From: Phycisphaerae bacterium | GTDB taxonomy: Bacteria; Planctomycetota; Phycisphaerae; JAJVII01 | Length of the DNA: 64,000 nucleotides | Reading direction: 5' to 3' | Assembly (NCBI GenBank): GCA_022072085.1 | Contig: JAJVII010000025.1 | Span: 1-64,000 of the forward strand | Shown: positions 1 through 64,000 of the stretch, piece by piece | Numbering within the stretch: the first letter of the stretch is position 1 | How the letters are laid out: each line of letters begins with the position of its first letter | Translations under genes and position numbers: made by a program | The notes under the pieces: generated by a model | What the model was told of the DNA's origin: nothing | Databases searched by the model: none | What the model saw: the letters and a program-made list of their open reading frames with translations, nothing else

Positions 1-422
1 TCATGGACCAGGTCGACGGCGACGGCAAGCCGATCGGGGCGATCCCGGCGATCCTGCTGCTGCCGACGGCGCTGAGCGCCATGGGCACGCAGCTCTACAA
101 GTCGCTGGAGATCCGCGACACGACCGCCAGCACCAAGTACCCGATCGCCAACCCGCACCAGGGCAAGTTCCGGGCCGAGGTCTCCCGCTACCTGTCCAAC
201 AGCAACTACACCGGCCAGAGCGAGAAGGCCTGGTACCTGCTGGCCGACCCGGCGGACCTGCCGGTGATCGAGGTCGTGTTCCTCAACGGCAACGAGTCGC
301 CGACCATCGAGACGGCCGAGGCGGACTTCAACGTGCTCGGCGTGCGGATGCGCGGGTTCCACGACTTCGGCGTTAGCCTCCAGGATCCCAAGGGCGGCGT
401 GAAGGTGAAGGGCGAGGCGTGA
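1..422 (+). CDS. Phage major capsid protein, C-terminal part (5' end outside window)
   Basis: The reading frame is open at the left edge, so this is the tail of a longer gene; the ATG at position 3 is probably internal. The visible 139 residues contain WYLLADPADLPVIEVVFLNG followed by a stretch ending in a glycine-rich FHDFGVSLQDPKGG, which resembles the C-terminal beta-rich region of Mu gpT-like and related HK97-fold major head proteins. It is followed 105 bases later by a DUF2190 cement protein, the usual neighbour of capsid genes. The exact capsid family is uncertain because the N-terminal arm and E-loop are outside the window. Confidence 0.6.
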   Translation, partial: MDQVDGDGKPIGAIPAILLLPTALSAMGTQLYKSLEIRDTTASTKYPIANPHQGKFRAEVSRYLSNSNYTGQSEKAWYLLADPADLPVIEVVFLNGNESPTIETAEADFNVLGVRMRGFHDFGVSLQDPKGGVKVKGEA

Positions 423-527
423 TCTGACGCCTTGGTGATGAGCGTGCCCGGTGCGGCGGAAGGCATGGAGGCCGAACGCCGCACCGGGTCCGACCAACGG
501 ACAATCTTCTGTAGATAGGAGCGACCC

Positions 528-1232
528 ATGTCTCAGGCAACGTTCGTTCAGGAAGGCAAGCGTATCGACTACACCCCCCTCGCCGCGGTGGCAACCGGCC
601 AGGTGGTGGTCCAGAACTCGCTGATCGGCATCCCGCACGCCCCGATCGCGGCAGGGGCCCTCGGCTCGCTGGCGACCGAGGGCGTCTTCGACGTGGTCAA
701 GGCCACCGGCGCCGTCAACGCCGGGGCTGCCGTCTACTGGGATGCCGACGGCGATCCGGTCGGCGGGACGGCCGGCACGGGCGCGGCCACGACCACGGCC
801 GAGGGCAACACCTTTATGGGCAAGGCAGCGCTGGCCGCCGGGGCCAACGACGAGACCGTCCGGGTCCGGCTGGAGGGGGTCGCCACCGCCAGCAACACCA
901 TCCACCAGGACCTGACCAACGTGATCGACGACCCCGGCGACGGGGAGGCGATCCCCGTCGCCGACTCGGGCACCTGCCAGATCGTGACCGGGGATGCCGA
1001 GACGCGGACGCTCGCGGCCCCGACCGACGTGGGCCAGATGCTGTGTCTGACCATGAAGACCGACGGGGGCAACTGCGTGGTGACTGCTGCCGCCGCAGTC
1101 AATGCGGCCGGCAACAACACGCTGACCTTCGCCGACGTGACCGGCACGATCCTGCTGATCGGCGCGATCAGCGGGGCGGACAAGGTCTGGCGGGTGATGG
1201 GCAACGACGGCGTGGCCCTGAGCACGGTGTAA
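528..1232 (+). CDS. DUF2190 family capsid cement (decoration) protein
   Basis: A 234-residue protein with an upstream AGGAG about 7 bases before the ATG. The first 120 residues follow the DUF2190 pattern: Q.G..IDYTP, then a central VVVQNSLIGIPHAPI strand, an EGVFDVVKA segment, GAAVYWDADGD and an EGN.FMGKA motif ending in VRVRLEG. DUF2190 proteins stabilise the outside of phage capsids. The last ~100 residues (DSGTCQIVTGDAETRTL onward) look like an extra beta-sandwich appendage, longer than the usual ~110-residue cement protein, which may be a surface-exposed or trimerising domain. Position directly after the capsid gene supports the role. Confidence 0.75.
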   Translation: MSQATFVQEGKRIDYTPLAAVATGQVVVQNSLIGIPHAPIAAGALGSLATEGVFDVVKATGAVNAGAAVYWDADGDPVGGTAGTGAATTTAEGNTFMGKAALAAGANDETVRVRLEGVATASNTIHQDLTNVIDDPGDGEAIPVADSGTCQIVTGDAETRTLAAPTDVGQMLCLTMKTDGGNCVVTAAAAVNAAGNNTLTFADVTGTILLIGAISGADKVWRVMGNDGVALSTV

Positions 1233-1236
1233 CCAC

Positions 1237-1620
1237 ATGGCCGACCTGCTGGAGAACGCGTCCGCCTGGCTGGACGGCATGCGAACCAGGCATGCCAGCC
1301 GCCAGGTGACCTACCAGCGGGCCGGCCAGTCGGTCCAGGTCGCCGCCGGTATCGGCCGGACGGTCTTCCAGATCGACAACGGCTCGGGAGTCCTGGAGAC
1401 GTTCGAGAGCCGGGACTTCCTGATCCTCACCGGCGACCTGGTGCTCGGCGGAGTGGCGACATTGCCCAAGGCAGGCGACCGGATCACGGAGGGCCAGGAC
1501 AGTACTTCCTATGTATACGAAGTGCTGGCCCCGGGGACCGAGCCCGCCTGGCGTTACTCCGACCCGTATCGCAGAACGTTGCGGATTCACACGAAGCAGA
1601 TCGGCACGGAGACCACCTGA
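1237..1620 (+). CDS. Phage head-tail region protein of unknown function
   Basis: A 127-residue protein starting 5 bases after the cement gene. It has an N-terminal helical stretch (MADLLENASAWLDGMRTRH) and a mixed beta region with a late RYSDPYRRTLRIHTK strand. In phages of this layout, the gene after the capsid and cement genes is often a head-completion or head-tail adaptor protein, but no diagnostic motif was seen. Its stop codon overlaps the ATG of the next gene by one base (TGATG), suggesting translational coupling. Confidence 0.45.
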   Translation: MADLLENASAWLDGMRTRHASRQVTYQRAGQSVQVAAGIGRTVFQIDNGSGVLETFESRDFLILTGDLVLGGVATLPKAGDRITEGQDSTSYVYEVLAPGTEPAWRYSDPYRRTLRIHTKQIGTETT

Positions 1621-1856
1621 TGTGCAACGGGACGGGCCAGTACGAGCGGGTGTGCAAGGGCGAGTTCGCCTCGGTCCACAGCAAGTTGGACAAGCTGGAT
1701 GAGGCCATCCGCGGCAACGGCAAGCCGGGCATCCAGCTCCGGCTGGACCGGCTGGAGAAGGCCGAGGCGGTGAGGTCCCGGCTGATGTGGATCATCACCG
1801 GCTCGGTGGTAACCCTGGCGGTCGCCGCCCTGTGGCGGCTGGTGTTTGGAGGCTGA
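1620..1856 (+). CDS. Small membrane protein with coiled coil (holin- or XhlA-like)
   Basis: A 78-residue protein. Residues 1-50 are charged and helical with heptad spacing (SVHSKLDKLDEAIRG, LRLDRLEKAEAV), and residues 55-75 form one transmembrane segment (LMWIITGSVVTLAVAALWRL). This layout resembles haemolysin XhlA-like and other small phage lysis accessory proteins, or a cell-envelope anchored phage protein. There are two cysteines near the N terminus. It starts within the stop codon of the previous gene and ends 3 bases before the next. A lysis role is inference; no endolysin is seen nearby. Confidence 0.5.
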   Translation: MCNGTGQYERVCKGEFASVHSKLDKLDEAIRGNGKPGIQLRLDRLEKAEAVRSRLMWIITGSVVTLAVAALWRLVFGG

Positions 1857-1859
1857 ACC

Positions 1860-2315
1860 GTGGCTGATTCAGTGCTGGTCCAGATCGCAGACGCGGTGGT
1901 CGCGGAACTGAACGCCCCCAGCTCGCCGCTCGTGCCGGCCGAAGGTGATCCGTTGGCCACGGCGGCGCGGGCCTATGCCCCCGTCTTTGACCTGGGCGAG
2001 ATGGCCGACCTGCACGTGACGGTGGTGCCCAAGGCGGCGTCGGCCGAGCGGGCGGATCGGGCCACGCGGCAGTTCGACTACTCGGTCGATGTGGCCGTGC
2101 AGAAGAAACTCGGCGACGGCGGCGACACGGAAGTCGACGGCCTGATGCTCCTGGTCGAGCGGATCGCCGACCACTTCAACGGCAAGCGGCCGGTGCAGTA
2201 CGCCGGGGCCGTCTGCCTGCGGGCCGACAACGAGCCGGTCTACTCCCCCGACCACCTGCGGGAACTGAGGCAATTCACCAGCGTGCTGACGCTGGTCTTT
2301 CGAGTCGTGAGGTAG
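1860..2315 (+). CDS. Phage tail terminator / head-tail connector-like protein
   Basis: A 151-residue protein with a GTG start, preceded by GGAGG in the end of the previous gene. The pattern of an N-terminal helix (VLVQIADAVVAEL), a central FDYSVDVAVQKK strand, a helix (VDGLMLLVERIADHFN) and a final TSVLTLVFRVVR strand matches the alpha/beta layout of small tail terminator or tail completion proteins (gpU/gp17-like), which are coded between capsid and tail tube genes as here. No residue-level signature was found, so the function rests on fold pattern and position. Confidence 0.5.
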   Translation: MADSVLVQIADAVVAELNAPSSPLVPAEGDPLATAARAYAPVFDLGEMADLHVTVVPKAASAERADRATRQFDYSVDVAVQKKLGDGGDTEVDGLMLLVERIADHFNGKRPVQYAGAVCLRADNEPVYSPDHLRELRQFTSVLTLVFRVVR

Positions 2316-2318
2316 CTC

Positions 2319-4247
2319 ATGGCCAAGCGATGGTTCCAATCCGTTGACCTGGAGATCGACGAGGCGGGCAAGCCGACCTTCGAGTCGGCGCTGGAGGCCC
2401 TGGCCGCGCTGATCGCCAACGGCCGGCTGAAGGTGGACGCCGCCGGCGTCACGCTCACCGCCGACCTGATCGACCTGGACGTGGACGCCATCACCGGCGC
2501 CCCGCCCGGCAACGCGACCCTGGCCGACCTGGCGGCCCGGCTGCTCAGCAGCGTCGGCGCCAGCGCCGCCGACCACCTCTACGGCATCGACATGGGGACC
2601 AGCTACGTGCTGGACGCCCTCACCGCCGACGGGCCGAGCATGGGTCTGGCCGACTACCTGGCCGCCATCTTCGGCAATACGGGCGAGGTCTGGCCCACCC
2701 CGTTCTTCACGTCGGCCGCCAGTGTCAGCATCGCCGACCTCCTGTTCGACGTGGCCAGCGGCGCGAGCGTAGCCGATCTGCTGGCCCGCGGGCCGGGCTC
2801 CGGCTACACGATCAGCCAACTCCTGGAAGATGTCGCGATCGCGCTGAATCCCCTGGGCGGGGCCTACCGCGACGGCTCGGGCTGGGGCGAAAACTCCAGC
2901 CTCCGCGTGGTCAGCGGCGACGGGGCGGGCGCCGAGAAGGTCGCCACCGAGTTCACGCTCTACCAGGTCGCCAACTCACTGATCGGCGGGCCCTCCAGCG
3001 ACGGTCTGGCGCAGATGATGATGGGCCCCTGGCAGCCCAGCGGCAGCTACGAGGGCGACATGGAGCCGGGTGCGATCCTGGCCGGCGGCCTGTTCGGCGG
3101 GCCGTTCGCCACCAGCGTCGCCCGCAAGCTGACCGCCTACAACCAGTACGTTATGGACCAGGACCTCGGCGACTTCCTGGCCGACGCCCTCTGCACCAGC
3201 GGGGCGGGCATCCGCTTGGCCGACCTGCTGGCCGACCCGAACTCGGGCGGCTCGGTGTTCGTGGACGGAATGGGTCGGCCGGTCTTCCGCGACTCGACTT
3301 TCGGCCAGTCTGCCGGGGACTGGCTGGCCGAGATCGGTATGGCCCTCCAGAACGGCAGCTCGGTCTACCTGGCCGACCTGCTGACCGCCCACGGCCCGAA
3401 CGTCGGGCTGGCCGACTACCTCGCCGACATGTTCGGGTTCGGGGGCCAGTACGGCAACAACCCGCTCTACATGGTCGGACCTGACATGAGCGTGGCCGAA
3501 CTGATCGGGGAGTTGCTCTTCAATGTGGCCGGCGGCAGCCCGCTCTACATGCCGGGGCCGATGCTCTCGCTGGGCGAGGGCTTGCAGTCGGCTTTCTTCA
3601 ACGATCCGTACCTCGGCAGTCCGCTGTTTTACAACTCCTCGGGCAGCCCGATGCTGGGCAGAGTGTCGATTGGCGAACTGATCGGCGACTTGGTATCCGG
3701 CGAGGCGAACCTGGTCCAGTCCCCGCTCTACACGGCCGGCGGGACGAGCCTGGCGGACCTGCTCTACCAGCCGTACCTTGGCCTGCCGGTCAGCGACATG
3801 CTTAGCAACGCCATGGGCGGGGTGGCCGACCACGTCTACAACGGCCTGCACAACTCCTGGAGCGGCATGTGGGTGCCGGACATGCTCCAGACCGCCATGG
3901 GGGACACGGTGGCCTCCCTGCTGGCCAACGGCACGGGTTGCGCCAACAACTGGTCCGTGCTGACGGCCCCGGGGGCGGCCTCCAGCTATGAACTGCCGAT
4001 CTGGGCCAGCGATCACGTCCTCGCCGTGACCGTCGCCAGCATCAACACCGACGTGACGGTTCGGTTCGAGGGCTCCCTGGACGGCACCAACTGGTTCCCC
4101 CTGGCGGCCGACCTGGTCATCACCGCCAACGGGACGCAGGCCATCGCCGCCAGTGGGACCGTGCCCGCCTATGTGCGAGGCAACTTCGTCAGTGAAACCG
4201 GCGGCACGGCCGCCACGGTGACTTTCAAGTATCGCGGCACGCGATAG
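2319..4247 (+). CDS. Large phage protein with degenerate LADLL-type repeats
   Basis: A 642-residue protein starting 3 bases after the previous stop. From about residue 60 to 540 it is built of short degenerate units of roughly 20-40 residues, each carrying an amphipathic (S/V)(L/I)(A/G)(D/E)(L/Y)L core, e.g. SIADLLFDV, SVADLLARG, GLADYLADM, SLADLLYQP. The units are separated by glycine, proline and tyrosine-rich stretches such as GSPLYMPGP and QSPLYTAGG. The last ~90 residues form a separate beta-sandwich-like domain (VTVRFEGSLDGTNWFPLAAD). No known family was recognised. Repeats plus a C-terminal beta domain suggest a fibrous or solenoid virion component, but its place between the tail terminator and the gp10-like gene is unusual for a fibre. 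Confidence 0.5.
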   Translation: MAKRWFQSVDLEIDEAGKPTFESALEALAALIANGRLKVDAAGVTLTADLIDLDVDAITGAPPGNATLADLAARLLSSVGASAADHLYGIDMGTSYVLDALTADGPSMGLADYLAAIFGNTGEVWPTPFFTSAASVSIADLLFDVASGASVADLLARGPGSGYTISQLLEDVAIALNPLGGAYRDGSGWGENSSLRVVSGDGAGAEKVATEFTLYQVANSLIGGPSSDGLAQMMMGPWQPSGSYEGDMEPGAILAGGLFGGPFATSVARKLTAYNQYVMDQDLGDFLADALCTSGAGIRLADLLADPNSGGSVFVDGMGRPVFRDSTFGQSAGDWLAEIGMALQNGSSVYLADLLTAHGPNVGLADYLADMFGFGGQYGNNPLYMVGPDMSVAELIGELLFNVAGGSPLYMPGPMLSLGEGLQSAFFNDPYLGSPLFYNSSGSPMLGRVSIGELIGDLVSGEANLVQSPLYTAGGTSLADLLYQPYLGLPVSDMLSNAMGGVADHVYNGLHNSWSGMWVPDMLQTAMGDTVASLLANGTGCANNWSVLTAPGAASSYELPIWASDHVLAVTVASINTDVTVRFEGSLDGTNWFPLAADLVITANGTQAIAASGTVPAYVRGNFVSETGGTAATVTFKYRGTR

Positions 4248-4259
4248 GAGGATCGACTC

Positions 4260-4532
4260 ATGGCAAGTCAGTTGAGTCAGGGACGGGTTGCGACCATCGA
4301 CGGGGCCAAGGCCATCGTCATCGGCGACCGGATCGTCAAGCGAGACGCGCTGACGCGGAGCATCGAGGCCCTGCGCAAGCGGGCCGAAGAGGACCTGCCG
4401 GCGGCCAAGGCCAAGCTGGACGGGGCCAGGCTGCTGGAGCAGGCCCAGGCCAACATCGACCGGCAGATCGAGCACGCCAACTCGGCCAAGGCCGACCTGG
4501 CCAAGCTGCTGACCGACTTCGACAAGGCGTAA
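4260..4532 (+). CDS. Small charged helical phage protein, function unknown
   Basis: A 90-residue protein with a GGAGGATCGACTC leader before the ATG. It starts with a short strand-like ATIDGAKAIVIGDRIVKRDA and continues as a long charged helix with alanine and lysine or glutamate heptads (RSIEALRKRAEEDLPAAKAKL, ANIDRQIEHANSAKADLAKL). It looks like a coiled coil that could accompany the large repeat protein coded just upstream. I do not recognise the family. Confidence 0.5.
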   Translation: MASQLSQGRVATIDGAKAIVIGDRIVKRDALTRSIEALRKRAEEDLPAAKAKLDGARLLEQAQANIDRQIEHANSAKADLAKLLTDFDKA

Positions 4533-4550
4533 CCGCCTGAGGGATGCCTG

Positions 4551-5243
4551 ATGGCCGGCCTTTTCACAAACTGGGGCTCCTCGGGCGGCGCGACCGCCGG
4601 CGAGGTCTCGTTCCGGATCAAGGCCCTGTTCTTTGACCGGGACGTGGTCAAGCGGGCGGTGGACAAGGCGACGCTGGTGAACCTGCGGAAGGCCGGCGGC
4701 CTGATCCGCCGGATCGCCCAGACCTCGATGCGGTATGCGACTGAGCCGAAGCGCGGCTCAACCCGCGTCCGGCCGGTCAGCAGCCCGGGCGAACCGCCCC
4801 GGACGGTCCGACCGCACCCGTGGATCAGGAAGAACCTGTTCTTCGCCTTCAACCCCGGCAACCGCGGGATCGTGGTCGGGCCGGTGGGCTTCGCCGGCGG
4901 CAGCGGGGCGCCGCACATCCTCGAGTTCGGCGGGCGGGCGAAGTGGCGGAACAAGCGGCGGCGGGTCCGGCGGATCGGATCGGGCGGCGAGGTCCGCATC
5001 GGCGGGCCGACCAGCATCACGACCAAGCCGACGACCGATCAGCACGGGGCAACGGTCCAGGTGACCTATGCCCGGCTGACGACGGGCGCGATGGTCGAGC
5101 GGGCCAACCGGCTGAACGAGCAGCTCTACGGCCCGGCGGCGAAAGTCGTGTTTATCGAGGCCAGACCGTACATGGGCCCCGCGTTGGCCAGGGCGGCGCC
5201 GGAAGTCCCGAAGATGTGGGCCCGATCAGTGCGGGCGGGCTGA
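4551..5243 (+). CDS. HK97 gp10-like / minor tail or virion morphogenesis protein
   Basis: A 230-residue basic protein. Residues 20-75 form helices with FFDRDVVKRAVDKAT and LIRRIAQTSMRYAT; a central PGEPP turn and a strand GIVVGPVGFAG follow; near the C terminus VFIEARPYMGPALARAAPEV matches the (R)PFM.PAL helix typical of HK97 gp10 and Mu gpG-like proteins. These act in head-tail joining or tail completion. The central basic stretch (WRNKRRRVRRIG) is unusual. It sits just before the tail tube gene, where this family is usually coded. Confidence 0.65.
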   Translation: MAGLFTNWGSSGGATAGEVSFRIKALFFDRDVVKRAVDKATLVNLRKAGGLIRRIAQTSMRYATEPKRGSTRVRPVSSPGEPPRTVRPHPWIRKNLFFAFNPGNRGIVVGPVGFAGGSGAPHILEFGGRAKWRNKRRRVRRIGSGGEVRIGGPTSITTKPTTDQHGATVQVTYARLTTGAMVERANRLNEQLYGPAAKVVFIEARPYMGPALARAAPEVPKMWARSVRAG

Positions 5244-5245
5244 AT

Positions 5246-5261
5246 TTAGCCCGCGGGCTAA
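5246..5261. repeat. Perfect 16-bp palindrome between tail genes
   Basis: TTAGCCCGCGGGCTAA reads the same on both strands. It starts 2 bases after the gp10-like stop codon and lies 30 bases before the tail tube ATG. There is no following T tract, so it is not a classic terminator. It looks like an extragenic palindromic repeat unit of the host rather than a phage feature. Confidence 0.6.
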
Positions 5262-5291
5262 GTCGTTGTTGATCCTCACGAGGAGATCGTC

Positions 5292-5741
5292 ATGGGCAGC
5301 AAGATGGGGTTCGAGGCCAAGTGCTACTTCTGCGCCGCCGGCATCGGCGGCACACCGACGTGGACCGAGCTGACCAACGTCAAGGACGTGTCGCTCAGCG
5401 TCGAGGCATCCGAGGCGGACGTGACCACGCGGGCCAGCGGCGGGCACAAGGTGGTCGTCGGCGGGCTGAAGGAGGCGACCATCGAGTTCGAGATGGTCTG
5501 GGACAGCGAGGACGCCGGGTTCGCGGCCATCCAGGCCGCGTTCAACGGCCGCACGGCCATCGGCCTGGCGGTGATGGACGGCGACATCGCGACGGCCGGC
5601 AGCCAGGGCCTGTGGGCCGACTGCGCGATTCTGAAGTTCGACCGCCAGGAGAAGCTGGGCGAGGCGATCACCGCTTCGGTCACCGCCAAGCCGACCTACT
5701 CGGCTGACGCGCCCGAGTGGAAGACCATCCCCGCCGCGTAA
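5292..5741 (+). CDS. Phage tail tube protein
   Basis: A 149-residue protein with AGGAG 8 bases before the ATG. The order of motifs is that of lambda gpV-like and similar tail tube proteins: an early WTELTNVKDVSLSVE strand, an ADVTTRASGG loop, a hairpin VVGGLKEATIEFEMVWD, AIQAAFNGRTAIGLAVMDGD, and a final EKLGEAITASVTAKPTYS. These subunits form the hexameric rings of the long tail. It sits directly before the tail assembly chaperone pair and, after lipoprotein genes, the tape measure gene, which fits a siphophage tail module. Confidence 0.75.
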   Translation: MGSKMGFEAKCYFCAAGIGGTPTWTELTNVKDVSLSVEASEADVTTRASGGHKVVVGGLKEATIEFEMVWDSEDAGFAAIQAAFNGRTAIGLAVMDGDIATAGSQGLWADCAILKFDRQEKLGEAITASVTAKPTYSADAPEWKTIPAA

Positions 5742-5753
5742 TGGAGGGCAGCC

Positions 5754-6248
5754 ATGAAGAGCTTCACTGACACCGCCGGTCGGTCGTGGGACATCGTCGT
5801 CAACGTGGACACGATCAAACGGGTCCGCGACCTGCTCGGCGTCAATCTGCTGGGCATCGTCGAGCCAGGCAACGACCTGGTGGACCGGCTGGCCGAGGAC
5901 GTGATCCTGGTCTGCGACATCCTGTTCGCCGTGGTCAAGCCGCAGGCCGGCGAGCGGAACGTGTCCGACGCCGACTTCGGCAAGGCCCTCTCCGGCGATG
6001 TGATCGACACCGCGACGACGGCGCTGCTGGAGGAGCTGATCGATTTTTTCCCGAGCCGCCGCAGGGCGATCCTGCGGCAGGCCTGGGAGAAGGTGGTCAA
6101 GGTGAAGACTCGGCTGGAGACCGAAGCCGAGGAGAAGGCCCGGACGCTGCTGGCCGACCCGAAGCTCGAGGAGCAGTTGATGGCGACGCTGTCTGGAGGC
6201 TCATCTGGCAGCTCGCCGGCATCGTCGGCATCGCCCCCGGCCGGCTGA
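5754..6248 (+). CDS. Tail assembly chaperone, first frame (gpG-like)
   Basis: A 164-residue protein starting MKSFTDTAGRSWDIVVNVDT with helical segments VDTIKRVRDLLGVNLL, DVILVCDILFAVVKP and a charged helix to about residue 145. The last ~18 residues (GGSSGSSPASSASPPAG) are low-complexity and look like read-out of a non-coding frame. The gene overlaps a second coding frame offset by -1 (position 6194 on), the arrangement of lambda G and GT, where a programmed -1 frameshift makes an extended chaperone needed for tape measure packing into the tail tube. Location between tail tube and tape measure genes agrees. Confidence 0.7.
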   Translation: MKSFTDTAGRSWDIVVNVDTIKRVRDLLGVNLLGIVEPGNDLVDRLAEDVILVCDILFAVVKPQAGERNVSDADFGKALSGDVIDTATTALLEELIDFFPSRRRAILRQAWEKVVKVKTRLETEAEEKARTLLADPKLEEQLMATLSGGSSGSSPASSASPPAG

Positions 6249-6481
6249 CATTGCGGCAGTTGCTCTGGATGGCCGAGGCCCGGGGCCGGGACAACTGGCA
6301 CCACACCAGCACGCTGCTGGCCCTGATCGCAAACGTGAACCGTGACCCGAAGAAGACCCCGGCGTTCCAGCCGGCCGACTTCGACCCATACCGACCCCGG
6401 AAGGCGACTCGCGTGAGCCGCAAGGCGGGGTTCGCAATGCTCAAGTCCGTCTTCGTCGACGGGAAGGGAGTCCAGTCGTGA
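6194..6481 (+). CDS. Tail assembly chaperone, second frame (gpT-like extension)
   Basis: The frame that is -1 to the gpG-like gene becomes protein-like from about 6194 (codons for WRLIWQLAGIVGIAPGRLTL) and runs to 6481, well past the gpG stop at 6248. The sequence LRQLLWMAEARGRDNWHHTS, followed by a helix with LIANVNRDPKKTPAFQP, is typical of the short 'T' gene of siphophages. No ATG precedes the conserved segment in this frame; the first candidates are TTG 6251 and ATG 6269, both inside it. A -1 frameshift from the upstream gene is therefore the likely way it is made. No canonical X XXY YYZ heptamer was found near 6180-6205. Confidence 0.6.
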   Translation, partial: WRLIWQLAGIVGIAPGRLTLRQLLWMAEARGRDNWHHTSTLLALIANVNRDPKKTPAFQPADFDPYRPRKATRVSRKAGFAMLKSVFVDGKGVQS

Positions 6482-6762
6482 ACCGAACGCTCCTCTGCAG
6501 TCTGATCGTGGTCGTCCTGGCCCTGCTGATCGTGCCGGCCCTGTGCGGATGCAACACGGTCTACGTCCGCGGCGATGCGGCGACGGCGCTGGAAACCAGC
6601 GCCATCCACGCCCAGGTCGCGGCCGACCGGGCGCAGTATTCCAGCCCGCCCCCGCCGGCGTGGGTGAGCGAATACCTGGCCGAGAATGCCAAGCAGTGGC
6701 GGGCGTTCGTGACCAGCGCCCGGCGTTATCAGTGGCAGGCCCCGACGACCCAGCCGGAATGA
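6478..6762 (+). CDS. Small phage-encoded lipoprotein (possible outer spanin)
   Basis: A 94-residue protein with a GTG start overlapping the previous stop (GTGA). Residues 3-23 form a signal peptide ending in a lipobox-like ALCGC, with the lipid cysteine at about residue 24. The remainder is short, with a proline run (SSPPPPAWV) and an aromatic end (RRYQWQAPTT). A short proline-containing lipoprotein is reminiscent of Rz1-type outer spanins, but those normally overlap an inner spanin gene, which is not obvious here. It might instead be a superinfection-exclusion or structural-cluster accessory lipoprotein. Confidence 0.5.
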   Translation: MNRTLLCSLIVVVLALLIVPALCGCNTVYVRGDAATALETSAIHAQVAADRAQYSSPPPPAWVSEYLAENAKQWRAFVTSARRYQWQAPTTQPE

Positions 6763-6808
6763 GGGCGAGTGAGACCACGGGCTGAATTTACCCAGGAGGC
6801 TGAATCCC

Positions 6809-7153
6809 ATGGCTGACACGGATCGAATGTCGGAAATCCTCGAGCGTGTGCCCGCAGACCAGCGGGCGCAGGCGGCGGCGCTGCTGGCCGAGTACGGCCC
6901 GGCGCTGCTGGACCTGGCGGTGGCCGATGCCTGGGCCTACCTGCGGCGTATCCAGGCGGGCGACCTGGAGGCGGTGCACGAACTGCTGATGGGGGGCAGC
7001 GACGACGCCTTCATCGCGGCGGTCAAGGCGAACACTGCCCGGTGGAGCGGCGTGGCCGACGCGGAACTGGCCCGGGCCAAGCTCGCCCAGGACATCGCCC
7101 TGAAGGCGGCCCCGGTGGTCGTCTCCATCCTGGCCGCGCTGGTCGGCCTGTAG
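6809..7153 (+). CDS. Phage protein with C-terminal membrane segment, function unknown
   Basis: A 114-residue alanine and leucine-rich helical protein, preceded by CAGGAGG. The final 20 residues (APVVVSILAALVGL) can form one membrane-spanning segment, the rest is soluble helix (ERVPADQRAQAAALLAEYGP). It may be a holin-like or membrane-anchored phage protein; no family was recognised. Confidence 0.45.
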   Translation: MADTDRMSEILERVPADQRAQAAALLAEYGPALLDLAVADAWAYLRRIQAGDLEAVHELLMGGSDDAFIAAVKANTARWSGVADAELARAKLAQDIALKAAPVVVSILAALVGL

Positions 7154-7299
7154 GGCAGCGGCCACGTGGCCACGGGACGCGGCGTGGTGGCCCCTGTTGC
7201 GTTCGTGCTGGCCGGCTCGAGTGTGTGGGCGACCGGTGAGACGGGCCAACAGAGGCCAGAAGGGGCCGCGACGGGCGGCCCATGAACAGGGAGGTTCCG

Positions 7300-7935
7300 A
7301 TGACGACGCCTCAGACCGGTTGGGAAACCCATCTCCAGGTTGAGCGGCGATTGCACCGTCGCCCGGGCCGGCGTGCCCTGGCGGCGGTTGTGGCAATCGC
7401 GGCGATCCTGTTGGCTGCATCCCTGGCCATTCTGCTGGCCGGCTGCCAGGGCGTCGCCCCCGGCGCCGTGCGGGCTGACGTGGACGTCCCCGTCGCCAGT
7501 CCGCAGGCCGGCGGGGACCAGGCCATTGGTGTGACGGTCAAGCCGTCGGCGCAGGTCAGCCAGCCTAACGAGCAGCGGGCGGATGCCGGCCGGACGACGG
7601 TATCCGGCGAGGGCAACCGGACGGTGGTCGTGCCGGTCAACGTCTCCGGCTCGGCCTGGGGCATCGTGGCGGCGATCATCGGGATCGTGACGGCCGCGGG
7701 CCTGCTGATCTGGGAACGCCGCCGGCACAAGCGTACGCGTGCGGCGGCAGGCACGGTCTGTCGCGTTATCCGCGACCTGCCTGCCGGCCCGCGACGCGAC
7801 CGGCTGCTGGGCATGATCGAGCGGCGCAGTGAGGCTGCCGGCGTGCGGGCCGACCTGGACCGCCTGGCGGATCGCGCCAACGCCCGCGTCAGCCGCTCGG
7901 CGAGCCGTGGAACCTCGGCCCAACCCAACGGGTGA
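7300..7935 (+). CDS. Phage-encoded lipoprotein with second transmembrane segment
   Basis: An ATG exists at 7282, but AGGGAGG at 7288-7294 sits 5 bases before the ATG at 7300, so the later start is chosen (211 residues). There is a basic N-terminal stretch (RRLHRRPGRR), a hydrophobic segment ending in a lipobox ILLAGC at about residues 40-50, a threonine and proline-rich extracytoplasmic part, a second transmembrane helix (WGIVAAIIGIVTAAGLLIW) and a basic helical C-terminal region of ~70 residues. Together with the lipoprotein at 6478 this puts envelope-targeted genes between the chaperone and tape measure genes, where tail modules usually have none. Function unknown. Confidence 0.5.
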   Translation: MTTPQTGWETHLQVERRLHRRPGRRALAAVVAIAAILLAASLAILLAGCQGVAPGAVRADVDVPVASPQAGGDQAIGVTVKPSAQVSQPNEQRADAGRTTVSGEGNRTVVVPVNVSGSAWGIVAAIIGIVTAAGLLIWERRRHKRTRAAAGTVCRVIRDLPAGPRRDRLLGMIERRSEAAGVRADLDRLADRANARVSRSASRGTSAQPNG

Positions 7936-7938
7936 TTC

Positions 7939-10221
7939 ATGGCATCCTCGGGTGCAATCAAGGCCGGTCAGGCCTTCGTCGAGCTGCTGGCTGATTCCAG
8001 CAAGCTGGAGAAGGGCTTGCGCGCCGCGTCCGCCAAGTTGCGGGCCTGGGGCACGTCCATCCGCAGCTTCGGCAGGAAGATGGCAGGCGTCGGCGTGGCC
8101 ATCGCCGGGCCGCTGGCCGGGACCGGCAAGGTCTTCGGCGATTTCGAGCAGCAGATGAAGATGGTCTCGACCATGCTCGACGAGCCGGAAAAGCACATGG
8201 ACCGCTTCTCGGCTGGCATCCGCAAGCTCTCCGTCCAGTTCGGCGAGGGGACCGACGTGCTGGCCAAGGGCCTCTACGACCTGCTGTCGGCCTCGGTTGA
8301 CCCGGCCCAGGCCCTGGGCGTGCTGGAGACGGCCGTCAAGGCGGCCAAGGGCGGGATGACCGACACGTCCGTCGCCGTGGACGGGCTGACCAGCGTGCTG
8401 AATGCCTTCCAGATGTCGGCCGATCAGGCCGGACGGGTTAGCGACACCATGTTCGCCGCGGTCAAGCGCGGCAAGCTGACCTTCCCCGAACTGGCCGCCA
8501 ACATCGGCAAGGTCGCCCCTATGGCCCGGGCCGCCGGCATGTCGATGGAGGACATGATGGCGGCCATCGCCACCATGACCCGCCAGGGCCTGTCGGCCGA
8601 GGAGGCCTCCACCCGGCTGGTCAACATCCTCAAGAACGCGCCGGAGGCTGCGGGCAACCTGGGGGCGTTGGTCGCCAAGTATGCCGGCAAGAGCCTCTCG
8701 GAAATCCAGGTGGACTTCCCCGAGGTCCGGGCCGCCGGCGGCATCGCCGCCCTGGCTGCCGACCTGACCGGCTTCAGCAAGGACGTGCAGCTCATGCGGG
8801 ACTCGGCCGGGCAGGCCGATGTCGCCTTCGCCAAGATGACCGGGGGCATCTCCGAGGAGTTCAAGAAGGTCAAGATGGCCGTGCTGGACGTGATGGTGTC
8901 CCTGGGAGGCGCCCTGGCCCCGACGCTGAAGGCATTCGGGCAGTGGGTCAGCCGGGTCGCGTCGCACGTCGGCGGGTGGGTCCAGGCCAACCGCAGCCTG
9001 GTGGTGACCATCCTGAAGGTCGCCGCGGCCGTAGCGGCCGGCGGGGTCGTCCTGATGGGCCTGGGGCGAATCCTCGGTGGCCTCAGCAGCATGTTCAGCG
9101 TCTTCGCCGCCATCGTCCCGATCGTGTCATCCGTCCTGGGGGCCGTCGGCGGCGTGCTGATGTGGCTGGTCTCCCCCATCGGGCTGGTGATAGGGGCGGT
9201 CGCGGCGCTGGGCATCTACTTCGCCTACTCCACCGGCCAGATCGGCAAGGCAACCTCCTGGCTGGCCGAGGGCTGGAACATCCTCAAGGACGACGCCCTG
9301 ACCGCCTTTGGCGGGATCAGTGACGCCCTGGCCGCCGGCAACATCGGCCTGGCGGCGCAGGTGCTCTGGGCCCTGCTGAAGCTGGAGTGGGCCCGCGGTA
9401 CCGGCTGGCTGTCCAATGTGTGGAACCGCTCCATGAACTTCCTGGTCAAGGTTCTTACAGAGGCCTGGGCCGGCCTGAAGATCATCGCCTACGCCGTCTG
9501 GCACGGCCTGGAGGTCGCGTGGATCGAGACGACCGCCTTCCTGGCCGACGCGTGGTACTGGTTCGTCGGCATCTTCATGCGGAGCTGGGAGTCGATGAAG
9601 GCCTGGGCCAAGAAGGCGTGGGTGTGGATCAAGAAGCTGTTCGGCAAGGAGAGCGAGTCCTCGGCCAACGAGGCCTACCGCCAGATCGACGCCGAGCGGG
9701 ACGCCGCGGTCCGCCAGATCAAGGACGAGACCGCCCGCAAGCGGGCCGACCGGGAACTGGCGCGCCAGCGGCAACGGGAGCAGTCCGGCCGGGAGTTCGA
9801 CCAGACGGTCCAGGGCATCGTCACCGAGCAGGACGCCCGCGAGCGGGCTATGGACGCCGAGCAGGCCGCCCGAGAGCGGGCCAACCAGGCCGACGTGGCC
9901 GCCGCCAAGAAGCGCCTGAGCGACCTGGCGGGCCAGGCGAAAGAAGAGCGGAAGGCCAAAGAGCGGGCTGGCCCGGAGGGCATGAAGTCACCCGAGGAGG
10001 TCGTCGGCAAGCTGAAGAACGCCCTGGCCGGCATGGGCGATCAGCTCGACCTGGCCGGCAAGGCCAAGACCGAGGCCCACGGCACGTTCAACGCGGCGGC
10101 CATCCTGGGCCTCCAGGCCGGCGGGCACCAGGAGCGGATCGCCAAGGCGACCGAGAAGACCGCGACCAACACCGACAAGCTGCTCAACCGCGCCAACACC
10201 GGGGCGCTGACGTTCGTGTGA
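7939..10221 (+). CDS. Phage tail tape measure protein
   Basis: A 760-residue protein starting 3 bases after the previous stop. Residues 1-70 begin ASSGAIKAGQAFVELLADSS; residues 75-330 carry the TP901-type tape measure core (KMVSTMLDEPEKHMDRFSAG, LYDLLSASVDPAQALGVLE, GLSAEEASTRLVNILKNAP). Residues 340-450 hold several hydrophobic segments (VVTILKVAAAVAAGGVVLMG, GVLMWLVSPIGLVIGAVAAL) that are usual in these proteins, and residues 570-690 are a highly charged coiled coil. It sets tail length and is later ejected. By the usual length relation, its size suggests a tail of ordinary siphophage length. Confidence 0.85.
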   Translation: MASSGAIKAGQAFVELLADSSKLEKGLRAASAKLRAWGTSIRSFGRKMAGVGVAIAGPLAGTGKVFGDFEQQMKMVSTMLDEPEKHMDRFSAGIRKLSVQFGEGTDVLAKGLYDLLSASVDPAQALGVLETAVKAAKGGMTDTSVAVDGLTSVLNAFQMSADQAGRVSDTMFAAVKRGKLTFPELAANIGKVAPMARAAGMSMEDMMAAIATMTRQGLSAEEASTRLVNILKNAPEAAGNLGALVAKYAGKSLSEIQVDFPEVRAAGGIAALAADLTGFSKDVQLMRDSAGQADVAFAKMTGGISEEFKKVKMAVLDVMVSLGGALAPTLKAFGQWVSRVASHVGGWVQANRSLVVTILKVAAAVAAGGVVLMGLGRILGGLSSMFSVFAAIVPIVSSVLGAVGGVLMWLVSPIGLVIGAVAALGIYFAYSTGQIGKATSWLAEGWNILKDDALTAFGGISDALAAGNIGLAAQVLWALLKLEWARGTGWLSNVWNRSMNFLVKVLTEAWAGLKIIAYAVWHGLEVAWIETTAFLADAWYWFVGIFMRSWESMKAWAKKAWVWIKKLFGKESESSANEAYRQIDAERDAAVRQIKDETARKRADRELARQRQREQSGREFDQTVQGIVTEQDARERAMDAEQAARERANQADVAAAKKRLSDLAGQAKEERKAKERAGPEGMKSPEEVVGKLKNALAGMGDQLDLAGKAKTEAHGTFNAAAILGLQAGGHQERIAKATEKTATNTDKLLNRANTGALTFV

Positions 10222-10225
10222 GTCT

Positions 10226-11044
10226 ATGGCCATCACCGTCCAGCCCAAGAACGAGTCCGGCGACCTGACCATCGGGGACAACGGGTCGTATGCGCCCGAA
10301 TACCTGATCTTCGGGACCGACAGCGAGGACGCCGCGTCGGCCGCCCTGTGGGCGGAAGCCCCGCACCAGGTGACCACCCAGACCGGCCACGTGCTGGTGC
10401 TCAAGACGGTCAGCGTCCAGTACCACGCACCCGACGTCTGGTCCGGCACGGCCAACTACGGCCCGCCGGAGACCAAGGACAAGGAGCCCGGCGAGTCCAG
10501 CTTCTCGTTCGACACCAGCGGCGGCACGCAGCACGTCACGCAGTCCCTGGCGACGGTGGGCAACTACGCCCCGGCGGGGCAGACCGCCCCGGACTTCAAG
10601 GGGGCCATCGGGGTTACGAAGGACGCCGTCGAGGGCGTGGACATCACTGTTCCCGTCTACTCGTTCAGCGAGACCTACGTCTTCGCCGATGCCGACGTGA
10701 CGCTGGCCTATCGCGGCGTCCTGTTCGCCCTGACCGGCAAGGTGAATAACGCCGCCTTCAAGGGTTGCGCGGCCGGGGAGTGCCTGTTCCTGGGAGCAAG
10801 CGGCTCCAAGCGCGGCGATGGAGACTGGGAGATCAGCTTCAAGTTTGCGGCCAGCCCGAACAAGACCAACATCACCGTCGGCGACATCACCGTGCCGGCC
10901 AAGAAGGGCTGGGAATACCTGTGGGTCCGTTACGAGGACAAAGAGGACGCCAACGCGAAGATCCTCGTCAAGCGGCCCCTGTCGGCCCACATCGAGAAGG
11001 TCTACAGCGACGGCGACTTCTCGCAGCTCGGGATCGGGACGTGA
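10226..11044 (+). CDS. Phage tail protein downstream of tape measure (unknown family)
   Basis: A 272-residue beta-rich protein starting 4 bases after the tape measure stop. Seen: YAPEYLIFGTDSEDAASAAL, a strand VLVLKTVSVQYHAPDVW, and DGDWEISFKFAASPN followed by KKGWEYLWVRYEDKED. The position after the tape measure gene is that of distal tail or baseplate hub proteins, but no Dit or Tal signature was found. Confidence 0.5.
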   Translation: MAITVQPKNESGDLTIGDNGSYAPEYLIFGTDSEDAASAALWAEAPHQVTTQTGHVLVLKTVSVQYHAPDVWSGTANYGPPETKDKEPGESSFSFDTSGGTQHVTQSLATVGNYAPAGQTAPDFKGAIGVTKDAVEGVDITVPVYSFSETYVFADADVTLAYRGVLFALTGKVNNAAFKGCAAGECLFLGASGSKRGDGDWEISFKFAASPNKTNITVGDITVPAKKGWEYLWVRYEDKEDANAKILVKRPLSAHIEKVYSDGDFSQLGIGT

Positions 11045-11047
11045 TGC

Positions 11048-11971
11048 ATGGCTGAAGCCCTCAGAAAAGTGAAGCCCGGCGACCCGTTGCGGATACCGGC
11101 GGCCACGTTCAACGCCTTCGTTGACGCAGCCGAAGACCTACGCCGGCGCCAGCACGACCAGTTCACCGGCATGCAGCCGGATGGCCGGCAGACGGGCGTC
11201 GTCCCGATCAAGAACAACAGCGGCGCCGACCTCGGGCGCTTTGCCGTCCTGGGCATCGATGGCCCGATCTTCACGCCGGCCGACAGCGAAGACGGCTTCA
11301 AGAACCGCATCGCCCTGGTCGGCGTCACGCCGGTAGCCCCCACGCACCTGGGCCGGTTCGCCATCCTGCTGGAGCCCGTCGCCAACGGCAGGATCGGCCA
11401 GGCGGCCGTCGCCGGCGTCTGCGTGGCCAAGGTGGACGTCCAGGCCGAAGACGACGGCTTCGCCGACGTGAAGGACGGCTCGGCCGCCAGCCTCAAGAGC
11501 GGCCCGTCCGGGGCTGCCACGATCCTGTGGAAAGAGTCCGGCGCCGGCGAGAAGTGGGCCATCGTCCGCTTCGGCGGGGCCGGCGGGACCGGCCTGCTGT
11601 GGGGCAAGGCCATCAGCGACTGGTCGTCCGGCAACACCGTCGCCATGCACCCCTGCGATCCCGACGGCGGCAACGAGGACGCCGAGACGACCGTCACCGG
11701 CTACCTGGTCTCGCCCAGCGGGGGCGCCCCGGCCGCTGCCAACGTCTCGGCCGGCGACGTGCTGGCCTACCTGCCGTTCGGCGACGGCGAGGGCGTGATC
11801 CTCAACGCCGACCTGGGCGGCCTGCCGCCGGGCACGACGGCCAACGAGTTGCTCCGCTGGGACGCCAGCGACGAGCAGTGGAAGCTGCTCGACCCGCCCG
11901 ACGCCGCCTACAAGGTGCTCCAGCGGGCGTCTGACGGCTCGCTGGTCTGGGACTACCCGAAATACACGTAG
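11048..11971 (+). CDS. Phage tail-tip or structural protein, function unknown
   Basis: A 307-residue protein starting 3 bases after the previous gene. The N-terminal 40 residues are helical (PGDPLRIPAATFNAFVDAAE), the rest is beta-rich with repeated small-domain strands (LGRFAVLGIDGPIFTPAD, LGRFAILLEPVANGRIGQAA). The end (ANELLRWDASDEQWKLLD) resembles the short 'LRWD..' peptides often seen at the tips of phage tail fibre proteins. Probably a baseplate or receptor-region component; not recognised at family level. Confidence 0.5.
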   Translation: MAEALRKVKPGDPLRIPAATFNAFVDAAEDLRRRQHDQFTGMQPDGRQTGVVPIKNNSGADLGRFAVLGIDGPIFTPADSEDGFKNRIALVGVTPVAPTHLGRFAILLEPVANGRIGQAAVAGVCVAKVDVQAEDDGFADVKDGSAASLKSGPSGAATILWKESGAGEKWAIVRFGGAGGTGLLWGKAISDWSSGNTVAMHPCDPDGGNEDAETTVTGYLVSPSGGAPAAANVSAGDVLAYLPFGDGEGVILNADLGGLPPGTTANELLRWDASDEQWKLLDPPDAAYKVLQRASDGSLVWDYPKYT

Positions 11972-11980
11972 GGCGGCATC

Positions 11981-12988
11981 ATGGCCTACGCGCATAACTG
12001 GACCCACCAGGACGCCAACGGCCATGTGCTGGCCGGCGACCGCATCTACGCCGTCGATTCGACGGAGATCCGCGACGCCGCCGACCGCCGGTTGAAGGTC
12101 ATGTTCAACCCGGCGGGCAAGTGGCCGATCCCGTCCACGGCCGCCGTCGGCGCGGCCATCGACGATCAGAACATGGCGAAGGTCCGTGACGGCTTCCTGG
12201 CCGCTGTGCCGCTGTGGGGCTACTTCGCGGGCGAATCGAGCTGGTGGCAGCTCTACACGCTGCGGGCCTGGCTGTATCCTGTCACCGGGCCGGACGAGGA
12301 CAAGTGGATCACCTCCGGCAGTCAGACCGACATGGTCAACTTCTTCGCGGCGATCAACGGCGGGGCCGGCTGGACCGGATCGGTCGGCGTCGGCCAGCCG
12401 GTCCGGGCGGTCCACATCAACGAGCCGCGAGACGCCGCCGCATTGCTCAGCCGGGGCCGGTTCGTCCTGCGGGTCGGCGACGGCGGCGAGGCCCGCGCCA
12501 GTAGCGGCGACCTGCCCGGCGGCCTGTGGTATCCGCCGGCCGTTCTCCGCGACGGGGCCAGGGAGATGCACTCCTGGTTCGGCGGCCAGGTCTGGATGTG
12601 GAAGCCCGACGGCGCCAGCGGCTGGTTCGGCACGCGGGGCCAGTCGGCCACCGTCCGCTCGACCAGCAAGATTCGGCTGAAGCCCTTGGGCAGCAACGTC
12701 AAGCTCCAGCTCTACCACAGTGCCGCCCCGCTGGCCGAGGGCGAGTTCACCTGGGCCGAGGGCCAGGCCGCCACGGGTCAGCACATCGCCGATTTCGACC
12801 TGACCGACAACACCTGGACCGAGTGGTCCAGCCCCGCCTTCCTCAGCCTGCTCCAGCAGATGGCCGACGGCGCGGCCGAACCCTCCTTCAAGATCGCCCC
12901 CAACGAGCAAACCGGCTGGCCCGATGAGCCGACGCATGTCGATGTCGAGGTGTGGGTGGATTTCGACCTGAATTCCCCGCCCCTGTAG
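11981..12988 (+). CDS. Phage structural protein, last gene of the tail module
   Basis: A 335-residue protein with no recognised family. Residues 1-110 are mixed (AYAHNWTHQDANGHVLAGD, STEIRDAADRRLKVMF) and the remainder is beta-rich and rich in tryptophan (SWWQLYTLRAWLYP, MHSWFGGQVWMWKPDG), which would suit a carbohydrate-contacting tail tip or fibre. The C-terminal part ends DVEVWVDFDLNSPPL. It is the last plus-strand gene of the prophage block; the next gene is 34 bases away and on the other strand. Confidence 0.5.
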   Translation: MAYAHNWTHQDANGHVLAGDRIYAVDSTEIRDAADRRLKVMFNPAGKWPIPSTAAVGAAIDDQNMAKVRDGFLAAVPLWGYFAGESSWWQLYTLRAWLYPVTGPDEDKWITSGSQTDMVNFFAAINGGAGWTGSVGVGQPVRAVHINEPRDAAALLSRGRFVLRVGDGGEARASSGDLPGGLWYPPAVLRDGAREMHSWFGGQVWMWKPDGASGWFGTRGQSATVRSTSKIRLKPLGSNVKLQLYHSAAPLAEGEFTWAEGQAATGQHIADFDLTDNTWTEWSSPAFLSLLQQMADGAAEPSFKIAPNEQTGWPDEPTHVDVEVWVDFDLNSPPL

Positions 12989-13022
12989 GTCCCGAAGCCC
13001 GACCGATCAGCAACATCATTCG

Positions 13023-13265
13023 TCAAGACGGCCCCGACCAGTTACGCCGTTTCATGAGCGTGAATAACCCATAGAGTGCGAACCGGTCGATGGCGCTGGC
13101 ATATGCGTCGCCCGCCTGGTCGGCTTCTACGGCGCGGTCAAGCAGCTCTCGGGCCAACTCGAACGGGACTTCGCCCTTCTTGTCGTCGCGCAGGAAATCC
13201 ACCAGCCACGTCTCAAGCTGCTCATAGTGGTGAGCCATCATCACTTGAAACTCGTCCAATCCCAT
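13023..13265 (-). CDS. Small helical protein at the end of the methyltransferase-helicase operon
   Basis: An 80-residue protein; the start at 13265 is chosen because GAGGAGG lies 7 bases upstream, while the longer frame upstream is only the shadow of the helicase gene. It is helical and acidic in the middle (QVMMAHHYEQLETWLVDFL, VPFELARELLDRAVEADQ) and ends with a basic LMKRRNWSGPS. It lies 62 bases downstream of the helicase gene on the same strand, so it is probably co-transcribed. I do not recognise it; a small regulatory or accessory subunit of the neighbouring defence proteins is only a guess. Confidence 0.55.
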   Translation of the reverse strand: MGLDEFQVMMAHHYEQLETWLVDFLRDDKKGEVPFELARELLDRAVEADQAGDAYASAIDRFALYGLFTLMKRRNWSGPS

Positions 13266-13327
13266 GCTCAAGCCTCCTCTATCATGCCGTGGCCAAGAGC
13301 ACGCCGCCGGCTGGACGTAGCCCAGGC

Positions 13328-16300
13328 TCATGAGGAAACGTACTCGAAGCAGATCAACTTGAGGTCTTCCCGCCGCAGGCCGGGCTGTTGCTGCCCGTCC
13401 GCCGCTCGCTTGCCGAAGTCGGCGGCTAGGCCGGACACTTCGTCCAGGAGGGATTGATCCTGTCGAGCCTCCTGGGACTGCTGATACGCGGCCTTGATCC
13501 TCTTGATTACGAACGGACCAGCCGGCTGGGCGAGGAACTGGATCGCGGCCTTGGCCTGGTCGCGGTCGACCGTGCCGCGGCGGATGGCGTTCTTGAGTTC
13601 TTCGGCGATGGTCTGCTGGATCGGATCGGGCTTGGTGGACGCCGCCGCCTTCGCCTCGACCACCTGCTCGGACTTGAGGATGTGGCCAATCACCTTCTCT
13701 TGGAGCAGGAAGACATCCTGATCGCCGATGTATCGCGGCTCGTCTTGCTGGCAGGCGATGATCTGTGCAACCTGGAAGCGATTGTCGAGGACCTGGTGTG
13801 TCGCGGCGTCGATGTAGTGCCAGAAGTGCCGGACCCCCTCGCCCGACGGCCGCGGGGCCTGGAAGTAGAAAAACATGCCGTTGCACTTGATTCGGCGCAG
13901 GCCGGAGTGAATGCCGTTGGGCAGGTCCACGATCTGCTCTGCCCCCTCGCGGCTCATCAGTTCCTTGAGCTGTTTGAGCAGCACCTCGGGCCCGGCCAGT
14001 TCCGCGCGGGCCTCTTCCTCGTCGAGGACCGCCCCGTCTTCCTCGCGGATTCGGCGCAGCGTGTTGAACGTCCGAGGATGGACGACCTCGCCAAGCACAC
14101 TGGCGTCCAGTAGGCCCAGGTCGTCGATCTGGCTGATGCGGTCCTGGAGCCGCTCCACCAGCCGCAGCAACTCCTCCAGCTCGGCCTCTGGGAACATGTT
14201 GCAGACGAGGATCTTGTCGTGGGGGCTGCCCAGCCGGTCGATCCGGCCACTGCGCTGTACCAGCCGAATCGGATTCCAGGTCAGGTCGTAGTTCACCAGC
14301 ACGCCGCAGTCCTGGAGGTTCTGGCCCTCGCTCAACACGTCGGTTGAAACCAGGATGTCGATCTCCTCGCCCGTCGGCGTGGCGCGGTTGTTGGCAACGG
14401 GGGCGAAGGCCGCCAGGATGCCCTCCCGCTCGCCAGGGTGGTTGCCGCTGTCGATGCGGCGGATCAGCGGATCGCCGGCGGACTTCCGCCAGGCGGCCGC
14501 GTCGGCACCCGTGAGTCGCTCGTGCACGTACCTGGCCGTGTCCTTATAGCAGGTGAAAACCAGGACCTTCTTGCCCCGCAAATCGCCGCACAAGTGGGCC
14601 TTGAGCTGATCCAGCTTCGCATCCGTGGCGACCAGCGGCTCGGTCCGCTCGTAAAGATTCCTCAGAAGCCCAATGTCCGCTTCAACATCCCGCACGAGAT
14701 GCCGGAGGTCGTAGTCGTTCAGGTCCACCGGCTTGATGCCGGCCAAGTGCTGCTTGACCGCCTCGACCTCCTCAAGCCGATCGGCGATGTCGTCACCGTT
14801 CAGGTCGTCCTCGGCATCGACGCCCGCCAGGCGGAGCATCTTCCAGAAGTCGCGGCTGGAAATGACCTGCCGGCTGAGGAGGAAATCCAGGTAGGTCTGC
14901 TCGAACGCCAAGGCCCGCTTCAGGCTCAGGCGGAAGGCCGCGATGCTGGATTCCAGCCGCTTGAGGAACCTCGTCTTGAAGATGCCCACCAAGCCAACCT
15001 CGCGGCCCTGCTCGAACTCGTCAACCGCGACGCCCTTCTTCTTGTAGGATTCCAGGTTGTAGGGTGCTAGCGACAGCCGGTCGATATCCGCCACGATCTC
15101 CGCGTAGAGCCCGGCGTAGGTTTGGCCGAGACTGTATTGGAACGTCCGCAGCCGCCGGTCGGGGAAATGCACCGGCTTGCCGCCGATGGTCGCGTTCGGA
15201 TAGGCCACGCGGATGTACGGCCGGGTGTTCCGCACCGCTACCTCTTCGAGCAGGTTGAACAGCAGTTCCCCGGCCGACGCCTCGCCGCTTCGAGCCAGCC
15301 GGCGGGCCTGGCGGAAGTAGGCGTTCAGGTCGCCGATGCCTGCGTCGCGGAAGTAGTCGGGTTCCGACTGCGTGAACAGCCGAAGCTGGTTGAACAGATC
15401 GTACAGGTCATTGTTGATCGGCGTGGCCGACAGCAGAATCACCTTCTTCCGCTGGCCGTCGCGCCCCCGGCCGCCACGGGATTGTACCAGCGCGTCCAGC
15501 GCCAGGTAGCGGTTGGTCGCACTGTTGCGGAAATTGTGCGATTCGTCGACCAGCAGCACGTCGGCATCCGCATACTGGTGCAGGTCGAATCCCTCCCGGC
15601 CGAGTTCCTCCATGCCCACGATCTGGGCCGGAATGGTCGCGTCGGCCAGTTCCCGCCGCCACATCTCCCGTAGCGACGCCGGGCACACCACCACCGCCTT
15701 GAGCCGCTGGTGATAAGCCAGGTCCTCCAGCAGCTTCTTGCCGATCCACGTCTTGCCTAGGCCGACGCTATCAGCCACCAGCACGCCGTCGTAGCGTGCC
15801 AGGATACGGCGGGCCTTCTTCGCTGCATCTTCCTGGAACTCCGCCAGTTCGACAGCCGTCCTGCCGAACAGCGTCGGCCCCGGCCCCAACTCGTCGCGCA
15901 GGTATTCGTAGAGGGCCTTCAGATAGACCTGATACGGCGTGTATTCATGCTGGCCGAACTTGCTGGTGTTCAGCAGTTCGATGAGATGCTCCTTGAAGTC
16001 AGCCGACTGCTCCCACTGCCGGACGAACCACGCCTCCAGGTCCATGATCGCCCGGGCGCCGACCTCGCTCTTGATCGCCCGCCGGGCGTCCGGGCTGATG
16101 TCCGCCCCGCTGGGATCGAGGATTGTCTCCGGCGGATGGCCGCCGGTGAGATAGCCCACACGCCGGGCGGCCTCGCCGTCAACCGGTTCGTCGGCCTGCT
16201 CGAAGACTCGGTGAACGAGGTTCAGCTCGCGGTTGGTTGCCAGACCCGGCCCGGTGAAGTTGCTGGAGCCGACGATGGCCGCATACGGCCGGAGCCGGTC

Positions 16301-16732
16301 GGCCAGGTTGTTCGGCCCGACCTGGTCGCGGTGGAAGATATAGGCCTTGGCGTGCAGGAACCCCTCGGCAAATAGCCGGACGGCCACCTTGTCCGCCCGC
16401 AGAAACGCGATCAGGTCCTCGACCAGCCGGAGCGTCTGCTCGTTGAACGGCTCGACTTCCAGTTCCCCCCGCATCCGCGCTAGCAGCGCCGCTGGGTTTG
16501 GCCGCAGGCCGATATCCGCCCCGGCCGTCGGCTCGGCCCCCAGCAGCAGCCGCAAGGCCCCCAGCCGGTGCAGCCCGTCCGCCAGCAGCCTGTATCCACT
16601 GATCGAAAAGTAGGCCGACGCGATGTCCAGCGGACAATCGGCCGACTCGGCGAGCAGCCCGGCCAGTACGTCGGCCGCCTGGACTTGATCGTTATCGATG
16701 ACATACGGCAGCGTCATGGTCGTGTCGCTCAT
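13328..16732 (-). CDS. PLD-nuclease / SNF2-family helicase fusion (defence-type)
   Basis: A 1134-residue protein from the ATG at 16732 (a TTG lies 24 bases further upstream). Residues ~20-190 are a phospholipase D-like nuclease domain: one HKD motif, HAKAYIFHRD, at about 128, followed by GSSNFTGPGL. Residues ~290-480 are the first helicase lobe: Walker A ADSVGLGKTW at ~325, Walker B VLLVDESHNF at ~397, and LLSATPIN at ~435. The second lobe has VFTCYKDTARYV, ILVSTDVLSEGQNLQDC and the arginine-finger motif QRSGRIDRLG at ~830. The remaining ~300 residues are an uncharacterised C-terminal region. PLD-SNF2 fusions are known partners of DNA methyltransferases in DISARM-like, Dpd-like and other modification-based defence systems. 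Here the methyltransferase gene lies two genes upstream in the same operon. Confidence 0.85.
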   Translation of the reverse strand: MSDTTMTLPYVIDNDQVQAADVLAGLLAESADCPLDIASAYFSISGYRLLADGLHRLGALRLLLGAEPTAGADIGLRPNPAALLARMRGELEVEPFNEQTLRLVEDLIAFLRADKVAVRLFAEGFLHAKAYIFHRDQVGPNNLADRLRPYAAIVGSSNFTGPGLATNRELNLVHRVFEQADEPVDGEAARRVGYLTGGHPPETILDPSGADISPDARRAIKSEVGARAIMDLEAWFVRQWEQSADFKEHLIELLNTSKFGQHEYTPYQVYLKALYEYLRDELGPGPTLFGRTAVELAEFQEDAAKKARRILARYDGVLVADSVGLGKTWIGKKLLEDLAYHQRLKAVVVCPASLREMWRRELADATIPAQIVGMEELGREGFDLHQYADADVLLVDESHNFRNSATNRYLALDALVQSRGGRGRDGQRKKVILLSATPINNDLYDLFNQLRLFTQSEPDYFRDAGIGDLNAYFRQARRLARSGEASAGELLFNLLEEVAVRNTRPYIRVAYPNATIGGKPVHFPDRRLRTFQYSLGQTYAGLYAEIVADIDRLSLAPYNLESYKKKGVAVDEFEQGREVGLVGIFKTRFLKRLESSIAAFRLSLKRALAFEQTYLDFLLSRQVISSRDFWKMLRLAGVDAEDDLNGDDIADRLEEVEAVKQHLAGIKPVDLNDYDLRHLVRDVEADIGLLRNLYERTEPLVATDAKLDQLKAHLCGDLRGKKVLVFTCYKDTARYVHERLTGADAAAWRKSAGDPLIRRIDSGNHPGEREGILAAFAPVANNRATPTGEEIDILVSTDVLSEGQNLQDCGVLVNYDLTWNPIRLVQRSGRIDRLGSPHDKILVCNMFPEAELEELLRLVERLQDRISQIDDLGLLDASVLGEVVHPRTFNTLRRIREEDGAVLDEEEARAELAGPEVLLKQLKELMSREGAEQIVDLPNGIHSGLRRIKCNGMFFYFQAPRPSGEGVRHFWHYIDAATHQVLDNRFQVAQIIACQQDEPRYIGDQDVFLLQEKVIGHILKSEQVVEAKAAASTKPDPIQQTIAEELKNAIRRGTVDRDQAKAAIQFLAQPAGPFVIKRIKAAYQQSQEARQDQSLLDEVSGLAADFGKRAADGQQQPGLRREDLKLICFEYVSS

Positions 16733-16869
16733 CGCACATTTGGGAACCGGTCGCAAGCCGCGATCCTACACAGATACTCCTTGGCCGTCGATAGCAGAAA
16801 CCCGAATCGGCCACGAGCGTCAACAATCGCGCCAAGCGCGGCAATCAGGCCTTTGCACATACCAACCGT

Positions 16870-17787
16870 CTACTTCCGTGCCTTCCTTCGCAACCCAAGC
16901 ACTCGCTGACGAAGACGTCTCCAGTCCATGATTTTCCTGCCACGGTGAAGCATCCGGTGACAATTGGAGCACACTAGGACTATGTCATCGACGGTGAGAC
17001 GCTTGCCGCCTCTTGGCGCGGCTGCAAGAGACTTCTTGTGGTGCCCTTCAATAAAGCCATCTCCCAGGTCGCCATACATTTCCGCAAAACTCAAGCCGCA
17101 GACTTGACAGACACAGGGACGCGATCTCTTCGCGTCGCGAACAAGTGTCTGATTTCGAACCATAAGCTCACGGTTGATTTCCCTGCGGGCTCCGTCCAGG
17201 TACTCGCGCTGCCGCCGCGTCTCCTTGGCCTCCTGAACAGCAAGCGGGTTCCCAGGAAGCGGCTTGGCAAACAATGCCTCTGGCAGCTTCACCGTGCGAT
17301 CCAGGGCGATCAGTCTGGCACAAGGGTCGTGCTTCTCAAGCTCCGTCCGGAGAACAAGGGGGAACCGCTGAACGTCCTCTCTGCGAGCCATCCGCGCGTG
17401 GAACTTCCCCCCAGCGTCACGAAGAAGCAGAATGGCATCGCGCGGCGTTGACGTAGCCCCCGGGCGGTATGGGCGGGTGATCCTGCGCCACAGAGGATAC
17501 TCGCTTCCACTCCCGCCGAACTGGGCGGGCATAGCGCACTCGCCTCGCCTACGCCCCGAATATCCGGCTATCGTCAAGTCGGAAGCGGGAAGTCCTTGGG
17601 CCGGGTATGGCTGAAGCCTAACCAGCCAGATTCCTTGGCGGTTCGGGGGGAGCCCGATGAACGCCCGGACCAACTTCCGACGGAAGCAAAAGCGGATGTC
17701 ATGCGTCCCGCCAACATCTTTGTGCCCCGCTGCTACACGACTGTCCAGCGAGCCGAGCCAGAAGCACAGGGCTGATTGGATGTTCAT
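16870..17787 (-). CDS. HNH endonuclease (McrA/ZF-HNH type) in defence operon
   Basis: Two ATGs are possible, 17802 and 17787; AAGGGA lies 6 bases before 17787, so that start is chosen (305 residues). The last third is a clear HNH domain with zinc-binding cysteines: CQVCGLSFAEMYGD at ~227, FIEGHHKKSL at ~244 (catalytic HH), VCSNCHRMLHRG at ~275. The N-terminal 190 residues include IWLVRLQPYP and YPLWRRITRPYRPGATSTPR, the latter similar to the start of target-recognition regions in other HNH restriction proteins. It lies between the methyltransferase (30 bases) and helicase (137 bases) genes. It may be a modification-sensitive nuclease of the same system or an inserted solitary gene. Confidence 0.8.
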   Translation of the reverse strand: MNIQSALCFWLGSLDSRVAAGHKDVGGTHDIRFCFRRKLVRAFIGLPPNRQGIWLVRLQPYPAQGLPASDLTIAGYSGRRRGECAMPAQFGGSGSEYPLWRRITRPYRPGATSTPRDAILLLRDAGGKFHARMARREDVQRFPLVLRTELEKHDPCARLIALDRTVKLPEALFAKPLPGNPLAVQEAKETRRQREYLDGARREINRELMVRNQTLVRDAKRSRPCVCQVCGLSFAEMYGDLGDGFIEGHHKKSLAAAPRGGKRLTVDDIVLVCSNCHRMLHRGRKIMDWRRLRQRVLGLRRKARK

Positions 17788-17817
17788 GGGAGTTCCCTTC
17801 ATCCCAGCGAATGGAGG

Positions 17818-20800
17818 CTAAGCAAGGCCATAGGCCCGTATGGCCAGGTCATTCAAGACAGCGGGATCTGCAGCGGTGGGCGTTTCGGTCAAATTCCTGC
17901 CACAGGCAATCAACTCCCGCATGACCGCATCGTCGGGGTGCAACTCTGGCATGGGGATGCTGTCCAATTGGTATTTCTGGATATGGGGATATAAGGTCTC
18001 ATCCGAGTTGTAAGCGTTTCTGAACCACCAGCGCACAAGTGGACTGTTGAGTAGGGCGGCAAGGGCGAAGCACATTTCCTCTCGACACCTGGGAGGATGA
18101 CCGTTGTAGACCGTATTGAAGTTGGCGTACCCCTTGAAATCAACTGCCGCCACTGGGTGGGGGGCAACAAATCGTAGCAGCAACTTTGGAACCGTCCTGA
18201 AGAGTGCCGCTGGTTTGTATCTTGCGATCGGCTCAAGGTTAAGAGGTATGAAGAGCCCCTGGGGGACTATCTGGAACTCGCGGACGCCCTCGCCGGAAAG
18301 AACAGGGACTGCGCCTCTCGCGGGAGTGTCCAACACGTTGTCGTCGTTTCTTCCGCATTCCATGCCGCGAGTAATCTCAAGGTAGTCAGAAAGCCGACGG
18401 GGAGCTTCGATGATTCTTTGAAAACGTGTAACGTCGTCGGGTTGAAGTGGTGTAATGAATGGCCTGTCGGGCAGAACCCGAAGCAGAGCGATCGGCAGCG
18501 ACTTGAATTTTGACTTTCCGGTAGCATCAAACACACCCATTCCAACATCCGAATTCCGTGAGTCGTGCCTATGGATGACGATGCTAGCCGCCACGGTCGG
18601 ATCATCGAACGGTGCTCCACAATCCAGGACCTCCGAAGGCCCGGCGGCGTCGAAGAATCTTTCTCGAAGCGAGAGGAAGTCGTGGTTGGTGGAAACACGC
18701 GTGGGGACGATCATGCCAAGAGCAAATGGACAGGCATCGGATTGCTCAAATCGCTCGAGGAATACTGCAAAGATGTCCCAATTCCGTGCGGCAGCCTCGA
18801 AAGTGATTCTTGCGTATCCTGAGAACTCAACATCCATTGTGCCGGTACGCACGCCTAGGTATGGCGGATTCCCAACCACCGCGTCGAATCCGGCTTGCGC
18901 CGGCGGCCGGTGCTCGATCTGCCGCTGTGTGCCGGGGCGCAGGCCGAAGAAGCACTCGGGGAACTCCAGTTCCCAGTGGAAGAACCGCCGCTGGTCGGCG
19001 GCGGCGATGGCGGCGTCGACCATCTTGCGGTCGATCGGGCGGAGGCTCTTGAACAGCGACTCCCTGCTGGTCAGATCGAGGTCGCTGGCGTGCTGGAGCA
19101 GCGTGAGGGCGCCCGGCACGCCGAAGTGCGGGGCGATCAGGATGTCCAGGATCACCTGGTAGCCGGACAGCTCCCGGCGGGCGTTGGCGTAGAGGTCGGC
19201 TGAGCGGTGGACCTCGGCGGCGGTGGCGTCGGCCATCGAGGCGACGGTGAGCACGTTGCCGATGGCCCGCAGCATGGGGGCGTAGTCGATGCGGAAGAGC
19301 TGATCGTGGACAGCCTCGTCGAGCTGGGCGAACGTCGCCCCGATCAGGCTGTTGCCGCAGCGCAGGTGGTGGTCGAGGAACGACAGCGGGGCGCCCAGCG
19401 TGAACGCGTCCAGCCAGAGCGAGACCTTGGCCAGCTCGACGGCCATCGGGTTGAGGTCCACGCCGTAGATGCAGCGTTTGAGCACGTGCCGCTTGAGCAG
19501 GTGGACATCGGTCAGCTTATCGGGGTCCACGGCCACGCCCTGGTCGGCCAGGCTCTCCAGGATGCTGCGACGGGTACGCTCCAGGGCGGTCGCGATCGGG
19601 TTGATGGGAAAGCCGTTGAGGAAGTCCAGCAGCTTGTCGGTGACAAAATCCACAGCCTCGACCAGGAAGTGGCCGCTGCCCATGGCCGGGTCGAGCACCT
19701 TGCAGTCGAACAGCTTGTCCACGAGTTCGGCATTGGAGTCATAGGTTCGCGAAGCGGCCTCGGCTTTGGCGGCGGCCTCAAAGTCAGCCTTGGTCGTCCA
19801 CTTTCCGCCAAGCAGACCGGGGCCTGCCCGCAGATTGGCCAAGTGCCGCTGATAGTCCTTCTCGGCCTGACGCAGGGCGGGGCGCAGGGCTTCGAGCTTG
19901 GCGGCCAGGACCGGGCCAACCGTGTTCTCGACGATGTATTCGACGATGTGGTCGGGCGTGTAGTAGCTGCCCGAGGCGCGGCGCTCGGACTTGTCGTTGG
20001 CCAGGTAGACCTCGCCCTTGCGTACGGCCACCTCGGCCCGGCGTCGGCTGCCCTTGCCCTTGGCGGCGGCCAGGGGGATGACCTTCTCGGCGCCCTTTTC
20101 CTTGACGGTCGTCAGGGGTTCGGCGGCGATCTTGAGCTTGAACTCCAGCAGGCCCTCGTAAATCGAGCCGAGCTGGCGGACGCCCAGCGACTTGTAGTCG
20201 ATGAAGACCATCGCGAAGGTCTTCTCGTCCGGGTCGCGGGACAGGTGGTCGATGGCCTGGGCGAGGAACAGGTCGGGGACCTTGTGGGCCTTGAGGAACC
20301 GGGCGATGCGGGCCTCGCGGGAGTCGTCTTTCTTGTCCGGCTTGGCCAGGAACAGCCCGCCGTTGTAGGTCGGCACGTTCAGCGCCGGATCGCCGGCATC
20401 CATCGCGGTGAACAGGTCGGCCAGGCGGTCGTAGAGCCGGGCCTGGTCCTTCCTGTAAGTTCCGGCCAGCTTGTCATCGACTTCCGACTCAGCCACGCCG
20501 GCGGCGTCGGCGATCTCCGCTTTGACCTTCCGCAGCGAGGCGGCGAAATACGGGCTCTCGCGGACCGGCAACAGGTCGCGGCTCTCGGCGTAGAGCAGAA
20601 ATAGCAGTCGGTAGAGCAGCGTCAGGCAGCCCTCGCGGATGGCCTCCAACTCCTCGTCGGTCGGCGGCTTGGTCAGGTCCAACCTGCCCTTGCGGTCGGC
20701 CAGGAAGCCGCTGGCCAGGTGCGGGACGATATGCTCGAAGACCCGCCTCTTCAGCCGCTGCTCGACCTGCTTGGCGTAGTCGCGGCTGCCGGCGACGACG

Positions 20801-21972
20801 GTATCCAGCCAACACTTGGCCTCCGCCTGGGGTTCGGCCAATTGCGCGAATGCCTGTGGGCGGAAGAACAGCCACCAGTAGCGGAAGGCCTCGCCGGGGT
20901 CGGTCTCGCCGGTCTCGACGAGGGCCTCAGCCAGATCCACCTCGTAGAAGTTCGTGCTGCGGGAGTGCGCCCGCCGGCTGTAAAGGCGCCAGAGCCGGCC
21001 GTTGGTGATGATCGCCCAGTCGGCGTCGCCGCGTTCCAAGACGGAGACGACTGAAGCGCCCGGGTTTTCTTCGGGCGTCTGCTGGTCGGCCGGGTCCGGC
21101 CCGTCCAGCCAGCGGTCCCACTGATAGACCAGGGCGGCAGTGAGCTTGCCGCCCTTGGCGTCCTTGAGCACGTAGTCGGGGGTGGCGGCGGCGTCTTTGG
21201 CGGCCTTGCCCTGGGTGCGCTTGAAGCCGAGGGCATCGAACAGCGGCTCAACCAGGCCCTCCCGGGTGGCGGCCTCGTCCTTGCCGTTGAAGCGTTCGCG
21301 GGCGTCGGCCATTACCTGGCGGACGGCGGCGAAGGCAGCGTTGGGGCTCTCGGCCCAGGCGGGTGACTCCTGGAGCCGCGTGTTCAGATAGTGGTCGGCG
21401 AAGAGGGCCCGGTTCTGGTAGTACTCGCCCGTGTAGACGGCGGCCTCGAAGACGCTGCGGAGCTTGTCGAACTGGTCGAGGGCGTCCCGCTGGGTGAAGG
21501 TCAGGCGGCGAAGGATGCGCAAGTCGAGCCGGCTGGGCGACTTTCGCAGGACGGAGTAGACCTTCGGCACGGGCTTGTAGGCCGCCACGGCGGCCGGGCC
21601 GTGCTGGTGGCGCTTGACCTTGTCGATCAGGACGAATTCGAGAACCTGAAAGTCGCGGGTCAGGATGATCAGGTGGTCCTGGCTGAATCGGCCGAGGGCC
21701 CGGACCAGATCGTTGCGGGCCTTGGCGGTGACGGAGCGGACCTGGGCGAAGACGACGCGGAGAAAGCCCTCCGGGTCTTCGCTGAGCAGCTCGATCCGGC
21801 GGAAGACGCCGTCGCCATCGGCGATGCCAACGGCCTCAGTGGTCATCGCGGCTCGCTTGGCGGTGTCATACCCGCGCTGCTGGAAGAACTCGGCGATTGC
21901 GTCCGCCGATGCCATCGCCGCCACATCCTGAGCGGTGGTGTCTGCGTCAATGTTCGCCCGCGTGCTGGCCAT
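17818..21972 (-). CDS. Large Eco57I-type N6-adenine DNA methyltransferase with degenerate nuclease region
   Basis: A 1384-residue protein with GGGGAG upstream of the ATG. The SAM-binding motif I is LDPAMGSGHFLVEAV at ~760 and the catalytic motif IV is VVGNPPYLGV at ~1035, typical of gamma-type m6A enzymes. The last ~250 residues (LEITRGMECGRNDDN on) correspond to a target-recognition region. The N-terminal ~350 residues resemble type IIG proteins, where a PD...ExK nuclease would sit; here the site reads ATPDYVLKD at ~264 followed by LTAALVYQWDRW, with no ExK. So it probably methylates but does not cut by itself. First gene of the minus-strand operon; the PLD helicase and HNH proteins are likely effectors. 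Confidence 0.85.
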   Translation of the reverse strand: MASTRANIDADTTAQDVAAMASADAIAEFFQQRGYDTAKRAAMTTEAVGIADGDGVFRRIELLSEDPEGFLRVVFAQVRSVTAKARNDLVRALGRFSQDHLIILTRDFQVLEFVLIDKVKRHQHGPAAVAAYKPVPKVYSVLRKSPSRLDLRILRRLTFTQRDALDQFDKLRSVFEAAVYTGEYYQNRALFADHYLNTRLQESPAWAESPNAAFAAVRQVMADARERFNGKDEAATREGLVEPLFDALGFKRTQGKAAKDAAATPDYVLKDAKGGKLTAALVYQWDRWLDGPDPADQQTPEENPGASVVSVLERGDADWAIITNGRLWRLYSRRAHSRSTNFYEVDLAEALVETGETDPGEAFRYWWLFFRPQAFAQLAEPQAEAKCWLDTVVAGSRDYAKQVEQRLKRRVFEHIVPHLASGFLADRKGRLDLTKPPTDEELEAIREGCLTLLYRLLFLLYAESRDLLPVRESPYFAASLRKVKAEIADAAGVAESEVDDKLAGTYRKDQARLYDRLADLFTAMDAGDPALNVPTYNGGLFLAKPDKKDDSREARIARFLKAHKVPDLFLAQAIDHLSRDPDEKTFAMVFIDYKSLGVRQLGSIYEGLLEFKLKIAAEPLTTVKEKGAEKVIPLAAAKGKGSRRRAEVAVRKGEVYLANDKSERRASGSYYTPDHIVEYIVENTVGPVLAAKLEALRPALRQAEKDYQRHLANLRAGPGLLGGKWTTKADFEAAAKAEAASRTYDSNAELVDKLFDCKVLDPAMGSGHFLVEAVDFVTDKLLDFLNGFPINPIATALERTRRSILESLADQGVAVDPDKLTDVHLLKRHVLKRCIYGVDLNPMAVELAKVSLWLDAFTLGAPLSFLDHHLRCGNSLIGATFAQLDEAVHDQLFRIDYAPMLRAIGNVLTVASMADATAAEVHRSADLYANARRELSGYQVILDILIAPHFGVPGALTLLQHASDLDLTSRESLFKSLRPIDRKMVDAAIAAADQRRFFHWELEFPECFFGLRPGTQRQIEHRPPAQAGFDAVVGNPPYLGVRTGTMDVEFSGYARITFEAAARNWDIFAVFLERFEQSDACPFALGMIVPTRVSTNHDFLSLRERFFDAAGPSEVLDCGAPFDDPTVAASIVIHRHDSRNSDVGMGVFDATGKSKFKSLPIALLRVLPDRPFITPLQPDDVTRFQRIIEAPRRLSDYLEITRGMECGRNDDNVLDTPARGAVPVLSGEGVREFQIVPQGLFIPLNLEPIARYKPAALFRTVPKLLLRFVAPHPVAAVDFKGYANFNTVYNGHPPRCREEMCFALAALLNSPLVRWWFRNAYNSDETLYPHIQKYQLDSIPMPELHPDDAVMRELIACGRNLTETPTAADPAVLNDLAIRAYGLA

Positions 21973-22010
21973 CTACGCTCCCCGAGGAAGCCGAAAAGGA
22001 TCAGGCCACG

Positions 22011-22039
22011 ATCTTACCCGCGTCCGCGACGGCGAGCAA
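22011..22039 (-). promoter_or_regulatory. Candidate sigma70-type promoter of the methyltransferase operon
   Basis: On the minus strand, TTGCTC (22039-22034) and TAAGAT (22016-22011) are 17 bases apart, 39 bases upstream of the methyltransferase ATG at 21972. It is the only good pair found in this 178-base divergent spacer. Pattern match only. Confidence 0.4.
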
Positions 22040-22150
22040 TATCCCCCGGCGCGGTCTTGTGTTACGGCCATCGACGTGACAGAATGTTGACGGCGGGCTG
22101 TCGGGGCAGGGTTGGGCCGCCGTACGGATTCCTTTCGCGGGGACGAGACG

Positions 22151-22837
22151 ATGGCCAAGAAGCGTTCTCAACTGGTTTGCCAGTACGTGGAGAACCTCTC
22201 GCGGGCGATGCTTGAGGATTACCAGGCCGTCATCCGCGACTTTGTGCGGCGGCGGAGCGGCGTCTATGCGCTCTATCGTCGGGGCAAGCTGTACTACGTC
22301 GGTCTGGCCAGCAGCTTGCTCGGGCGGCTGAAGCACCATCTGCGCGACCATCACGCCAACACCTGGGACCATTTCAGCATCTACCTGACGGTAGGCACGG
22401 CTTACATGAAGGAGATTGAGTCGGTCCTAATTCGGATTGCCGACCCGCCCGGCAACAAGATGAAGGGCAGGTTCGTCAAGTGCGAGAACCTGCTGGGTAA
22501 GCTCAAGGGCGAGTATCGGAAACGGAGAAAGGAAGAAGAGTCGCGGCTGTTTGGCGGGTACCAGCGCCGCCGTCGGGCTCGCCAGGAGAGTGGCAAGACG
22601 TACCCCCTGGCGGTCTACATGCCAAGGGTGAAGAAGCTGCGAGCCCGTTACAAGGGCAGGGTCATTCGAGCTTGGGTCCGCCGGGACGGTCGGATTCGCC
22701 TGAACGGCAAGCTCTATCCATCTCCCTCGAAGGCGGCGGCAGCCGCTTGTGGGCGACGCACGTGCAACGGCTGGCACTTCTGGCGCTACGAGCGTGCTCC
22801 TGGCGATTGGGTTCGCCTCATGGAACTCAGGGCATAG
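22151..22837 (+). CDS. GIY-YIG nuclease fused to a RAMA domain
   Basis: A 228-residue protein; ATG 22151 is preferred over 22112 because the protein-like sequence begins at MAKKRSQL. The GIY-YIG catalytic set is complete: GVYALY at ~36, YYVGLAS at ~50, the arginine of LLGRLKHH, a glutamate in MKEIESVLIR at ~88 and an asparagine in PPGNKMKG at ~100. After a basic linker rich in RRKEEES, residues ~167-226 match the RAMA domain (GRIRLNGKLYPSPSKAAAAA, then NGWHFW and a final L.ELR). RAMA domains were predicted to read modified adenine and are fused to restriction and methylase proteins. A nuclease with a modification reader next to a methyltransferase operon suggests a modification-dependent or modification-guarded nuclease. 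Divergent from that operon. Confidence 0.8.
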   Translation: MAKKRSQLVCQYVENLSRAMLEDYQAVIRDFVRRRSGVYALYRRGKLYYVGLASSLLGRLKHHLRDHHANTWDHFSIYLTVGTAYMKEIESVLIRIADPPGNKMKGRFVKCENLLGKLKGEYRKRRKEEESRLFGGYQRRRRARQESGKTYPLAVYMPRVKKLRARYKGRVIRAWVRRDGRIRLNGKLYPSPSKAAAAACGRRTCNGWHFWRYERAPGDWVRLMELRA

Positions 22838-22914
22838 CTATCGGAATCAGACCGTTGAAGTGAAGGAATGCGATTGGAGTTTGCTGTCGATGGCGGTGAT
22901 GCTGGAGTATAGTC

Positions 22915-23922
22915 GTGACCGATTTCGACGCATGGCTGACGGATCACCAAGTCGCCTGGCGGCGGAGGAACGTCCGCGATCAGCGGATGGGCAAGCAGAA
23001 CGGCCTGGAGCGGCCGTGGATTCTGCCAGCCGCATTGTGGGCCGAGGGACTCTGGCCGGGGATTCGCGAGTCGCTGCCGGCCTACTTGGACGAGAAGCAC
23101 GTCGAAAAGCACAAGGGCGTTCACAACCTGAAAAGCTCGTGGATGCTGTGTGCGAACCTCTACTTCCCGTTCCGCGAGCCGGGCGGGCTGGAGCTGCTGG
23201 CCGGCTTTCTGCGGGATCGCGTCTCGCCGCTGCTGCAGGCTGTCGAGGGCGTCGAGTTGGAGTATGAGGAGGCCCCACCGCTAGACCCGCGGACGCTGCT
23301 CGGCGAGCCGGCTGGCGGCGTGCGGGGAGCCAACCAAACCTCGCCCGACGTGGCGTTCATCGTGCGGACGTCGGCCGGCCGCGGGCTGATCCTGACCGAA
23401 AACAAGCTCGTTGAGCACTCGTTCTACCCGTGTGCCGGGCGGAAGTCGAGTGTGCAAAACCCGGACGGCAACCGTTGCCTCGACTGGCCAGCCGTGCAGG
23501 CCGACCCTGCCGGGCAGTGCTGGCAGATGCAATGGGAGACGCCCACCCGGCCGAACCGGCGATATTGGGAACTCATCCGGCTGGCCGACCATGCCCCGCG
23601 GACGCTCACGCAGTGCCCGGCGGCCACTGGCGGCTATCAGCTCTTTCGCCAGCAGGCGTTGGCGGAGGGCATCGCCGCCAGCGGCCGATACGAGCTGGTT
23701 GCGTCGTGCGTGGCCTTCGACGGCCGGAACGACACGCTGGTCGGCTGCCTTCGGGGGGCCGGCGTTGACAATTTCGCCACCGGCTGGGGCGATCTCTTCG
23801 CCGGGCGAACGCTGTTCCGCACCTGGACCCACGAGCAATGGGTCAATTGGGTTCAATCTCATGACCCAAACGGCTGCTGGCATAACTGGATATCTTACCT
23901 TCGAGACCGTTACGGCTACTAG
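22915..23922 (+). CDS. PD-(D/E)XK restriction endonuclease-like protein
   Basis: A 335-residue protein with a GTG start and GGAG 7 bases upstream. A helical N-terminal part (NLKSSWMLCANLYFPFR at ~70) precedes the nuclease core: TSPDVAFIVRT at ~142 supplies the first acidic residue, and LILTENKLVEHSFYPC at ~157 gives the ExK on a strand, followed by a conserved histidine. The second half has a W-rich helical region. It resembles the PGN_0703-type family of putative restriction endonucleases, which is mostly uncharacterised. It lies between the GIY-YIG/RAMA gene (77 bases) and the DUF3800 gene (51 bases), all on the plus strand. Confidence 0.65.
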   Translation: MTDFDAWLTDHQVAWRRRNVRDQRMGKQNGLERPWILPAALWAEGLWPGIRESLPAYLDEKHVEKHKGVHNLKSSWMLCANLYFPFREPGGLELLAGFLRDRVSPLLQAVEGVELEYEEAPPLDPRTLLGEPAGGVRGANQTSPDVAFIVRTSAGRGLILTENKLVEHSFYPCAGRKSSVQNPDGNRCLDWPAVQADPAGQCWQMQWETPTRPNRRYWELIRLADHAPRTLTQCPAATGGYQLFRQQALAEGIAASGRYELVASCVAFDGRNDTLVGCLRGAGVDNFATGWGDLFAGRTLFRTWTHEQWVNWVQSHDPNGCWHNWISYLRDRYGY

Positions 23923-23973
23923 CTCCTCCGCATTCGGCGAAGGAGTGCGTAGTCACCCGATGCGGGGGATAAG

Positions 23974-25113
23974 ATGGCCGAAGTCAATGCATTTGCCGAT
24001 GAATATGGCCAGCCGAACTTGGACACGGCTGCACAAGACGTCTCTACCCACTACATTGTGACGGCCATCATCGTCGAGGACCGAAAGAGCAGTCCGTTGC
24101 AGGAGAGCCTGGAACTGGTTCGGGCTACGCACTTTCAGACCGGCCCCATGAAGTCGTCGAGCATTGGCGACAATGATGACCGGCGCATTCGCGTACTCAG
24201 TGATTTTCGTGCGAAGGGCCTTATTGCCATCGCACTCGTGGTGGACAAGGAACTGATATCCAAGGAAAGTGGGCTTCGTTTCCAAAGACCTTTCCGGAGA
24301 TTCCTGAACCGCAAGCTCTATGACGAACTGTATGACACCTTTCCGTCTCTGCGCCTGATTGCCGATCGAGTCGGCAAGACCGACTTCATGATCCAGTTTC
24401 AGCGGTTCCTCGAGGAGCACCATCATCTCAATACCCTGTTCGACGATTCAGTCATGGAATGGGGCCACGCCCGCAACAACGTGATTCTTCAAGCCGCTGA
24501 CGTGGTTGCAGGATCACTCGGCCGTTGCTTCGATCGGAAGAAGCTGTCGCCGCGAGCGGATGAACTGCGACGAACAATGATTCCCTGGGTGCAACTGCGC
24601 GATTGGCCCTGGCGAGCGCCGACGGCGGCAGCGGACATGCTTGGGGTCGAAGATACGGCTGTTCGTGGGCTCTCGTTTCGGCGTGCCGAGGCGTTTGTGG
24701 AGCGGAATCATGCCAGCGACGACGAAGACGTTCGACACCAAGTTCAATGTCTGAAGTACTTGGTGTTCTATGCTGCACACATTGATTCTGAAGCCTACGT
24801 GCATGCGCCAGAGATCATTGCGAGCATCCAGGTCCCTCGGGCCATGACGTTGCGGCAATTTCAGACAAGAGTGATTGCCGGGCTGCGAGATGCTGACGTC
24901 TTGATCGCGAGCGACTCACGAGGCTATAAGCTTCCGTCAGGGATGAACGATGTTGTCAACTATCTGCGATGGACGAACAAGCAGGTCGAGCCCATGGTCA
25001 CGCGGGCTCGCCGCATGGCCCAAGCCATCGAATTGGCCAGCAACGGACAGGTCCGGCTCTTGGACGCTGAGGAGTTTGCGTTCTTGCGAGGGCCATCTCC
25101 TTATCCCGAATGA
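23974..25113 (+). CDS. DUF3800 (RNase H-like) protein with C-terminal helical domain
   Basis: A 379-residue protein with GGGGGA before the ATG. Residues 1-195 match DUF3800: the first acidic motif FADEYGQPNLD at ~7, and the last acidic motif ILQAADVVAGSLGR at ~170, which together with a central aspartate form an RNase H-like active site. DUF3800 genes are common in defence islands, function unknown. Residues 200-379 are an added region, mostly helical, with VPRAMTLRQFQTRVIAG and VVNYLRWTNKQVEPMV resembling a winged-helix or HTH protein. The acidic stretch ERNHASDDEDVRH separates the two. The longer tail is unlike the usual 200-250-residue DUF3800 protein. Confidence 0.7.
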   Translation: MAEVNAFADEYGQPNLDTAAQDVSTHYIVTAIIVEDRKSSPLQESLELVRATHFQTGPMKSSSIGDNDDRRIRVLSDFRAKGLIAIALVVDKELISKESGLRFQRPFRRFLNRKLYDELYDTFPSLRLIADRVGKTDFMIQFQRFLEEHHHLNTLFDDSVMEWGHARNNVILQAADVVAGSLGRCFDRKKLSPRADELRRTMIPWVQLRDWPWRAPTAAADMLGVEDTAVRGLSFRRAEAFVERNHASDDEDVRHQVQCLKYLVFYAAHIDSEAYVHAPEIIASIQVPRAMTLRQFQTRVIAGLRDADVLIASDSRGYKLPSGMNDVVNYLRWTNKQVEPMVTRARRMAQAIELASNGQVRLLDAEEFAFLRGPSPYPE

Positions 25114-25160
25114 GGGCTGCCGTCTGGGCAGATAGGGTTCGCGAGACGTATCTCCGCCTC

Positions 25161-25290
25161 CAGTCTTCGTTCGCCGCGAGAGGCCCTCGCGGCGAACTTC
25201 GCCTTGGCAAGCCAGTCCCACCCGGCGCGTCGTCCACGCCCAATGCAGCGAACGAAGACTGCCACGGCGTAGCAAAGCCAAGCCGGGCAT
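25161..25290. repeat. Nested palindromic intergenic element
   Basis: CAGTCTTCGTTCGC (25161-25174) and its exact reverse complement at 25248-25261 form an outer stem; within it, TTCGCCGCGAG (25170-25180) and CTCGCGGCGAA (25186-25196) form a perfect 11-bp inner hairpin. The right flank GCCACGGCGTAGC (25261-25273) is followed by AAGCCGGG, a sequence seen again at 34139-34163. It fills most of the 230-base gap before the small GIY-YIG gene. Confidence 0.65.
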
Positions 25291-25345
25291 CGCACAGCAA
25301 GTCGCGCCCTGGAAGACCTGGCCGATATCAACAGGCAGGTTTGTC

Positions 25346-25597
25346 ATGGACGAACCATTCCTCTACGTCCACATGCTGCCAAGCCTGGCGGAGCCAGAGC
25401 GATATTACGTCGGCCTTACTGAGGACTTGCAGGCCCGATTGCAGCGACACAATGCGGGGGATGTCCCCCACACGAGCAAGTTCCGACCCTGGCGGATCGA
25501 AACCGCCGTGGCTTTCCGATCCAAGACCAAGGCCGTCGCCTTCGAGCGATACCTCAAGACGCACTCAGGCCGGGCCTTCGCCTCAAAGCACTTCTGA
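25346..25597 (+). CDS. Small GIY-YIG domain protein (UPF0213/YhbQ-like)
   Basis: An 83-residue single-domain protein with AGGCAGG upstream of the ATG. GIY-YIG core: FLYVHML, YYVGLTEDLQARLQRHNAG, then the HTSKFRPW motif and a glutamate in AVAFERYLKTHSGRAF, all standard for the UPF0213 family. Members are small nuclease-fold proteins of unclear role in DNA repair. The domain is complete. It is the last gene of the plus-strand nuclease run. Confidence 0.8.
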   Translation: MDEPFLYVHMLPSLAEPERYYVGLTEDLQARLQRHNAGDVPHTSKFRPWRIETAVAFRSKTKAVAFERYLKTHSGRAFASKHF

Positions 25598-25865
25598 AGC
25601 CCGCATTTCGCCCCGCCGCGGGACTCGCCTCGGCCCGAAAACGGTTCGAATCGGCCGTTTTGGCTCTCGGACTCTCGGTCTGGCGGGACTTTTGCGATCC
25701 GGTCCCGTCGCGATTTATCGCTCGGGCATTCGTTGACTTATGGCGATTTAGCCGTTTTCGCGTTTTCGTCCGTCCGCCACCCAGTGCCGGGGCATGACAA
25801 GCGCTCTATTAGTCCCGCCAGCGGGTTCCCCCGGCGAAGCTTCACGCGAAGCCGGGTGCCAAATC

Positions 25866-25890
25866 GGCTCACGTGAGCCTCACGTGAGGC
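25866..25890. promoter_or_regulatory. Tandem overlapping palindromes with CACGTG cores (operator- or att-like)
   Basis: GGCTCACGTGAGCC (25866-25879) and GCCTCACGTGAGGC (25877-25890) are each perfect 14-bp palindromes, overlapping by 3 bases. The shared CTCACGTGAG occurs twice, 11 bases apart, so two dimers would sit on one face of the helix. They lie about 90 bases upstream of the promoter of the Nudix gene. A repressor operator or recombinase core site are both possible. Confidence 0.6.
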
Positions 25891-25927
25891 AGTACTTGCG
25901 CGCGAAACAAGAATCAATGGCACCATC

Positions 25928-25952
25928 ATGGCACCGGTGCCATTTCTGTTTT
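25928..25952 (+). terminator. Candidate hairpin with T-rich tail (or part of an attachment site)
   Basis: ATGGCACCGGTGCCAT is a perfect 16-bp palindrome, followed by TTCTGTTTT. This could stop transcription from the nuclease genes. ATGGCACC also occurs once just upstream (25917-25924), so the sequence may have another use. Weak as a terminator because the stem-loop needs a 4-base loop and leaves a 6-bp stem. Confidence 0.35.
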
Positions 25953-25978
25953 AGAGCGACGCCAGCAGTCTCGTCGGG

Positions 25979-26007
25979 TTGCCCGGCGCAGAAAGCAGGC
26001 GTATACT
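25979..26007 (+). promoter_or_regulatory. Candidate sigma70-type promoter for the Nudix gene
   Basis: TTGCCC (25979-25984) and TATACT (26002-26007) are 17 bases apart, 88 bases upstream of the Nudix ATG. Transcripts would begin inside repeat copy A and carry its 14-codon leader frame. Confidence 0.55.
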
Positions 26008-26010
26008 CCG

Positions 26011-26066
26011 GCTCAGGAGGCCCTGACGCTCCATGACCACCCGGCAGCCGCAATCAGATTTCCTAT
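26011..26066 (+). repeat. Interspersed repeat, copy A (RBS plus leader-peptide start)
   Basis: The core 26014-26064 begins CAGGAGGCCCTGACG and has ATGACCACCCGGCAGCCG 19 bases after its first base. By manual alignment it differs from copy E (32814-32864) at 3 of 51 positions. The ATG opens a 14-codon frame (MTTRQPQSDFLWYS) that stops at 26077, inside the GAGGAGG that precedes the Nudix gene. Confidence 0.75.
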
Positions 26067-26094
26067 GGTATTCCTGAGGAGGAAATGACGGAAG

Positions 26095-26976
26095 ATGCCT
26101 CGCGTTCAGACAATCGTCTACCGAAACGGGCGCGTGCTTCTGGTGAGACACCGGGCGGCAGGCAAGGAACATTGGTGCCTGCCCGGCGGAGCGCAGCTGG
26201 CGGGGGAATGCCCTGAGGCCGGGGCACTTCGCGAGCTAGCGGAGGAGTGCAACGTGCAAGGCGTCGTGGTCCGACAGACCTCCCATGTCGCAGGCGCTCT
26301 TGGCGATGAGACTCTCACTTTTCTGGTGGACATAGGCGAGCAAGAGCCAACGCTTGGTCGCGATCCGGAACTGGCGGATGACGAAGCCGTCCTCACCGAT
26401 CTGGCGTGGTTAGCACTGGACGAGATTGCCGAGCGGGACCGTGTCTATCTTTGGGCCGCAGGCGCTCTTGGTGTTGGAGACTTCCTGAAGGACGTGCAGA
26501 CGTGGGGGGATGTGATCAGTTACCCAGGGAACGACAGGTGCCCCGCCTTCGGGCAGCGACTAGCCGGTGTTGACTACGTGGAACGACCGGGTTCCTACGC
26601 CATCATACAGGATGAAGACGGCCGTGTGGCTGCTGTCGAATCTGGTACGGACCTCCACCTGCCCGGCGGGGGCAGAGAGCCTGGCGAGACGGACGTTGAA
26701 TCGCTTCAGCGCGAGTGCCGCGAGGAATGCGGGTTGGCCATCGAGGTCCTTGATCGGATCGGCAGGGCGATCCAGTACGGGATCAGCCGGCAGGGAGAGC
26801 CCATCGCAAAAGCCTGCGACTACTTCCGTGCTCGTGTGCTGGCAAGCGAACCAGGTGAGGTCCCGGCCAAGGGCGAACGGCTTCGGTGGGTAACGGTTGA
26901 TGAGGCAACTCAATGCCTTGCCCACGAGGCTCACGCCTGGGCGCTGCGCAGAGCCACCACGTCGTGTCGCCATTAG
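26095..26976 (+). CDS. Tandem Nudix hydrolase (two complete Nudix domains)
   Basis: A 293-residue protein with AGGAGG at 26077-26082, 12 bases before the ATG. Residues ~1-140 are one Nudix domain with box GAQLAGE...RELAEECNV (the usual G before the last residue is N), residues ~155-290 a second with box GGREPGE...RECREECGL. Both keep the REx2EE metal ligands. The first domain starts RVQTIVYRNGRVLLVRHR, like housecleaning Nudix enzymes. Nudix enzymes hydrolyse nucleoside diphosphates linked to another group; substrate cannot be read from the sequence. Tandem double domains are uncommon. Neighbours are the nuclease island upstream and a recombinase remnant downstream. Confidence 0.85.
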   Translation: MPRVQTIVYRNGRVLLVRHRAAGKEHWCLPGGAQLAGECPEAGALRELAEECNVQGVVVRQTSHVAGALGDETLTFLVDIGEQEPTLGRDPELADDEAVLTDLAWLALDEIAERDRVYLWAAGALGVGDFLKDVQTWGDVISYPGNDRCPAFGQRLAGVDYVERPGSYAIIQDEDGRVAAVESGTDLHLPGGGREPGETDVESLQRECREECGLAIEVLDRIGRAIQYGISRQGEPIAKACDYFRARVLASEPGEVPAKGERLRWVTVDEATQCLAHEAHAWALRRATTSCRH

Positions 26977-27040
26977 AACACGCTCAATTGCGAGTAGTTG
27001 CGGATAACCCACCCACCACCGCGGGCCAGGGGGTCCCGGC

Positions 27041-27080
27041 CAGCCAGGAACGCCTCATGTCCGCCCGGCGGCCGAAATCA
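27041..27080 (+). repeat. Interspersed repeat, degenerate copy B
   Basis: CAGCCAGGAACGCCTC leads to ATGTCCGCCCGGCGGCCGAA, which matches the conserved start (MTTRQPK to MSARRPK). The spacer between the CAGGA and the ATG is 12 instead of 19 bases. It lies 65 bases after the Nudix stop codon. Weaker than the other copies. Confidence 0.4.
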
Positions 27081-27388
27081 CCCGGTGGACCACTTCCGCC
27101 CCTGCTCATCCCACCGCTCCGGCACGCGCTTGCACAGCTTGGTCAAGCTCATCCCGCTCGGCTCGTTCCCGGCCAGAATCGCCTGCACGATGTCCGGGGG
27201 CAATAGGGTGAGGTGAAGCATCCGGCTGATGTCACTGCGGCCGACCCCCACTTGACCGGCCAGGTCGTCCGGCGACTTGACGTTGCCTGTGTCGCGCATC
27301 GCCGGCTCTTGACGAGCACCCGATTCAGGCGTAAGTCTGACTCTACTGGAGTCCGGGGCACGACTACCTGGACAAGTGCCAGCCGCAA
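27078..27388 (-). pseudogene. C-terminal remnant of a serine-recombinase-type protein, frameshifted
   Basis: On the minus strand, 27314-27078 codes for AMRDTGNVKSPDDLAGQVGV followed by GRSDISRMLHLTLLPPDIV and AILAGNEPSGMSLTKL. This is the HTH-like C-terminal segment found in many site-specific recombinase/resolvase genes (pattern: A.REG...S..SR.LRL..L.PDIV.AIL.G). Upstream, a different frame (27388 to about 27300) gives LVQVVVPRTP...LNRVLVKSRR, the expected preceding part, so the reading frame is broken. No catalytic serine domain is present. It seems to be a decayed mobile-element gene and sits between the nuclease island and the chromosomal genes. Confidence 0.6.
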
Positions 27389-27425
27389 CGGCTGGAGGTA
27401 GAGACGCGAACGGTGAGGTGAACAA

Positions 27426-30077
27426 ATGAAAAACTACTGTGCGAAAGTCATGGCCTTGGTCGCAACCGTCGCAGCCCTTGGGCTGGCCTTGCCGGGATTT
27501 GCACAGGCCGGCGAACCTGCGGGCCCGCCCACATTCACAAAGGCGCCGAGTGCCGTCAAGGCATCTGATGGACGAGTGCAGATCGAGTTCGCCGTTTCGG
27601 CGTCGACCGATGTTGAAGTGGCTGTTCTCGGGGCTGACGGCAAAGTGGTACGCCACTTGGCGGCCGGGGTCCTGGGCGGGAAGGAAGCGCCGCCGGCGCC
27701 GCTCAGGCCGGGCCTGACCCAGGAAATCGAGTGGGATGGCAAGGACGACGATGGGCTTCCCGTGCCCGCCGCAGCCTTACGCGGAGGCGGTTCCGTCCGC
27801 GTCCGCATCGGAATGGCCGTCAAACTGGACAAGATCGTGGGCGGCGATCCCTATGCTTTCTTCTCCAGCGAGATCCAGCACCACAACCACAGCATCTGGA
27901 CGATTGCCGGCATCGATGCCAAGCCTGACGGATCCGTCTACGTCTTCGGCACGGCCGGCCAGCAGGGGCCGTACACGGTGCGGCAGTACGATGCCGACGG
28001 CAACTACATCCGCACCGTGTTTCCGTTCCCGGCCGGGATGGCGGCGGAGAAGATCAGCGGCTGGGGCGTCAACCGCCTGGCTGACGGCAGCTATGCCCCG
28101 GTCATCTCCAAGGGACTGAGCAGTTGGCCCTGTTATTCAAGCACGGTGATCAACGCCATGGCGGGATTTGGCCCGCAGCCGGTGCTCCTGCCCACGGCCG
28201 ATCCCGACACCCTCACCGTCGCCGGTGCGGACCGACTGAACCTGCTCACTTTCCACACCGACGGGTCGATCGCCCCTGACCCCAAGGTGCACACGGCCAC
28301 GCACCTGGTGCAGAACCCGCCACTGATTTCCTGGACGGCCTGGGACCATTCGAGCCTGGCCCTTGGCGGCATCTACACCTGTCCCACCGCGGACGGAAAA
28401 GGCTTTTACCTCAGCGGCATCTGCCGCACCGACGACAAGCCGTTCTGGCGGCCGGGCCAGGTGTGGAAGGTCGACTACGCCACCCGCACCGCGAAGCCCT
28501 GGTTCGCCCTGCCTGCCGAGCAAGTCGCCGGGTTCAAGGTTACCGGGACGAGTCAGAGGTGCTATACGCCGCTTCAGGGCGTTGCGGTGGACGGCGCCGG
28601 CCACGTCTTCGTCTGCGACCGTCAGAACAACCGTGTTGCAGTGCTCACGGAGGACGCCACGCCCGTTCGCGATCTGGCGGTGACCAATCCGGACGATGTC
28701 GCCTACGACACCGAGGCCAACGCGCTCTATGTCACCACCCGTTTCGGGCGGCAGGGAGCCCCGGGCGACGTTCAACTGCTTCGCTTCGATGACTGGGCCA
28801 AGGACGACAAGCCGGCGCTGCAGATGAAGCTGTGCGTCAATGACATGGTCATCCTGCCCCGGGAACGCACCTGCATCCGGATCGTCGGCGCCGGGGCGAA
28901 GAAGCGCATCTGGATCGGCTACAAGGATCTGCCAGTGCGCATCTACCGGGAGAAGGGTAAGGAACTGGAACTCGTGCGCGATTTCTATCAGTCGGGCCAA
29001 AAGCTGCGCTACCTGGCGTTCCGCAGCATGGTGGTCGACCCGGTCACCGAAACCGCCTTCTTTGCCTCGGGCTGCGGCGACGTGTGGAAGCTCCGGGACT
29101 GGGATAAGGCCGACTTCCGCCAGTGCCGCGATGCCGCCGACCAGCCCAGAGGGGATTTCCACGGCGGCCGCTCCTCCGATCCCCGGCAGATATTCGCCGC
29201 CGATGTGGCGATCGACAGCCGCAACCGCTATCTCTTCACCCGGCAGAACAACAACGACAGGGTCTACCGCTGGAAGCTCGATGGCGAGGACCACGCCCGC
29301 GCCCCGGTCGGCAAGACCGGCAGCCCGGTCTACTCCGATGTGCTGGTCATGAACGAATGGCCCGGCTCGCTCTACTTCGACCGCGGCATGTGGCCCTCGC
29401 CCGACGGCGGCATGCTCGTGCTGGGCGGCACGCCGCGCATAAACTACCTGGACGTCCACCTGTTCTATCACCCCGTCGATCCGGTTAATGGACCGGGCAA
29501 GTGCGAAGCGTTGCTGAAACCCGGCGCCATGTGCGGCGGCCTGCGCGTGGACCGGCAGGGCCGCATCTACCTCGGCATCTGTCTGCCGGACAACCTTCCC
29601 AAGCCGCCCGCCGGGTTCACCGGCGACTGGGCCTACGGCAAGCTCATGGGCAGGATCGCCGTATATGAACCCACCGGCACGGGAGCGCGTCTTTACCCCG
29701 CGCCGCTCAAAGGCCCCTCCAAGGTCTACGACGTGCACTATGGCCTCATATCGCGCGATTCCAGTCAAGTCGGCTTCTCGCCGCGATTCGGCGTCGACGA
29801 CTACGGACGCATCTGCTATCCCAACACCCTGACCCGCAGCGTGGCGCTGATGGACAATGCCGGCAACGAGATCCTGCGCTTTGGAACATACGGCAACATC
29901 GACGATTGGCGCAAGCTTGAGGGCCGCTGGAGTGAGGCCGAGGCCATTCCTCTGTCCTGGCCCGGCTCGGTGGACGCGACCGACCGCCATATCTACGTGG
30001 CCGACCATGCCAATGTGGGGGTGCTACGACTGCGAAAGACCTTCGCGGCGGCGGAGACGGCGGAGGTGGGCCAATGA
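27426..30077 (+). CDS. Secreted beta-propeller (NHL-repeat-like) protein
   Basis: An 883-residue protein with GGTGAGGTGAAC before the ATG. Residues 1-28 are a signal peptide (VATVAALGLALPGFAQAGE). Residues ~45-130 look like a FlgD-type Ig domain (VEVAVLGADGKVVRHLAAG, then IEWDGKDDDGLPVPAA). The rest shows repeated blades in the style of NHL propellers: IDAKPDGSVYVFGTAGQQGP, GVAVDGAGHVFVCDRQNNRV, LRVDRQGRIYLGICLPDN, and a final VDATDRHIYVADHANVGVL. Large extracellular propellers of this type are frequent in Planctomycetota and often sit near polysaccharide genes; activity unknown. Repeat copy C begins 12 bases after the stop. Confidence 0.7.
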   Translation: MKNYCAKVMALVATVAALGLALPGFAQAGEPAGPPTFTKAPSAVKASDGRVQIEFAVSASTDVEVAVLGADGKVVRHLAAGVLGGKEAPPAPLRPGLTQEIEWDGKDDDGLPVPAAALRGGGSVRVRIGMAVKLDKIVGGDPYAFFSSEIQHHNHSIWTIAGIDAKPDGSVYVFGTAGQQGPYTVRQYDADGNYIRTVFPFPAGMAAEKISGWGVNRLADGSYAPVISKGLSSWPCYSSTVINAMAGFGPQPVLLPTADPDTLTVAGADRLNLLTFHTDGSIAPDPKVHTATHLVQNPPLISWTAWDHSSLALGGIYTCPTADGKGFYLSGICRTDDKPFWRPGQVWKVDYATRTAKPWFALPAEQVAGFKVTGTSQRCYTPLQGVAVDGAGHVFVCDRQNNRVAVLTEDATPVRDLAVTNPDDVAYDTEANALYVTTRFGRQGAPGDVQLLRFDDWAKDDKPALQMKLCVNDMVILPRERTCIRIVGAGAKKRIWIGYKDLPVRIYREKGKELELVRDFYQSGQKLRYLAFRSMVVDPVTETAFFASGCGDVWKLRDWDKADFRQCRDAADQPRGDFHGGRSSDPRQIFAADVAIDSRNRYLFTRQNNNDRVYRWKLDGEDHARAPVGKTGSPVYSDVLVMNEWPGSLYFDRGMWPSPDGGMLVLGGTPRINYLDVHLFYHPVDPVNGPGKCEALLKPGAMCGGLRVDRQGRIYLGICLPDNLPKPPAGFTGDWAYGKLMGRIAVYEPTGTGARLYPAPLKGPSKVYDVHYGLISRDSSQVGFSPRFGVDDYGRICYPNTLTRSVALMDNAGNEILRFGTYGNIDDWRKLEGRWSEAEAIPLSWPGSVDATDRHIYVADHANVGVLRLRKTFAAAETAEVGQ

Positions 30078-30088
30078 AGACGAGGAGT

Positions 30089-30170
30089 ACCCCCAGCCGC
30101 ATCCAGGAGGCACCGGCCAGCCGGGGCCGCCCCGGACCACCCGGCAGCCGAAATCAAGTTCCCTATCATT
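30089..30170 (+). repeat. Interspersed repeat, copy C
   Basis: It has the CCCCCAGCCGCATCCAGGAGG left part shared with copies D and E; then GACCACCCGGCAGCCGAAAT at the same 19-base spacing from CAGGAGG, but the ATG is changed to CGG. The downstream frame (TTRQPKSSSLSF) is still open until a TGA at about 30190. Confidence 0.75.
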
Positions 30171-30222
30171 TATCCATTTCCACAGCAGTTGAAAGCGATT
30201 GCCTGGGTGGGGTGATCGCGTG

Positions 30223-30251
30223 TTGCCGACGGGTGAACACACAAGTAATAT
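30223..30251 (+). promoter_or_regulatory. Candidate promoter for the sulfatase gene
   Basis: TTGCCG (30223-30228) and TAATAT (30246-30251) with a 17-base spacer, 131 bases upstream of the sulfatase ATG and downstream of repeat copy C. The -10 matches 4 of 6 consensus bases. Confidence 0.4.
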
Positions 30252-30381
30252 CTGAGCAACGCGCTAATCCTGTACCTCATGGCGGGGGCTGCGGTGTAAC
30301 TGCTGCCGGGCGGTGATTGATGTCTCTGCGGCAGATTGGCCAGAGCCCACGCGTCGGGTCTTGCCGAGGCACATTCCGATC

Positions 30382-31695
30382 ATGACGCAGCATCGCCCGA
30401 ATATCCTCTACGTTTTCGCCGACGAGCATCGTTGGCAGTCCATGGGACACACCGAACTGCCGCAACTGCGGACGCCGGCGATGGATAACCTGGCCCGGCA
30501 GGGGACGTCATTTACTCAATGCATCAGCAATTATCCGGTCTGCTCGCCGCACCGGGCCATGCTCATGACAGGGGCTTGGCCGTTCGACCAGGGGGTGGTT
30601 GATAACGGCATCGCCCTGGGACACGACCGCCCGACAATCGGAAAGGCATTTCGCTCGGCCGGTTACGCGACCGGCTACATTGGCAAGTGGCACCTCGGCG
30701 GCACGCGGGCCGAGCCGCTCGGGTTCGACCATTCACAGATATGGACGAACGTCAGCAGGCACTGGAATTCGTGCTGGCATCCAGCCGATGGTCTGCCGAT
30801 CGGTTACGACGGCTACAACACCACCGGGATGACCGACCAGGCCATCGACTACCTGCGCCGGCGCGACCCAGGCAGGCCGTTTCTGCTCATGCTTTCGCTG
30901 AATACCCCGCACTCGCGGTTCACCGACGCCCCCGAGCAGTTCCTGCGGCTGTATCCGGATCAGGCCGCATTGCCTTGTCGCGGGAACCTGGACCTGCAAG
31001 CTGATGTTCACATGGTCGCCGGCGGCGGCTCATCGCTGTGGGACATCTACCGTGGCTATCACGCCCATGTCTCGGCCGGCGATGGTGAACTGGCCCGACT
31101 GCTTGGCGAATTGGACGCCTTGGGCCTTTCCGACGATACCGTCGTGATCTACACGTCCGATCACGGCTCGATGGTTGGTTCCAACGGCCACGAGGGCAAA
31201 CGTCTGCCGCACGCCGAATCGATCCGCGTGCCGTTCATTATTCGCTGGCCCGGCCGAATCGCCCCCGCCGTTGAACTCGATGACCTGTTCGGCAGCATTG
31301 ACATCGCCGCAACGCTGTGCGGGCTGGCCGGCGTTACGCCCCCGGCAGGGGGCGCCGGGCGCGACCTGTCCGGACTGATCCTGCATGGTTCCCGGCCCGC
31401 AGCCGGCCAGCCGGGCGCGGACTCGCAGTTCATCATGCACATCGCCAAAGACCAAGCCAGCGGCGGGTTGAGCCACCCGGCGCCGCTGTTCCGAGGCGTG
31501 ACCACCGGGCGCCACACCTGGGCCGCCACCGTTGAAGGCGCCGCGGTCTTGTTCGATAACGTCGCCGACCCGCTACAGCGCAGCAACCTGGCGTCCGATC
31601 CGGCGACCTTCGACCTGCAAAGGCACCTGCACCGCCTGACCGCCGATTGGCTGGCACGGGCCAAGAATCCTTTTCAACTGCCTGCGCTGCAATAA
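30382..31695 (+). CDS. Type I (formylglycine) sulfatase
   Basis: A 437-residue protein; ATG 30382 is chosen because the family starts at RPNILYVFADEHR; an upstream GTG at 30313 adds 23 unlikely residues. The maturation motif is CSPHR with cysteine 54, converted to formylglycine in this family, followed by AMLMTGAWP. Metal-binding aspartate 14 (FADEHR) and the late VIYTSDHGSMVGSNG block are present, and the end of the catalytic domain shows ESIRVPFIIRWPG. No signal peptide is seen, unusual as most planctomycete sulfatases are exported. The substrate is probably a sulfated polysaccharide, but cannot be told from the sequence. The repeat copies C and D flank the gene. Confidence 0.88.
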   Translation: MTQHRPNILYVFADEHRWQSMGHTELPQLRTPAMDNLARQGTSFTQCISNYPVCSPHRAMLMTGAWPFDQGVVDNGIALGHDRPTIGKAFRSAGYATGYIGKWHLGGTRAEPLGFDHSQIWTNVSRHWNSCWHPADGLPIGYDGYNTTGMTDQAIDYLRRRDPGRPFLLMLSLNTPHSRFTDAPEQFLRLYPDQAALPCRGNLDLQADVHMVAGGGSSLWDIYRGYHAHVSAGDGELARLLGELDALGLSDDTVVIYTSDHGSMVGSNGHEGKRLPHAESIRVPFIIRWPGRIAPAVELDDLFGSIDIAATLCGLAGVTPPAGGAGRDLSGLILHGSRPAAGQPGADSQFIMHIAKDQASGGLSHPAPLFRGVTTGRHTWAATVEGAAVLFDNVADPLQRSNLASDPATFDLQRHLHRLTADWLARAKNPFQLPALQ

Positions 31696-31700
31696 CCCCC

Positions 31701-31775
31701 TCACCCCCCAGCCGCATGAAGGAGGCCCTGAATCCGCATGACCACCTGGCAGACAGAATCAAGTTTCTTATCATT
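31701..31775 (+). repeat. Interspersed repeat, copy D (contains the start of the next gene)
   Basis: It begins 6 bases after the sulfatase stop: CCCCCCAGCCGCATGAAGGA, then GGCCCTGAATCCGC and ATGACCACCTGGCAGACAG. The ATG (31738), 19 bases after the AAGGAGG position, is the start codon of the following gene. Confidence 0.75.
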
Positions 31776-32826
31776 CAACTGTACATGCCTGGCGGCTGTC
31801 CTGATTCTTCTTCCAGTGGCCGCGTTGGCCAAGGAGGCCACGACCATGCCCGAGGATTGCCCGTATGTGGCCGTGCGGCTGGACGGAAACCCGATCATCT
31901 CGCCCGCGACCCCCGGCCTCGAACGGGGCGATAAGAACATCAACGGGCCGTCGCTCATCCGCGTGCCCGACTGGGTGGACAAGCCGCTGGGCAAGTATTA
32001 CCTCTACTTCGCCAACCACGGAGGGCGCTACATCCGGCTGGCTTATGCCGACAAGCTAACGGGCCCGTGGAAGATTCACCGCGGTGGCGTGCTGAACGTC
32101 CGCCAGGGGCCCGGGCAGGAGCACATCGCCAGCCCGGACGTGCATGTCGATGACGATGCCCGGCAGATCCGCATGTATTTCCACCAGCCGGCGGCCAAGG
32201 ATTCGGCGCTGAAGGGCCAGGTCAGTTTCGCCTCGACCTCGCCGGACGGGCTGGCCTTCGCCCCGAAGCCGGAACCGCTCGGGTCGTATTACTTCCGCGT
32301 CTTCCGCTACGGTGGCTGGCACTACGCGCTGGCCAAGAACGGCAACAAGGACGGGATTCTCTCACGATCCCGCGACGGTCTGACCGGCTTTGAGACGGGT
32401 CCCAGCATCCTGCCGCGGGTCCGCCACACGGCCATGTGGCTGGAGGGCGACACGCTCTGGCTGGTCTACACAATCGTCGGCGAGGCCCCGGAGCAGATCT
32501 ACCTGTCCACGATGCACCTGGCCGGCGACTGGCGGAACTGGAAACCGTCGCCCGGCTGGAAACTGCTGGCGCCGGAGACGGAGTACGAGGGCGCGGACCT
32601 TCCGCTGAAGCCGTCGAGCTTCGGCGGCATCGGTGGCCCCGTCCGCCAGCTTCGCGACCCGGCCATCTTCCGCGAGGACAACCGAATCTACCTGCTCTAC
32701 TCGATCGCCGGCGAACAGGGACTGGCCATCGCAGAGTTGAAACGGAAGCAGACGCGACATGCTGCCCCCTCCGATGATAGGGCAGAAGAGAGCCCCCCAC
32801 CCCCAGCCGCATCCAGGAGGCCCTGA
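31738..32826 (+). CDS. Secreted five-bladed beta-propeller, GH43/GH32-like
   Basis: A 362-residue protein. The start lies in repeat copy D, with AAGGAGG in the usual place. A short MTTWQTESSFLSF lead precedes a signal peptide core (LAAVLILLPVAALAKEA). The mature part follows the GH43/GH32 propeller style: NPIISPATPG, NGPSLIRVPDWVD, GKYYLYFANHGG, SPDVHVDDDARQIRMYFHQ, RQLRDPAIFREDNRIYLLYS. Such enzymes cleave beta-fructans, arabinans or xylans; catalytic acids were not assigned with certainty. The C-terminal PPPPAASRRP and the TGA stop are read from repeat copy E, so the natural end of the gene may have been altered. Confidence 0.7.
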   Translation: MTTWQTESSFLSFNCTCLAAVLILLPVAALAKEATTMPEDCPYVAVRLDGNPIISPATPGLERGDKNINGPSLIRVPDWVDKPLGKYYLYFANHGGRYIRLAYADKLTGPWKIHRGGVLNVRQGPGQEHIASPDVHVDDDARQIRMYFHQPAAKDSALKGQVSFASTSPDGLAFAPKPEPLGSYYFRVFRYGGWHYALAKNGNKDGILSRSRDGLTGFETGPSILPRVRHTAMWLEGDTLWLVYTIVGEAPEQIYLSTMHLAGDWRNWKPSPGWKLLAPETEYEGADLPLKPSSFGGIGGPVRQLRDPAIFREDNRIYLLYSIAGEQGLAIAELKRKQTRHAAPSDDRAEESPPPPAASRRP

Positions 32827-32873
32827 CGCCCCATGACCACCCGGCCGCCGAAATCAGATTTCCTGCCAGTTGT
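32793..32873 (+). repeat. Interspersed repeat, copy E
   Basis: CCCCCACCCCCAGCCGCATC followed by CAGGAGGCCCTGACG and ATGACCACCCGGCCGCCG (ATG 32833). The TGA inside CCCTGACG is the stop codon of the upstream gene. GAAATCAGATTTC (32850-32862) is a perfect palindrome. The ATG opens a 50-codon frame to about 32985 with no clear product. Confidence 0.75.
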
Positions 32874-33217
32874 TGTTCTTGGGCAACACGATGTTGATGC
32901 TTTTCAACATGGAGGGAAGACCGGCCCGGGCAGCGGCGGGCGGGCGCGCTTCCTTACTCTAGTCGCGTCCTTGGCTTACGCATGATTCACGGCACCGCCG
33001 GCCGTTCTGGTACGCCATTTGCATGCATCCAATCATACCGCAACTTCTGTCATACACCCTGTAAACCATAGTGCTCTACGCTTCGACTTCTGCCGAGGCA
33101 TGCCTCGGAGAGGCCCGGCTGAGCCGCGGCATCTGAAATGAGAGGGGAGCCAGGAATTGCCGGCGTGTTCCTTCCTGTCCTTAGGTCCTGTGGGCCGGGT
33201 CTTTTCAGAAGGGAGAC
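32874..33217. other. Intergenic region upstream of the PEP-CTERM gene
   Basis: After the repeat, this stretch is less GC-rich in its middle (CCAATCATACCGCAACTTCT), which would suit a promoter and 5' leader, but no confident -35/-10 pair was found. GCCGAGGCATGCCTCGG (33092-33108) is a perfect inverted repeat around GCATGC. Confidence 0.4.
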
Positions 33218-34030
33218 ATGACGATGATTCGTTCACAAGGATCGATCTCTCGCTCGCTCGCAGGCCCCTGTTACCTGATGACGTGTGTGGCGCTGGTCCT
33301 GTTGGCCGGTGCGCCCGCGGTCCACGCCGACGTGTTTCTCGATCTGACTGCCGTCACCCCAGGCGGACCTGGCGTCGGGACATTTTCCGGAACGCTTGGC
33401 GGAGTCACGGTCTCCGGAAGCATTTCCTCCGGCGGACCCGCCGCGTTCTTCTTCAATTCACCCGGATTCGGGATCGGCGATTCGACGATTGATGGCTCCT
33501 CGCCGCAGTTCAGTTATTCAAGCGTGTTCGGCCCCACGATCCCGGCAACGGATCGGGTCGGCTTCACGTACACAGCCACGGCGGGCAATCTTGTAACCCT
33601 GACGTTCAGTTCGCCGGTCACCAATCCCGTGTTTCACATAGCCAACCTGGACTGGGGCGCTTTCAGTTTTGTCGTGACGCCGGGTTTTTCGAGCCTGACA
33701 CTGCTCAAGGGAAATGACGGGCCGGACGGTGACGGAATCGACCCGGCATTTGGCGGACCGTCCTACAGCTTCGGCCTGGTGTGGGACCACACGCCTCCGA
33801 CAACCGACGCCACGGTACCCACGGTCTCTCCACCCACGTCGGGGGGGCGTTCGGCTTATGCGTCCGTGCGAATCGACGGGACGTTCAGCGCGATCAGTTT
33901 CGTGACCGATGCCATGGGCCCGTTCAGCGATAGTGGCAGCTTCACGATTTCGACCGTGCCCGAGCCGGCGACGCTCGGCCTGCTGGCCACAGGCGGCGCA
34001 CTGCTGATACGCTGCCGCCGTCGAGGCTGA
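33218..34030 (+). CDS. PEP-CTERM sorted extracellular protein
   Basis: A 270-residue protein with GAAGGGAGAC before the ATG. Residues ~10-36 are a signal peptide (LMTCVALVLLAGAPAVHAD). The last 26 residues are a canonical PEP-CTERM signal: VPEPATLGLLATGGALLI, then an arginine-rich RCRRRG tail. Such proteins are cleaved and anchored by an exosortase and usually coat the cell or biofilm. The mature part is glycine, serine and threonine-rich with strands like LVTLTFSSPVTNPVFHIANL, resembling other PEP-CTERM proteins of Planctomycetota. No exosortase gene lies in the window. Confidence 0.85.
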   Translation: MTMIRSQGSISRSLAGPCYLMTCVALVLLAGAPAVHADVFLDLTAVTPGGPGVGTFSGTLGGVTVSGSISSGGPAAFFFNSPGFGIGDSTIDGSSPQFSYSSVFGPTIPATDRVGFTYTATAGNLVTLTFSSPVTNPVFHIANLDWGAFSFVVTPGFSSLTLLKGNDGPDGDGIDPAFGGPSYSFGLVWDHTPPTTDATVPTVSPPTSGGRSAYASVRIDGTFSAISFVTDAMGPFSDSGSFTISTVPEPATLGLLATGGALLIRCRRRG

Positions 34031-34083
34031 GTCGCGCGCGTTCGCGATGGTAGAGCGGGACGCCCACCATCTGTTACCCCCCC

Positions 34084-34209
34084 CGCCCCGGCCGCATCAA
34101 GGCTTGCCGTGGCGAAGCCGAAGGCGAAGACAGGCTCGCCACGGCGTAGCGCAGCGAAGCCGGGAGGCCCTGGGCGAAGTCGAAGGAACCCCCCATGACC
34201 ACCCGGCAG
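34084..34209 (+). repeat. Interspersed repeat, copy F, split by a second palindromic repeat
   Basis: The left part CCCCGGCCGCATCAAGG (34086-34102) and the right parts GGGAGGCCCTGG (34162-34173) and ATGACCACCCGGCAG (34195-34209) are those of the repeat. Between them lies a hairpin element: GCCGTGGCGA (34106-34115) and TCGCCACGGC (34136-34145) are exact complements. The following GTAGC...AAGCCGGG matches the flank of the element at 25248-25285. A GCGAAGTCGAAGG string also separates GGAGG from the ATG. Confidence 0.65.
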
Positions 34210-34252
34210 TTGGGATGATCGGTGACAATCCGCACATCGTGCGGGTGCGCGG

Positions 34253-35131
34253 CTACTTGGCAGCCGGGACCTTCTCTGTCCGCACGACGACCAGGGCGTC
34301 GCCCTTCTCCGAGCCGCCGTAGAGGAAGCCGTTCTCGCGGTCCCAGACCATCGTGCCGGGCGCGATCACCGGGGCCTCCTTGAGCATGCCGGTCCGCTTG
34401 ATCCGCCCGGTCTGCGCGTCGCGGGCGAACGCCGCCAGGCCGTGGCAGTGCGTCCAGTATCCCCCCGAGCCGTCGGGGAGGAACATCACGTTCCAGCCCT
34501 TCACGCCGCAACCCATCGTCGTCTGCTCAAGCACCTCGCGGCTGGTCAACTCGCCGGTGGCCGGGTCGCGGTTGTAGATGACATACAGGTTGTCGGTCGC
34601 CTTGCCGTAGCCCAGCACCGAGGCGTAGAGCCACTTGCCGTCGGGGGTGATGACCAGCGACACCCAGTCGTACTTCTTGGCGAACGGGCCTTCGGGCTGC
34701 TCGAAGGTCTTCTTGTAGACGACCTCGCCGGTCTCCTTGCGATCCAGCAGGCCGATCGTCATTGGCGAGGCCGTGATGCCGTAGACGAACTTGCCGTCGG
34801 GCGAGACGCACAGCGCCCGCGTGGACAAGCCCCACACGCACCGCTCCAGACCCCTGCCATTCAGCGAGGCGACCTGCGCCGGCTCGCCCGTGTCGCCCAG
34901 GTGAAAGCCGATCAGCCCCGCCCCGCGGAGGGCCTTCACGTAAAGATCCTTCCCGTCCGGGCTGACGATCACCGCGCCGCAGATACCCGGGCACTTGGCC
35001 GACCCCTTCTCCGTCGGCTTGCCCGTGGCCGGGTCCACTTCGTACCAGTGCATCGCGCTGCCCCCGCCGTGCGGCACGGCATAGAGTCGGCCGCCCGCGG
35101 CCGCCAGGTCGTAGCTGCCGTCAACGTCCAT
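34253..35131 (-). CDS. Lactonase-type beta-propeller, 5'-truncated
   Basis: The ATG at 35131 would give 292 residues, but the same frame stays open and propeller-like upstream to a TAA at about 35248 (IHIATGTHVAQICPFPLTEA), with no usable start codon and no signal peptide. Blades follow the 7-bladed lactonase/YVTN style: AVIVSPDGKDLYVKALRGAG, ALCVSPDGKFVYGITAS, LVITPDGKWLYASVLGYGK, VWDRENGFLYGGSEKGDAL. Intact family members are ~350-400 residues and exported. The gene is probably decayed, cut when the AraC gene was placed 20 bases upstream; the alternative is a non-standard start. Confidence 0.6.
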   Translation of the reverse strand: MDVDGSYDLAAAGGRLYAVPHGGGSAMHWYEVDPATGKPTEKGSAKCPGICGAVIVSPDGKDLYVKALRGAGLIGFHLGDTGEPAQVASLNGRGLERCVWGLSTRALCVSPDGKFVYGITASPMTIGLLDRKETGEVVYKKTFEQPEGPFAKKYDWVSLVITPDGKWLYASVLGYGKATDNLYVIYNRDPATGELTSREVLEQTTMGCGVKGWNVMFLPDGSGGYWTHCHGLAAFARDAQTGRIKRTGMLKEAPVIAPGTMVWDRENGFLYGGSEKGDALVVVRTEKVPAAK

Positions 35132-35266
35132 CTCGCCGGCGGCGGCCAGCTTGCCCGTCGCGGCGGGCAGGTAGCGGGCCTCGGTCAGCGGGAACGGGCA
35201 GATCTGGGCGACGTGCGTGCCGGTGGCAATGTGGATCCGCGGGATTTACGAGAGGCATCCTGACAA

Positions 35267-36100
35267 TCATCGTCGCCAATTCTGTCGAAACTGTTCCGGG
35301 CTCTGGCCCGTCTCTCGGCGAAAGGCCCGGGCGAAGTAGTTGGGATCGGCAAAGCCGCTCTGGTAGGCGATGTCCCGGACCAGGTTGTCGCTGTCCAGCA
35401 GCAGGGACATCGCTCGCTGCATTCGCAATGACATGAGGTATTTCTTCGGCGGCATTCCGTGGGCGCGCCGGAACCGGCGCGAAAGCAGACTGCGGTGAAC
35501 GCCCATCTCGCGGGCCAAGCCGCGAATGCTGAAGTCCGGGTCGGCCAGTCGACGGGACATCTGGTCGCGTGCGTCGGCCTCACCTGGGAACTCCAGCTCG
35601 GCAGCGCTTAGCTGGCAGCCGTGGGCCGCTCTGGAGAGAATCGCGAAGGCGGTCTGCGCGGCAGCGACCTCGGCCGGGAGACTGACATCCTGAAGTTCGC
35701 CGGTCAGCCGATCGAACAGATCGACCGGAGGCGGACCTGCGTCCTTCGGGGAGGAGCCGGCCAGGCCAAACGAGGCCACCATTGCGTCGGCCAAAGGGCC
35801 GTCCATGGTGTACCAGAAGTAGCGGGCCCCCTCTCGGCCAGAGGAAGCGCTTTGCGTGCTGCCGCTGGGATAGACGAAGACCTGATTGGCTGTGACTTGA
35901 ACTACTCCTCGCCCCCCGCCGAACAGGATTGTCCCGGCTTGGCACCAACTCAGCTCGACAAACGGCTTAACCGCGGCCCTGTCGATCCGCTGATTCGGGC
36001 CGAATTCGTAGTAGCCGACAGATCTGGCTCCCAGCGGTGTGGCCAGTCGGGGCTCCCGAGATGTTCTGAACTGGTTTCGCCTTACACTGGTCATCGGCAC
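35267..36100 (-). CDS. AraC-family transcriptional regulator
   Basis: A 277-residue protein. Residues ~1-150 are a cupin-like sensing domain (VELSWCQAGTILFGGGRG, NQVFVYPSGSTQSASS, ARYFWYTMDGP). Residues ~180-277 have two HTH units: FSIRGLAREMGVHRSLLSRR and DNLVRDIAYQSGFADPNYFA, with the AraC signature FARAFRRETGQSPEQFR. The cupin WYTMDGPL style is typical of regulators of sugar-use genes. It is divergent from the aminotransferase gene (104-base AT-richer spacer) and may control that block. Confidence 0.85.
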   Translation of the reverse strand: MPMTSVRRNQFRTSREPRLATPLGARSVGYYEFGPNQRIDRAAVKPFVELSWCQAGTILFGGGRGVVQVTANQVFVYPSGSTQSASSGREGARYFWYTMDGPLADAMVASFGLAGSSPKDAGPPPVDLFDRLTGELQDVSLPAEVAAAQTAFAILSRAAHGCQLSAAELEFPGEADARDQMSRRLADPDFSIRGLAREMGVHRSLLSRRFRRAHGMPPKKYLMSLRMQRAMSLLLDSDNLVRDIAYQSGFADPNYFARAFRRETGQSPEQFRQNWRR

Positions 36101-36204
36101 AAAAGTCTAGACGAAGTCACATCATTCCTGTTTTCCTTCCTGATTATTGAGATATTCTACAGAAATGGCAATCTAAAAAGTCCATCCATGAAAGGCGCCT
36201 ACAC

Positions 36205-37500
36205 ATGGAAACCAGTCAGCCGCAGCCCGCTGCCGCAACCGTCCCGTCCGCCACGACCACAGAGGCTCCGGTCTTCGTCCAGACTGCAGACGCCGTCCAG
36301 GAGTTGGATCGTTGGGAGCAGGTGGGAGAAGAAGAGGCGCGCATGGTCTATGAAATGACCTTGCGCAACGAGTTGTCCGGCGGAACGCCCGTTGTGCGAC
36401 AGTTCGAGGCCGAGTGGCGGCGTTTGACCGGGCTGAAGTTCGCCCTGACCACCGTCAACGGCACTTCCGCGTTGTACAGTGCCCTGTTCGGCCTGGGCGT
36501 CGGGCCTGGCGATGAGGTCATCTGCCCGGACTACACGTGGATTTGCACGGTCTCGCCGGCCCCGCTGCTGGGCGCCGCCCCGGTGTTCGCCGAGAGCGAC
36601 CCGCGTACCATGATGATCGACCCCGACGACATCGCCCGGCGCATCACTCCCCGAACCAAGGCGATCATCGTCGTCCACCTGTGGGGCTGGGTGTGCGACA
36701 TGGACCGGATAGTGGCCGTCGCTCGCAAGGCCGGTGTGCCGGTCATCGAGGACTGCTCGCACAGCCACGGGGCAACCTATAGGGGCAAGCCGGTCGGCAG
36801 CATCGGCGACGTCGGCTGCTGGTCCCTGCAGGGCACCAAGCCGGTCAGCGCCGGAGAAGGCGGAGTGCTGGCTACCGACGACGTGGATGTCTTCGAGCGG
36901 GCCTGCTTGGTTGGCCAAGTCAACCGCATCAAAGGCGTCGACCTGGTGACCACGCGGTACCGGGACCTTCAACCGCTGGGCACGGGCATGAAGTTCCGTG
37001 CTCACCCGCTGGGCATCGGCATCGCCAGCGTACAGTTGGCAAAGCTGCCCGAGTTGAACCGCCGGCGCGGAGCCTACGTCGAACGGATCGAGGCCGGGTT
37101 GGCCGACGTGGCGGCCCTGGAGCCGATACCAACCTCGCCGGGCTCGCAGCGCGGGGGATTCTATGGGTTCCCGGTGCGTTTCCGAAGCGAACGGGTTGGC
37201 GGGGCATCGACTGCCGACTACATCAAGGCCTGCGCCGGCCGTGGGCTGAAGGTTGGCGCAAGCGTCTACCCGGCCCTGCACACCCTGCCCTACTTCGCCA
37301 AGGGTTTCGACCTGTTCACCGGCGGACGCGGCCCGCTGGTCGACGGCTGGCGGGGCTACAAACCCGGAGACTTCCCGGCCACCCGGAAACTGCTGACCGA
37401 GCTGTTGTTCCTGCCGGTGCTGTCCGACCCGGTTGACGGGGCAGCCGAGAAGATACTGGGCATCCTGGCTGACGCATCGGCCGCGGTGAGCAAGCTATGA
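36205..37500 (+). CDS. DegT/DnrJ/EryC1/StrS-family PLP aminotransferase
   Basis: A 431-residue protein. Motifs: ELSGGTPVVRQFEAEWRR at ~55, VNGTSALYSALFGLGVGPGD at ~90, DEVICPDYTWICTVSP, HLWGWVCDMDRIVAVARK, VIEDCSHSHGA, and SLQGTKPVSAGEGGVLAT with the PLP-binding lysine at ~212. The family transaminates keto-sugars or acts in cyclitol biosynthesis. The N-terminal ~35 residues (Q, P, A, T-rich) are an extra. Its stop overlaps the start of the next frame (ATGA). Confidence 0.88.
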   Translation: METSQPQPAAATVPSATTTEAPVFVQTADAVQELDRWEQVGEEEARMVYEMTLRNELSGGTPVVRQFEAEWRRLTGLKFALTTVNGTSALYSALFGLGVGPGDEVICPDYTWICTVSPAPLLGAAPVFAESDPRTMMIDPDDIARRITPRTKAIIVVHLWGWVCDMDRIVAVARKAGVPVIEDCSHSHGATYRGKPVGSIGDVGCWSLQGTKPVSAGEGGVLATDDVDVFERACLVGQVNRIKGVDLVTTRYRDLQPLGTGMKFRAHPLGIGIASVQLAKLPELNRRRGAYVERIEAGLADVAALEPIPTSPGSQRGGFYGFPVRFRSERVGGASTADYIKACAGRGLKVGASVYPALHTLPYFAKGFDLFTGGRGPLVDGWRGYKPGDFPATRKLLTELLFLPVLSDPVDGAAEKILGILADASAAVSKL

Positions 37501-37928
37501 CATCGCGCGAACCAACGTTGGCGGCAATCCGGCACGAGCAGCCCGACCTCATGCCCATCCTCCTGCGGACGGTGGCCGCGTTCGGGCCCATACAGTCCCA
37601 ATGGTTAGCTCATGGCAGGCGCATCGACCATCGCCTCTCACTGGGCATTGAAGACAAGGTGACTATGGACATCAGCCCGCAATCGCACCCCGACGTGACC
37701 GTCCGCGAGTGGTCCGACGACGAAGGACTCCGCCACAGGCTGGCCTGTGGGCAATGCCGGACGCCGGCTGGCCCAGTGCGAATGCGCTGCCGATGCACGC
37801 AAGACTGCCAGTATGAGACCGGCCTGTCGCCGCTGGCCGACGAGAACGTCTCTTGTGGCGTCGAGTTGCTGGTCAAGGGCCGCGACGACCTGCCGCGTCT
37901 GGCTGAGATTAGCGAGGATGAGACATGA
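37497..37928 (+). CDS. N-terminal fragment of a URO-D-like protein (probably truncated)
   Basis: A 143-residue frame that overlaps both neighbours by 4 bases (ATGA). It begins TSREPTLAAIRHEQPDLMPI, the typical start of uroporphyrinogen decarboxylase-like and methyltransferase proteins (compare 41251: TPRERLIRTLLCQPTDRAPM), then has DPDV-like SPQSHPDVTVREWSDDEG and CRTPAGPVR, which match the first ~140 residues of those ~370-430-residue proteins. The TIM barrel body is missing; the deacetylase gene starts where it would continue. Probably a relic, though overlaps at both ends keep it translatable. Confidence 0.55.
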   Translation: MTSREPTLAAIRHEQPDLMPILLRTVAAFGPIQSQWLAHGRRIDHRLSLGIEDKVTMDISPQSHPDVTVREWSDDEGLRHRLACGQCRTPAGPVRMRCRCTQDCQYETGLSPLADENVSCGVELLVKGRDDLPRLAEISEDET

Positions 37929-38743
37929 CGGCAAAGCCTAGACGGACCAGCGGACACGATAGGGAAGATGCTCGCAACATAGGCAAGCGACCGCAATCTC
38001 TCACGTGGCCGCACGGGGCACTGGCGGCTGTGTCGTTGACCTTCGACGACGCCCGGGTATCGCAGGTGGATGCGGGACTGCCGGTGCTGGACCGGTACGG
38101 CATCAGGGCCACTTTCTATGTGTCGGTCGGCAGCGCATTGCGCGAGCGGCTAGCCCAGTGGAAGCAGGCGAAAGCGAACGGTCACGAGATCGGCAACCAC
38201 ACCATGACCCACCCCTGCACGGGTAACTACCCCTGGACGCGGGGCAATGCGCTTGAGGACTTCTGGCTGGAGCGCATGGAGTGCGAACTCGACGAGGCCA
38301 GTCTTCGGATCGAGCGGATGTTTGGCGAGAAGCCGCTGACGTTTGCCTATCCCTGCGGCCAGACTTTTGTAGGCCGGGGGCGTCGGGCGAGAAGCTATGT
38401 TCCGCTCGTGGCCCGGCGTTTTCTCGTCGGCCGAGGATGGGGAGGGACAACGCCGCACGATCCTGCGCGGGGAGACTTGGCTCAAGCGTGGTCGATTGCG
38501 ATGGATGGAAAGACGTTCACGCAACTCAGGGCTGAGATCGAACGGGCGGCGACACGAGGCGCATGGCTGATCCTGGTCGGCCACGAGGTCGGGCGCCGCG
38601 GCGACACGCCGTACCACACCACATCACGGCACACATTGGCCCGGTTGTGCCGCCATCTTCGGGACGCCCGGCAAGAGCTTTGGGTCGATACGGTGGCGGC
38701 CGTGGGAGCGTTTATCGAAGCAGGCCAGCCAGCGGTTCGGTGA
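37925..38743 (+). CDS. Polysaccharide deacetylase (NodB/CE4 family)
   Basis: A 272-residue protein. NodB motifs: AAVSLTFDDARVSQVD (TFDD) at ~35-45, GHEIGNHTMTHPC with the HTMTH zinc histidines at ~90, and FAYPCGQ at ~138. CE4 enzymes remove N- or O-acetyl groups from chitin, peptidoglycan or exopolysaccharide. No signal peptide is seen. It starts within the last codons of the URO-D-like fragment and sits with an aminotransferase and a dehydrogenase, which suggests a surface-sugar or polysaccharide role. Confidence 0.85.
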   Translation: MTAKPRRTSGHDREDARNIGKRPQSLTWPHGALAAVSLTFDDARVSQVDAGLPVLDRYGIRATFYVSVGSALRERLAQWKQAKANGHEIGNHTMTHPCTGNYPWTRGNALEDFWLERMECELDEASLRIERMFGEKPLTFAYPCGQTFVGRGRRARSYVPLVARRFLVGRGWGGTTPHDPARGDLAQAWSIAMDGKTFTQLRAEIERAATRGAWLILVGHEVGRRGDTPYHTTSRHTLARLCRHLRDARQELWVDTVAAVGAFIEAGQPAVR

Positions 38744-39007
38744 ATCCAACGATCATGCCGCTTGAACGGGCTGCCTTGCTCATCGCCGATTCCTTTCGCT
38801 TGTCAGCCGGCCGGACGTGCCATCAGGGCGATGATTACCCACCGGCCAGGCGCGTGTCAATGCGTATCAGCCCGTGCAGCACGCCGCCGCGCCGGTCGGC
38901 GGTTGCGGGCTACCCATTTCAATTCCCAGCCGGGCGGGTGTAGACTCTCTGCCAGCCGGGCCGCCGGGCTCGGCCGGTCAGCCGGGATGAACACGGGAGC
39001 CTCGCAC

Positions 39008-40090
39008 ATGAGCACGGCAGCGGAGCAGGCGTCGGGGCAGAAGACCGTTCGCATCGGCCTGGTCGGCGTGGGCAACATGGGACAGGCCGCCCATCTGCGG
39101 AACTACGCCGCCATCGACGGCTGCCAGGTCGTCGCGCTGGCCGAGATCCGGCCGCAACTCGCCCGCGCCGTCGCCGACCGTTTCGGCGTGCCGCGCGTCT
39201 ACGCGTCGCACGAGGAGATGCTGGCGAAGGAGCAACTGAACGGGCTGGTTGCCAGCCAGCCCTTCCACCGCCACGCCGCCCTGCTGCCCGAGCTTTACCC
39301 GCACGTGAAGTTCCTCTTCACCGAAAAGCCCCTGGCGATCTCCGTCGCCGCCGGGCAGAAGCTGGCCGACCTCGCCCGCGACGCCGGCTGCACGCACATG
39401 GTCGGCTACCACAAGCGCTCCGACCCGGCCGTCGAATACGCCCGCGGCATCATCGACGAATGGAAGACCTCCGGCCGCATGGGCCGCATGAAGTATGTCC
39501 GCATCCTCATGCCGGCCGGCGACTGGATCGCCGAGGGCTTCCTCGGCCTGGTCCGCGGCGAGAAGGCCGTCGGCGGCCTGCCCGGCGAGCCGCCACCGGC
39601 CGACATGGACGAAGCCACCGCCAAGGAATACGTCGCGTTCGTGAACTACTACATCCACCAGGTGAACCTGATGCGCCACCTGCTGGGCGAGCCGTACCGC
39701 GCGACCTTCGCCGACGCCAGCGGCGTGCTGCTGGCGGTCCGGGGCGAGTCCGGCACGTGCGGCGTGATCGAGATGTCCCCCTACCGCACGACGGTCGAGT
39801 GGGAGGAGTCGGCGCTGGTGGCGTTCGAGAAGGGGTATGTGAAGATCGAACTGCCCGCCCCGCTGGCCGTCAACCGCTGCGGCCGCGTCGAGGTCTACGC
39901 CGACCCCGGCGACGGCCAGCCGCCGCTGCGCACCACCCCCACGCTGCCGTGGGTCCACGCGATGCGCAACCAGGCGATCCACTTCGTGAACGTCTGCCGC
40001 GGCCGGGAGACCCCGCCCTGCGACGCAGCCGAGGCCGTCGAGGACCTCCGCGTCGCCCGCGACTACATCCGGCTGCGCTACGGCAAGTGA
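39008..40090 (+). CDS. Gfo/Idh/MocA-family oxidoreductase
   Basis: A 360-residue protein; GGGAG 8 bases upstream favours ATG 39008 (an in-frame ATG at 38987 is the alternative). Rossmann motif RIGLVGVGNMGQAAHLRN at ~15, then CQVVALAEIRPQLARAVADR; EKPLAISVAAGQKLADLAR, where the EKP lysine is conserved. The C-terminal domain includes HMVGYHKRSDPAVEYAR and FVNYYIHQVNLMRHLLGEPY. NAD(P)-dependent sugar or inositol dehydrogenases have this layout. The next four genes follow closely on the same strand. Confidence 0.88.
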   Translation: MSTAAEQASGQKTVRIGLVGVGNMGQAAHLRNYAAIDGCQVVALAEIRPQLARAVADRFGVPRVYASHEEMLAKEQLNGLVASQPFHRHAALLPELYPHVKFLFTEKPLAISVAAGQKLADLARDAGCTHMVGYHKRSDPAVEYARGIIDEWKTSGRMGRMKYVRILMPAGDWIAEGFLGLVRGEKAVGGLPGEPPPADMDEATAKEYVAFVNYYIHQVNLMRHLLGEPYRATFADASGVLLAVRGESGTCGVIEMSPYRTTVEWEESALVAFEKGYVKIELPAPLAVNRCGRVEVYADPGDGQPPLRTTPTLPWVHAMRNQAIHFVNVCRGRETPPCDAAEAVEDLRVARDYIRLRYGK

Positions 40091-40135
40091 ACGCGAGCCC
40101 GCGTGGCAATCGAGATAGATTCTAAAGGAGCCCCC

Positions 40136-41238
40136 ATGCCACCCGTCCGCTTCCAGAAGATCCTGATCTCCGACGAACGCTACGAATCAGCCGGCGTCTT
40201 CGACGTGAACAATGACGGCGTGCTCGACATCGTCAGCGGGGCGTACTGGTATCCGGGCCCGCGGTTCGACCGCAAGTGCAAGATCGGGCCCGTGCGAGCC
40301 GAAGGCGAATACTACGACGACTTCTCCACCGTCCCGATGGACATCAACGGCGACGGCTATCTCGACTTCGTCACCGGCGGCTGGTGGGGCAACTCGATCC
40401 GCTGGCGCGAGAACCCCAGGGCGACCCGGGCAAGCCCTGGACCGAGCACGTCATCGCCGAATGCGGCAACGTCGAGACCACGCGGGCATGGGACGTCGAC
40501 GGCGACGGGGAACTGGAGATCGTGCCCAACACGCCCGGCGGGCCGCTGCGGTACTACAAGCTCGTCCGCGACGCCGCCGGCAAAGGGACGGGCCGATTCA
40601 CCGAGCACGTCGTGCTCGACGGCAAGAGCGGCCACGGGTTCGGCTTCGGCGACATCAACGGCGACGGCCGTGGCGACTTCGTGCTGGCCAAGGGCTGGGT
40701 CGAGGCGCCCGAGGACCGCGTCGCCGGCCGGTGGACCTTCCACCCCGAGTTCGACCTGGGCAGCGCGAGCTGCCCCGTGCTGGTCGTCGACGTGAACGGC
40801 GACGGGCTGAACGACCTGATCGTCGGCCAGTCCCACGCCTACGGGCTGGACTGGTGGGAGCAGCGGCTGGTCGGCGGGCGGCGGACGTGGATCAAGCACC
40901 CCATCGACCCGGTCAACAGCCAGTATCACGACCTCTGGTGGGTGGACATCGACGGCGACGGGGCGTGCGAGCTGGTCACCGGCAAACGCTACCGCGCCCA
41001 CTGCGGCCGCGACCCGGGCGGCTACGACCCGGTCGGCCTCTACTATTTCAAGTGGACCGGCGAGGGCTTCGCCAAGCAGGTGATCGACTACGGGCCGGCC
41101 CGCGTCGCGACCGGCTGCGGCATCAGCTTCCAGGTCGTCGACATCGACGGCGACGGCCGGCCCGACATCGTCGCCCCGGGCAAGGACGGCCTCTACCTGT
41201 TCCGCAACCTGGGCGTCGCCCAGCCGATGGGCGACTGA
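40136..41238 (+). pseudogene. VCBS/FG-GAP repeat protein with a frameshift in a CCCC run
   Basis: AAAGGAG lies 6 bases before ATG 40136. The frame codes for PVRFQKILISDERYESAGVF and repeats such as VFDVNNDGVLDIVSGAYWYP and VPMDINGDGYLDFVTGGWW, up to WRENP at ~40416. Then the protein-like sequence continues in the -1 frame as GDPGKPWTEHVIAECGNVE and AWDVDGDGELEIVPN to 41238. One missing C in CCCC (40414-40417) would explain it. Joined, the protein has about 367 residues with six or more Ca2+-binding DxNxDG-type loops (DINGDGRGDFV, DVNGDGLNDLI, DIDGDGACELV). Real mutation, sequencing error or frameshifting cannot be told apart. No signal peptide. Confidence 0.65.
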
Positions 41239-41250
41239 GGTGCTTCGCCA

Positions 41251-42357
41251 GTGACGCCGCGCGAGCGACTCATCAGGACGCTTCTCTGCCAGCCGACCGA
41301 CCGCGCACCGATGCCGGCGTGGCTGGGCTTCACCCCGTGGGGCCAGACGCTCGACCGCTGGCGGGCCGAGAGCGGCATCCCCGACTTGCAGGTGAGTACG
41401 TGCTTCGGCCTGGACCCGTGGTTCACTAAGGCGCCCGAGACTCTCGGCCCCTGGCCGCACTTTGAGGAAAAGGTCATCCGCCAGGACGGCGAGTTCATTG
41501 TCTCAATAGACTATCGCGGCATCACCCGCCGCAACCGCCGCGACGGCGCGTCGATGCCCGAGTGGATCGACCACCCCGTCAAGACGTCCGCCGACTGGCA
41601 GCGATACAAGGGCGAGCGAATGCAGCCGCGCCTGGACGAACGGTTGGCCGGTCTGGACGCGTTCGTCGAGGGCCTGGGGGCGAATGACGCCGGCGTGCAG
41701 TTCGGAGGATTCCCCTGGGGCGTCTTCGGCACCCCCCGCGACCTGCTCGGAGCCGAGGGGGTGCTGATGGCGTTCTACGACCAGCCGGACGTCGTCCGCG
41801 ACATCATGGAGACGCACGTGTCGTTGTGGCTGGCCATGGCCGAACGCGTGGCGGCACGCGTTCAGATCGATTACTTCCACATCTGGGAAGACATGTCTGG
41901 GCGACAGGGCAGCCTGATCTCGCCGGCGATGATCGAAGCGTTCATGATGCCGCACTACGACCGCATCGCCGCGTTCGCCCGGCGTCACAACATCCGATTG
42001 ATCGGCGTGGACACTGACGGCCGGATGGACCAGATCGTCGCGGTGATGGCCCGCCACGGTGTGAATGTCTTCATGCCGTTCGAGGTGCAGGCGGGCAGCG
42101 ACGTCGAGGAGTTCCGCCGGCAGTATCCAAACCTGGGCCTGGCCGACGGTCTGGACAAGCGCGTGCTGGCCGAGGGCTCGACGAAGGCGGCGATGCACTC
42201 CGAGTTGGACCGGGCCGCCCGAATACTGGCCGGCGGCGGCTGGGTTCCGGGCTTCGACCACCTGATCCCCCCCGACGTGCCGTGGTCGAACTTCCTCTAC
42301 TTCATGGAGAACCTCAAGCGGCTCGTTGGCCTGTCGACACCGACGGGCAATTGCTAA
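41251..42357 (+). CDS. Uroporphyrinogen decarboxylase-like / methyltransferase (URO-D) protein
   Basis: A 368-residue protein with a GTG start. It begins TPRERLIRTLLCQPTDRAPM and keeps the barrel elements FIVSIDYRGITRRNRRDG, FGGFPWGVFGTP, VQIDYFHIWEDMSGRQGSLI and FDHLIPPDVPWSNFLYFM. The final H in FDHLIPPDV is typical of cobalamin- or corrinoid-linked URO-D relatives (MtaA/CmuC-like), so the protein is probably a corrinoid or carbohydrate-linked enzyme, not a haem enzyme. Planctomycetota carry many such genes near glycan clusters; substrate unknown. Confidence 0.75.
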   Translation: MTPRERLIRTLLCQPTDRAPMPAWLGFTPWGQTLDRWRAESGIPDLQVSTCFGLDPWFTKAPETLGPWPHFEEKVIRQDGEFIVSIDYRGITRRNRRDGASMPEWIDHPVKTSADWQRYKGERMQPRLDERLAGLDAFVEGLGANDAGVQFGGFPWGVFGTPRDLLGAEGVLMAFYDQPDVVRDIMETHVSLWLAMAERVAARVQIDYFHIWEDMSGRQGSLISPAMIEAFMMPHYDRIAAFARRHNIRLIGVDTDGRMDQIVAVMARHGVNVFMPFEVQAGSDVEEFRRQYPNLGLADGLDKRVLAEGSTKAAMHSELDRAARILAGGGWVPGFDHLIPPDVPWSNFLYFMENLKRLVGLSTPTGNC

Positions 42358-42423
42358 TGAAGGTCTTGCCCGCTGCCAGTCCCGCCGCCCGCCAGCGATC
42401 CCGTCCGCCGCCGCCCGGGCCGC

Positions 42424-42453
42424 TTGCGAGGGCGGGAGCGGCGGCACTATAAT
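42424..42453 (+). promoter_or_regulatory. Candidate strong promoter for the GH4 gene
   Basis: TTGCGA (42424-42429) and a perfect TATAAT (42448-42453) with an 18-base spacer, 52 bases upstream of the GH4 ATG at 42505. Confidence 0.6.
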
Positions 42454-42504
42454 CGCCCCTCCCGCGGCAGCCGGCCGCATGTCACACGGGAGGCGCTTAT
42501 AGTC

Positions 42505-44031
42505 ATGCCCGTCACCGTCGCCATCATCGGGGCCGGGAGCATCGGCTTTACACGCCGCCTGTTCCGCGACATCCTCAGCGTCCCGGAACTGGCCGACACG
42601 CACTTCGCCCTCACCGACATCAGCCGCCGCAACCTGGAGATGGTCGCGCAGCTCTGCCGCAAGGACATCCGCGGCAACCGCCTGTCCGCGACGGTGTCGC
42701 ACACGACCGACCGCCGCCGGGCCCTGGCCGGCGCCGACTTCGTCATCAACTGCACGCGGATCGGCGGGCTGGAGGCCTTCGCCCTGGACGTCGACATCCC
42801 GCTGAAGTACGGCGTCGATCAGTGCGTCGGCGACACGCTCTGCGCCGGCGGGATCATGTACGGCCAGCGGAACATCCCCTGTATCCTCGATTTCTGCCGC
42901 GACATCCGCGAGGTGGCCGCCCGCGACGCCCTGTTGCTCAACTACGCCAACCCCAACGCGATGAACACCTGGGCCGCCAACGTGCACGGGCGGGTGAACA
43001 CGATCGGCCTGTGCCACGGCGTCGCGGGCGGCCACCGCCAGATCGCCGAGGTCATCGAGCTGCTGGTCAACGACGGCCGCAAGCCCGGCTCGCCCGGGTT
43101 CACGCCGGTGACCGCGAAGGACGTTCACATCATCTGCGCGGGCATCAACCACCAGACGTGGTACGTCCAGGTCCGCTACCGCGGCCGGGACTGGACCGGG
43201 CGGCTGCTCGAGGGCTTCCGCCGCCACCCCGTCTTCCGCCGCACCGAGAAGGTCCGCATCGACGTGCTGTCTCGCTTCGGCTACTACAGCACCGAGAGCA
43301 ACGGCCACCTCTCGGAATACGTGGCGTGGTATCGCAAGCGCCCGCGCGAGATCCGCCGCTGGATCGACCTGTCGCGCTGGATCAACGGCGAGACCGGCGG
43401 CTACCTCCGCGTCTGCACCGAGGGACGCAACTGGTTCCGCACGGACTTCCCCAACTGGCTCAAGGCCGAGGACCGGCCCATCGGCCCGGACGACCGCAGC
43501 GGCGAGCACGGGAGTTGGATCATCGAGTCGCTGGTGACCGGGCGCGTCTATCGCGGCCACTTCAACGTCGTCAACAACGGCTGCATCGCGAACCTGCCGG
43601 CCGACGCGATCGTCGAGGTTCCCGGCTACGTCGACGCCAACGGCGTGTCGATCCCGCGGGTGGGCAACCTGCCGCTGGGGTGCGCCGCGGTGTGCAACGC
43701 GTCGATCACCGTGCAGCGGCTGGCCGTCGAGGCGGCTGTCCGCGGCGACGTCGGGCTGCTCAAGCAGGCGATGATGATGGACCCGCTGGTCGGGGCGGCC
43801 TGCGACCCGAACGAGATTTCGCAGATGACCGACGAGATGCTCGTGGCCCAGCGGAAGTGGCTGCCGCAGTACGCCGGGGCGATCGCCGCCGCCCGCCGAC
43901 GCCTGGCGACGGAGAAGCCGCTGGGCCGTCATAGCGGCCGCGGCGCCGCACGCCTGCCCACGCGGACCGTCGGCCAGATGAAGCGCACCAGCGGGCAGGC
44001 CCGCCGCAACGCCGCCGCCGCGGACAAGTAA
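42505..44031 (+). CDS. Glycoside hydrolase family 4 (alpha-galactosidase/galacturonidase-like)
   Basis: A 508-residue protein; ATG 42505 follows CGGGAGG and begins at the conserved PVTVAIIGAGSIGFTRRLF, the NAD-binding site. GH4 features: FALTDISRRNLEMVAQLC, DFVINCTRIGGLEAF, CVGDTLCAGGIMYG (metal cysteine region), LLNYANPNAMNTWA and TIGLCHGVAGGHRQ, HIICAGINHQTWYV. GH4 enzymes are NAD+ and Mn2+-dependent, work by redox elimination and act on alpha-galactosides, galacturonides or phosphorylated sugars. The C-terminal 40 basic residues are an extra tail. The gene has its own promoter. Confidence 0.88.
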   Translation: MPVTVAIIGAGSIGFTRRLFRDILSVPELADTHFALTDISRRNLEMVAQLCRKDIRGNRLSATVSHTTDRRRALAGADFVINCTRIGGLEAFALDVDIPLKYGVDQCVGDTLCAGGIMYGQRNIPCILDFCRDIREVAARDALLLNYANPNAMNTWAANVHGRVNTIGLCHGVAGGHRQIAEVIELLVNDGRKPGSPGFTPVTAKDVHIICAGINHQTWYVQVRYRGRDWTGRLLEGFRRHPVFRRTEKVRIDVLSRFGYYSTESNGHLSEYVAWYRKRPREIRRWIDLSRWINGETGGYLRVCTEGRNWFRTDFPNWLKAEDRPIGPDDRSGEHGSWIIESLVTGRVYRGHFNVVNNGCIANLPADAIVEVPGYVDANGVSIPRVGNLPLGCAAVCNASITVQRLAVEAAVRGDVGLLKQAMMMDPLVGAACDPNEISQMTDEMLVAQRKWLPQYAGAIAAARRRLATEKPLGRHSGRGAARLPTRTVGQMKRTSGQARRNAAAADK

Positions 44032-44119
44032 GAGTCCGCGACTGCATCCCGTCGGCCCGTGAAATGGGCCCCGGGCGACGGCCGGACCGCGGCATCGGGC
44101 TCTGTCTGGGGCAGCCGGT

Positions 44120-45382
44120 TCAGGCTGGCCCCTGCGGCGATGTGGCGAAGGCCATCAGGCGGGCCATCAGGGCGTCCAACTCGCCGGCCTCGGGCTGGGC
44201 GGGCGCGAGGCGGCCCTCCAGGCGCAGCCGGGCCAGCGTCCGCAGCGCCTCGTGGTGGGCCTCGCAGTTGAGCAGGTTCCACGCGGCCGGCGCCGCTTTC
44301 TCCGCCGCCGCGTCGCCCTCGGCCGTGGCGATCCGCCGAAGGACGCGGAAGTATCGCTTCTCCGCCACCCGCACGCACTGCTGCTCCCACAGCCAATACA
44401 GGCGGGCGGACTGCGCGGGGGCGTTCAGCGGCTGCGACAGGTCGTTCAGCAGCTCGACGAAGTCGGCCCGCGCCCGGCCGGCCAGCAGGTGCGCCCCGCC
44501 GCCGGCTGACTTGCCGATCGGGTGGACCGCCAGCCCGGTCACGCCGGACCGCGCGACTCGCAGCGTCAGCAGGAAGCTGCTGTCGGTCTCCGGCTCCGGC
44601 TGCGGCCAGTCGAACAGGAAGTTGCCCAGCGAATAGGCGATCGGCCGGCCGCGATAGACCTCGATGCCCTGCGGCACGTGGGCGTGGTGGCAGACGACGG
44701 CGGCGGCGCCGGCGTCGATCAGCTCGCGGCAGCGCTGGCGCATCCGCGGCGAGGGGAAGAGCATCAGCTCGTTGCCCGCGTGCATGACGACCACGGCGAG
44801 GTCGGCTGACGCAGCCGCCCGGCGGGTCAGGTCGCAGTTGGCGACCGGGTCCAGGCCGGCGGCCCCTGCCCCGTTGCGCATCCGCGAGAACTCGCCCTCG
44901 GCGATGTTCACGACGGCGATGCGCAGGCCGCCCCGCTCCAGCAGGACCGGACCGGCTGGGTCGCCTCCGTCGCGGGCGTCGGACGCCCCGACGTGGGCGA
45001 CGCCGGCTGCCTCCAGGGCGTCGATCGTCTCGACGAGCCCGGCTTGGCCCTGGTCCATGATGTGGTTGTTGGCCAGGCAGGCCAGGCCGACGCCAGCCGA
45101 CGCCAGCGCCGCCGCGATGGCCGGGTCGCAGCGGAAGTTCGGCCCGTCCTTGCGGATCGGGGCGTTGGCGCGGCAGAGCGGCGACTCGATGTTGACCGCG
45201 GCCGCATCGGCGGACCGGAACAGCGCCAGCGTGTCGCCGAAGGCCGTCGCCACGTCGCCGCCGGCCAGCATCGGGTCCAGCCGCTCGATCGGGCAGAGGT
45301 CGCCTGCCAGCAGCAACTCGGCCGCCGGGGCGTCGTCGGCCAGCTTGAGTTCGCCGCGGGCGTCCAGCAGTCGCTCAGCCAT
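44120..45382 (-). CDS. CapA-family (PgsA/CapA-like) putative metallophosphoesterase
   Basis: A 420-residue protein. The ATG at 45382 overlaps the end of the preceding zincin gene by 8 bases (ATGGCTGA). Motifs: LLLAGDLCPIERLD at ~22, VNIESPLCR at ~65, GLACLANNHIMDQG at ~105, LAVVVMHAGNELM at ~190, VVCHHAHVPQGIEVY and PIAYSLGNFLFDWP at ~245. This is the calcineurin-like CapA fold used in poly-gamma-glutamate capsule synthesis and related proteins. No signal peptide or anchor is seen. The C-terminal ~140 residues are helical and unusual. Convergent with the GH4 gene. Confidence 0.85.
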   Translation of the reverse strand: MAERLLDARGELKLADDAPAAELLLAGDLCPIERLDPMLAGGDVATAFGDTLALFRSADAAAVNIESPLCRANAPIRKDGPNFRCDPAIAAALASAGVGLACLANNHIMDQGQAGLVETIDALEAAGVAHVGASDARDGGDPAGPVLLERGGLRIAVVNIAEGEFSRMRNGAGAAGLDPVANCDLTRRAAASADLAVVVMHAGNELMLFPSPRMRQRCRELIDAGAAAVVCHHAHVPQGIEVYRGRPIAYSLGNFLFDWPQPEPETDSSFLLTLRVARSGVTGLAVHPIGKSAGGGAHLLAGRARADFVELLNDLSQPLNAPAQSARLYWLWEQQCVRVAEKRYFRVLRRIATAEGDAAAEKAAPAAWNLLNCEAHHEALRTLARLRLEGRLAPAQPEAGELDALMARLMAFATSPQGPA

Positions 45383-45752
45383 AGCCCAGGTTCTCCAGGT
45401 CGTCCTCGTCCAGGCCGAAGAAGTGGCCGATCTCGTGCAGCACGGTCTTGCGAATCTGCTCGACGGCCTCGTCGGCGTCGCCGCAGGCCCGCTCGATGGA
45501 TCGCTGGTAGATGACGATGCGGTCGGGCCACGCCCACGGCGCCTCAACGTTCCGCTCGGTCAGCGGCACGCCGCGATAGAGCCCGAAGAGTTCGTAGGGG
45601 CTGTCCAGTTCCATCTCGCGGCAGGTTTCCTCGTCCGGCAGCGGCTGGATGTCGATCGCGACGTTCTCCATGCGGTCGCGGAACGCCTGCGGCAGCGAGT
45701 CGATCGCCCGCTGGACCAGCCCGGCGAACGTCTCGTCGTCGAATCGGACCAT
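45375..45752 (-). CDS. Minimal zincin-type metallopeptidase (Zincin_1/DUF1025)
   Basis: A 125-residue protein; ATG 45752. The zinc motif is LHEIGHFFGLDEDDLENLGY near the C terminus (HExxH plus a downstream acidic residue), preceded by RIVIYQRSIERAC and ELFGLYRGVPLTER, all typical of the short family found in many bacteria. No target is known. It runs into the CapA gene with an 8-base overlap, so the two are probably coupled. Confidence 0.85.
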   Translation of the reverse strand: MVRFDDETFAGLVQRAIDSLPQAFRDRMENVAIDIQPLPDEETCREMELDSPYELFGLYRGVPLTERNVEAPWAWPDRIVIYQRSIERACGDADEAVEQIRKTVLHEIGHFFGLDEDDLENLGYG

Positions 45753-45783
45753 GCCGGCTCTCCCGCCCCGGCACGCCGCGTCC

Positions 45784-45812
45784 TTGCCGCCCGCGCCGGG
45801 CGGTCTTAGAAT
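45784..45812 (+). promoter_or_regulatory. Candidate promoter for sppA
   Basis: TTGCCG (45784-45789) and TAGAAT (45807-45812), 17-base spacer, 67 bases upstream of the sppA ATG and divergent from the zincin gene. Confidence 0.5.
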
Positions 45813-45878
45813 AGCTGCTGACATCGCCATTGACCAGCCGACGTCCGCCCGGACGCGGGCCTCTTTCGAGGTGGACCG

Positions 45879-46913
45879 ATGAATCCAGGACATTCCCGCC
45901 GATTCGCGCCGGCCCTGCTGGCGGCCCTGACGATCGCCCTTCCCCTGCTGGCTGCCGGCGGCTGCACGCCGGCCCGCGGGGGCATCCTGCTGACAGCGGT
46001 GTCGGCTGACCGGCATCTGACCGAGACCGTCCTGGCCCGCGACCCGGGCCTGTTCGTCAGCGACAGGGTCGTCGTCATCGACGTGGACGGCATGCTCATC
46101 AACAGCGAGGTGGGCGGGTTCATGTCGGCCAAGGAGAACCCCGTCGCCGCCTTCATCGAGAAGCTCGACAAGGCCGCCGACGACAGCCGCGTCAAGGCGG
46201 TGATCCTGAGGATCAACTCGCCGGGCGGCACGGTCGCGGCCAGCGACGTCATGCACCACGAGCTGCTGCGGTTCCGCAGCAAGCGCCCGGACGTGCGGGT
46301 CGTCGCGGCCATCGAGGACATGGGCGCCAGCGGGGCCTACTACCTCGCGTGCGCCGCCGAGAAGATCTACATGCTGCCCAGCGGCATCGCCGGTTCGATC
46401 GGCGTGATCTTCCAGACCTTCAGCTTCGCCGGCTCGCTCAAGATGCTCGGCATCAAGGCCGAGGCCATCAAGAGCGGCACAAACAAGGACATGGCCAGCC
46501 CCCTGCACGACCTGAGCGAACGCGAGCGGGCGTTGCTCCAGCAGATCATCGACGCCTACTACAGCCAGTTCCTCCAGGCGGTGCTGGACGGGCGGCCGGG
46601 CCTGACGCGCGAGAAGCTGCTTCCGCTGGCCGACGGGCGGATCTACGTCGGCGCCGAGGCCAAGGCCGTCGGCCTGGTCGACGACCTGCTCTACCGCGAG
46701 CAGGTGCTGGCCCGCGTGAAGAAGGACGCCGGGCTGGGCAGGACGATCCTGGTGACCTACGGCCGCCCGATGGACTACAAGGCCAACTACTATTCCCAAA
46801 GCAATCTGCCGGCGCCGCAAGCGGGGCCGACGATCAACCTGGTCAACATAGACATGGCCCGGCTGTTCACGCGAGGCCAGCCGCAGTTTCTCTATCTGTA
46901 TACCGGCGAGTAG
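45879..46913 (+). CDS. sppA: Signal peptide peptidase SppA (S49 family)
   Basis: A 344-residue protein. A signal peptide with a lipobox-like LLAAGGC at ~28 is followed by VVVIDVDGMLINSEVGG, VKAVILRINSPGGTVAASD, and the active-site serine in DMGASGAYY (Ser151); the general-base lysine is at about 198 in AIKSGTNKDM, the usual serine-lysine spacing of short SppA proteins. SppA digests cleaved signal peptides in the membrane. The last ~70 residues are an added tail. The length is that of the single-domain SppA type. Confidence 0.85.
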   Translation: MNPGHSRRFAPALLAALTIALPLLAAGGCTPARGGILLTAVSADRHLTETVLARDPGLFVSDRVVVIDVDGMLINSEVGGFMSAKENPVAAFIEKLDKAADDSRVKAVILRINSPGGTVAASDVMHHELLRFRSKRPDVRVVAAIEDMGASGAYYLACAAEKIYMLPSGIAGSIGVIFQTFSFAGSLKMLGIKAEAIKSGTNKDMASPLHDLSERERALLQQIIDAYYSQFLQAVLDGRPGLTREKLLPLADGRIYVGAEAKAVGLVDDLLYREQVLARVKKDAGLGRTILVTYGRPMDYKANYYSQSNLPAPQAGPTINLVNIDMARLFTRGQPQFLYLYTGE

Positions 46914-46997
46914 GCCGATGGTGAGGGTACGGCCTACGCCGGGCGGGCAGGCGGCGGCCAGGGGTTTCCGCCCGCAACGACAACGGAACACGACGCG

Positions 46998-47978
46998 ATG
47001 GCCATCCTGCTCAAGTGTCACCAGTGCCAGGAACAGCTTGAGGTCGACGACGCCTTCGCCGGCGGCATCTGCCGGTGCGTCCACTGCGGGGCCCTCTCCC
47101 ACGTACCCCACCAGCGCACCGAGCTGGACCGCAAGGGCCGACCCAAGACGCCGCCGCCGATGGCCAAGCCGGTCGTCGCCTCCGAAGCCGAACTGGACAA
47201 GATGCAGATCGTCGAAGCCAACCGCTTTGTCGCCGCCCAGAAGCGACGCGGACTGCTGGCCATTGCGATGATCGTCGTCGCCGTCGGGCTGGCCGTCATC
47301 CTCATTTGGCTGCTGCGACAGAACAAGCCCGAAGACGACGGAACGAAAGACAAGAACAAGAACTACAATCCGCCCGGCGCGGTGGTCGTGGAGCGCAAGT
47401 TCGCGAACCTGTGCGGGCTGACGCTGCCGGCCGGGCCGACGGCCTACCTGCTGGACACCGGACACGGGATCGGAATGAGCGGCGGCCTGGAGCTGACCTG
47501 GGCGAAGGTCGTCATCGAGATGTCGCTGGCCAGCCAGGGCGACGCCGCAGACAAGTGCAAATTCGTCGTCTCGACGTGGGAAGACCACAAGACGTTCATG
47601 GGCGAGAGCGTCGAGGCGCCCAAGACGTTCCCCGAGACGGGCCTGTCGGACTGCACCGAGGAGAACCGGAACGCCGTCGCCGACTGGCTGACGCCGATCC
47701 GCCCGGGCGAGAACACCTATCCCGCGCCGGCGGTCGAGCTGGCCCTGGCCCGCGGGGCGACGGTCATCGTGCTGATCGTCAAGAGCGACCTGACCGCGGA
47801 ACAGGCCGACGCCATCGGCAAGCTGACGGCCGGCAAGTCGGTCACGCTGCGGGCGGTGGCGTTCAGCCTGGAGAAGCCCGAGACGTTCGCGAACCTGGCC
47901 AAGGCCGTTGGCGGGGCCGAGAACGTTTCGACGGTGACCGTCGAGCAGCTCGAGAAGTGGCAGAAAGAGCCGCAGTAG
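46998..47978 (+). CDS. Membrane protein with zinc ribbon and VWA-like domain
   Basis: A 326-residue protein. Residues 4-33 form a zinc ribbon (CHQCQEQLEVDDAFAGG, then CRCVHCG), residues ~88-112 a membrane segment (GLLAIAMIVVAVGLAVILIW), and residues ~140-320 an alpha/beta domain with PTAYLLDTGHGIG, AKVVIEMSLASQG, FVVSTWEDHKTF and VTLRAVAFSLEK, similar to a von Willebrand factor A fold; the DxSxS metal motif is degenerate (DTGHG). Planctomycetota have many such zinc-ribbon/TM/VWA proteins of unknown role. It begins 85 bases after sppA. Confidence 0.65.
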   Translation: MAILLKCHQCQEQLEVDDAFAGGICRCVHCGALSHVPHQRTELDRKGRPKTPPPMAKPVVASEAELDKMQIVEANRFVAAQKRRGLLAIAMIVVAVGLAVILIWLLRQNKPEDDGTKDKNKNYNPPGAVVVERKFANLCGLTLPAGPTAYLLDTGHGIGMSGGLELTWAKVVIEMSLASQGDAADKCKFVVSTWEDHKTFMGESVEAPKTFPETGLSDCTEENRNAVADWLTPIRPGENTYPAPAVELALARGATVIVLIVKSDLTAEQADAIGKLTAGKSVTLRAVAFSLEKPETFANLAKAVGGAENVSTVTVEQLEKWQKEPQ

Positions 47979-48143
47979 TCCGAAGAATTTCCCTGCTCGC
48001 GGGCGGCCTTGACAACCCGGCCGGCCGCGGGTAAACGTGAATTGAATCAGCCGGCGCCGCAGGAGGCGGCATCCGGCGGCTGCGATCGGCCGGGGCGCCG
48101 ATCCGGCCACCCCCTCACCGTTCACCCCAAAAGGAGATCCGTC

Positions 48144-48572
48144 ATGGCCCGCCGCGCTTCGATGTTCGTCACCGTACTCCTGGCCGCCGCAGGGATGCTG
48201 GCACTGGCCGGTTGCGAAAAGAAGCCTGCTCCCAAGCAGGATTATGTGATTCCCGAGCCCGCCGCCAACTCCAACGTCAACTCCAACCTGACCGGCGACG
48301 TGAGCAAGCTGCCCGAGGCGCCGGCGCAGGACCCCTATGCGGGCGGTTCGTCGGGCACGGTCATCGTCGATCCGCCGATTCAGACGGTCCAGCCCGTCCA
48401 GCCGCCGACGGCGACGGGGCCGCGCTATCACGTCGCCGCCAAGAAGGACACCTACTGGCACATGGCTCAGATTTACTACGGCGACGGCAAGCAGTGGACG
48501 CGGATCCAGGACGCCAACCCGGCCATCCCGAAGGACAAGATCCCGGTCGGCGCCCGCATCCTGATTCCGTGA
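48144..48572 (+). CDS. LysM-domain lipoprotein
   Basis: A 142-residue protein with AAAGGAG before the ATG. Signal peptide and lipobox (LLAAAGMLALAGC, lipid cysteine ~25), an asparagine and proline-rich linker (ANSNVNSNLTGD), then one LysM domain at ~95-142 (YHVAAKKDTYWHMAQIYYG, then IQDANPAIPKDKIPVGARI). LysM binds peptidoglycan. A protein anchored in a membrane and holding cell wall fits an envelope role. Confidence 0.85.
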   Translation: MARRASMFVTVLLAAAGMLALAGCEKKPAPKQDYVIPEPAANSNVNSNLTGDVSKLPEAPAQDPYAGGSSGTVIVDPPIQTVQPVQPPTATGPRYHVAAKKDTYWHMAQIYYGDGKQWTRIQDANPAIPKDKIPVGARILIP

Positions 48573-48606
48573 CGATCGGCTGATTTCTCTGGCAAGGCGC
48601 CATCGC

Positions 48607-48777
48607 ATGAGACGTGTCGCGAGTTGGATTCTGCTGGCGGTCTGCACCGCCGGTCTGGCATCAGCGGCCGGATGCCTCCAGGGCCCGCCGCCCGCTCACA
48701 CGAATCGGCGTGAGATGACGTTCCCCGACGCCCTGCCGCTGGACGACGCGCCGACGACGCAGGCCGAATCGACCTGA
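48607..48777 (+). CDS. Very small lipoprotein (56 residues)
   Basis: ATG 48607 is preceded by GGCAAGGCG. The translation has a signal peptide (VASWILLAVCTAGLASAAGC) with the lipid cysteine at ~23, and ~33 residues of proline-rich mature sequence ending APTTQAEST. It begins 34 bases after the LysM lipoprotein gene and is probably in the same operon. Function unknown. Confidence 0.6.
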   Translation: MRRVASWILLAVCTAGLASAAGCLQGPPPAHTNRREMTFPDALPLDDAPTTQAEST

Positions 48778-48801
48778 GCGCCGCCCTTCACGCGCAAACC
48801 C

Positions 48802-48838
48802 GAACCCCGGAGCCGCGGGCCCTGGGGTTCTTCCTCTT
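48802..48838 (+). terminator. Candidate terminator between lipoprotein and trkA
   Basis: GAACCCC (48802-48808) and GGGGTTC (48824-48830) form a 7-bp stem, followed by TTCCTCTT. It lies between convergent genes. Confidence 0.5.
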
Positions 48839-48852
48839 GGCCGGATCGCCGC

Positions 48853-49539
48853 TCACTCCGTCGGCAGGCGGGCGATGTTCTCGTCGCTTCCGACGAGGAT
48901 GAGGATGTCGTCGGGCTGGATGGGGGCGTCGGGGGCGGGCACGGTGATGATCTGCTGCCGCGTGCCCTGGCTGCCGGCCCCGCTGCTGACGGTGACCTGC
49001 CGCTTGATCGCGACGAGGTTCACGTGGAACTTCTTGCGAAGGTTCAGCTCAAGCAGGTTCTTGCGGACGAACGGCGGCGGGGCCTTCACCTCGACCAGGC
49101 TGTGGCTGTCGCCCAGCTCGATCTTGTGCATCAGGTGCGGCAGCGTGAGGCGGTTGGCCCAGTTGTCGGCCGACTCGGCCTCGGGAAAAATGAACCCGTC
49201 GGCGCCGATGCGCGAGAGGATCTGGCCCTGGATCTGGCTGCCCGCCCGGCTGAAGACCCGCGGCACGCCGATGGTCTTGAGCGTCGCGGTGGCCAGGGCG
49301 TTGGCCTCGAAGTCCTGGCCAATGCCGACGATCGCCACGTCGACCTTGTCCAGCCCCTGCGTGCGCAGGGCGTCGGGGTCGGTAGCGTCCAGACAGACCG
49401 CCAGCGTCACCTGGTCGCGGGCCTGCTCGACCAGCTCGCGGTTGGCGTCGATGGCGATGACCTCCGCGCCCTTCTGGGCGAGGTTGACCGCCAGCCCCAT
49501 CCCGAACCGGCCCAGTCCGATGACCGCGAAACGATCCAT
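48853..49539 (-). CDS. trkA: TrkA/KtrA-type potassium uptake regulator (RCK protein)
   Basis: A 228-residue protein; ATG 49539 has AAGGAG 7 bases upstream. One RCK_N Rossmann domain (RFAVIGLGRFGMGLAVNLAQ, then VIAIDANRELVEQAR and LAVCLDATDPDALR) and a C-terminal RCK_C domain (from HSLVEVKAPPPFV, ending DDILILVGSDENIARL). The single-repeat length is that of the KtrA type, which binds ATP/ADP and gates the TrkH/KtrB channel. trkH lies upstream on the same strand; a palindromic repeat separates them. Confidence 0.88.
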   Translation of the reverse strand: MDRFAVIGLGRFGMGLAVNLAQKGAEVIAIDANRELVEQARDQVTLAVCLDATDPDALRTQGLDKVDVAIVGIGQDFEANALATATLKTIGVPRVFSRAGSQIQGQILSRIGADGFIFPEAESADNWANRLTLPHLMHKIELGDSHSLVEVKAPPPFVRKNLLELNLRKKFHVNLVAIKRQVTVSSGAGSQGTRQQIITVPAPDAPIQPDDILILVGSDENIARLPTE

Positions 49540-49593
49540 GGTCTGCTCCTTCTGCCGCGAAGTCCAAGTGCTACCGGGAAAAACCAGGAGGAA

Positions 49594-49684
49594 CCACAGA
49601 TGAACACAGATGGACACAGATCATAAGGCCTTGTTCCATCTCACCCACCATCTCTCATCCGTGTTCATCTGTGTTGATCTGTGG
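49594..49684. repeat. Long inverted repeat between trkH and trkA
   Basis: The 28-base arms CCACAGATGAACACAGATGG... (49594-49621) and its near reverse complement (49657-49684, ending TGATCTGTGG) match at about 25 positions, with a 35-base loop. Transcription from trkH to trkA would pass through this hairpin. Confidence 0.75.
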
Positions 49685-49703
49685 CTACATTTGTCCGGTA
49701 GTC

Positions 49704-51674
49704 CTAACCCAGCACGACGCCCTCGGCGGGCAACTCGTAGCGGGCCGGCTTGGCCCGGTGCATCATCGCCACCAGCAGCGTCAGCGGGCCGACGCGGCCG
49801 ATGAACATCGCGACGATGATGACAAGCCGCCCCGGAACCGTCAAAGCCGACGTGATCCCCGTCGACAGACCCACCGTGCCGCAGGCGCTGGCCGACTCGA
49901 ACAGTATCTGGACGAAGTCGAACCGGTTGGCCGACTCCGTCACCGACAGCACGAGCGCCACGGTGCATACCAGCCCCAGGTAGAGCAGCGCCAGCGTCGC
50001 GGCGCGCTTGAGTATCTCCGGGCCCAGCGTCCGGCGGAACCCTTCCACGCGCTCGCGCCCGCGCACCACCGACACCAGAGTAAGCAGCAGCACCGCGAAC
50101 ACGACCGTCTTCATGCCACCGGCCGTCGACGCCGGCGAGCCGCCCACGATCATGAGCATCGTCAGCAGGAAGTACGACCCCTGGCTCAGGTCGCCGTTCT
50201 GGTGGTTCATGTTCACGCTGTTGAAGCCCGCCGTCCGCGACGTCACGCTCATGAACACCGCATTGGCCAGGCTCACCCCCGCCGACTGATAGCGCATCGC
50301 GTGCGGGTCCGCCTGCGTCGCCGCCTCGCGCTTCAGTTCCATCTCCGCCGGTCGCAGTTGCATTCGGCCGACCCGCTCCGTGTCAGCCGCCCGGCCGATG
50401 CCCGGGCTTTCCAGCAGCATCAGGCCCAGCGCCCCGACGCCGATCAGACCGGCCGACGTCGCCAGCACCAGCTTGGCGTGCAGCGGCAGCGGCCTGGCGA
50501 ACCCCCGCGCCGGCCCGCGACGGACCAGCCGCCGCACGCGCGACGCAACCCACTCGTACAACGCCATCAGCACCGGGAACCCCAGCCCGCCCAACACGAT
50601 CAGCGGGCCGATCACCGCGTGGACCTGCCAGTAGCGGTGGTAGCGCACCAGCGAGTCGGGCGTCAGGCTGAACCCCGCGTTGCAGAACGCTGACACGGAG
50701 TGGAACAGCGCATAGAACGCCCGCCGCTCCACCGACCAGCCGAAGTCCGACCACATCGAATAGAGCAGGCAGGCCCCGATCGCCTCGATCAGGAACGTGG
50801 TCATGAAGATGAACCGCACGATTCGGCCGACCTGGCCCACCGCCTGGCTGCTGGTCAGGTCCTTCATCAGGATGCTGTGCCGCAGCGTCAGGCGCTGGCC
50901 GAGCAGCACGGCGATGATCGTGCCGATGATCATGATGCCCAGCCCGCCGATCTGGATCAGCGAGAGGATCACCGCCTGGCCGAACATCGAGAAGCCGCTG
51001 ACGTCCAGGTCGCCGGCTCGCAGGCGGGCCGGCGTGCCGGCGTCCTGGTCGGTGCCGGTCGCGCGGACCACCAGCCCGGTCACGCAGACGGCGCTGGTGC
51101 TCGTGAACAGGGCGTCGTACCAGAGCAGTTGCGGCGATTCGAGCGCCAGCGACCGCGGCAGCATCAGCGCCCCGCCGCCCAGCAGGATGATGATGAGGAA
51201 GCTGACGATCAGCAGCCGCGCCGGGTGCATGCCGCTGCGGGCGATCCGCTGATACAGCCGCACGGTCCGCGCCAGCAGGTTGGCAACGATGAACAGTTGC
51301 ACCGCCCGCACGACCAGCACGCGTCCGAACGCCCCGCGCGACAGCTCGGCGCCGCCGAACAGACCGGCCGCCCCGACCGCCAGCACGACCGTCGCCATCG
51401 TCGCCAGCAGAATCGCGTCGGCCCACCGCTGGCGCAGGTTGCGGCGGCGGCTCTCAGCAAGCAGGTACTGCCCCACGATGTCCAGCGTGAAGACGGCCGC
51501 CACCGCCAGTTCGCACAGCCGCAGGAAGAGCATCGGCAGCGGCGGCCTGTGGAAGCCGTACTCGAAGGAGAGGCTGACCAGCCCGGTCAGGCAGGCCCAC
51601 GCCGTCGCCAGATCCAGCACCCAGGTGACGGATCGGACCAGCGATCGGGAATGATTCCGCGCCTGTCGGGCCAT
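49704..51674 (-). CDS. trkH: TrkH/KtrB-type potassium transporter with extended N terminus
   Basis: A 656-residue membrane protein. Four P-loops with filter glycines are visible: TSAVCVTGLVV, SAFCNAGFSLT, TSRTAGFNSV and SACGTVGLSTG, with the M1-P-M2 repeats around them (GGLGIMIIGTIIAVLLGQ, ILEALGACLL-like FLIEAIGACLLYSMW). KtrB/TrkH proteins are 440-500 residues; here an extra ~130-residue N-terminal part with about four membrane segments (LFLRLCELAVAAVFTLDIVG, WADAILLATMATVVLAVGAA, VQLFIVANLLARTVRL) precedes the core. It is upstream of trkA on the minus strand. Confidence 0.85.
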   Translation of the reverse strand: MARQARNHSRSLVRSVTWVLDLATAWACLTGLVSLSFEYGFHRPPLPMLFLRLCELAVAAVFTLDIVGQYLLAESRRRNLRQRWADAILLATMATVVLAVGAAGLFGGAELSRGAFGRVLVVRAVQLFIVANLLARTVRLYQRIARSGMHPARLLIVSFLIIILLGGGALMLPRSLALESPQLLWYDALFTSTSAVCVTGLVVRATGTDQDAGTPARLRAGDLDVSGFSMFGQAVILSLIQIGGLGIMIIGTIIAVLLGQRLTLRHSILMKDLTSSQAVGQVGRIVRFIFMTTFLIEAIGACLLYSMWSDFGWSVERRAFYALFHSVSAFCNAGFSLTPDSLVRYHRYWQVHAVIGPLIVLGGLGFPVLMALYEWVASRVRRLVRRGPARGFARPLPLHAKLVLATSAGLIGVGALGLMLLESPGIGRAADTERVGRMQLRPAEMELKREAATQADPHAMRYQSAGVSLANAVFMSVTSRTAGFNSVNMNHQNGDLSQGSYFLLTMLMIVGGSPASTAGGMKTVVFAVLLLTLVSVVRGRERVEGFRRTLGPEILKRAATLALLYLGLVCTVALVLSVTESANRFDFVQILFESASACGTVGLSTGITSALTVPGRLVIIVAMFIGRVGPLTLLVAMMHRAKPARYELPAEGVVLG

Positions 51675-51732
51675 GGTTGCGCCTGTCGGTCAGCCGCGAG
51701 AGGCGATCGTCCGCGACGCCCCCGCCGCCGGG

Positions 51733-52131
51733 CTACTTCTTCTTGTAGATCTCGTTCGGGTCCGCCAGCCGCTGCTCGGTGGCCATCCACGCCCCGTCGG
51801 CGCCGGCGGCGCGGAAGAAGCAGGAGCGGTACCCCTCGTGGCAAGCCGCCCCGGTCTGGCGAGCCCGCACCAGCAGCGTGTCGCCGTCGCAGTCGACGTG
51901 GAGGGAGACGACCTCCTGGACATGCCCGCTGCTCTCTCCCTTCATCCAGTATTTCTTTCGGCTGCGGCTCCAGAAGTGCGTCTTGCCCGTCCGCACGGTG
52001 TCGCGGATGGAGTCAGCGTTCATCCACGCCATCATGAGCACCTGGCCGTTCTCGGCGTCCTGCACGATCGCCGGGACGAGCCCCTGCTCATTGAACTTGA
52101 TCTGTCCGATCGCCTCTTCGCTCAGCTTCAT
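51733..52131 (-). CDS. hisI: Phosphoribosyl-AMP cyclohydrolase
   Basis: A 132-residue protein, the usual length of stand-alone HisI. Family motifs are complete: [48 protein letters not shown] (metal aspartates) and [14 protein letters not shown] (zinc cysteines). It opens the ring of PR-AMP in histidine synthesis. The HisE partner domain and other his genes are not in the window. It lies alone 59 bases downstream of the trkH start, on the same strand. Confidence 0.95.
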
Positions 52132-52585
52132 CGAATACCCTCGCGCGAAATCCTCCCCGATTCAGCGAAGCGTATCCCATCCCCGCGGGGCGATCAATCC
52201 CATTTCGCGCGTCGGAGGAACACGGATTGCACGGGGAAGAACGATCACACGGCAGGAAGGGGGAAAGGTAAGAAGAGGGAACCGCCAGGAGCGCCGAGGG
52301 GGAAACATTCTCGCGGCATCCCGACCCGACGGGATCGACCGGATCACAGAATGCGTTTGGCCGGGAGCCAAGGGGTCTGGCCCGCAAAGGGCAAACCAGT
52401 CCCCGTACGCGATCTTCTCCCTCTCCCTCGCTCGCGAGGGAGAGGGTTGGGGTGAGGGTGTCTTGATTCCGCATTCCGCATTCTGCACTCGGAACTGGAA
52501 ACTTGCCACTCGAAACTCGGCATTCCAGCGGGGGAGAGGGGGACCGGTCCCTTTTTCGCGAAGACGCGAAGAGCGGACCAGTCCC
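52132..52585. repeat. Intergenic region packed with palindromic repeats
   Basis: No gene is seen. CCCTCTCCCTCG (52419-52430) and CGAGGGAGAGGG (52435-52446) form a perfect 12-bp hairpin; the following GTTGGGGTGAGGGTG is characteristic of a dispersed repeat. GGGGACCGGTCC (52539-52550) and GGACCAGTCCCC (52575-52586) form a 12-bp stem with one mismatch and reach the recG stop codon. Between them are short CATTCCGCATTCTGCA-like repeats. Confidence 0.7.
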
Positions 52586-54763
52586 CTAAGCGTCGACGAG
52601 GTCCATCGTCGCGCCGTGGGTCTTCATCAGTTCGCGGCGCAGAATCGCCCGGCCGGGCGCGGCCAGCGTCGGGTCGGCGGCGATCGTGGCGAAGGCCTCG
52701 CGGCGGGCGGCACGGATCATCGGCAAGTCGCGGACCAGCTCGATGTAGCGGAACTCGGTCTGGCCGTGCTGGGCGACGCCCAGCATCCGGCCTGGCCCGC
52801 GCTGGGCCAGGTCTGCCTCGGCGATGCGGAAACCGTCCCGCGTCTTTTCGAGAATGCCCAGCCTCGCGGCAGCCGACTCGTCGTCCGCGTCGGTCAGGAG
52901 CAGGCAATAGCTCCGCTCCGCTTCGCCCCGGCCGATCCGCCCGCGGAGCTGGTGGAGTTGGGCCAGGCCGAACCGCTCCGCACCCAGGACGGCCATGATG
53001 TTGGCAGCCGGCACGTCCACGCCGACCTCGATCACCGTGGTCGCGACGAGCACGCGGACCCGGCCGGCAGCGAAGTCGGCCAGGGCGGCCTGCTGGCGGG
53101 CGCGGTCCATCTGGCCGTGCACCAGGGCCATGCCGAAGCGGGAGAATCGCGGCTTGAGCCGATCGAAGGCCCGCTCGGCTGACAGCGTCAGGGCGGCCGG
53201 ATCCTCCTCGGCGTCGGGGTCGTCAGTCGGCGAGACCCGCGGGCAGACGACGTAGGCCTGCCCGCCCGCCGCCAGCCGCTGGGCGATGAAGTCGAACGCC
53301 GCGGCGTGGTTGGCCGGCGTGGCCACGCGGGTGTCGATCCGCCCGCGTCCGGGCGGCAGTTCGTCCAGCGTCGAGACGGCCAGGTCGCCGAAGACGGTCA
53401 GCGCCAGCGACCGCGGAATCGGCGTGGCCGTCATGACCAGCGTGTGCGGCGCGGGCCCGGCATGGCGGCGAAGGTCGGATCGCTGATAGACGCCGAACTT
53501 GTGCTGCTCGTCGATGACGGCGACCGCGAGGCGGGCGAAGCGGACGCCCTCGCTCAGCAGCGCGGTCGTTCCGACGACCAGGTCCAGGTCGCCGGCTGCC
53601 AGCCGGGCATGAACGTCGCGGCGGGCGGCGGCGGTGAGCGAACCGGTGAGCATGGCCCAGCGGACGCGGCTGCCGCGGAGATACTGGGCGATGCGGTCGT
53701 GGTGCTGGGCGGCGAGGATTTCGGTCGGGGCCATGATGGCGGCCTGGCACTTGTTCGCGACCGCGACCAGCGCGGCAAAGAGGGCGACGACCGTCTTGCC
53801 CGAGCCCACGTCGCCCTGGAGCAGACGGTTCATCGGGACCTGCTGGGCGAGGTCGGCGGCGATCTGGTCGATGGCCCGCCGCTGGGCCCCGGTCAGCTCG
53901 AAGGGAAATCGGCTGAGGATGCGGTCGCGGACGCGGCCGTCGCAGGGCAGCGCGGGGGCGGCCAGTTGCGTCTGGCGGGCACGGCGGCGCATGGCCAGCG
54001 CAAGCTGGAAGAGCAGCGCCTCGTCCCAGGCCAGCCGGTGGCGGGCGGCGGCGCGGCGGGCGGAAATCTCTTCGGCTGACAGGTCGGGTTCGAGCGGCAA
54101 CTCCGCGGCCGACAGCGAGATCGGCGTCGCGGGCATCGCGGGAAAGTGCAACCGGCCGACGGCCAGGCGGCGATCGAGCAGTTTGCGATCGGCCAGGTAA
54201 CCGGCGTCGTGCGGATCAACGACCAGCGGCAGGAGGCGCGGCAGGTTCCGCCGCAGGAGCGAGCGGAGCTGGTTGCTGGTGATCTCGGCGCCGGCGGGGT
54301 AGACGGGCTCCCAGGCCTCGCCCTCAGCCGGCGCGGGGTCGTCGTCGCCGGTGAGTATCTGGAACTTGGGGTTGTTCATCTCCAGTCCGCGCGACCCGCG
54401 GCGGAGCCGGCCGGTGAGGACGACGCGGTCGCCCTCGTTGAGCTTGTCGCGGAGCCATGAGGCGTTGAACCAGACGACGTCGATGGCGCCGGTGTTGTCC
54501 GCGACGCGCGCGGAAAAGACGGGGCGATAGGGCCGCCCGCCCCAGCGGGCTCGTTCGAGCACGCCGCCGAGGGTGACGTCCTGGCCGGCGCGGGAGCGGA
54601 CGGCCTCGATCGGTTCGCGGGCGGGTCGGCGGGCCAGGTCGCGCGGGAAGTAGAACAGCAGGTCGCCGGCGGTGCGGATGCCCAGGCCGGCCAGAACTTC
54701 CGCGCGGGCCGGTCCGACGCCCTTGAGAAACTGCACCGGGCTATCCAGCCGCAGGTCGGGCAT
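52586..54763 (-). CDS. recG: ATP-dependent DNA helicase RecG
   Basis: A 725-residue protein. N-terminal wedge domain: SPVQFLKGVGPARAEVLAGL, DLLFYFPRDL and an OB-type segment VVLTGRLRRGSRGLEMNNPK. Helicase motifs: LLQGDVGSGKTVVALFA (Walker A, ~318), IMAPTEILAAQHH, AVIDEQHKFGVYQR (DEQH box), MTATPIPRSLAL, ATTVIEVGVDVPAANIM and QLRGRIGRGEAERSYC. The C-terminal LAQRGPGRMLGVAQHGQTEF is the RecG signature. It rescues stalled replication forks and Holliday junctions. Length is typical. Confidence 0.97.
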   Translation of the reverse strand: MPDLRLDSPVQFLKGVGPARAEVLAGLGIRTAGDLLFYFPRDLARRPAREPIEAVRSRAGQDVTLGGVLERARWGGRPYRPVFSARVADNTGAIDVVWFNASWLRDKLNEGDRVVLTGRLRRGSRGLEMNNPKFQILTGDDDPAPAEGEAWEPVYPAGAEITSNQLRSLLRRNLPRLLPLVVDPHDAGYLADRKLLDRRLAVGRLHFPAMPATPISLSAAELPLEPDLSAEEISARRAAARHRLAWDEALLFQLALAMRRRARQTQLAAPALPCDGRVRDRILSRFPFELTGAQRRAIDQIAADLAQQVPMNRLLQGDVGSGKTVVALFAALVAVANKCQAAIMAPTEILAAQHHDRIAQYLRGSRVRWAMLTGSLTAAARRDVHARLAAGDLDLVVGTTALLSEGVRFARLAVAVIDEQHKFGVYQRSDLRRHAGPAPHTLVMTATPIPRSLALTVFGDLAVSTLDELPPGRGRIDTRVATPANHAAAFDFIAQRLAAGGQAYVVCPRVSPTDDPDAEEDPAALTLSAERAFDRLKPRFSRFGMALVHGQMDRARQQAALADFAAGRVRVLVATTVIEVGVDVPAANIMAVLGAERFGLAQLHQLRGRIGRGEAERSYCLLLTDADDESAAARLGILEKTRDGFRIAEADLAQRGPGRMLGVAQHGQTEFRYIELVRDLPMIRAARREAFATIAADPTLAAPGRAILRRELMKTHGATMDLVDA

Positions 54764-54859
54764 GCGTGGAAGATACCAGAAAGCGCGAGCCTGCGGGATG
54801 GGCGCAAGAATCAGGCGGGCCGAATCGGCCCGCCTGGGGGGAAGCCGTCGAAGTTCGCC

Positions 54860-55369
54860 CTACCAGCAAATGCTGAATCGTGCGTAGCCGCCGTAGGGGT
54901 AGACCACGTAGGCCGGCGCGGGTGCGACAACGGGAGCCGGCACGGTGCTCGTGTAGATCGTCGTCGTGCCAGGGTAGCTGTAATAGGTCGCGGTGGCCGG
55001 GTAACTGTAGTAACTGGAGACGGCGGGATAGCTGTAATAGCTCGAGACGTAGGGATAGCTGTAGTAGGCAGCGTAGGGGTAATAGCCGTACGACGAGTAG
55101 TAGAACGGCGTGGAATAGCCATACGCGTACGGCCGGGCGTAGCTGTAGCCGTAGGACGGCCGGTAGTAGCCGTACGAGCGGTAGGCCGGCCCACACGAAG
55201 TGCCGCGATAGGAGCCGCCGAGGTTGATGCCGACGTTCCACCCGTGGCCGCCGAAACCGACGCTGGCGCCGCCGAGGCTGACGTGGCCGCGGCCGTCCGC
55301 CTGCGCGGGCGCAACGGCAAACAGCAAAATGGCAGCCAGCGCCGCCGAGAACACCCATGTGCGTTTCAT
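54860..55369 (-). CDS. Secreted tyrosine-rich protein
   Basis: A 169-residue protein with a clear signal peptide (MKRTWVFSAALAAILLFAVA, cut after AQA). The mature part starts with a GGA/GG-rich portion (VSLGGASVGFGGHGWNVGIN), then has roughly 60 residues of tandem YSYP-type units (SSYYSYPAVSSYYSYPATA), followed by a proline and alanine-rich tail. Tyrosine-rich short proteins of this style occur widely in Planctomycetota and other phyla; they may be exported structural or cross-linked proteins. It is divergent from the alpha-2-macroglobulin-like gene. Confidence 0.7.
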   Translation of the reverse strand: MKRTWVFSAALAAILLFAVAPAQADGRGHVSLGGASVGFGGHGWNVGINLGGSYRGTSCGPAYRSYGYYRPSYGYSYARPYAYGYSTPFYYSSYGYYPYAAYYSYPYVSSYYSYPAVSSYYSYPATATYYSYPGTTTIYTSTVPAPVVAPAPAYVVYPYGGYARFSICW

Positions 55370-55622
55370 CTGTCACCTCCACCGTGCGTCGGGGGACCGT
55401 TGCCGGGCGGCCGGCGACGGAGGCGCCGAGTGACGCCCTCGCGACCCGCACGGCTTCTATTATTCTACACCGTCCGCGCAGGATGGCAAAGTGCGGAGGC
55501 AGGGGTCTGGGCCCGGGGACCGGGGGGCGGGCGAGAAAGGGCGCCTACGGCTTCTCCTGTCTCCTCTCTCCGCCTCCTGTCTCCTGCCCCCACGCAATGG
55601 CGCCGCGCATGTTGCGACATTC

Positions 55623-55631
55623 TGCTATAAT
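55623..55631 (+). promoter_or_regulatory. Extended -10 (TGCTATAAT) giving a probable leaderless transcript
   Basis: TGCTATAAT (55623-55631) is a perfect extended -10 element, only 7 bases before the ATG at 55639. Transcription would start at or next to the start codon. No convincing -35 was found, which extended -10 promoters do not need. Confidence 0.55.
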
Positions 55632-55638
55632 TTGGCCC

Positions 55639-58600
55639 ATGGAGACTCCGCCGGCCACGCAGGGAGGCGAACGCGAACCGGACCCCGCCGGGGGTCGGCC
55701 CGACCTGCGGCCGCGCCGCTCGCTGGCTCCCGATCCCGACCAGCCGCTCACGCCCGAGGCCCGCCGCGCTCGCGGACGCATCCGCCGCCTGGCCGTCCTG
55801 CTCACGCTCGGCGGAATCTGCTGGATCGGCCTGTTCGGCGCCTCGACTGTGCTCGAACTTCTCCGCCCAGCCCCGATCCACATCGTCATCACCGGCCAGC
55901 AGGTCTTCGACGCCGGCTCGCCCTCCTCCGTTCTCGTCCAGGTTCTCGACGAACGCACGAACCAGCCGATTACGCCGGCGCGGATCTTCTTCGACATCCT
56001 CGACCCGGCGACCGGCAAAGTACTCGGACGCGGCAAGGCCTACACCACCGACCAGGGCCCCGCGACCTGCACGTTCGTCCCGCCGGCCGACGCACCCGAC
56101 CGCATCGCGCTGCGGCTGTCGGTCAGCACGTCGGTCGGCAACGACCGCGTCGATTGGCCGGTCCGGCTTCGCCGTCCGCACGCCCTGTCGATCGTTACCG
56201 ACCGGCCCGCCTACCGCGGCGGCCAAACAGTGCGCATCCGCCTGCTCGCCCAGCACCCGGTCAGCGGCCAGCCGCTGGGCGGATTGCAGATCGGCTTCCG
56301 CGTGCTCGACCGGCGCGGCGTCGTGCTGATGCAGCGCGGCTCGCAGACCACGCCGCACGGCATCGCGGTCATGGAGTACCCCCTGGGCAACGCCGCGCCC
56401 AGCGGCGGCCTGCTGATCGAGGGCTACGTCGACGCCGCCGGCGACGACCCGGCCGACTCCGCCCGGGCCGCGACCGCGCCGGCCGAGATCGCCCGAACCG
56501 CCGTCTACGTCGAGCCGACCAACCGCTTCGGCCAGGGCCGCGACCTGCGGCTGTCGCTTGAGTCCGACCGCACACTCTATCGCCCGGGCCAGATGGTCCG
56601 CCTCACGCTGGGCCTGACCGACGGCCAGGGCCGCCCGGTCCGCGGCGGCCGGGCGCGCGTCTTCACCCCAACCAACCAGTACGAACTCCTGCTCGACGAG
56701 CAGGGCCGCGGCGAGAAGCTGATCCTCGCGTCCGGCTCAGCCGACCAGGGCCTGCTGCGCATCCGCGCCGAGGCCGGCGGCGCCGACCAGGGCGCCGTCG
56801 CGTCGGCGACGCTGGAGCTACGCGTCACCGGGGAGCCCCTGGTCCTGCTGGCGACGCCGGTCACGCCCATGCAACTCCCAGGCGCCGGACAGGAACTGCT
56901 TGTGCTGGCCCGCGACCCCCTCGGTCGGCCGGTCGGCGGCGTGCGGCTGATTCACCAGGGGCGCGAGCTGGCCAGGACAGGCCCCGCCGGCACGGCCAGG
57001 CTGGTCTTTCCCAAGGGCATGCTGCGGCGGTTGCCCAGCGTCCGCATTGACGCAACGCTCGGGGACGACGCCGCGGGCCAGCGGGTCGAGCTGACCGTGC
57101 CGCTGAACTGGGGCACGCCGGTCTATCACTACCTGCTGCGCGTCGCCCGGCCCGTGCTGCCCGGCGAAGGCAGTTCGCAGGTGACGCTCACGGGCCTGGA
57201 GGCCGGCGAGCAGGCCCTGCTCGAACTGCTCCACGACGGGCAGGCCGTCCAGACGATGATGGTCGCCGCCGACGCCGCTGGCCAGGCCGCCGTGGAGTTG
57301 GCCGTCCCGCCCGGCGTGTGGGGTCTGCTGCGGCTGGTGAGCTACCGGATGGGTCGGCCGATCGACGGCGGCGAACCCGCAGCCAGCTCCAGCGGACGCA
57401 CGCTCGATCGCGAACTGGTCGACCCGCAGGAAACTTGGCTGTGGGTCGCACGCCCGCAGCGCGACCTGACGGTCACGCTTCGCACGGACCGCCGGAACTA
57501 CACGCCGGGCCAGAGCGGCGAGCTCTACGTCGAGGTGACCGACCCCGCGGGCAAGCCGCCCGGCCAGGCGGTGGGCATCTCGCTGGGCGGGCTGGACGAG
57601 GCGACGCGGTCGGCCATGCAGCAGCAAGGCCTCACGGGCCAGGACACAGGCCTGCTCGCCGCTTCAGGACGGGACGGCGGTGCGGAGGAACTGGACCGGC
57701 TGCGCCACTGGATGTCGCCGGGCCTGTGGCTCGGCCGCGGCAACAGCGAGGAGCAGGCCTTCTGGCTGGGGGTCCTAAGCGGCGAACTCTACAGTTCGCA
57801 GTGGGGCACGCGCAGCCTGACCGAGCTGCGGCGTTCCATGCGCCAGGATGACCCCGCGAGCAGGTCGCCGGACGTTCAACCCGTGCAGCGCGTCGCCCCG
57901 GACCGCCGGACGTTCCATCGGCTGGACTCCGGGCCGATCCGGCGCGAGAAATTCCAGGCCCTCAACCGCCGCTATCAGCCGCTGCTGGCGCCGGGCTACT
58001 GGTTCCTGGCTGCCCTGATGCTGACGGCGACGGCGCTGACGATCCTGCGGAACAACCGCCGCCTGGCCCCGGTAGCAGCGGTGCTGCTGCTGATAACCCT
58101 CGCGGTGTCGGCGGCCGGCGTGGTGGCGCTGCGGTCGGCGCGGCGATATGCGCCCATGCCATCGCCGGGCGAGTCGATGCTCCAGGTCCGCTCCCCGGCA
58201 ACGCCGCGGCCGGACCAGCCGCCCGGCGCCGGCCCGGAATTGCTGGAGCTGCCCGGCGAACCGGACGGAGCGGTCTCCCGCCTGATCGACCACCTCCTGC
58301 CCTCGGCGTACGGAAGCGTCGGGCCGGTGCCCGGAGAAGTCGGTCACGCCTTCCTCTGGCGACCGCAACTGCTCACCGGCCAGGACGGTCGGCTGACCGT
58401 GAACTTCCGCATGCCCGAGACGACCAGCGACTGGTGGCTGTCAGCCGACGCCATCGACGCCACGGGGCGCCAGGGCCGCGCGACGCAGGACATCCGGTCA
58501 GCCGGCCAGATCGCCCTGGACCTGCTCAACGACCTGCCGGCTGAAACTGAAAGCGGGGCGTCCGACAGCCCCACGCCGTCCACGCCCACGCTGCGCCCGG

Positions 58601-60609
58601 GCGAGTCGGTTCGGCTGGTCGCCTGCGCGACCAACAGCACCGGCTACGCTCAGCGGCTCTACGTCAACCTGGCTGAGGGCATCGCGCCCGGCCGACTTGA
58701 GCTGACCGGCGAAACCGAGCGTCCGCTGGATGTGGCGGCCCGGCAGTCGGCCGCGGCGGTCTACGACCTGGCCGCCCTGGCCCCGGGCGACTACGCGCTG
58801 CGGTTCACGCTTCAGACGGGCAAGGACGTCGAGCCGCACCTCGCCGTCCAGCGGGAATTCATGCTGCACGTCCGGCCGCCGCGCCCGGCGCGCAGCGAGG
58901 TGTTCAACCGGTTCCTGCCAGCCGGCGGACAGGCGCGGATCGACCTGCCGCCCGGCAGCGGCATCGACTCGCTCCTGCTGCAACTGGACCCGACGCGGAT
59001 GAGCGCGATGCTGCGGGCGCAGCGCTCGCTGGCCGACCAGCCCGGACCGCGGATCGACTACTGGGCGGCCCGCATATCCGTCGATCACTGCCTGCTGGAA
59101 CTGCTGGACAAACAGCCCGGCACGCCGGCGGCGCTGACCGTGCGGCTGAGGAACGACCTGGCGGCGGCCTACGCCAGTCTGCTGGACTACCGGGCGTCGG
59201 GCGGGGGCTTCGCCGATCACGCCGGCGACGATTCCTCCGCCGCCGCGACCTCCGTCGCCCTGCTGGCACTGGGCGCGGTGCAGCCGTCGAACTGGGCCAT
59301 CGACCGTCGGCTGATCGACGACGCCCTGCTCTGGCTGCGTCGCACGCAGCAGCGTCGGACCGGTTCGGTCCGCAAGCGCGGCGACGACGCCCCGGTCGGC
59401 GACGAAGAACTGGCCGGGGCGTCGCAGATGGCCTGGGCCTGCTGGGCCTGCTGCGGCGCCGGCGGCGACCCGATCCAGGTGAAGGGCCCGCTGGAGTCGG
59501 TCATTGCCACGGCGTCGGCCGCCGGCGGAGAGAACCTGTTGCTGGCGGTGCTGGCCAACGCCCTCTACAGCGCCCGCCGCCCGGTCGAGGCCGGATCGCT
59601 GGCCGTTCGCATCGCCGACGGCACGCGGATCGACGGCGAGGGCATGCTGGCGGTCGAACCGGGCCGCGGCCGCGGGCTCGGTTTCGACGAAGCCACCTCC
59701 CGCACGATCGCGACGGCCCTGTCGGCCTGGGTGCTGGACCGCACGGGCGCGTCGAGCGAATCGGCGGCCGCCTGCCGGCGCTGGCTGATGCTCCACCGCC
59801 AAGCCGACGGGGGCTGGGGCAACGCCGTCGCGACGATGGTCGCGGTACGGGCGCTGATGGCGGGCGGCGCGGACCAGGATGCAGTGGCCGCCGTCGAACC
59901 GGCAGCCGCCGCGCCGACCAACGGATCGAAGGTCAGCTTCGTCGAACTGCTTGAGGAGGGCCGCCCGCCGCGCGTCTTCCCCATCCCGCGCGGGCCGGAG
60001 GCGATGACGGTCCAGCCCGAAGCGGCGGACCTGACCGGGCTGGCCCCGGGCGGCGGGCCGCTCCTGTTGCACGCGGTCGGACGCGGCGTCTGGGCGCAGG
60101 TCGTCGCCCAGACCTGGCCTGGCCCGCAGCACTCGTCAGCCGGCCTGTCGGTCCGACTGGACGCGGACCGGCTGGCCGTCGGGCAAGCTGCCACGCTGGA
60201 GCTGCGGTGCACCTCGCCGCCATCGGGCGACCGCGGCTGGCTGATCGAGCTGACCCTGCCGGGCGGCGTCGGACTGGACAGCGGGCCGTCGGGCCGCGAG
60301 CTTCAGGTCGACGGCGGCGCGGTCCGCATCGCCGGATACCGGCGCGTGGGCAGCCGCGTGGAGTTGTCGATCGAGCCGTCAGCCGATTCGAGCGGGCCAG
60401 TCGGGGCGTTCGCCCTGCGCATGCCGGTTCGCGGCTGCTGGGCGGGCCGGTACGAAGGTCCGGTGGCCTGGCTGTGGGCGGCCCGGCGTCCGACGGAGTG
60501 CCGCGCCAGCGGCGGCGCGGAAGTCACTGTGTTTCTGCCTTCGATGGCCGCCCCCCCGCCTCCGCCGCCGCGCCCGCGCGCTGGCCCAACCACCGCCCCC
60601 GAGCATTGA
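55639..60609 (+). CDS. Membrane alpha-2-macroglobulin-like giant protein without thioester
   Basis: A 1656-residue protein from ATG 55639. Residues ~48-70 are an N-terminal anchor (LAVLLTLGGICWIGLFGAS). Macroglobulin-type Ig domains follow (SVLVQVLDERTNQPITPAR, LSIVTDRPAYRGGQTVRIRL, LTVTLRTDRRNYTPGQSGEL). Two membrane segments occur near 786-830 (YWFLAALMLTATALTIL, VLLLITLAVSAAGVVAL). At ~905 there is the A2M block FLWRPQLLTGQDGRLTVNFR, and from ~1120 to ~1410 an alpha/alpha toroid with GGGFADHAGDDSSAAAT and QADGGWGNAVATMVAVRAL. The CxEQ thioester motif of bacterial A2M was not found. So it may work by binding, not trapping proteases. Function unproven. Confidence 0.75.
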   Translation: METPPATQGGEREPDPAGGRPDLRPRRSLAPDPDQPLTPEARRARGRIRRLAVLLTLGGICWIGLFGASTVLELLRPAPIHIVITGQQVFDAGSPSSVLVQVLDERTNQPITPARIFFDILDPATGKVLGRGKAYTTDQGPATCTFVPPADAPDRIALRLSVSTSVGNDRVDWPVRLRRPHALSIVTDRPAYRGGQTVRIRLLAQHPVSGQPLGGLQIGFRVLDRRGVVLMQRGSQTTPHGIAVMEYPLGNAAPSGGLLIEGYVDAAGDDPADSARAATAPAEIARTAVYVEPTNRFGQGRDLRLSLESDRTLYRPGQMVRLTLGLTDGQGRPVRGGRARVFTPTNQYELLLDEQGRGEKLILASGSADQGLLRIRAEAGGADQGAVASATLELRVTGEPLVLLATPVTPMQLPGAGQELLVLARDPLGRPVGGVRLIHQGRELARTGPAGTARLVFPKGMLRRLPSVRIDATLGDDAAGQRVELTVPLNWGTPVYHYLLRVARPVLPGEGSSQVTLTGLEAGEQALLELLHDGQAVQTMMVAADAAGQAAVELAVPPGVWGLLRLVSYRMGRPIDGGEPAASSSGRTLDRELVDPQETWLWVARPQRDLTVTLRTDRRNYTPGQSGELYVEVTDPAGKPPGQAVGISLGGLDEATRSAMQQQGLTGQDTGLLAASGRDGGAEELDRLRHWMSPGLWLGRGNSEEQAFWLGVLSGELYSSQWGTRSLTELRRSMRQDDPASRSPDVQPVQRVAPDRRTFHRLDSGPIRREKFQALNRRYQPLLAPGYWFLAALMLTATALTILRNNRRLAPVAAVLLLITLAVSAAGVVALRSARRYAPMPSPGESMLQVRSPATPRPDQPPGAGPELLELPGEPDGAVSRLIDHLLPSAYGSVGPVPGEVGHAFLWRPQLLTGQDGRLTVNFRMPETTSDWWLSADAIDATGRQGRATQDIRSAGQIALDLLNDLPAETESGASDSPTPSTPTLRPGESVRLVACATNSTGYAQRLYVNLAEGIAPGRLELTGETERPLDVAARQSAAAVYDLAALAPGDYALRFTLQTGKDVEPHLAVQREFMLHVRPPRPARSEVFNRFLPAGGQARIDLPPGSGIDSLLLQLDPTRMSAMLRAQRSLADQPGPRIDYWAARISVDHCLLELLDKQPGTPAALTVRLRNDLAAAYASLLDYRASGGGFADHAGDDSSAAATSVALLALGAVQPSNWAIDRRLIDDALLWLRRTQQRRTGSVRKRGDDAPVGDEELAGASQMAWACWACCGAGGDPIQVKGPLESVIATASAAGGENLLLAVLANALYSARRPVEAGSLAVRIADGTRIDGEGMLAVEPGRGRGLGFDEATSRTIATALSAWVLDRTGASSESAAACRRWLMLHRQADGGWGNAVATMVAVRALMAGGADQDAVAAVEPAAAAPTNGSKVSFVELLEEGRPPRVFPIPRGPEAMTVQPEAADLTGLAPGGGPLLLHAVGRGVWAQVVAQTWPGPQHSSAGLSVRLDADRLAVGQAATLELRCTSPPSGDRGWLIELTLPGGVGLDSGPSGRELQVDGGAVRIAGYRRVGSRVELSIEPSADSSGPVGAFALRMPVRGCWAGRYEGPVAWLWAARRPTECRASGGAEVTVFLPSMAAPPPPPPRPRAGPTTAPEH

Positions 60610-60615
60610 CCCGAA

Positions 60616-60638
60616 GAAGAGGTGTCAGACACCTCTTC
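60616..60638. repeat. Perfect inverted repeat after the A2M-like gene
   Basis: GAAGAGGTGTC (60616-60626), one A, then GACACCTCTTC (60628-60638). It starts 7 bases after the stop codon and could act as a transcript end for the plus strand, but there is no T tract. Confidence 0.6.
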
Positions 60639-60647
60639 CCGGGAATG

Positions 60648-60678
60648 AAAAATCCCCCGCCGCGGCGCGACGGGGGAT
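60648..60678 (-). terminator. Rho-independent terminator of the HNH gene
   Basis: On the minus strand, ATCCCCCG (60678-60671) and CGGGGGAT (60659-60652) form an 8-bp GC-rich stem followed by TTTTT (60652-60648). It lies 24 bases after the HNH stop codon. Confidence 0.75.
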
Positions 60679-60701
60679 GGGAAGCGACAAGTGCGCGCTG
60701 G

Positions 60702-61334
60702 TCACTCCTTCAGTTCAACCGACCAATAGGCGTGGTCGAGGAATTGCTTCCAGGAGGCGTAGCGATCCTGCCCGAGGCGGACCGAGAGCATCGGCGACCG
60801 CTTGGGCTTGACCGGGTGGCGGACCAGCTTCAGGTGCGCCTGCTGCGGCGTGCGTCCGCCCTTGCGGATGTTGCAGGTGAGGCAGGCGCAGACGATGTTC
60901 TCCCACGTGCTGGCCCCGCCCTGGGAGCGCGGCACGACGTGGTCCAACGACAGTTCGCTGGTGGGGAACCGCTTGCCGCAATACTGGCAGCGGTTCTCGT
61001 CGCGGGCGAAGATGTTCCGCCGGTTGAACTTCACCTCCTGCCGCGGGAGCCGATCGTAGAACAGCAGCCGGATGACCCGCGGGACGGCAATCTGGAACCG
61101 CACGGTGCGGACCCAGTCGTGCCCGTCGGGCTCGAACTTGGCGCGGTACTCGCTCAGTTCCATCCAAGTGGAGATGTTGTAGGTCGCGTAGGAGCCGTCC
61201 TCGATGCTGACGACCTCGGCCAGGTCGCGGAACAGAAGCGAGAAGGCCCGGCGGACGTTCACCGCGCGCAGCGCCATGTAGTGCTTGTTGAGCACGAGCA
61301 CGTGAGCGTTGAGCGTGGACGATTCGCCGTTCAT
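60702..61334 (-). CDS. HNH endonuclease family protein
   Basis: A 210-residue protein; ATG 61334 gives the family start (STLNAHVLVLNKHYMALRAV) and lies 46 bases from its own -10; a further frame to 61409 would lie upstream of the promoter. The HNH domain is complete: CQYCGKRFPTSELSLDHVVP (HNH histidine), then ENIVCACLTCNIRKGGRTPQ with the second CxxC. The N-terminal VRRAFSLLFRDLAEVVSIED pattern is that of the widespread chromosomal HNH family found in most bacterial phyla, of unknown physiological role, unlike the defence-type HNH at 16870. Confidence 0.88.
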   Translation of the reverse strand: MNGESSTLNAHVLVLNKHYMALRAVNVRRAFSLLFRDLAEVVSIEDGSYATYNISTWMELSEYRAKFEPDGHDWVRTVRFQIAVPRVIRLLFYDRLPRQEVKFNRRNIFARDENRCQYCGKRFPTSELSLDHVVPRSQGGASTWENIVCACLTCNIRKGGRTPQQAHLKLVRHPVKPKRSPMLSVRLGQDRYASWKQFLDHAYWSVELKE

Positions 61335-61379
61335 GACCGACCCCGTTTCGGAACCTACAACTTCAACACGGAAGTGCAC

Positions 61380-61409
61380 ATTATAAGCGCCCTTCGCCGT
61401 TTCAGACAA
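61380..61409 (-). promoter_or_regulatory. Candidate promoter of the HNH gene
   Basis: On the minus strand, TTGTCT (61409-61404) and a perfect TATAAT (61385-61380) with an 18-base spacer, 45 bases before the ATG at 61334. Confidence 0.6.
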
Positions 61410-61478
61410 CAGCGCCGGCGCAAAGGTTGGATGAAGTTTGAGTTCTCGTGGAGCCCCCTGCCCCTCGACCCGAGCGAT

Positions 61479-62162
61479 TCACTGACCCGATTGTTCCGGG
61501 GGCGCTTCGGCGGCGGGCTCCGCCGGGGATTCGGCTGGCGATTCTGCGGGCGTCTCCGCAGCCGCCTTGGCGGCCGCGTCGTCGGATTCCTGCGCCTGGC
61601 GGTCCGGGTTCTTGAGTTGCTCGGCCTTAGGCAGGTCCGCAAGCCCCTTGAGCCCGAAGACCTCCAGGAACCGCCGCGTCGTGCCGTAGAGCATCGGGCG
61701 TCCGAGCACCTCGGCCCGCCCGACGATCTTGACCAGCCGCTTTTCCATCAGGCTGCGGAGCACCTCGCCGCAGGCGACGCCGCGGATGATCTCGATGTCG
61801 GCCCGCTGGACCGGCTGCTTGTAGGCGACGACCGCGAGCGTCTCCAGCGCCGCCTGCGAGAGCTTGCTGTCGCGGCGGACCGCGAGCAGTTGCTCCAGCA
61901 GGTCGTTGAACTTGCCCAGCGTGAGCATCTGGAGCCCCTCGGCGATCTCCTCGACCCGGAAGCTGTGGCCGCCGGTTTCGTAGGCGGCGTTGAGGGCCTC
62001 GATGGCGGCGCGGACCTCCTTGCGCCCGGCGCCGGTCAGCACGCCCAGCTTGGAATGGCTAAGCGGCTCGTCGCTGGCCAGCAGCAGGGCCTCGATCTGC
62101 TGGGCCAACGCGTCCAGCGGCGCGGGCGAAGCGGAGACTTCGGGTGTTTCCTGTTCGTTCAT
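61479..62162 (-). CDS. scpB: Segregation and condensation protein ScpB
   Basis: A 227-residue protein. The paired winged-helix domains are clear: IEALLLASDEPLSHSKLGVL, AIEALNAAYETGGHSFRVEE, GLQMLTLGKFNDLLEQLL, ALETLAVVAYKQPVQRADIE, IIRGVACGEVLRSLMEKRLV, and GRAEVLGRPMLYGTTRRFLE. It is the kleisin-associated subunit of the SMC-ScpAB condensin. After ~185 residues there is an unusual AE-rich tail (ETPAESPAESPAEPAAEA). ScpA is not in the window. The upstream -10-like TATCAT ends 8 bases before the ATG. Confidence 0.93.
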   Translation of the reverse strand: MNEQETPEVSASPAPLDALAQQIEALLLASDEPLSHSKLGVLTGAGRKEVRAAIEALNAAYETGGHSFRVEEIAEGLQMLTLGKFNDLLEQLLAVRRDSKLSQAALETLAVVAYKQPVQRADIEIIRGVACGEVLRSLMEKRLVKIVGRAEVLGRPMLYGTTRRFLEVFGLKGLADLPKAEQLKNPDRQAQESDDAAAKAAAETPAESPAESPAEPAAEAPPEQSGQ

Positions 62163-62268
62163 GGCCCAAGATGATAGCGGGAACGGGGGAGGAAGGGAAG
62201 AAGGGGGCCGGAGGTCGGGATCGGCCTGGCGAACCCTGACCCCTGACCCCCGATCCCTGACCTCTTCC

Positions 62269-63504
62269 TCAATGTCCGAACGCCCGCGGCTGGGTGATGC
62301 GGTCGATGACCGGGGTGAGCGTGTTCATCAGCAGGATGGCGATGTAGGCGCCGCCGGGCATGAACAGGTACAGCCGAAGGACGATCGCCAGCGCCCCGCA
62401 GCCGGCGCCGAAGATGACCTGACCCGACTTGGTGATCGGGCGCGAGACCATGTCGCCGGCGAAGAAGAAGCAGCCCAGCAGCAGTTCGCCGCTGACCATG
62501 TGGAACGCGACGTAGACCGGCCCGACGGGCATGCGGTTGTAGAAGACGAAACCCGGCAGCCACTGCCAGCTCAGGTGGTCGGTCGGCCCGGCGATCCGCA
62601 GCGGGCAGATCGCGGCGGCCAGGGCGGCAGCCAGCAGGAACGGCCCCACGAGCTGCCAGCGGACGTGGCCGTGATACATCAGCAGCATGCCGCCGACGAC
62701 CAGCGCGACGGCACAGGTGGCGCCGATGTTGCCCGGGACGGCGCCGATGATCATGTCGCCCAACGCGGGCAGCCTGTCCCAGGTGAGCCGGAAGAGAACC
62801 TCGCCCGCGGAAGAGTGCATCGACTGGCCGGTTTGGGCGACGGCGTGGTGGATCCACTGGCCAGAGCCGTGGGCCATCTCGGCGATGGGCGCCAGCGGGT
62901 AGCCCTGCGAGAAGGCGCTGGCGCCCGGCGCGGCGTCGGCGACGGCCCAGGAACTGTAGGTCGACGCGACGGCGGCGTTGTGCAGGTTGCCGAAGAACAG
63001 GTGATGCCGGTCCAGCAGCAGCCAGCCCTTGTCCGGCGAGAGCTGGTCGTAGAAGAGCACCTGCACGACGAATCGGCCGATCAGCGCCGGGTGCCACAGG
63101 TAATGCCCCAGCCCGCCGAGCAGGCCCTTGCCCACGACGACGGTGACGACGCCGGCCAGCACGACCACCTGCCAGTTCACCGTCGCCGGCAGCGTCAGCC
63201 CCAGCAGCAGGCCCAGCAGCAGCGTGTGCTGGTGGCCGCCGTGCCGCGCGTGGCTCGGCCGGCGGGCCAACCCGACGAACAGCCACTCGGTCGCCGCGAC
63301 CGATCCGACCGACAGCGCCAGCACCCACAGCCCGGCCCATCCGAAGAATGCCAGCCCAGCCAGCGTCGGCAGGCCCGCGGCGTAGAGGCTCGTCCAGAAG
63401 ATGTGCGAGCCGGTCTCGCTGGCCCGCCAGTGCGGGGGGCGCTCGATCGTCCGGGCTGCTCGCGGCAGCGGGTTGGGGGCCGGGCTGGCGGAACGGTCAA
63501 CCAT
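62269..63504 (-). CDS. rnfD: Electron transport complex subunit RnfD
   Basis: A 411-residue membrane protein, with the ATG sharing one base with the rnfC stop (TGATG). RnfD-type segments: LLLGLLLGLTLPATVNWQVV, VVVGKGLLGGLGHYLWHPAL, GNIGATCAVALVVGGMLLM and a final IAILLMNTLTPVIDRITQPR. The N-terminal 20 residues are a soluble lead. RnfD carries covalent FMN in a D..SGAT motif; here the best match is DAAPGASAF at about residue 190, with a serine at the FMN position. It belongs to the Rnf Na+/H+ pump that couples ferredoxin and NAD. RnfG/E/A/B are not seen downstream. Confidence 0.85.
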   Translation of the reverse strand: MVDRSASPAPNPLPRAARTIERPPHWRASETGSHIFWTSLYAAGLPTLAGLAFFGWAGLWVLALSVGSVAATEWLFVGLARRPSHARHGGHQHTLLLGLLLGLTLPATVNWQVVVLAGVVTVVVGKGLLGGLGHYLWHPALIGRFVVQVLFYDQLSPDKGWLLLDRHHLFFGNLHNAAVASTYSSWAVADAAPGASAFSQGYPLAPIAEMAHGSGQWIHHAVAQTGQSMHSSAGEVLFRLTWDRLPALGDMIIGAVPGNIGATCAVALVVGGMLLMYHGHVRWQLVGPFLLAAALAAAICPLRIAGPTDHLSWQWLPGFVFYNRMPVGPVYVAFHMVSGELLLGCFFFAGDMVSRPITKSGQVIFGAGCGALAIVLRLYLFMPGGAYIAILLMNTLTPVIDRITQPRAFGH

Positions 63505-64000
63505 CAGGCGGGCCCCCGTTCGCCCGCGCGGGCTTGCTGGTCGCGGGCCATCGCCCGCTTGAGCTTGCGGATGTGCTCCAGCAGCGGCAGCCGCGACGGG
63601 CAGACGTAGGAGCAGATGTTGCACTCGATACAGGTCTCGGCGTGGTGGGCGAACCCGCGATGCCAGCGGCCCGACTCGGCCAGGCCGGCCAGCAGTGCCG
63701 GGTTGATCTGCACCGGGCAGTCCTCCACGCACCACCCGCAGCGGATGCACGGGCCGGGCTGGTGAACCATCGCCGCTGAGAACAGCACCAGGCCGGCCGT
63801 CTGCTTGGTGAACACCGACTGGTCGTCGGCCTGGGCGATGCCGGTCATCGGCCCGCCGACGATCAGCCGATCGATCGTCGGGCTCACGTCGCAGCAGTCC
63901 AGCACGTCGCTGAAGCGCATGCCCACCGGCACGAGGAAATTACCCGGGGCTCCGACGGCTTCGCCCGAGACGGTCACCACGCGGTGCGTCAGCGGCCGGT
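63504..64000 (-). CDS. rnfC: Electron transport complex subunit RnfC, C-terminal part (5' end outside window)
   Basis: The minus-strand frame is open through the window edge, and the sequence RPLTHRVVTVSGEAVGAPG at the edge matches the SLBB-like part of RnfC. Downstream are VGGPMTGIAQADDQSV, and two ferredoxin-type [4Fe-4S] motifs, CIRCGWCVEDCPV and CIECNICSYVCPSR. The end (EHIRKLKRAMARDQQ) is shorter than the alanine-rich tails of enterobacterial RnfC. It passes electrons between NADH and the membrane subunits. rnfD follows with a one-base overlap. Confidence 0.9.
   Translation of the reverse strand, partial: RPLTHRVVTVSGEAVGAPGNFLVPVGMRFSDVLDCCDVSPTIDRLIVGGPMTGIAQADDQSVFTKQTAGLVLFSAAMVHQPGPCIRCGWCVEDCPVQINPALLAGLAESGRWHRGFAHHAETCIECNICSYVCPSRLPLLEHIRKLKRAMARDQQARAGERGPA

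Follow-up and report, generated by a model that had tools for sequence, protein, structure and literature searches.

What are the short repeats that separate single genes in this part of a planctomycete genome, and which process placed them there? In the window, i.e., the whole 64,000-nucleotide stretch of Phycisphaerae bacterium DNA that was analysed, a sequence-only reading had described repeat copies (A–F) between consecutive genes, and had proposed either a cassette array or the serial duplication of one 5' gene end that carries a ribosome-binding site (RBS) and the start of a conserved peptide. Our comparisons with other genomes lead to a different reading: the repeats are very probably decayed, non-autonomous miniatures of the right (origin, oriIS-like) end of a Planctomycetota IS91-family rolling-circle transposon.

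The interspersed copies themselves are real. All six were found where they had been reported and on the forward strand (Table 1), the pattern CATGACCACCCGGCNGNCGAAATCA has five matches in the window (0.00 expected from 100 shuffles), and the three differences over 51 positions between copies A and E were reproduced (94% identity). Their tie to gene borders also held, given that the copies sit between genes. The proposed spacing of exactly 19 bases from CAGGAGG to the ATG (CGG in copy C) applies to copies A, D, and E, but not to copy C, which has extra bases before the CGG; the spacing is not general because the copies differ in completeness. Only nine clear copies exist genome-wide: the window, on contig C35, has six, and contig C34 has three, which are fuller; a single strand is shared by all six window copies and likewise by all three C34 copies. 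By alignment, the element is up to ~117 nt long and consists of a C-rich left end, an optional palindromic module (GGCTCGCCACGGCGAAGCC...GGCGAAGACAGG), a middle (AGGAGGCCC...CATGACCACCCGGCAGCCGA), and a 19-nt right-end motif, AATCAAATTTCCTATCAGT (hereafter, M). The window copies have drifted from this motif: 14–16 of its 19 positions are kept in copies A, C, D, and E, and it is gone from B and F, whereas one C34 copy has an exact M. The extra palindromic module of copy F (GCTTGCCGTGGCGAAGCC...GGCGAAGACAGG) is found in all three C34 copies. A second palindromic repeat, of the GCCACGGCGTAGCGCAGCGAAGCCGGG type, is nested in copy F (window 34102-34165) and also occurs near 25261 (25165-25287); it looks like another repeat family.

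Table 1 Repeat copies in the window and on contig C34, and the genes between the window copies
Feature	Position	Strand	Description
Copy A	26014-26070	+	5'-truncated, left part absent; right end AATCAGATTTCCTATGGTA, 14/19 to M
NUDIX protein gene	26095-26976	+	between A and B
Copy B	27026-27080	+	weak; CCGGCCAGCCAGGAACGCC middle retained; ends at AAATCA, without right end
883-aa NHL-repeat protein gene	27426-30077	+	between B and C
Copy C	30089-30170	+	C-rich left end ACCCCC; right end AATCAAGTTCCCTATCATT, 16/19 to M
Sulfatase gene	30382-31695	+	between C and D
Copy D	31697-31775	+	left end directly at sulfatase stop codon TAA (31693-31695); right end AATCAAGTTTCTTATCATT, 16/19 to M
362-aa ORF	31738-32826	+	between D and E; signal-peptide-like N-terminus partly from copy D; no match in Pfam search
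Copy E	32793-32870	+	C-rich left end; right end AATCAGATTTCCTGCCAGT, 16/19 to M
PEP-CTERM protein gene	33218-34030	+	between E and F
Copy F	34078-34209	+	split; C-rich left end; right end absent after CGGCAG
C34 copy	42423-42538	-	91% identity to 117-nt consensus
C34 copy	47163-47279	-	89% identity to 117-nt consensus
C34 copy	47591-47695	-	91% identity to 117-nt consensus

A search with the repeat core, which the sequence-only reading had proposed, found it both in this genome and in its relatives, the opposite of the absence that would have spoken against that reading. Exact M is present in 117 stretches of public GTDB genomes, mostly from Planctomycetota and chiefly from Phycisphaerae and Pirellulales; a few exact-M records are labelled KSB1, Poribacteria, Kiritimatiellia, Lentisphaeria, or Actinomycetota, and some of the records outside Planctomycetota may be binning errors. 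When one mismatch was allowed, 51 of 397 same-class genomes contained M, the richest of them 22 times; as a control, the reversed M pattern was searched in the same 397, and it gave zero matches in every genome listed. The relatives have the right end in common, often with quite different middles. In a viral collection, M was found in only five contigs.

The DNA upstream of M connects the motif to an enzyme. A 1.3 kb stretch is homologous between one Pirellulaceae and one Phycisphaerae locus, which belong to different classes, and codes for a 481-aa transposase open reading frame (ORF) with the domains PF04986 Y2_Tnp (6e-25) and PF14319 Zn_Tnp_IS91 (N-terminal, zinc-binding) and the motifs HWHPHIH and YYGWY; this transposase, the best preserved of those near M, scores 167.8 bits with NCBI's IS91 family equivalog NF033538, above the cut-off of 125. 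At nine loci, M follows a transposase gene or remnant at a distance of 70–450 nt, and exact M stands 3' of transposase relatives or remnants (40–69% identity) at L138, L189, L124, L214, L217, L202, L176, and L228, some of these relatives being frameshifted or truncated. In a PF04986 census over 397 genomes (E ≤1e-10), M was present in 11 of the 24 genomes with the domain vs 40 of the remaining 373 (Fisher p 4e-5). In four genomes (G128, G002, G134, and G292), the contigs with related transposase genes break off shortly behind the gene, as would be expected at a repeat. More distant IS91 relatives within the phylum lack M, and therefore M is the tag of one subfamily. Since it lies downstream of a transposase that passes the IS91 equivalog cut-off, M is the origin (oriIS-like) end of a rolling-circle transposon of IS91 type. 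Outward-reading Sigma70-like promoters were seen between the transposase gene and M at L321 (G052:C4, 2435-2903), L235, L138, and L214, and in one type, an intrinsic-terminator-like hairpin precedes the promoter.

The elements thus have the same right end that, in other genomes, follows closely behind an IS91-family HUH transposase gene, and the window copies have this origin end in common, without the transposase, in several copies with different flanks. Their attribution to the transposon goes mainly through the fuller C34 copies, including the one with exact M, and through a genome of the same family (G001). No Y2 transposase match at E ≤1e-10 was obtained in the window genome (G000), and its two copy-bearing contigs (C34 and C35) show no remnant of the transposase subfamily. 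An IS91 transposase was not found in G000, G001, G052, and G056, all of which carry copies; G052 keeps a C-terminal remnant that precedes the C-rich element type. With no Y2 transposase detected and drift in most copies, the window copies are best read as relics of a transposition process that looks extinct in this genome.

How such short copies could arise is suggested by their ends, which fit the IS91 type. The right end is constant. On the left, some copies have a sharp WAACCCC boundary before the C-rich tract, with AAA or TAA most often directly before the C-rich start, and others are truncated further in. The C-rich tract left of M has two C4+ runs in 69 of 161 copies (19 in shuffles); on the presumed transferred strand it is G-rich and could form quadruplexes, and our guess is that it serves as the left terminator. 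Directly after M, the tetranucleotide WAHY was found in 25 of 159 copies (16% at +1 vs about 4% further out, p 2e-9), and the commonest tetranucleotide there, TAAC, resembles the left-end WAAC; this target preference at the M flank is significant but weak vs IS91/IS801. Exact partial repeats of the 3' end (4–19 nt) follow directly after M in 28 of 161 copies, and at L228, L257, and L159, another element begins immediately after M or after a partial 3' repeat. Two loci with a homologous right flank, from one genus each, have one element (L087 in G038) and two tandem elements (L090 in G059), a pair that we read as a natural copy gain directly behind M.

In IS91-type transposases, rolling-circle transfer starts at the right end and normally stops at the left end (PMC3189936). 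For IS801, 26% of the insertions were right-end fragments with a left edge at a tetranucleotide like the left terminus, and one-ended transposition has been measured, in which upstream DNA was carried along at low frequency (PMC3189936). In the mechanism that we propose, an IS91-type transposase would nick at M and the bottom strand, starting ACTGATAGG, would be transferred; replication would then end where the element itself ends on the left, or prematurely at a target-like tetranucleotide, which would give short copies. If the M of a resident copy were nicked, the next copy could land directly behind it, and this would produce tandem copies, partial 3'-end repeats, and possibly co-oriented arrays.

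The repeats can be compared with several known systems. Like the right-end miniatures of IS801 in Pseudomonas syringae (229, 360, and 679 nt; PMC3189936), they are fragments with a common IS91-type right end; those miniatures derive from one-ended transposition and have left ends at a target-like tetranucleotide, whereas the elements described here are 60–120 nt long with a sharp C-rich left boundary, form a multi-genome family across the phylum, have a looser target, and include tandem and 3'-partial copies. The transposase is related to those of ISCR1 and other ISCR elements (PMC6218425), and promoter-like sequences lie near M, but it reaches only 138.6 bits against the ISCR clade Ia cut-off of 925 and passes the IS91 model, and the window copies are too short for the promoter seen in longer copies. 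Rolling-circle transfer, a subterminal hairpin, and truncated and non-autonomous copies are also features of Helitrons (PMC4778049), from which the bacterial elements differ in that no helicase domain was found in the transposase and its domain make-up is of IS91 type. The transposon end and its miniatures are apparently undescribed, none having been found in the literature searched (ISfinder not included).

The gene-repeat-gene layout noticed in the window recurs in other genomes. In counts that use gene calls from a simple codon-usage script, and in which individual gene contexts may therefore be wrong, M copies that neighbour each other within 6 kb mostly point the same way (27:4, p 3e-5; spacing 0.3–3.5 kb), one gene lies between them in 14 of 23 scored cases, the genes are mostly co-oriented (18:5), and M agrees in orientation with both flanking genes in 49 cases and is opposed in 12 (p 2e-6). 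Several causes of these arrays are conceivable: new copies may insert locally behind resident ones, insertion may favour one strand, outward transcription may be selected for, or upstream genes may be captured; in ISCR1, outward promoters near oriIS read into co-oriented downstream genes (PMC6218425).

Upstream-gene capture would correspond to a true cassette array, in which a gene and its downstream element are mobilised together through left-end read-through and are integrated behind an M already in place; genes would then accumulate as in an integron, but by means of an HUH transposase. The co-orientation of copies and genes, the predominance of single genes, the agreement of M with both neighbours, and the insertion of elements exactly behind M are all in line with this model, as is the low-frequency transfer of upstream DNA by IS801 (PMC3189936). 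However, the same gene and element with different right flanks did not appear among the matches listed, where gene-plus-element units present twice were only self-overlaps, shared descent, or element homology. The single synteny test, from one congeneric comparison, showed a break at the element and not the clean insertion of a unit. In an empty-site search with joined flanks in three congeneric genomes, flanking orthologues without the element were found, but these flanks are rearranged and not neighbours, so that no clean empty site was obtained; this weighs against the transposon-end reading, as do the absence of a transposase match in four copy-bearing genomes, the weak target preference, and the drift of the window copies from M. 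We consider a cassette origin of the arrays improbable, and hold it similarly unlikely that an IS91-type HUH transposase, inserting beside its own end, builds integron-like, co-oriented one-gene arrays with the C-rich tract as left terminator. With attC arrays of integrons proper, the repeats share the co-oriented gene-repeat-gene order and a 60–120 nt repeat 3' of the gene, but GTTRRRY was not found after the right end, the flank is variable, paired attC-type arms are not obvious, and the enzyme is HUH and not a tyrosine recombinase; an integron attC was rejected because the flank composition has no conserved GTTRRRY.

The transposon-end reading also bears on the peptide M-T-T-R-Q-P-K-S-D-F-L, for which coding selection had been suggested. 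This suggestion did not survive a codon test over 12 codons in seven copies, in which 9 of 34 changes were synonymous (0.265 vs 0.271 expected) and third positions changed least (16/11/7 changes by codon position). Nor is the frame conserved: in G001, one extra base shifts it (MTTRTPRIKFPIS) and the DNA motif stays intact. ATGACCACC is absent altogether from most other genomes, and the RBS-like stretch and the ATG are part of the variable middle that most of them lack. On the codon test and the G001 frame shift, both a leader peptide and a duplicated gene start were rejected. What is conserved is not one 5' gene end, serially duplicated, but the DNA end motif M, common with IS91-family transposons, and the supposed conserved peptide in the repeats is incidental.

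A 5'UTR regulatory motif or leader peptide common to a regulon might be expected from the copies that often lie 10–60 nt upstream of a start codon, and from one upstream type with a sigma70-like promoter just before M. It is nevertheless highly improbable, since the codon statistics are neutral and the frame is unconserved, the downstream genes are unrelated, 22 of 106 copies lie between convergent genes and some overlap genes, the Rfam search gave no match up to E 1, and the motif is a transposon end linked to a transposase. A known structured RNA was rejected on the same Rfam search. A SINE-like retroposon, with a constant 3' end, slippage repeats at that end, and 5' truncation, would match the 3' partial repeats and the 5' truncation seen here, but hardly any weight can be given to it, since 5 of 14 M-bearing genomes searched, including the 22-copy G052, lack an RVT_1 match and the enzyme linked to M is an IS91 transposase; a reverse-transcriptase-driven retroposon was rejected on this RVT_1 census.

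Read as relics of a transposon end, the window copies also touch the genes beside them. The exported-protein ORF that follows copy D (31738-32826) is read in the frame of that copy's ATG (31738), which may have been recruited as the start of the ORF; copy D is a possible exception to the incidental peptide and a candidate for the passage from mobile-element end to gene start. The predicted signal peptide of this ORF begins MTTWQTESSFLSF, i.e., with transposon-derived codons. At the other end of the ORF, copy E provides the stop codon (TGA, 32824-32826), and its first part (window 32793-32826) also encodes the final residues, about PPPPAASRRP.

These results call for caution in annotation, given that a short repeat can pass for a leader peptide when it contains an RBS-like stretch and an ATG. 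The formation of arrays by a rolling-circle transposase becomes testable through strain comparison, and M provides an exact 19-nt tag for annotating a widespread transposon end and its miniatures in a little-studied phylum.
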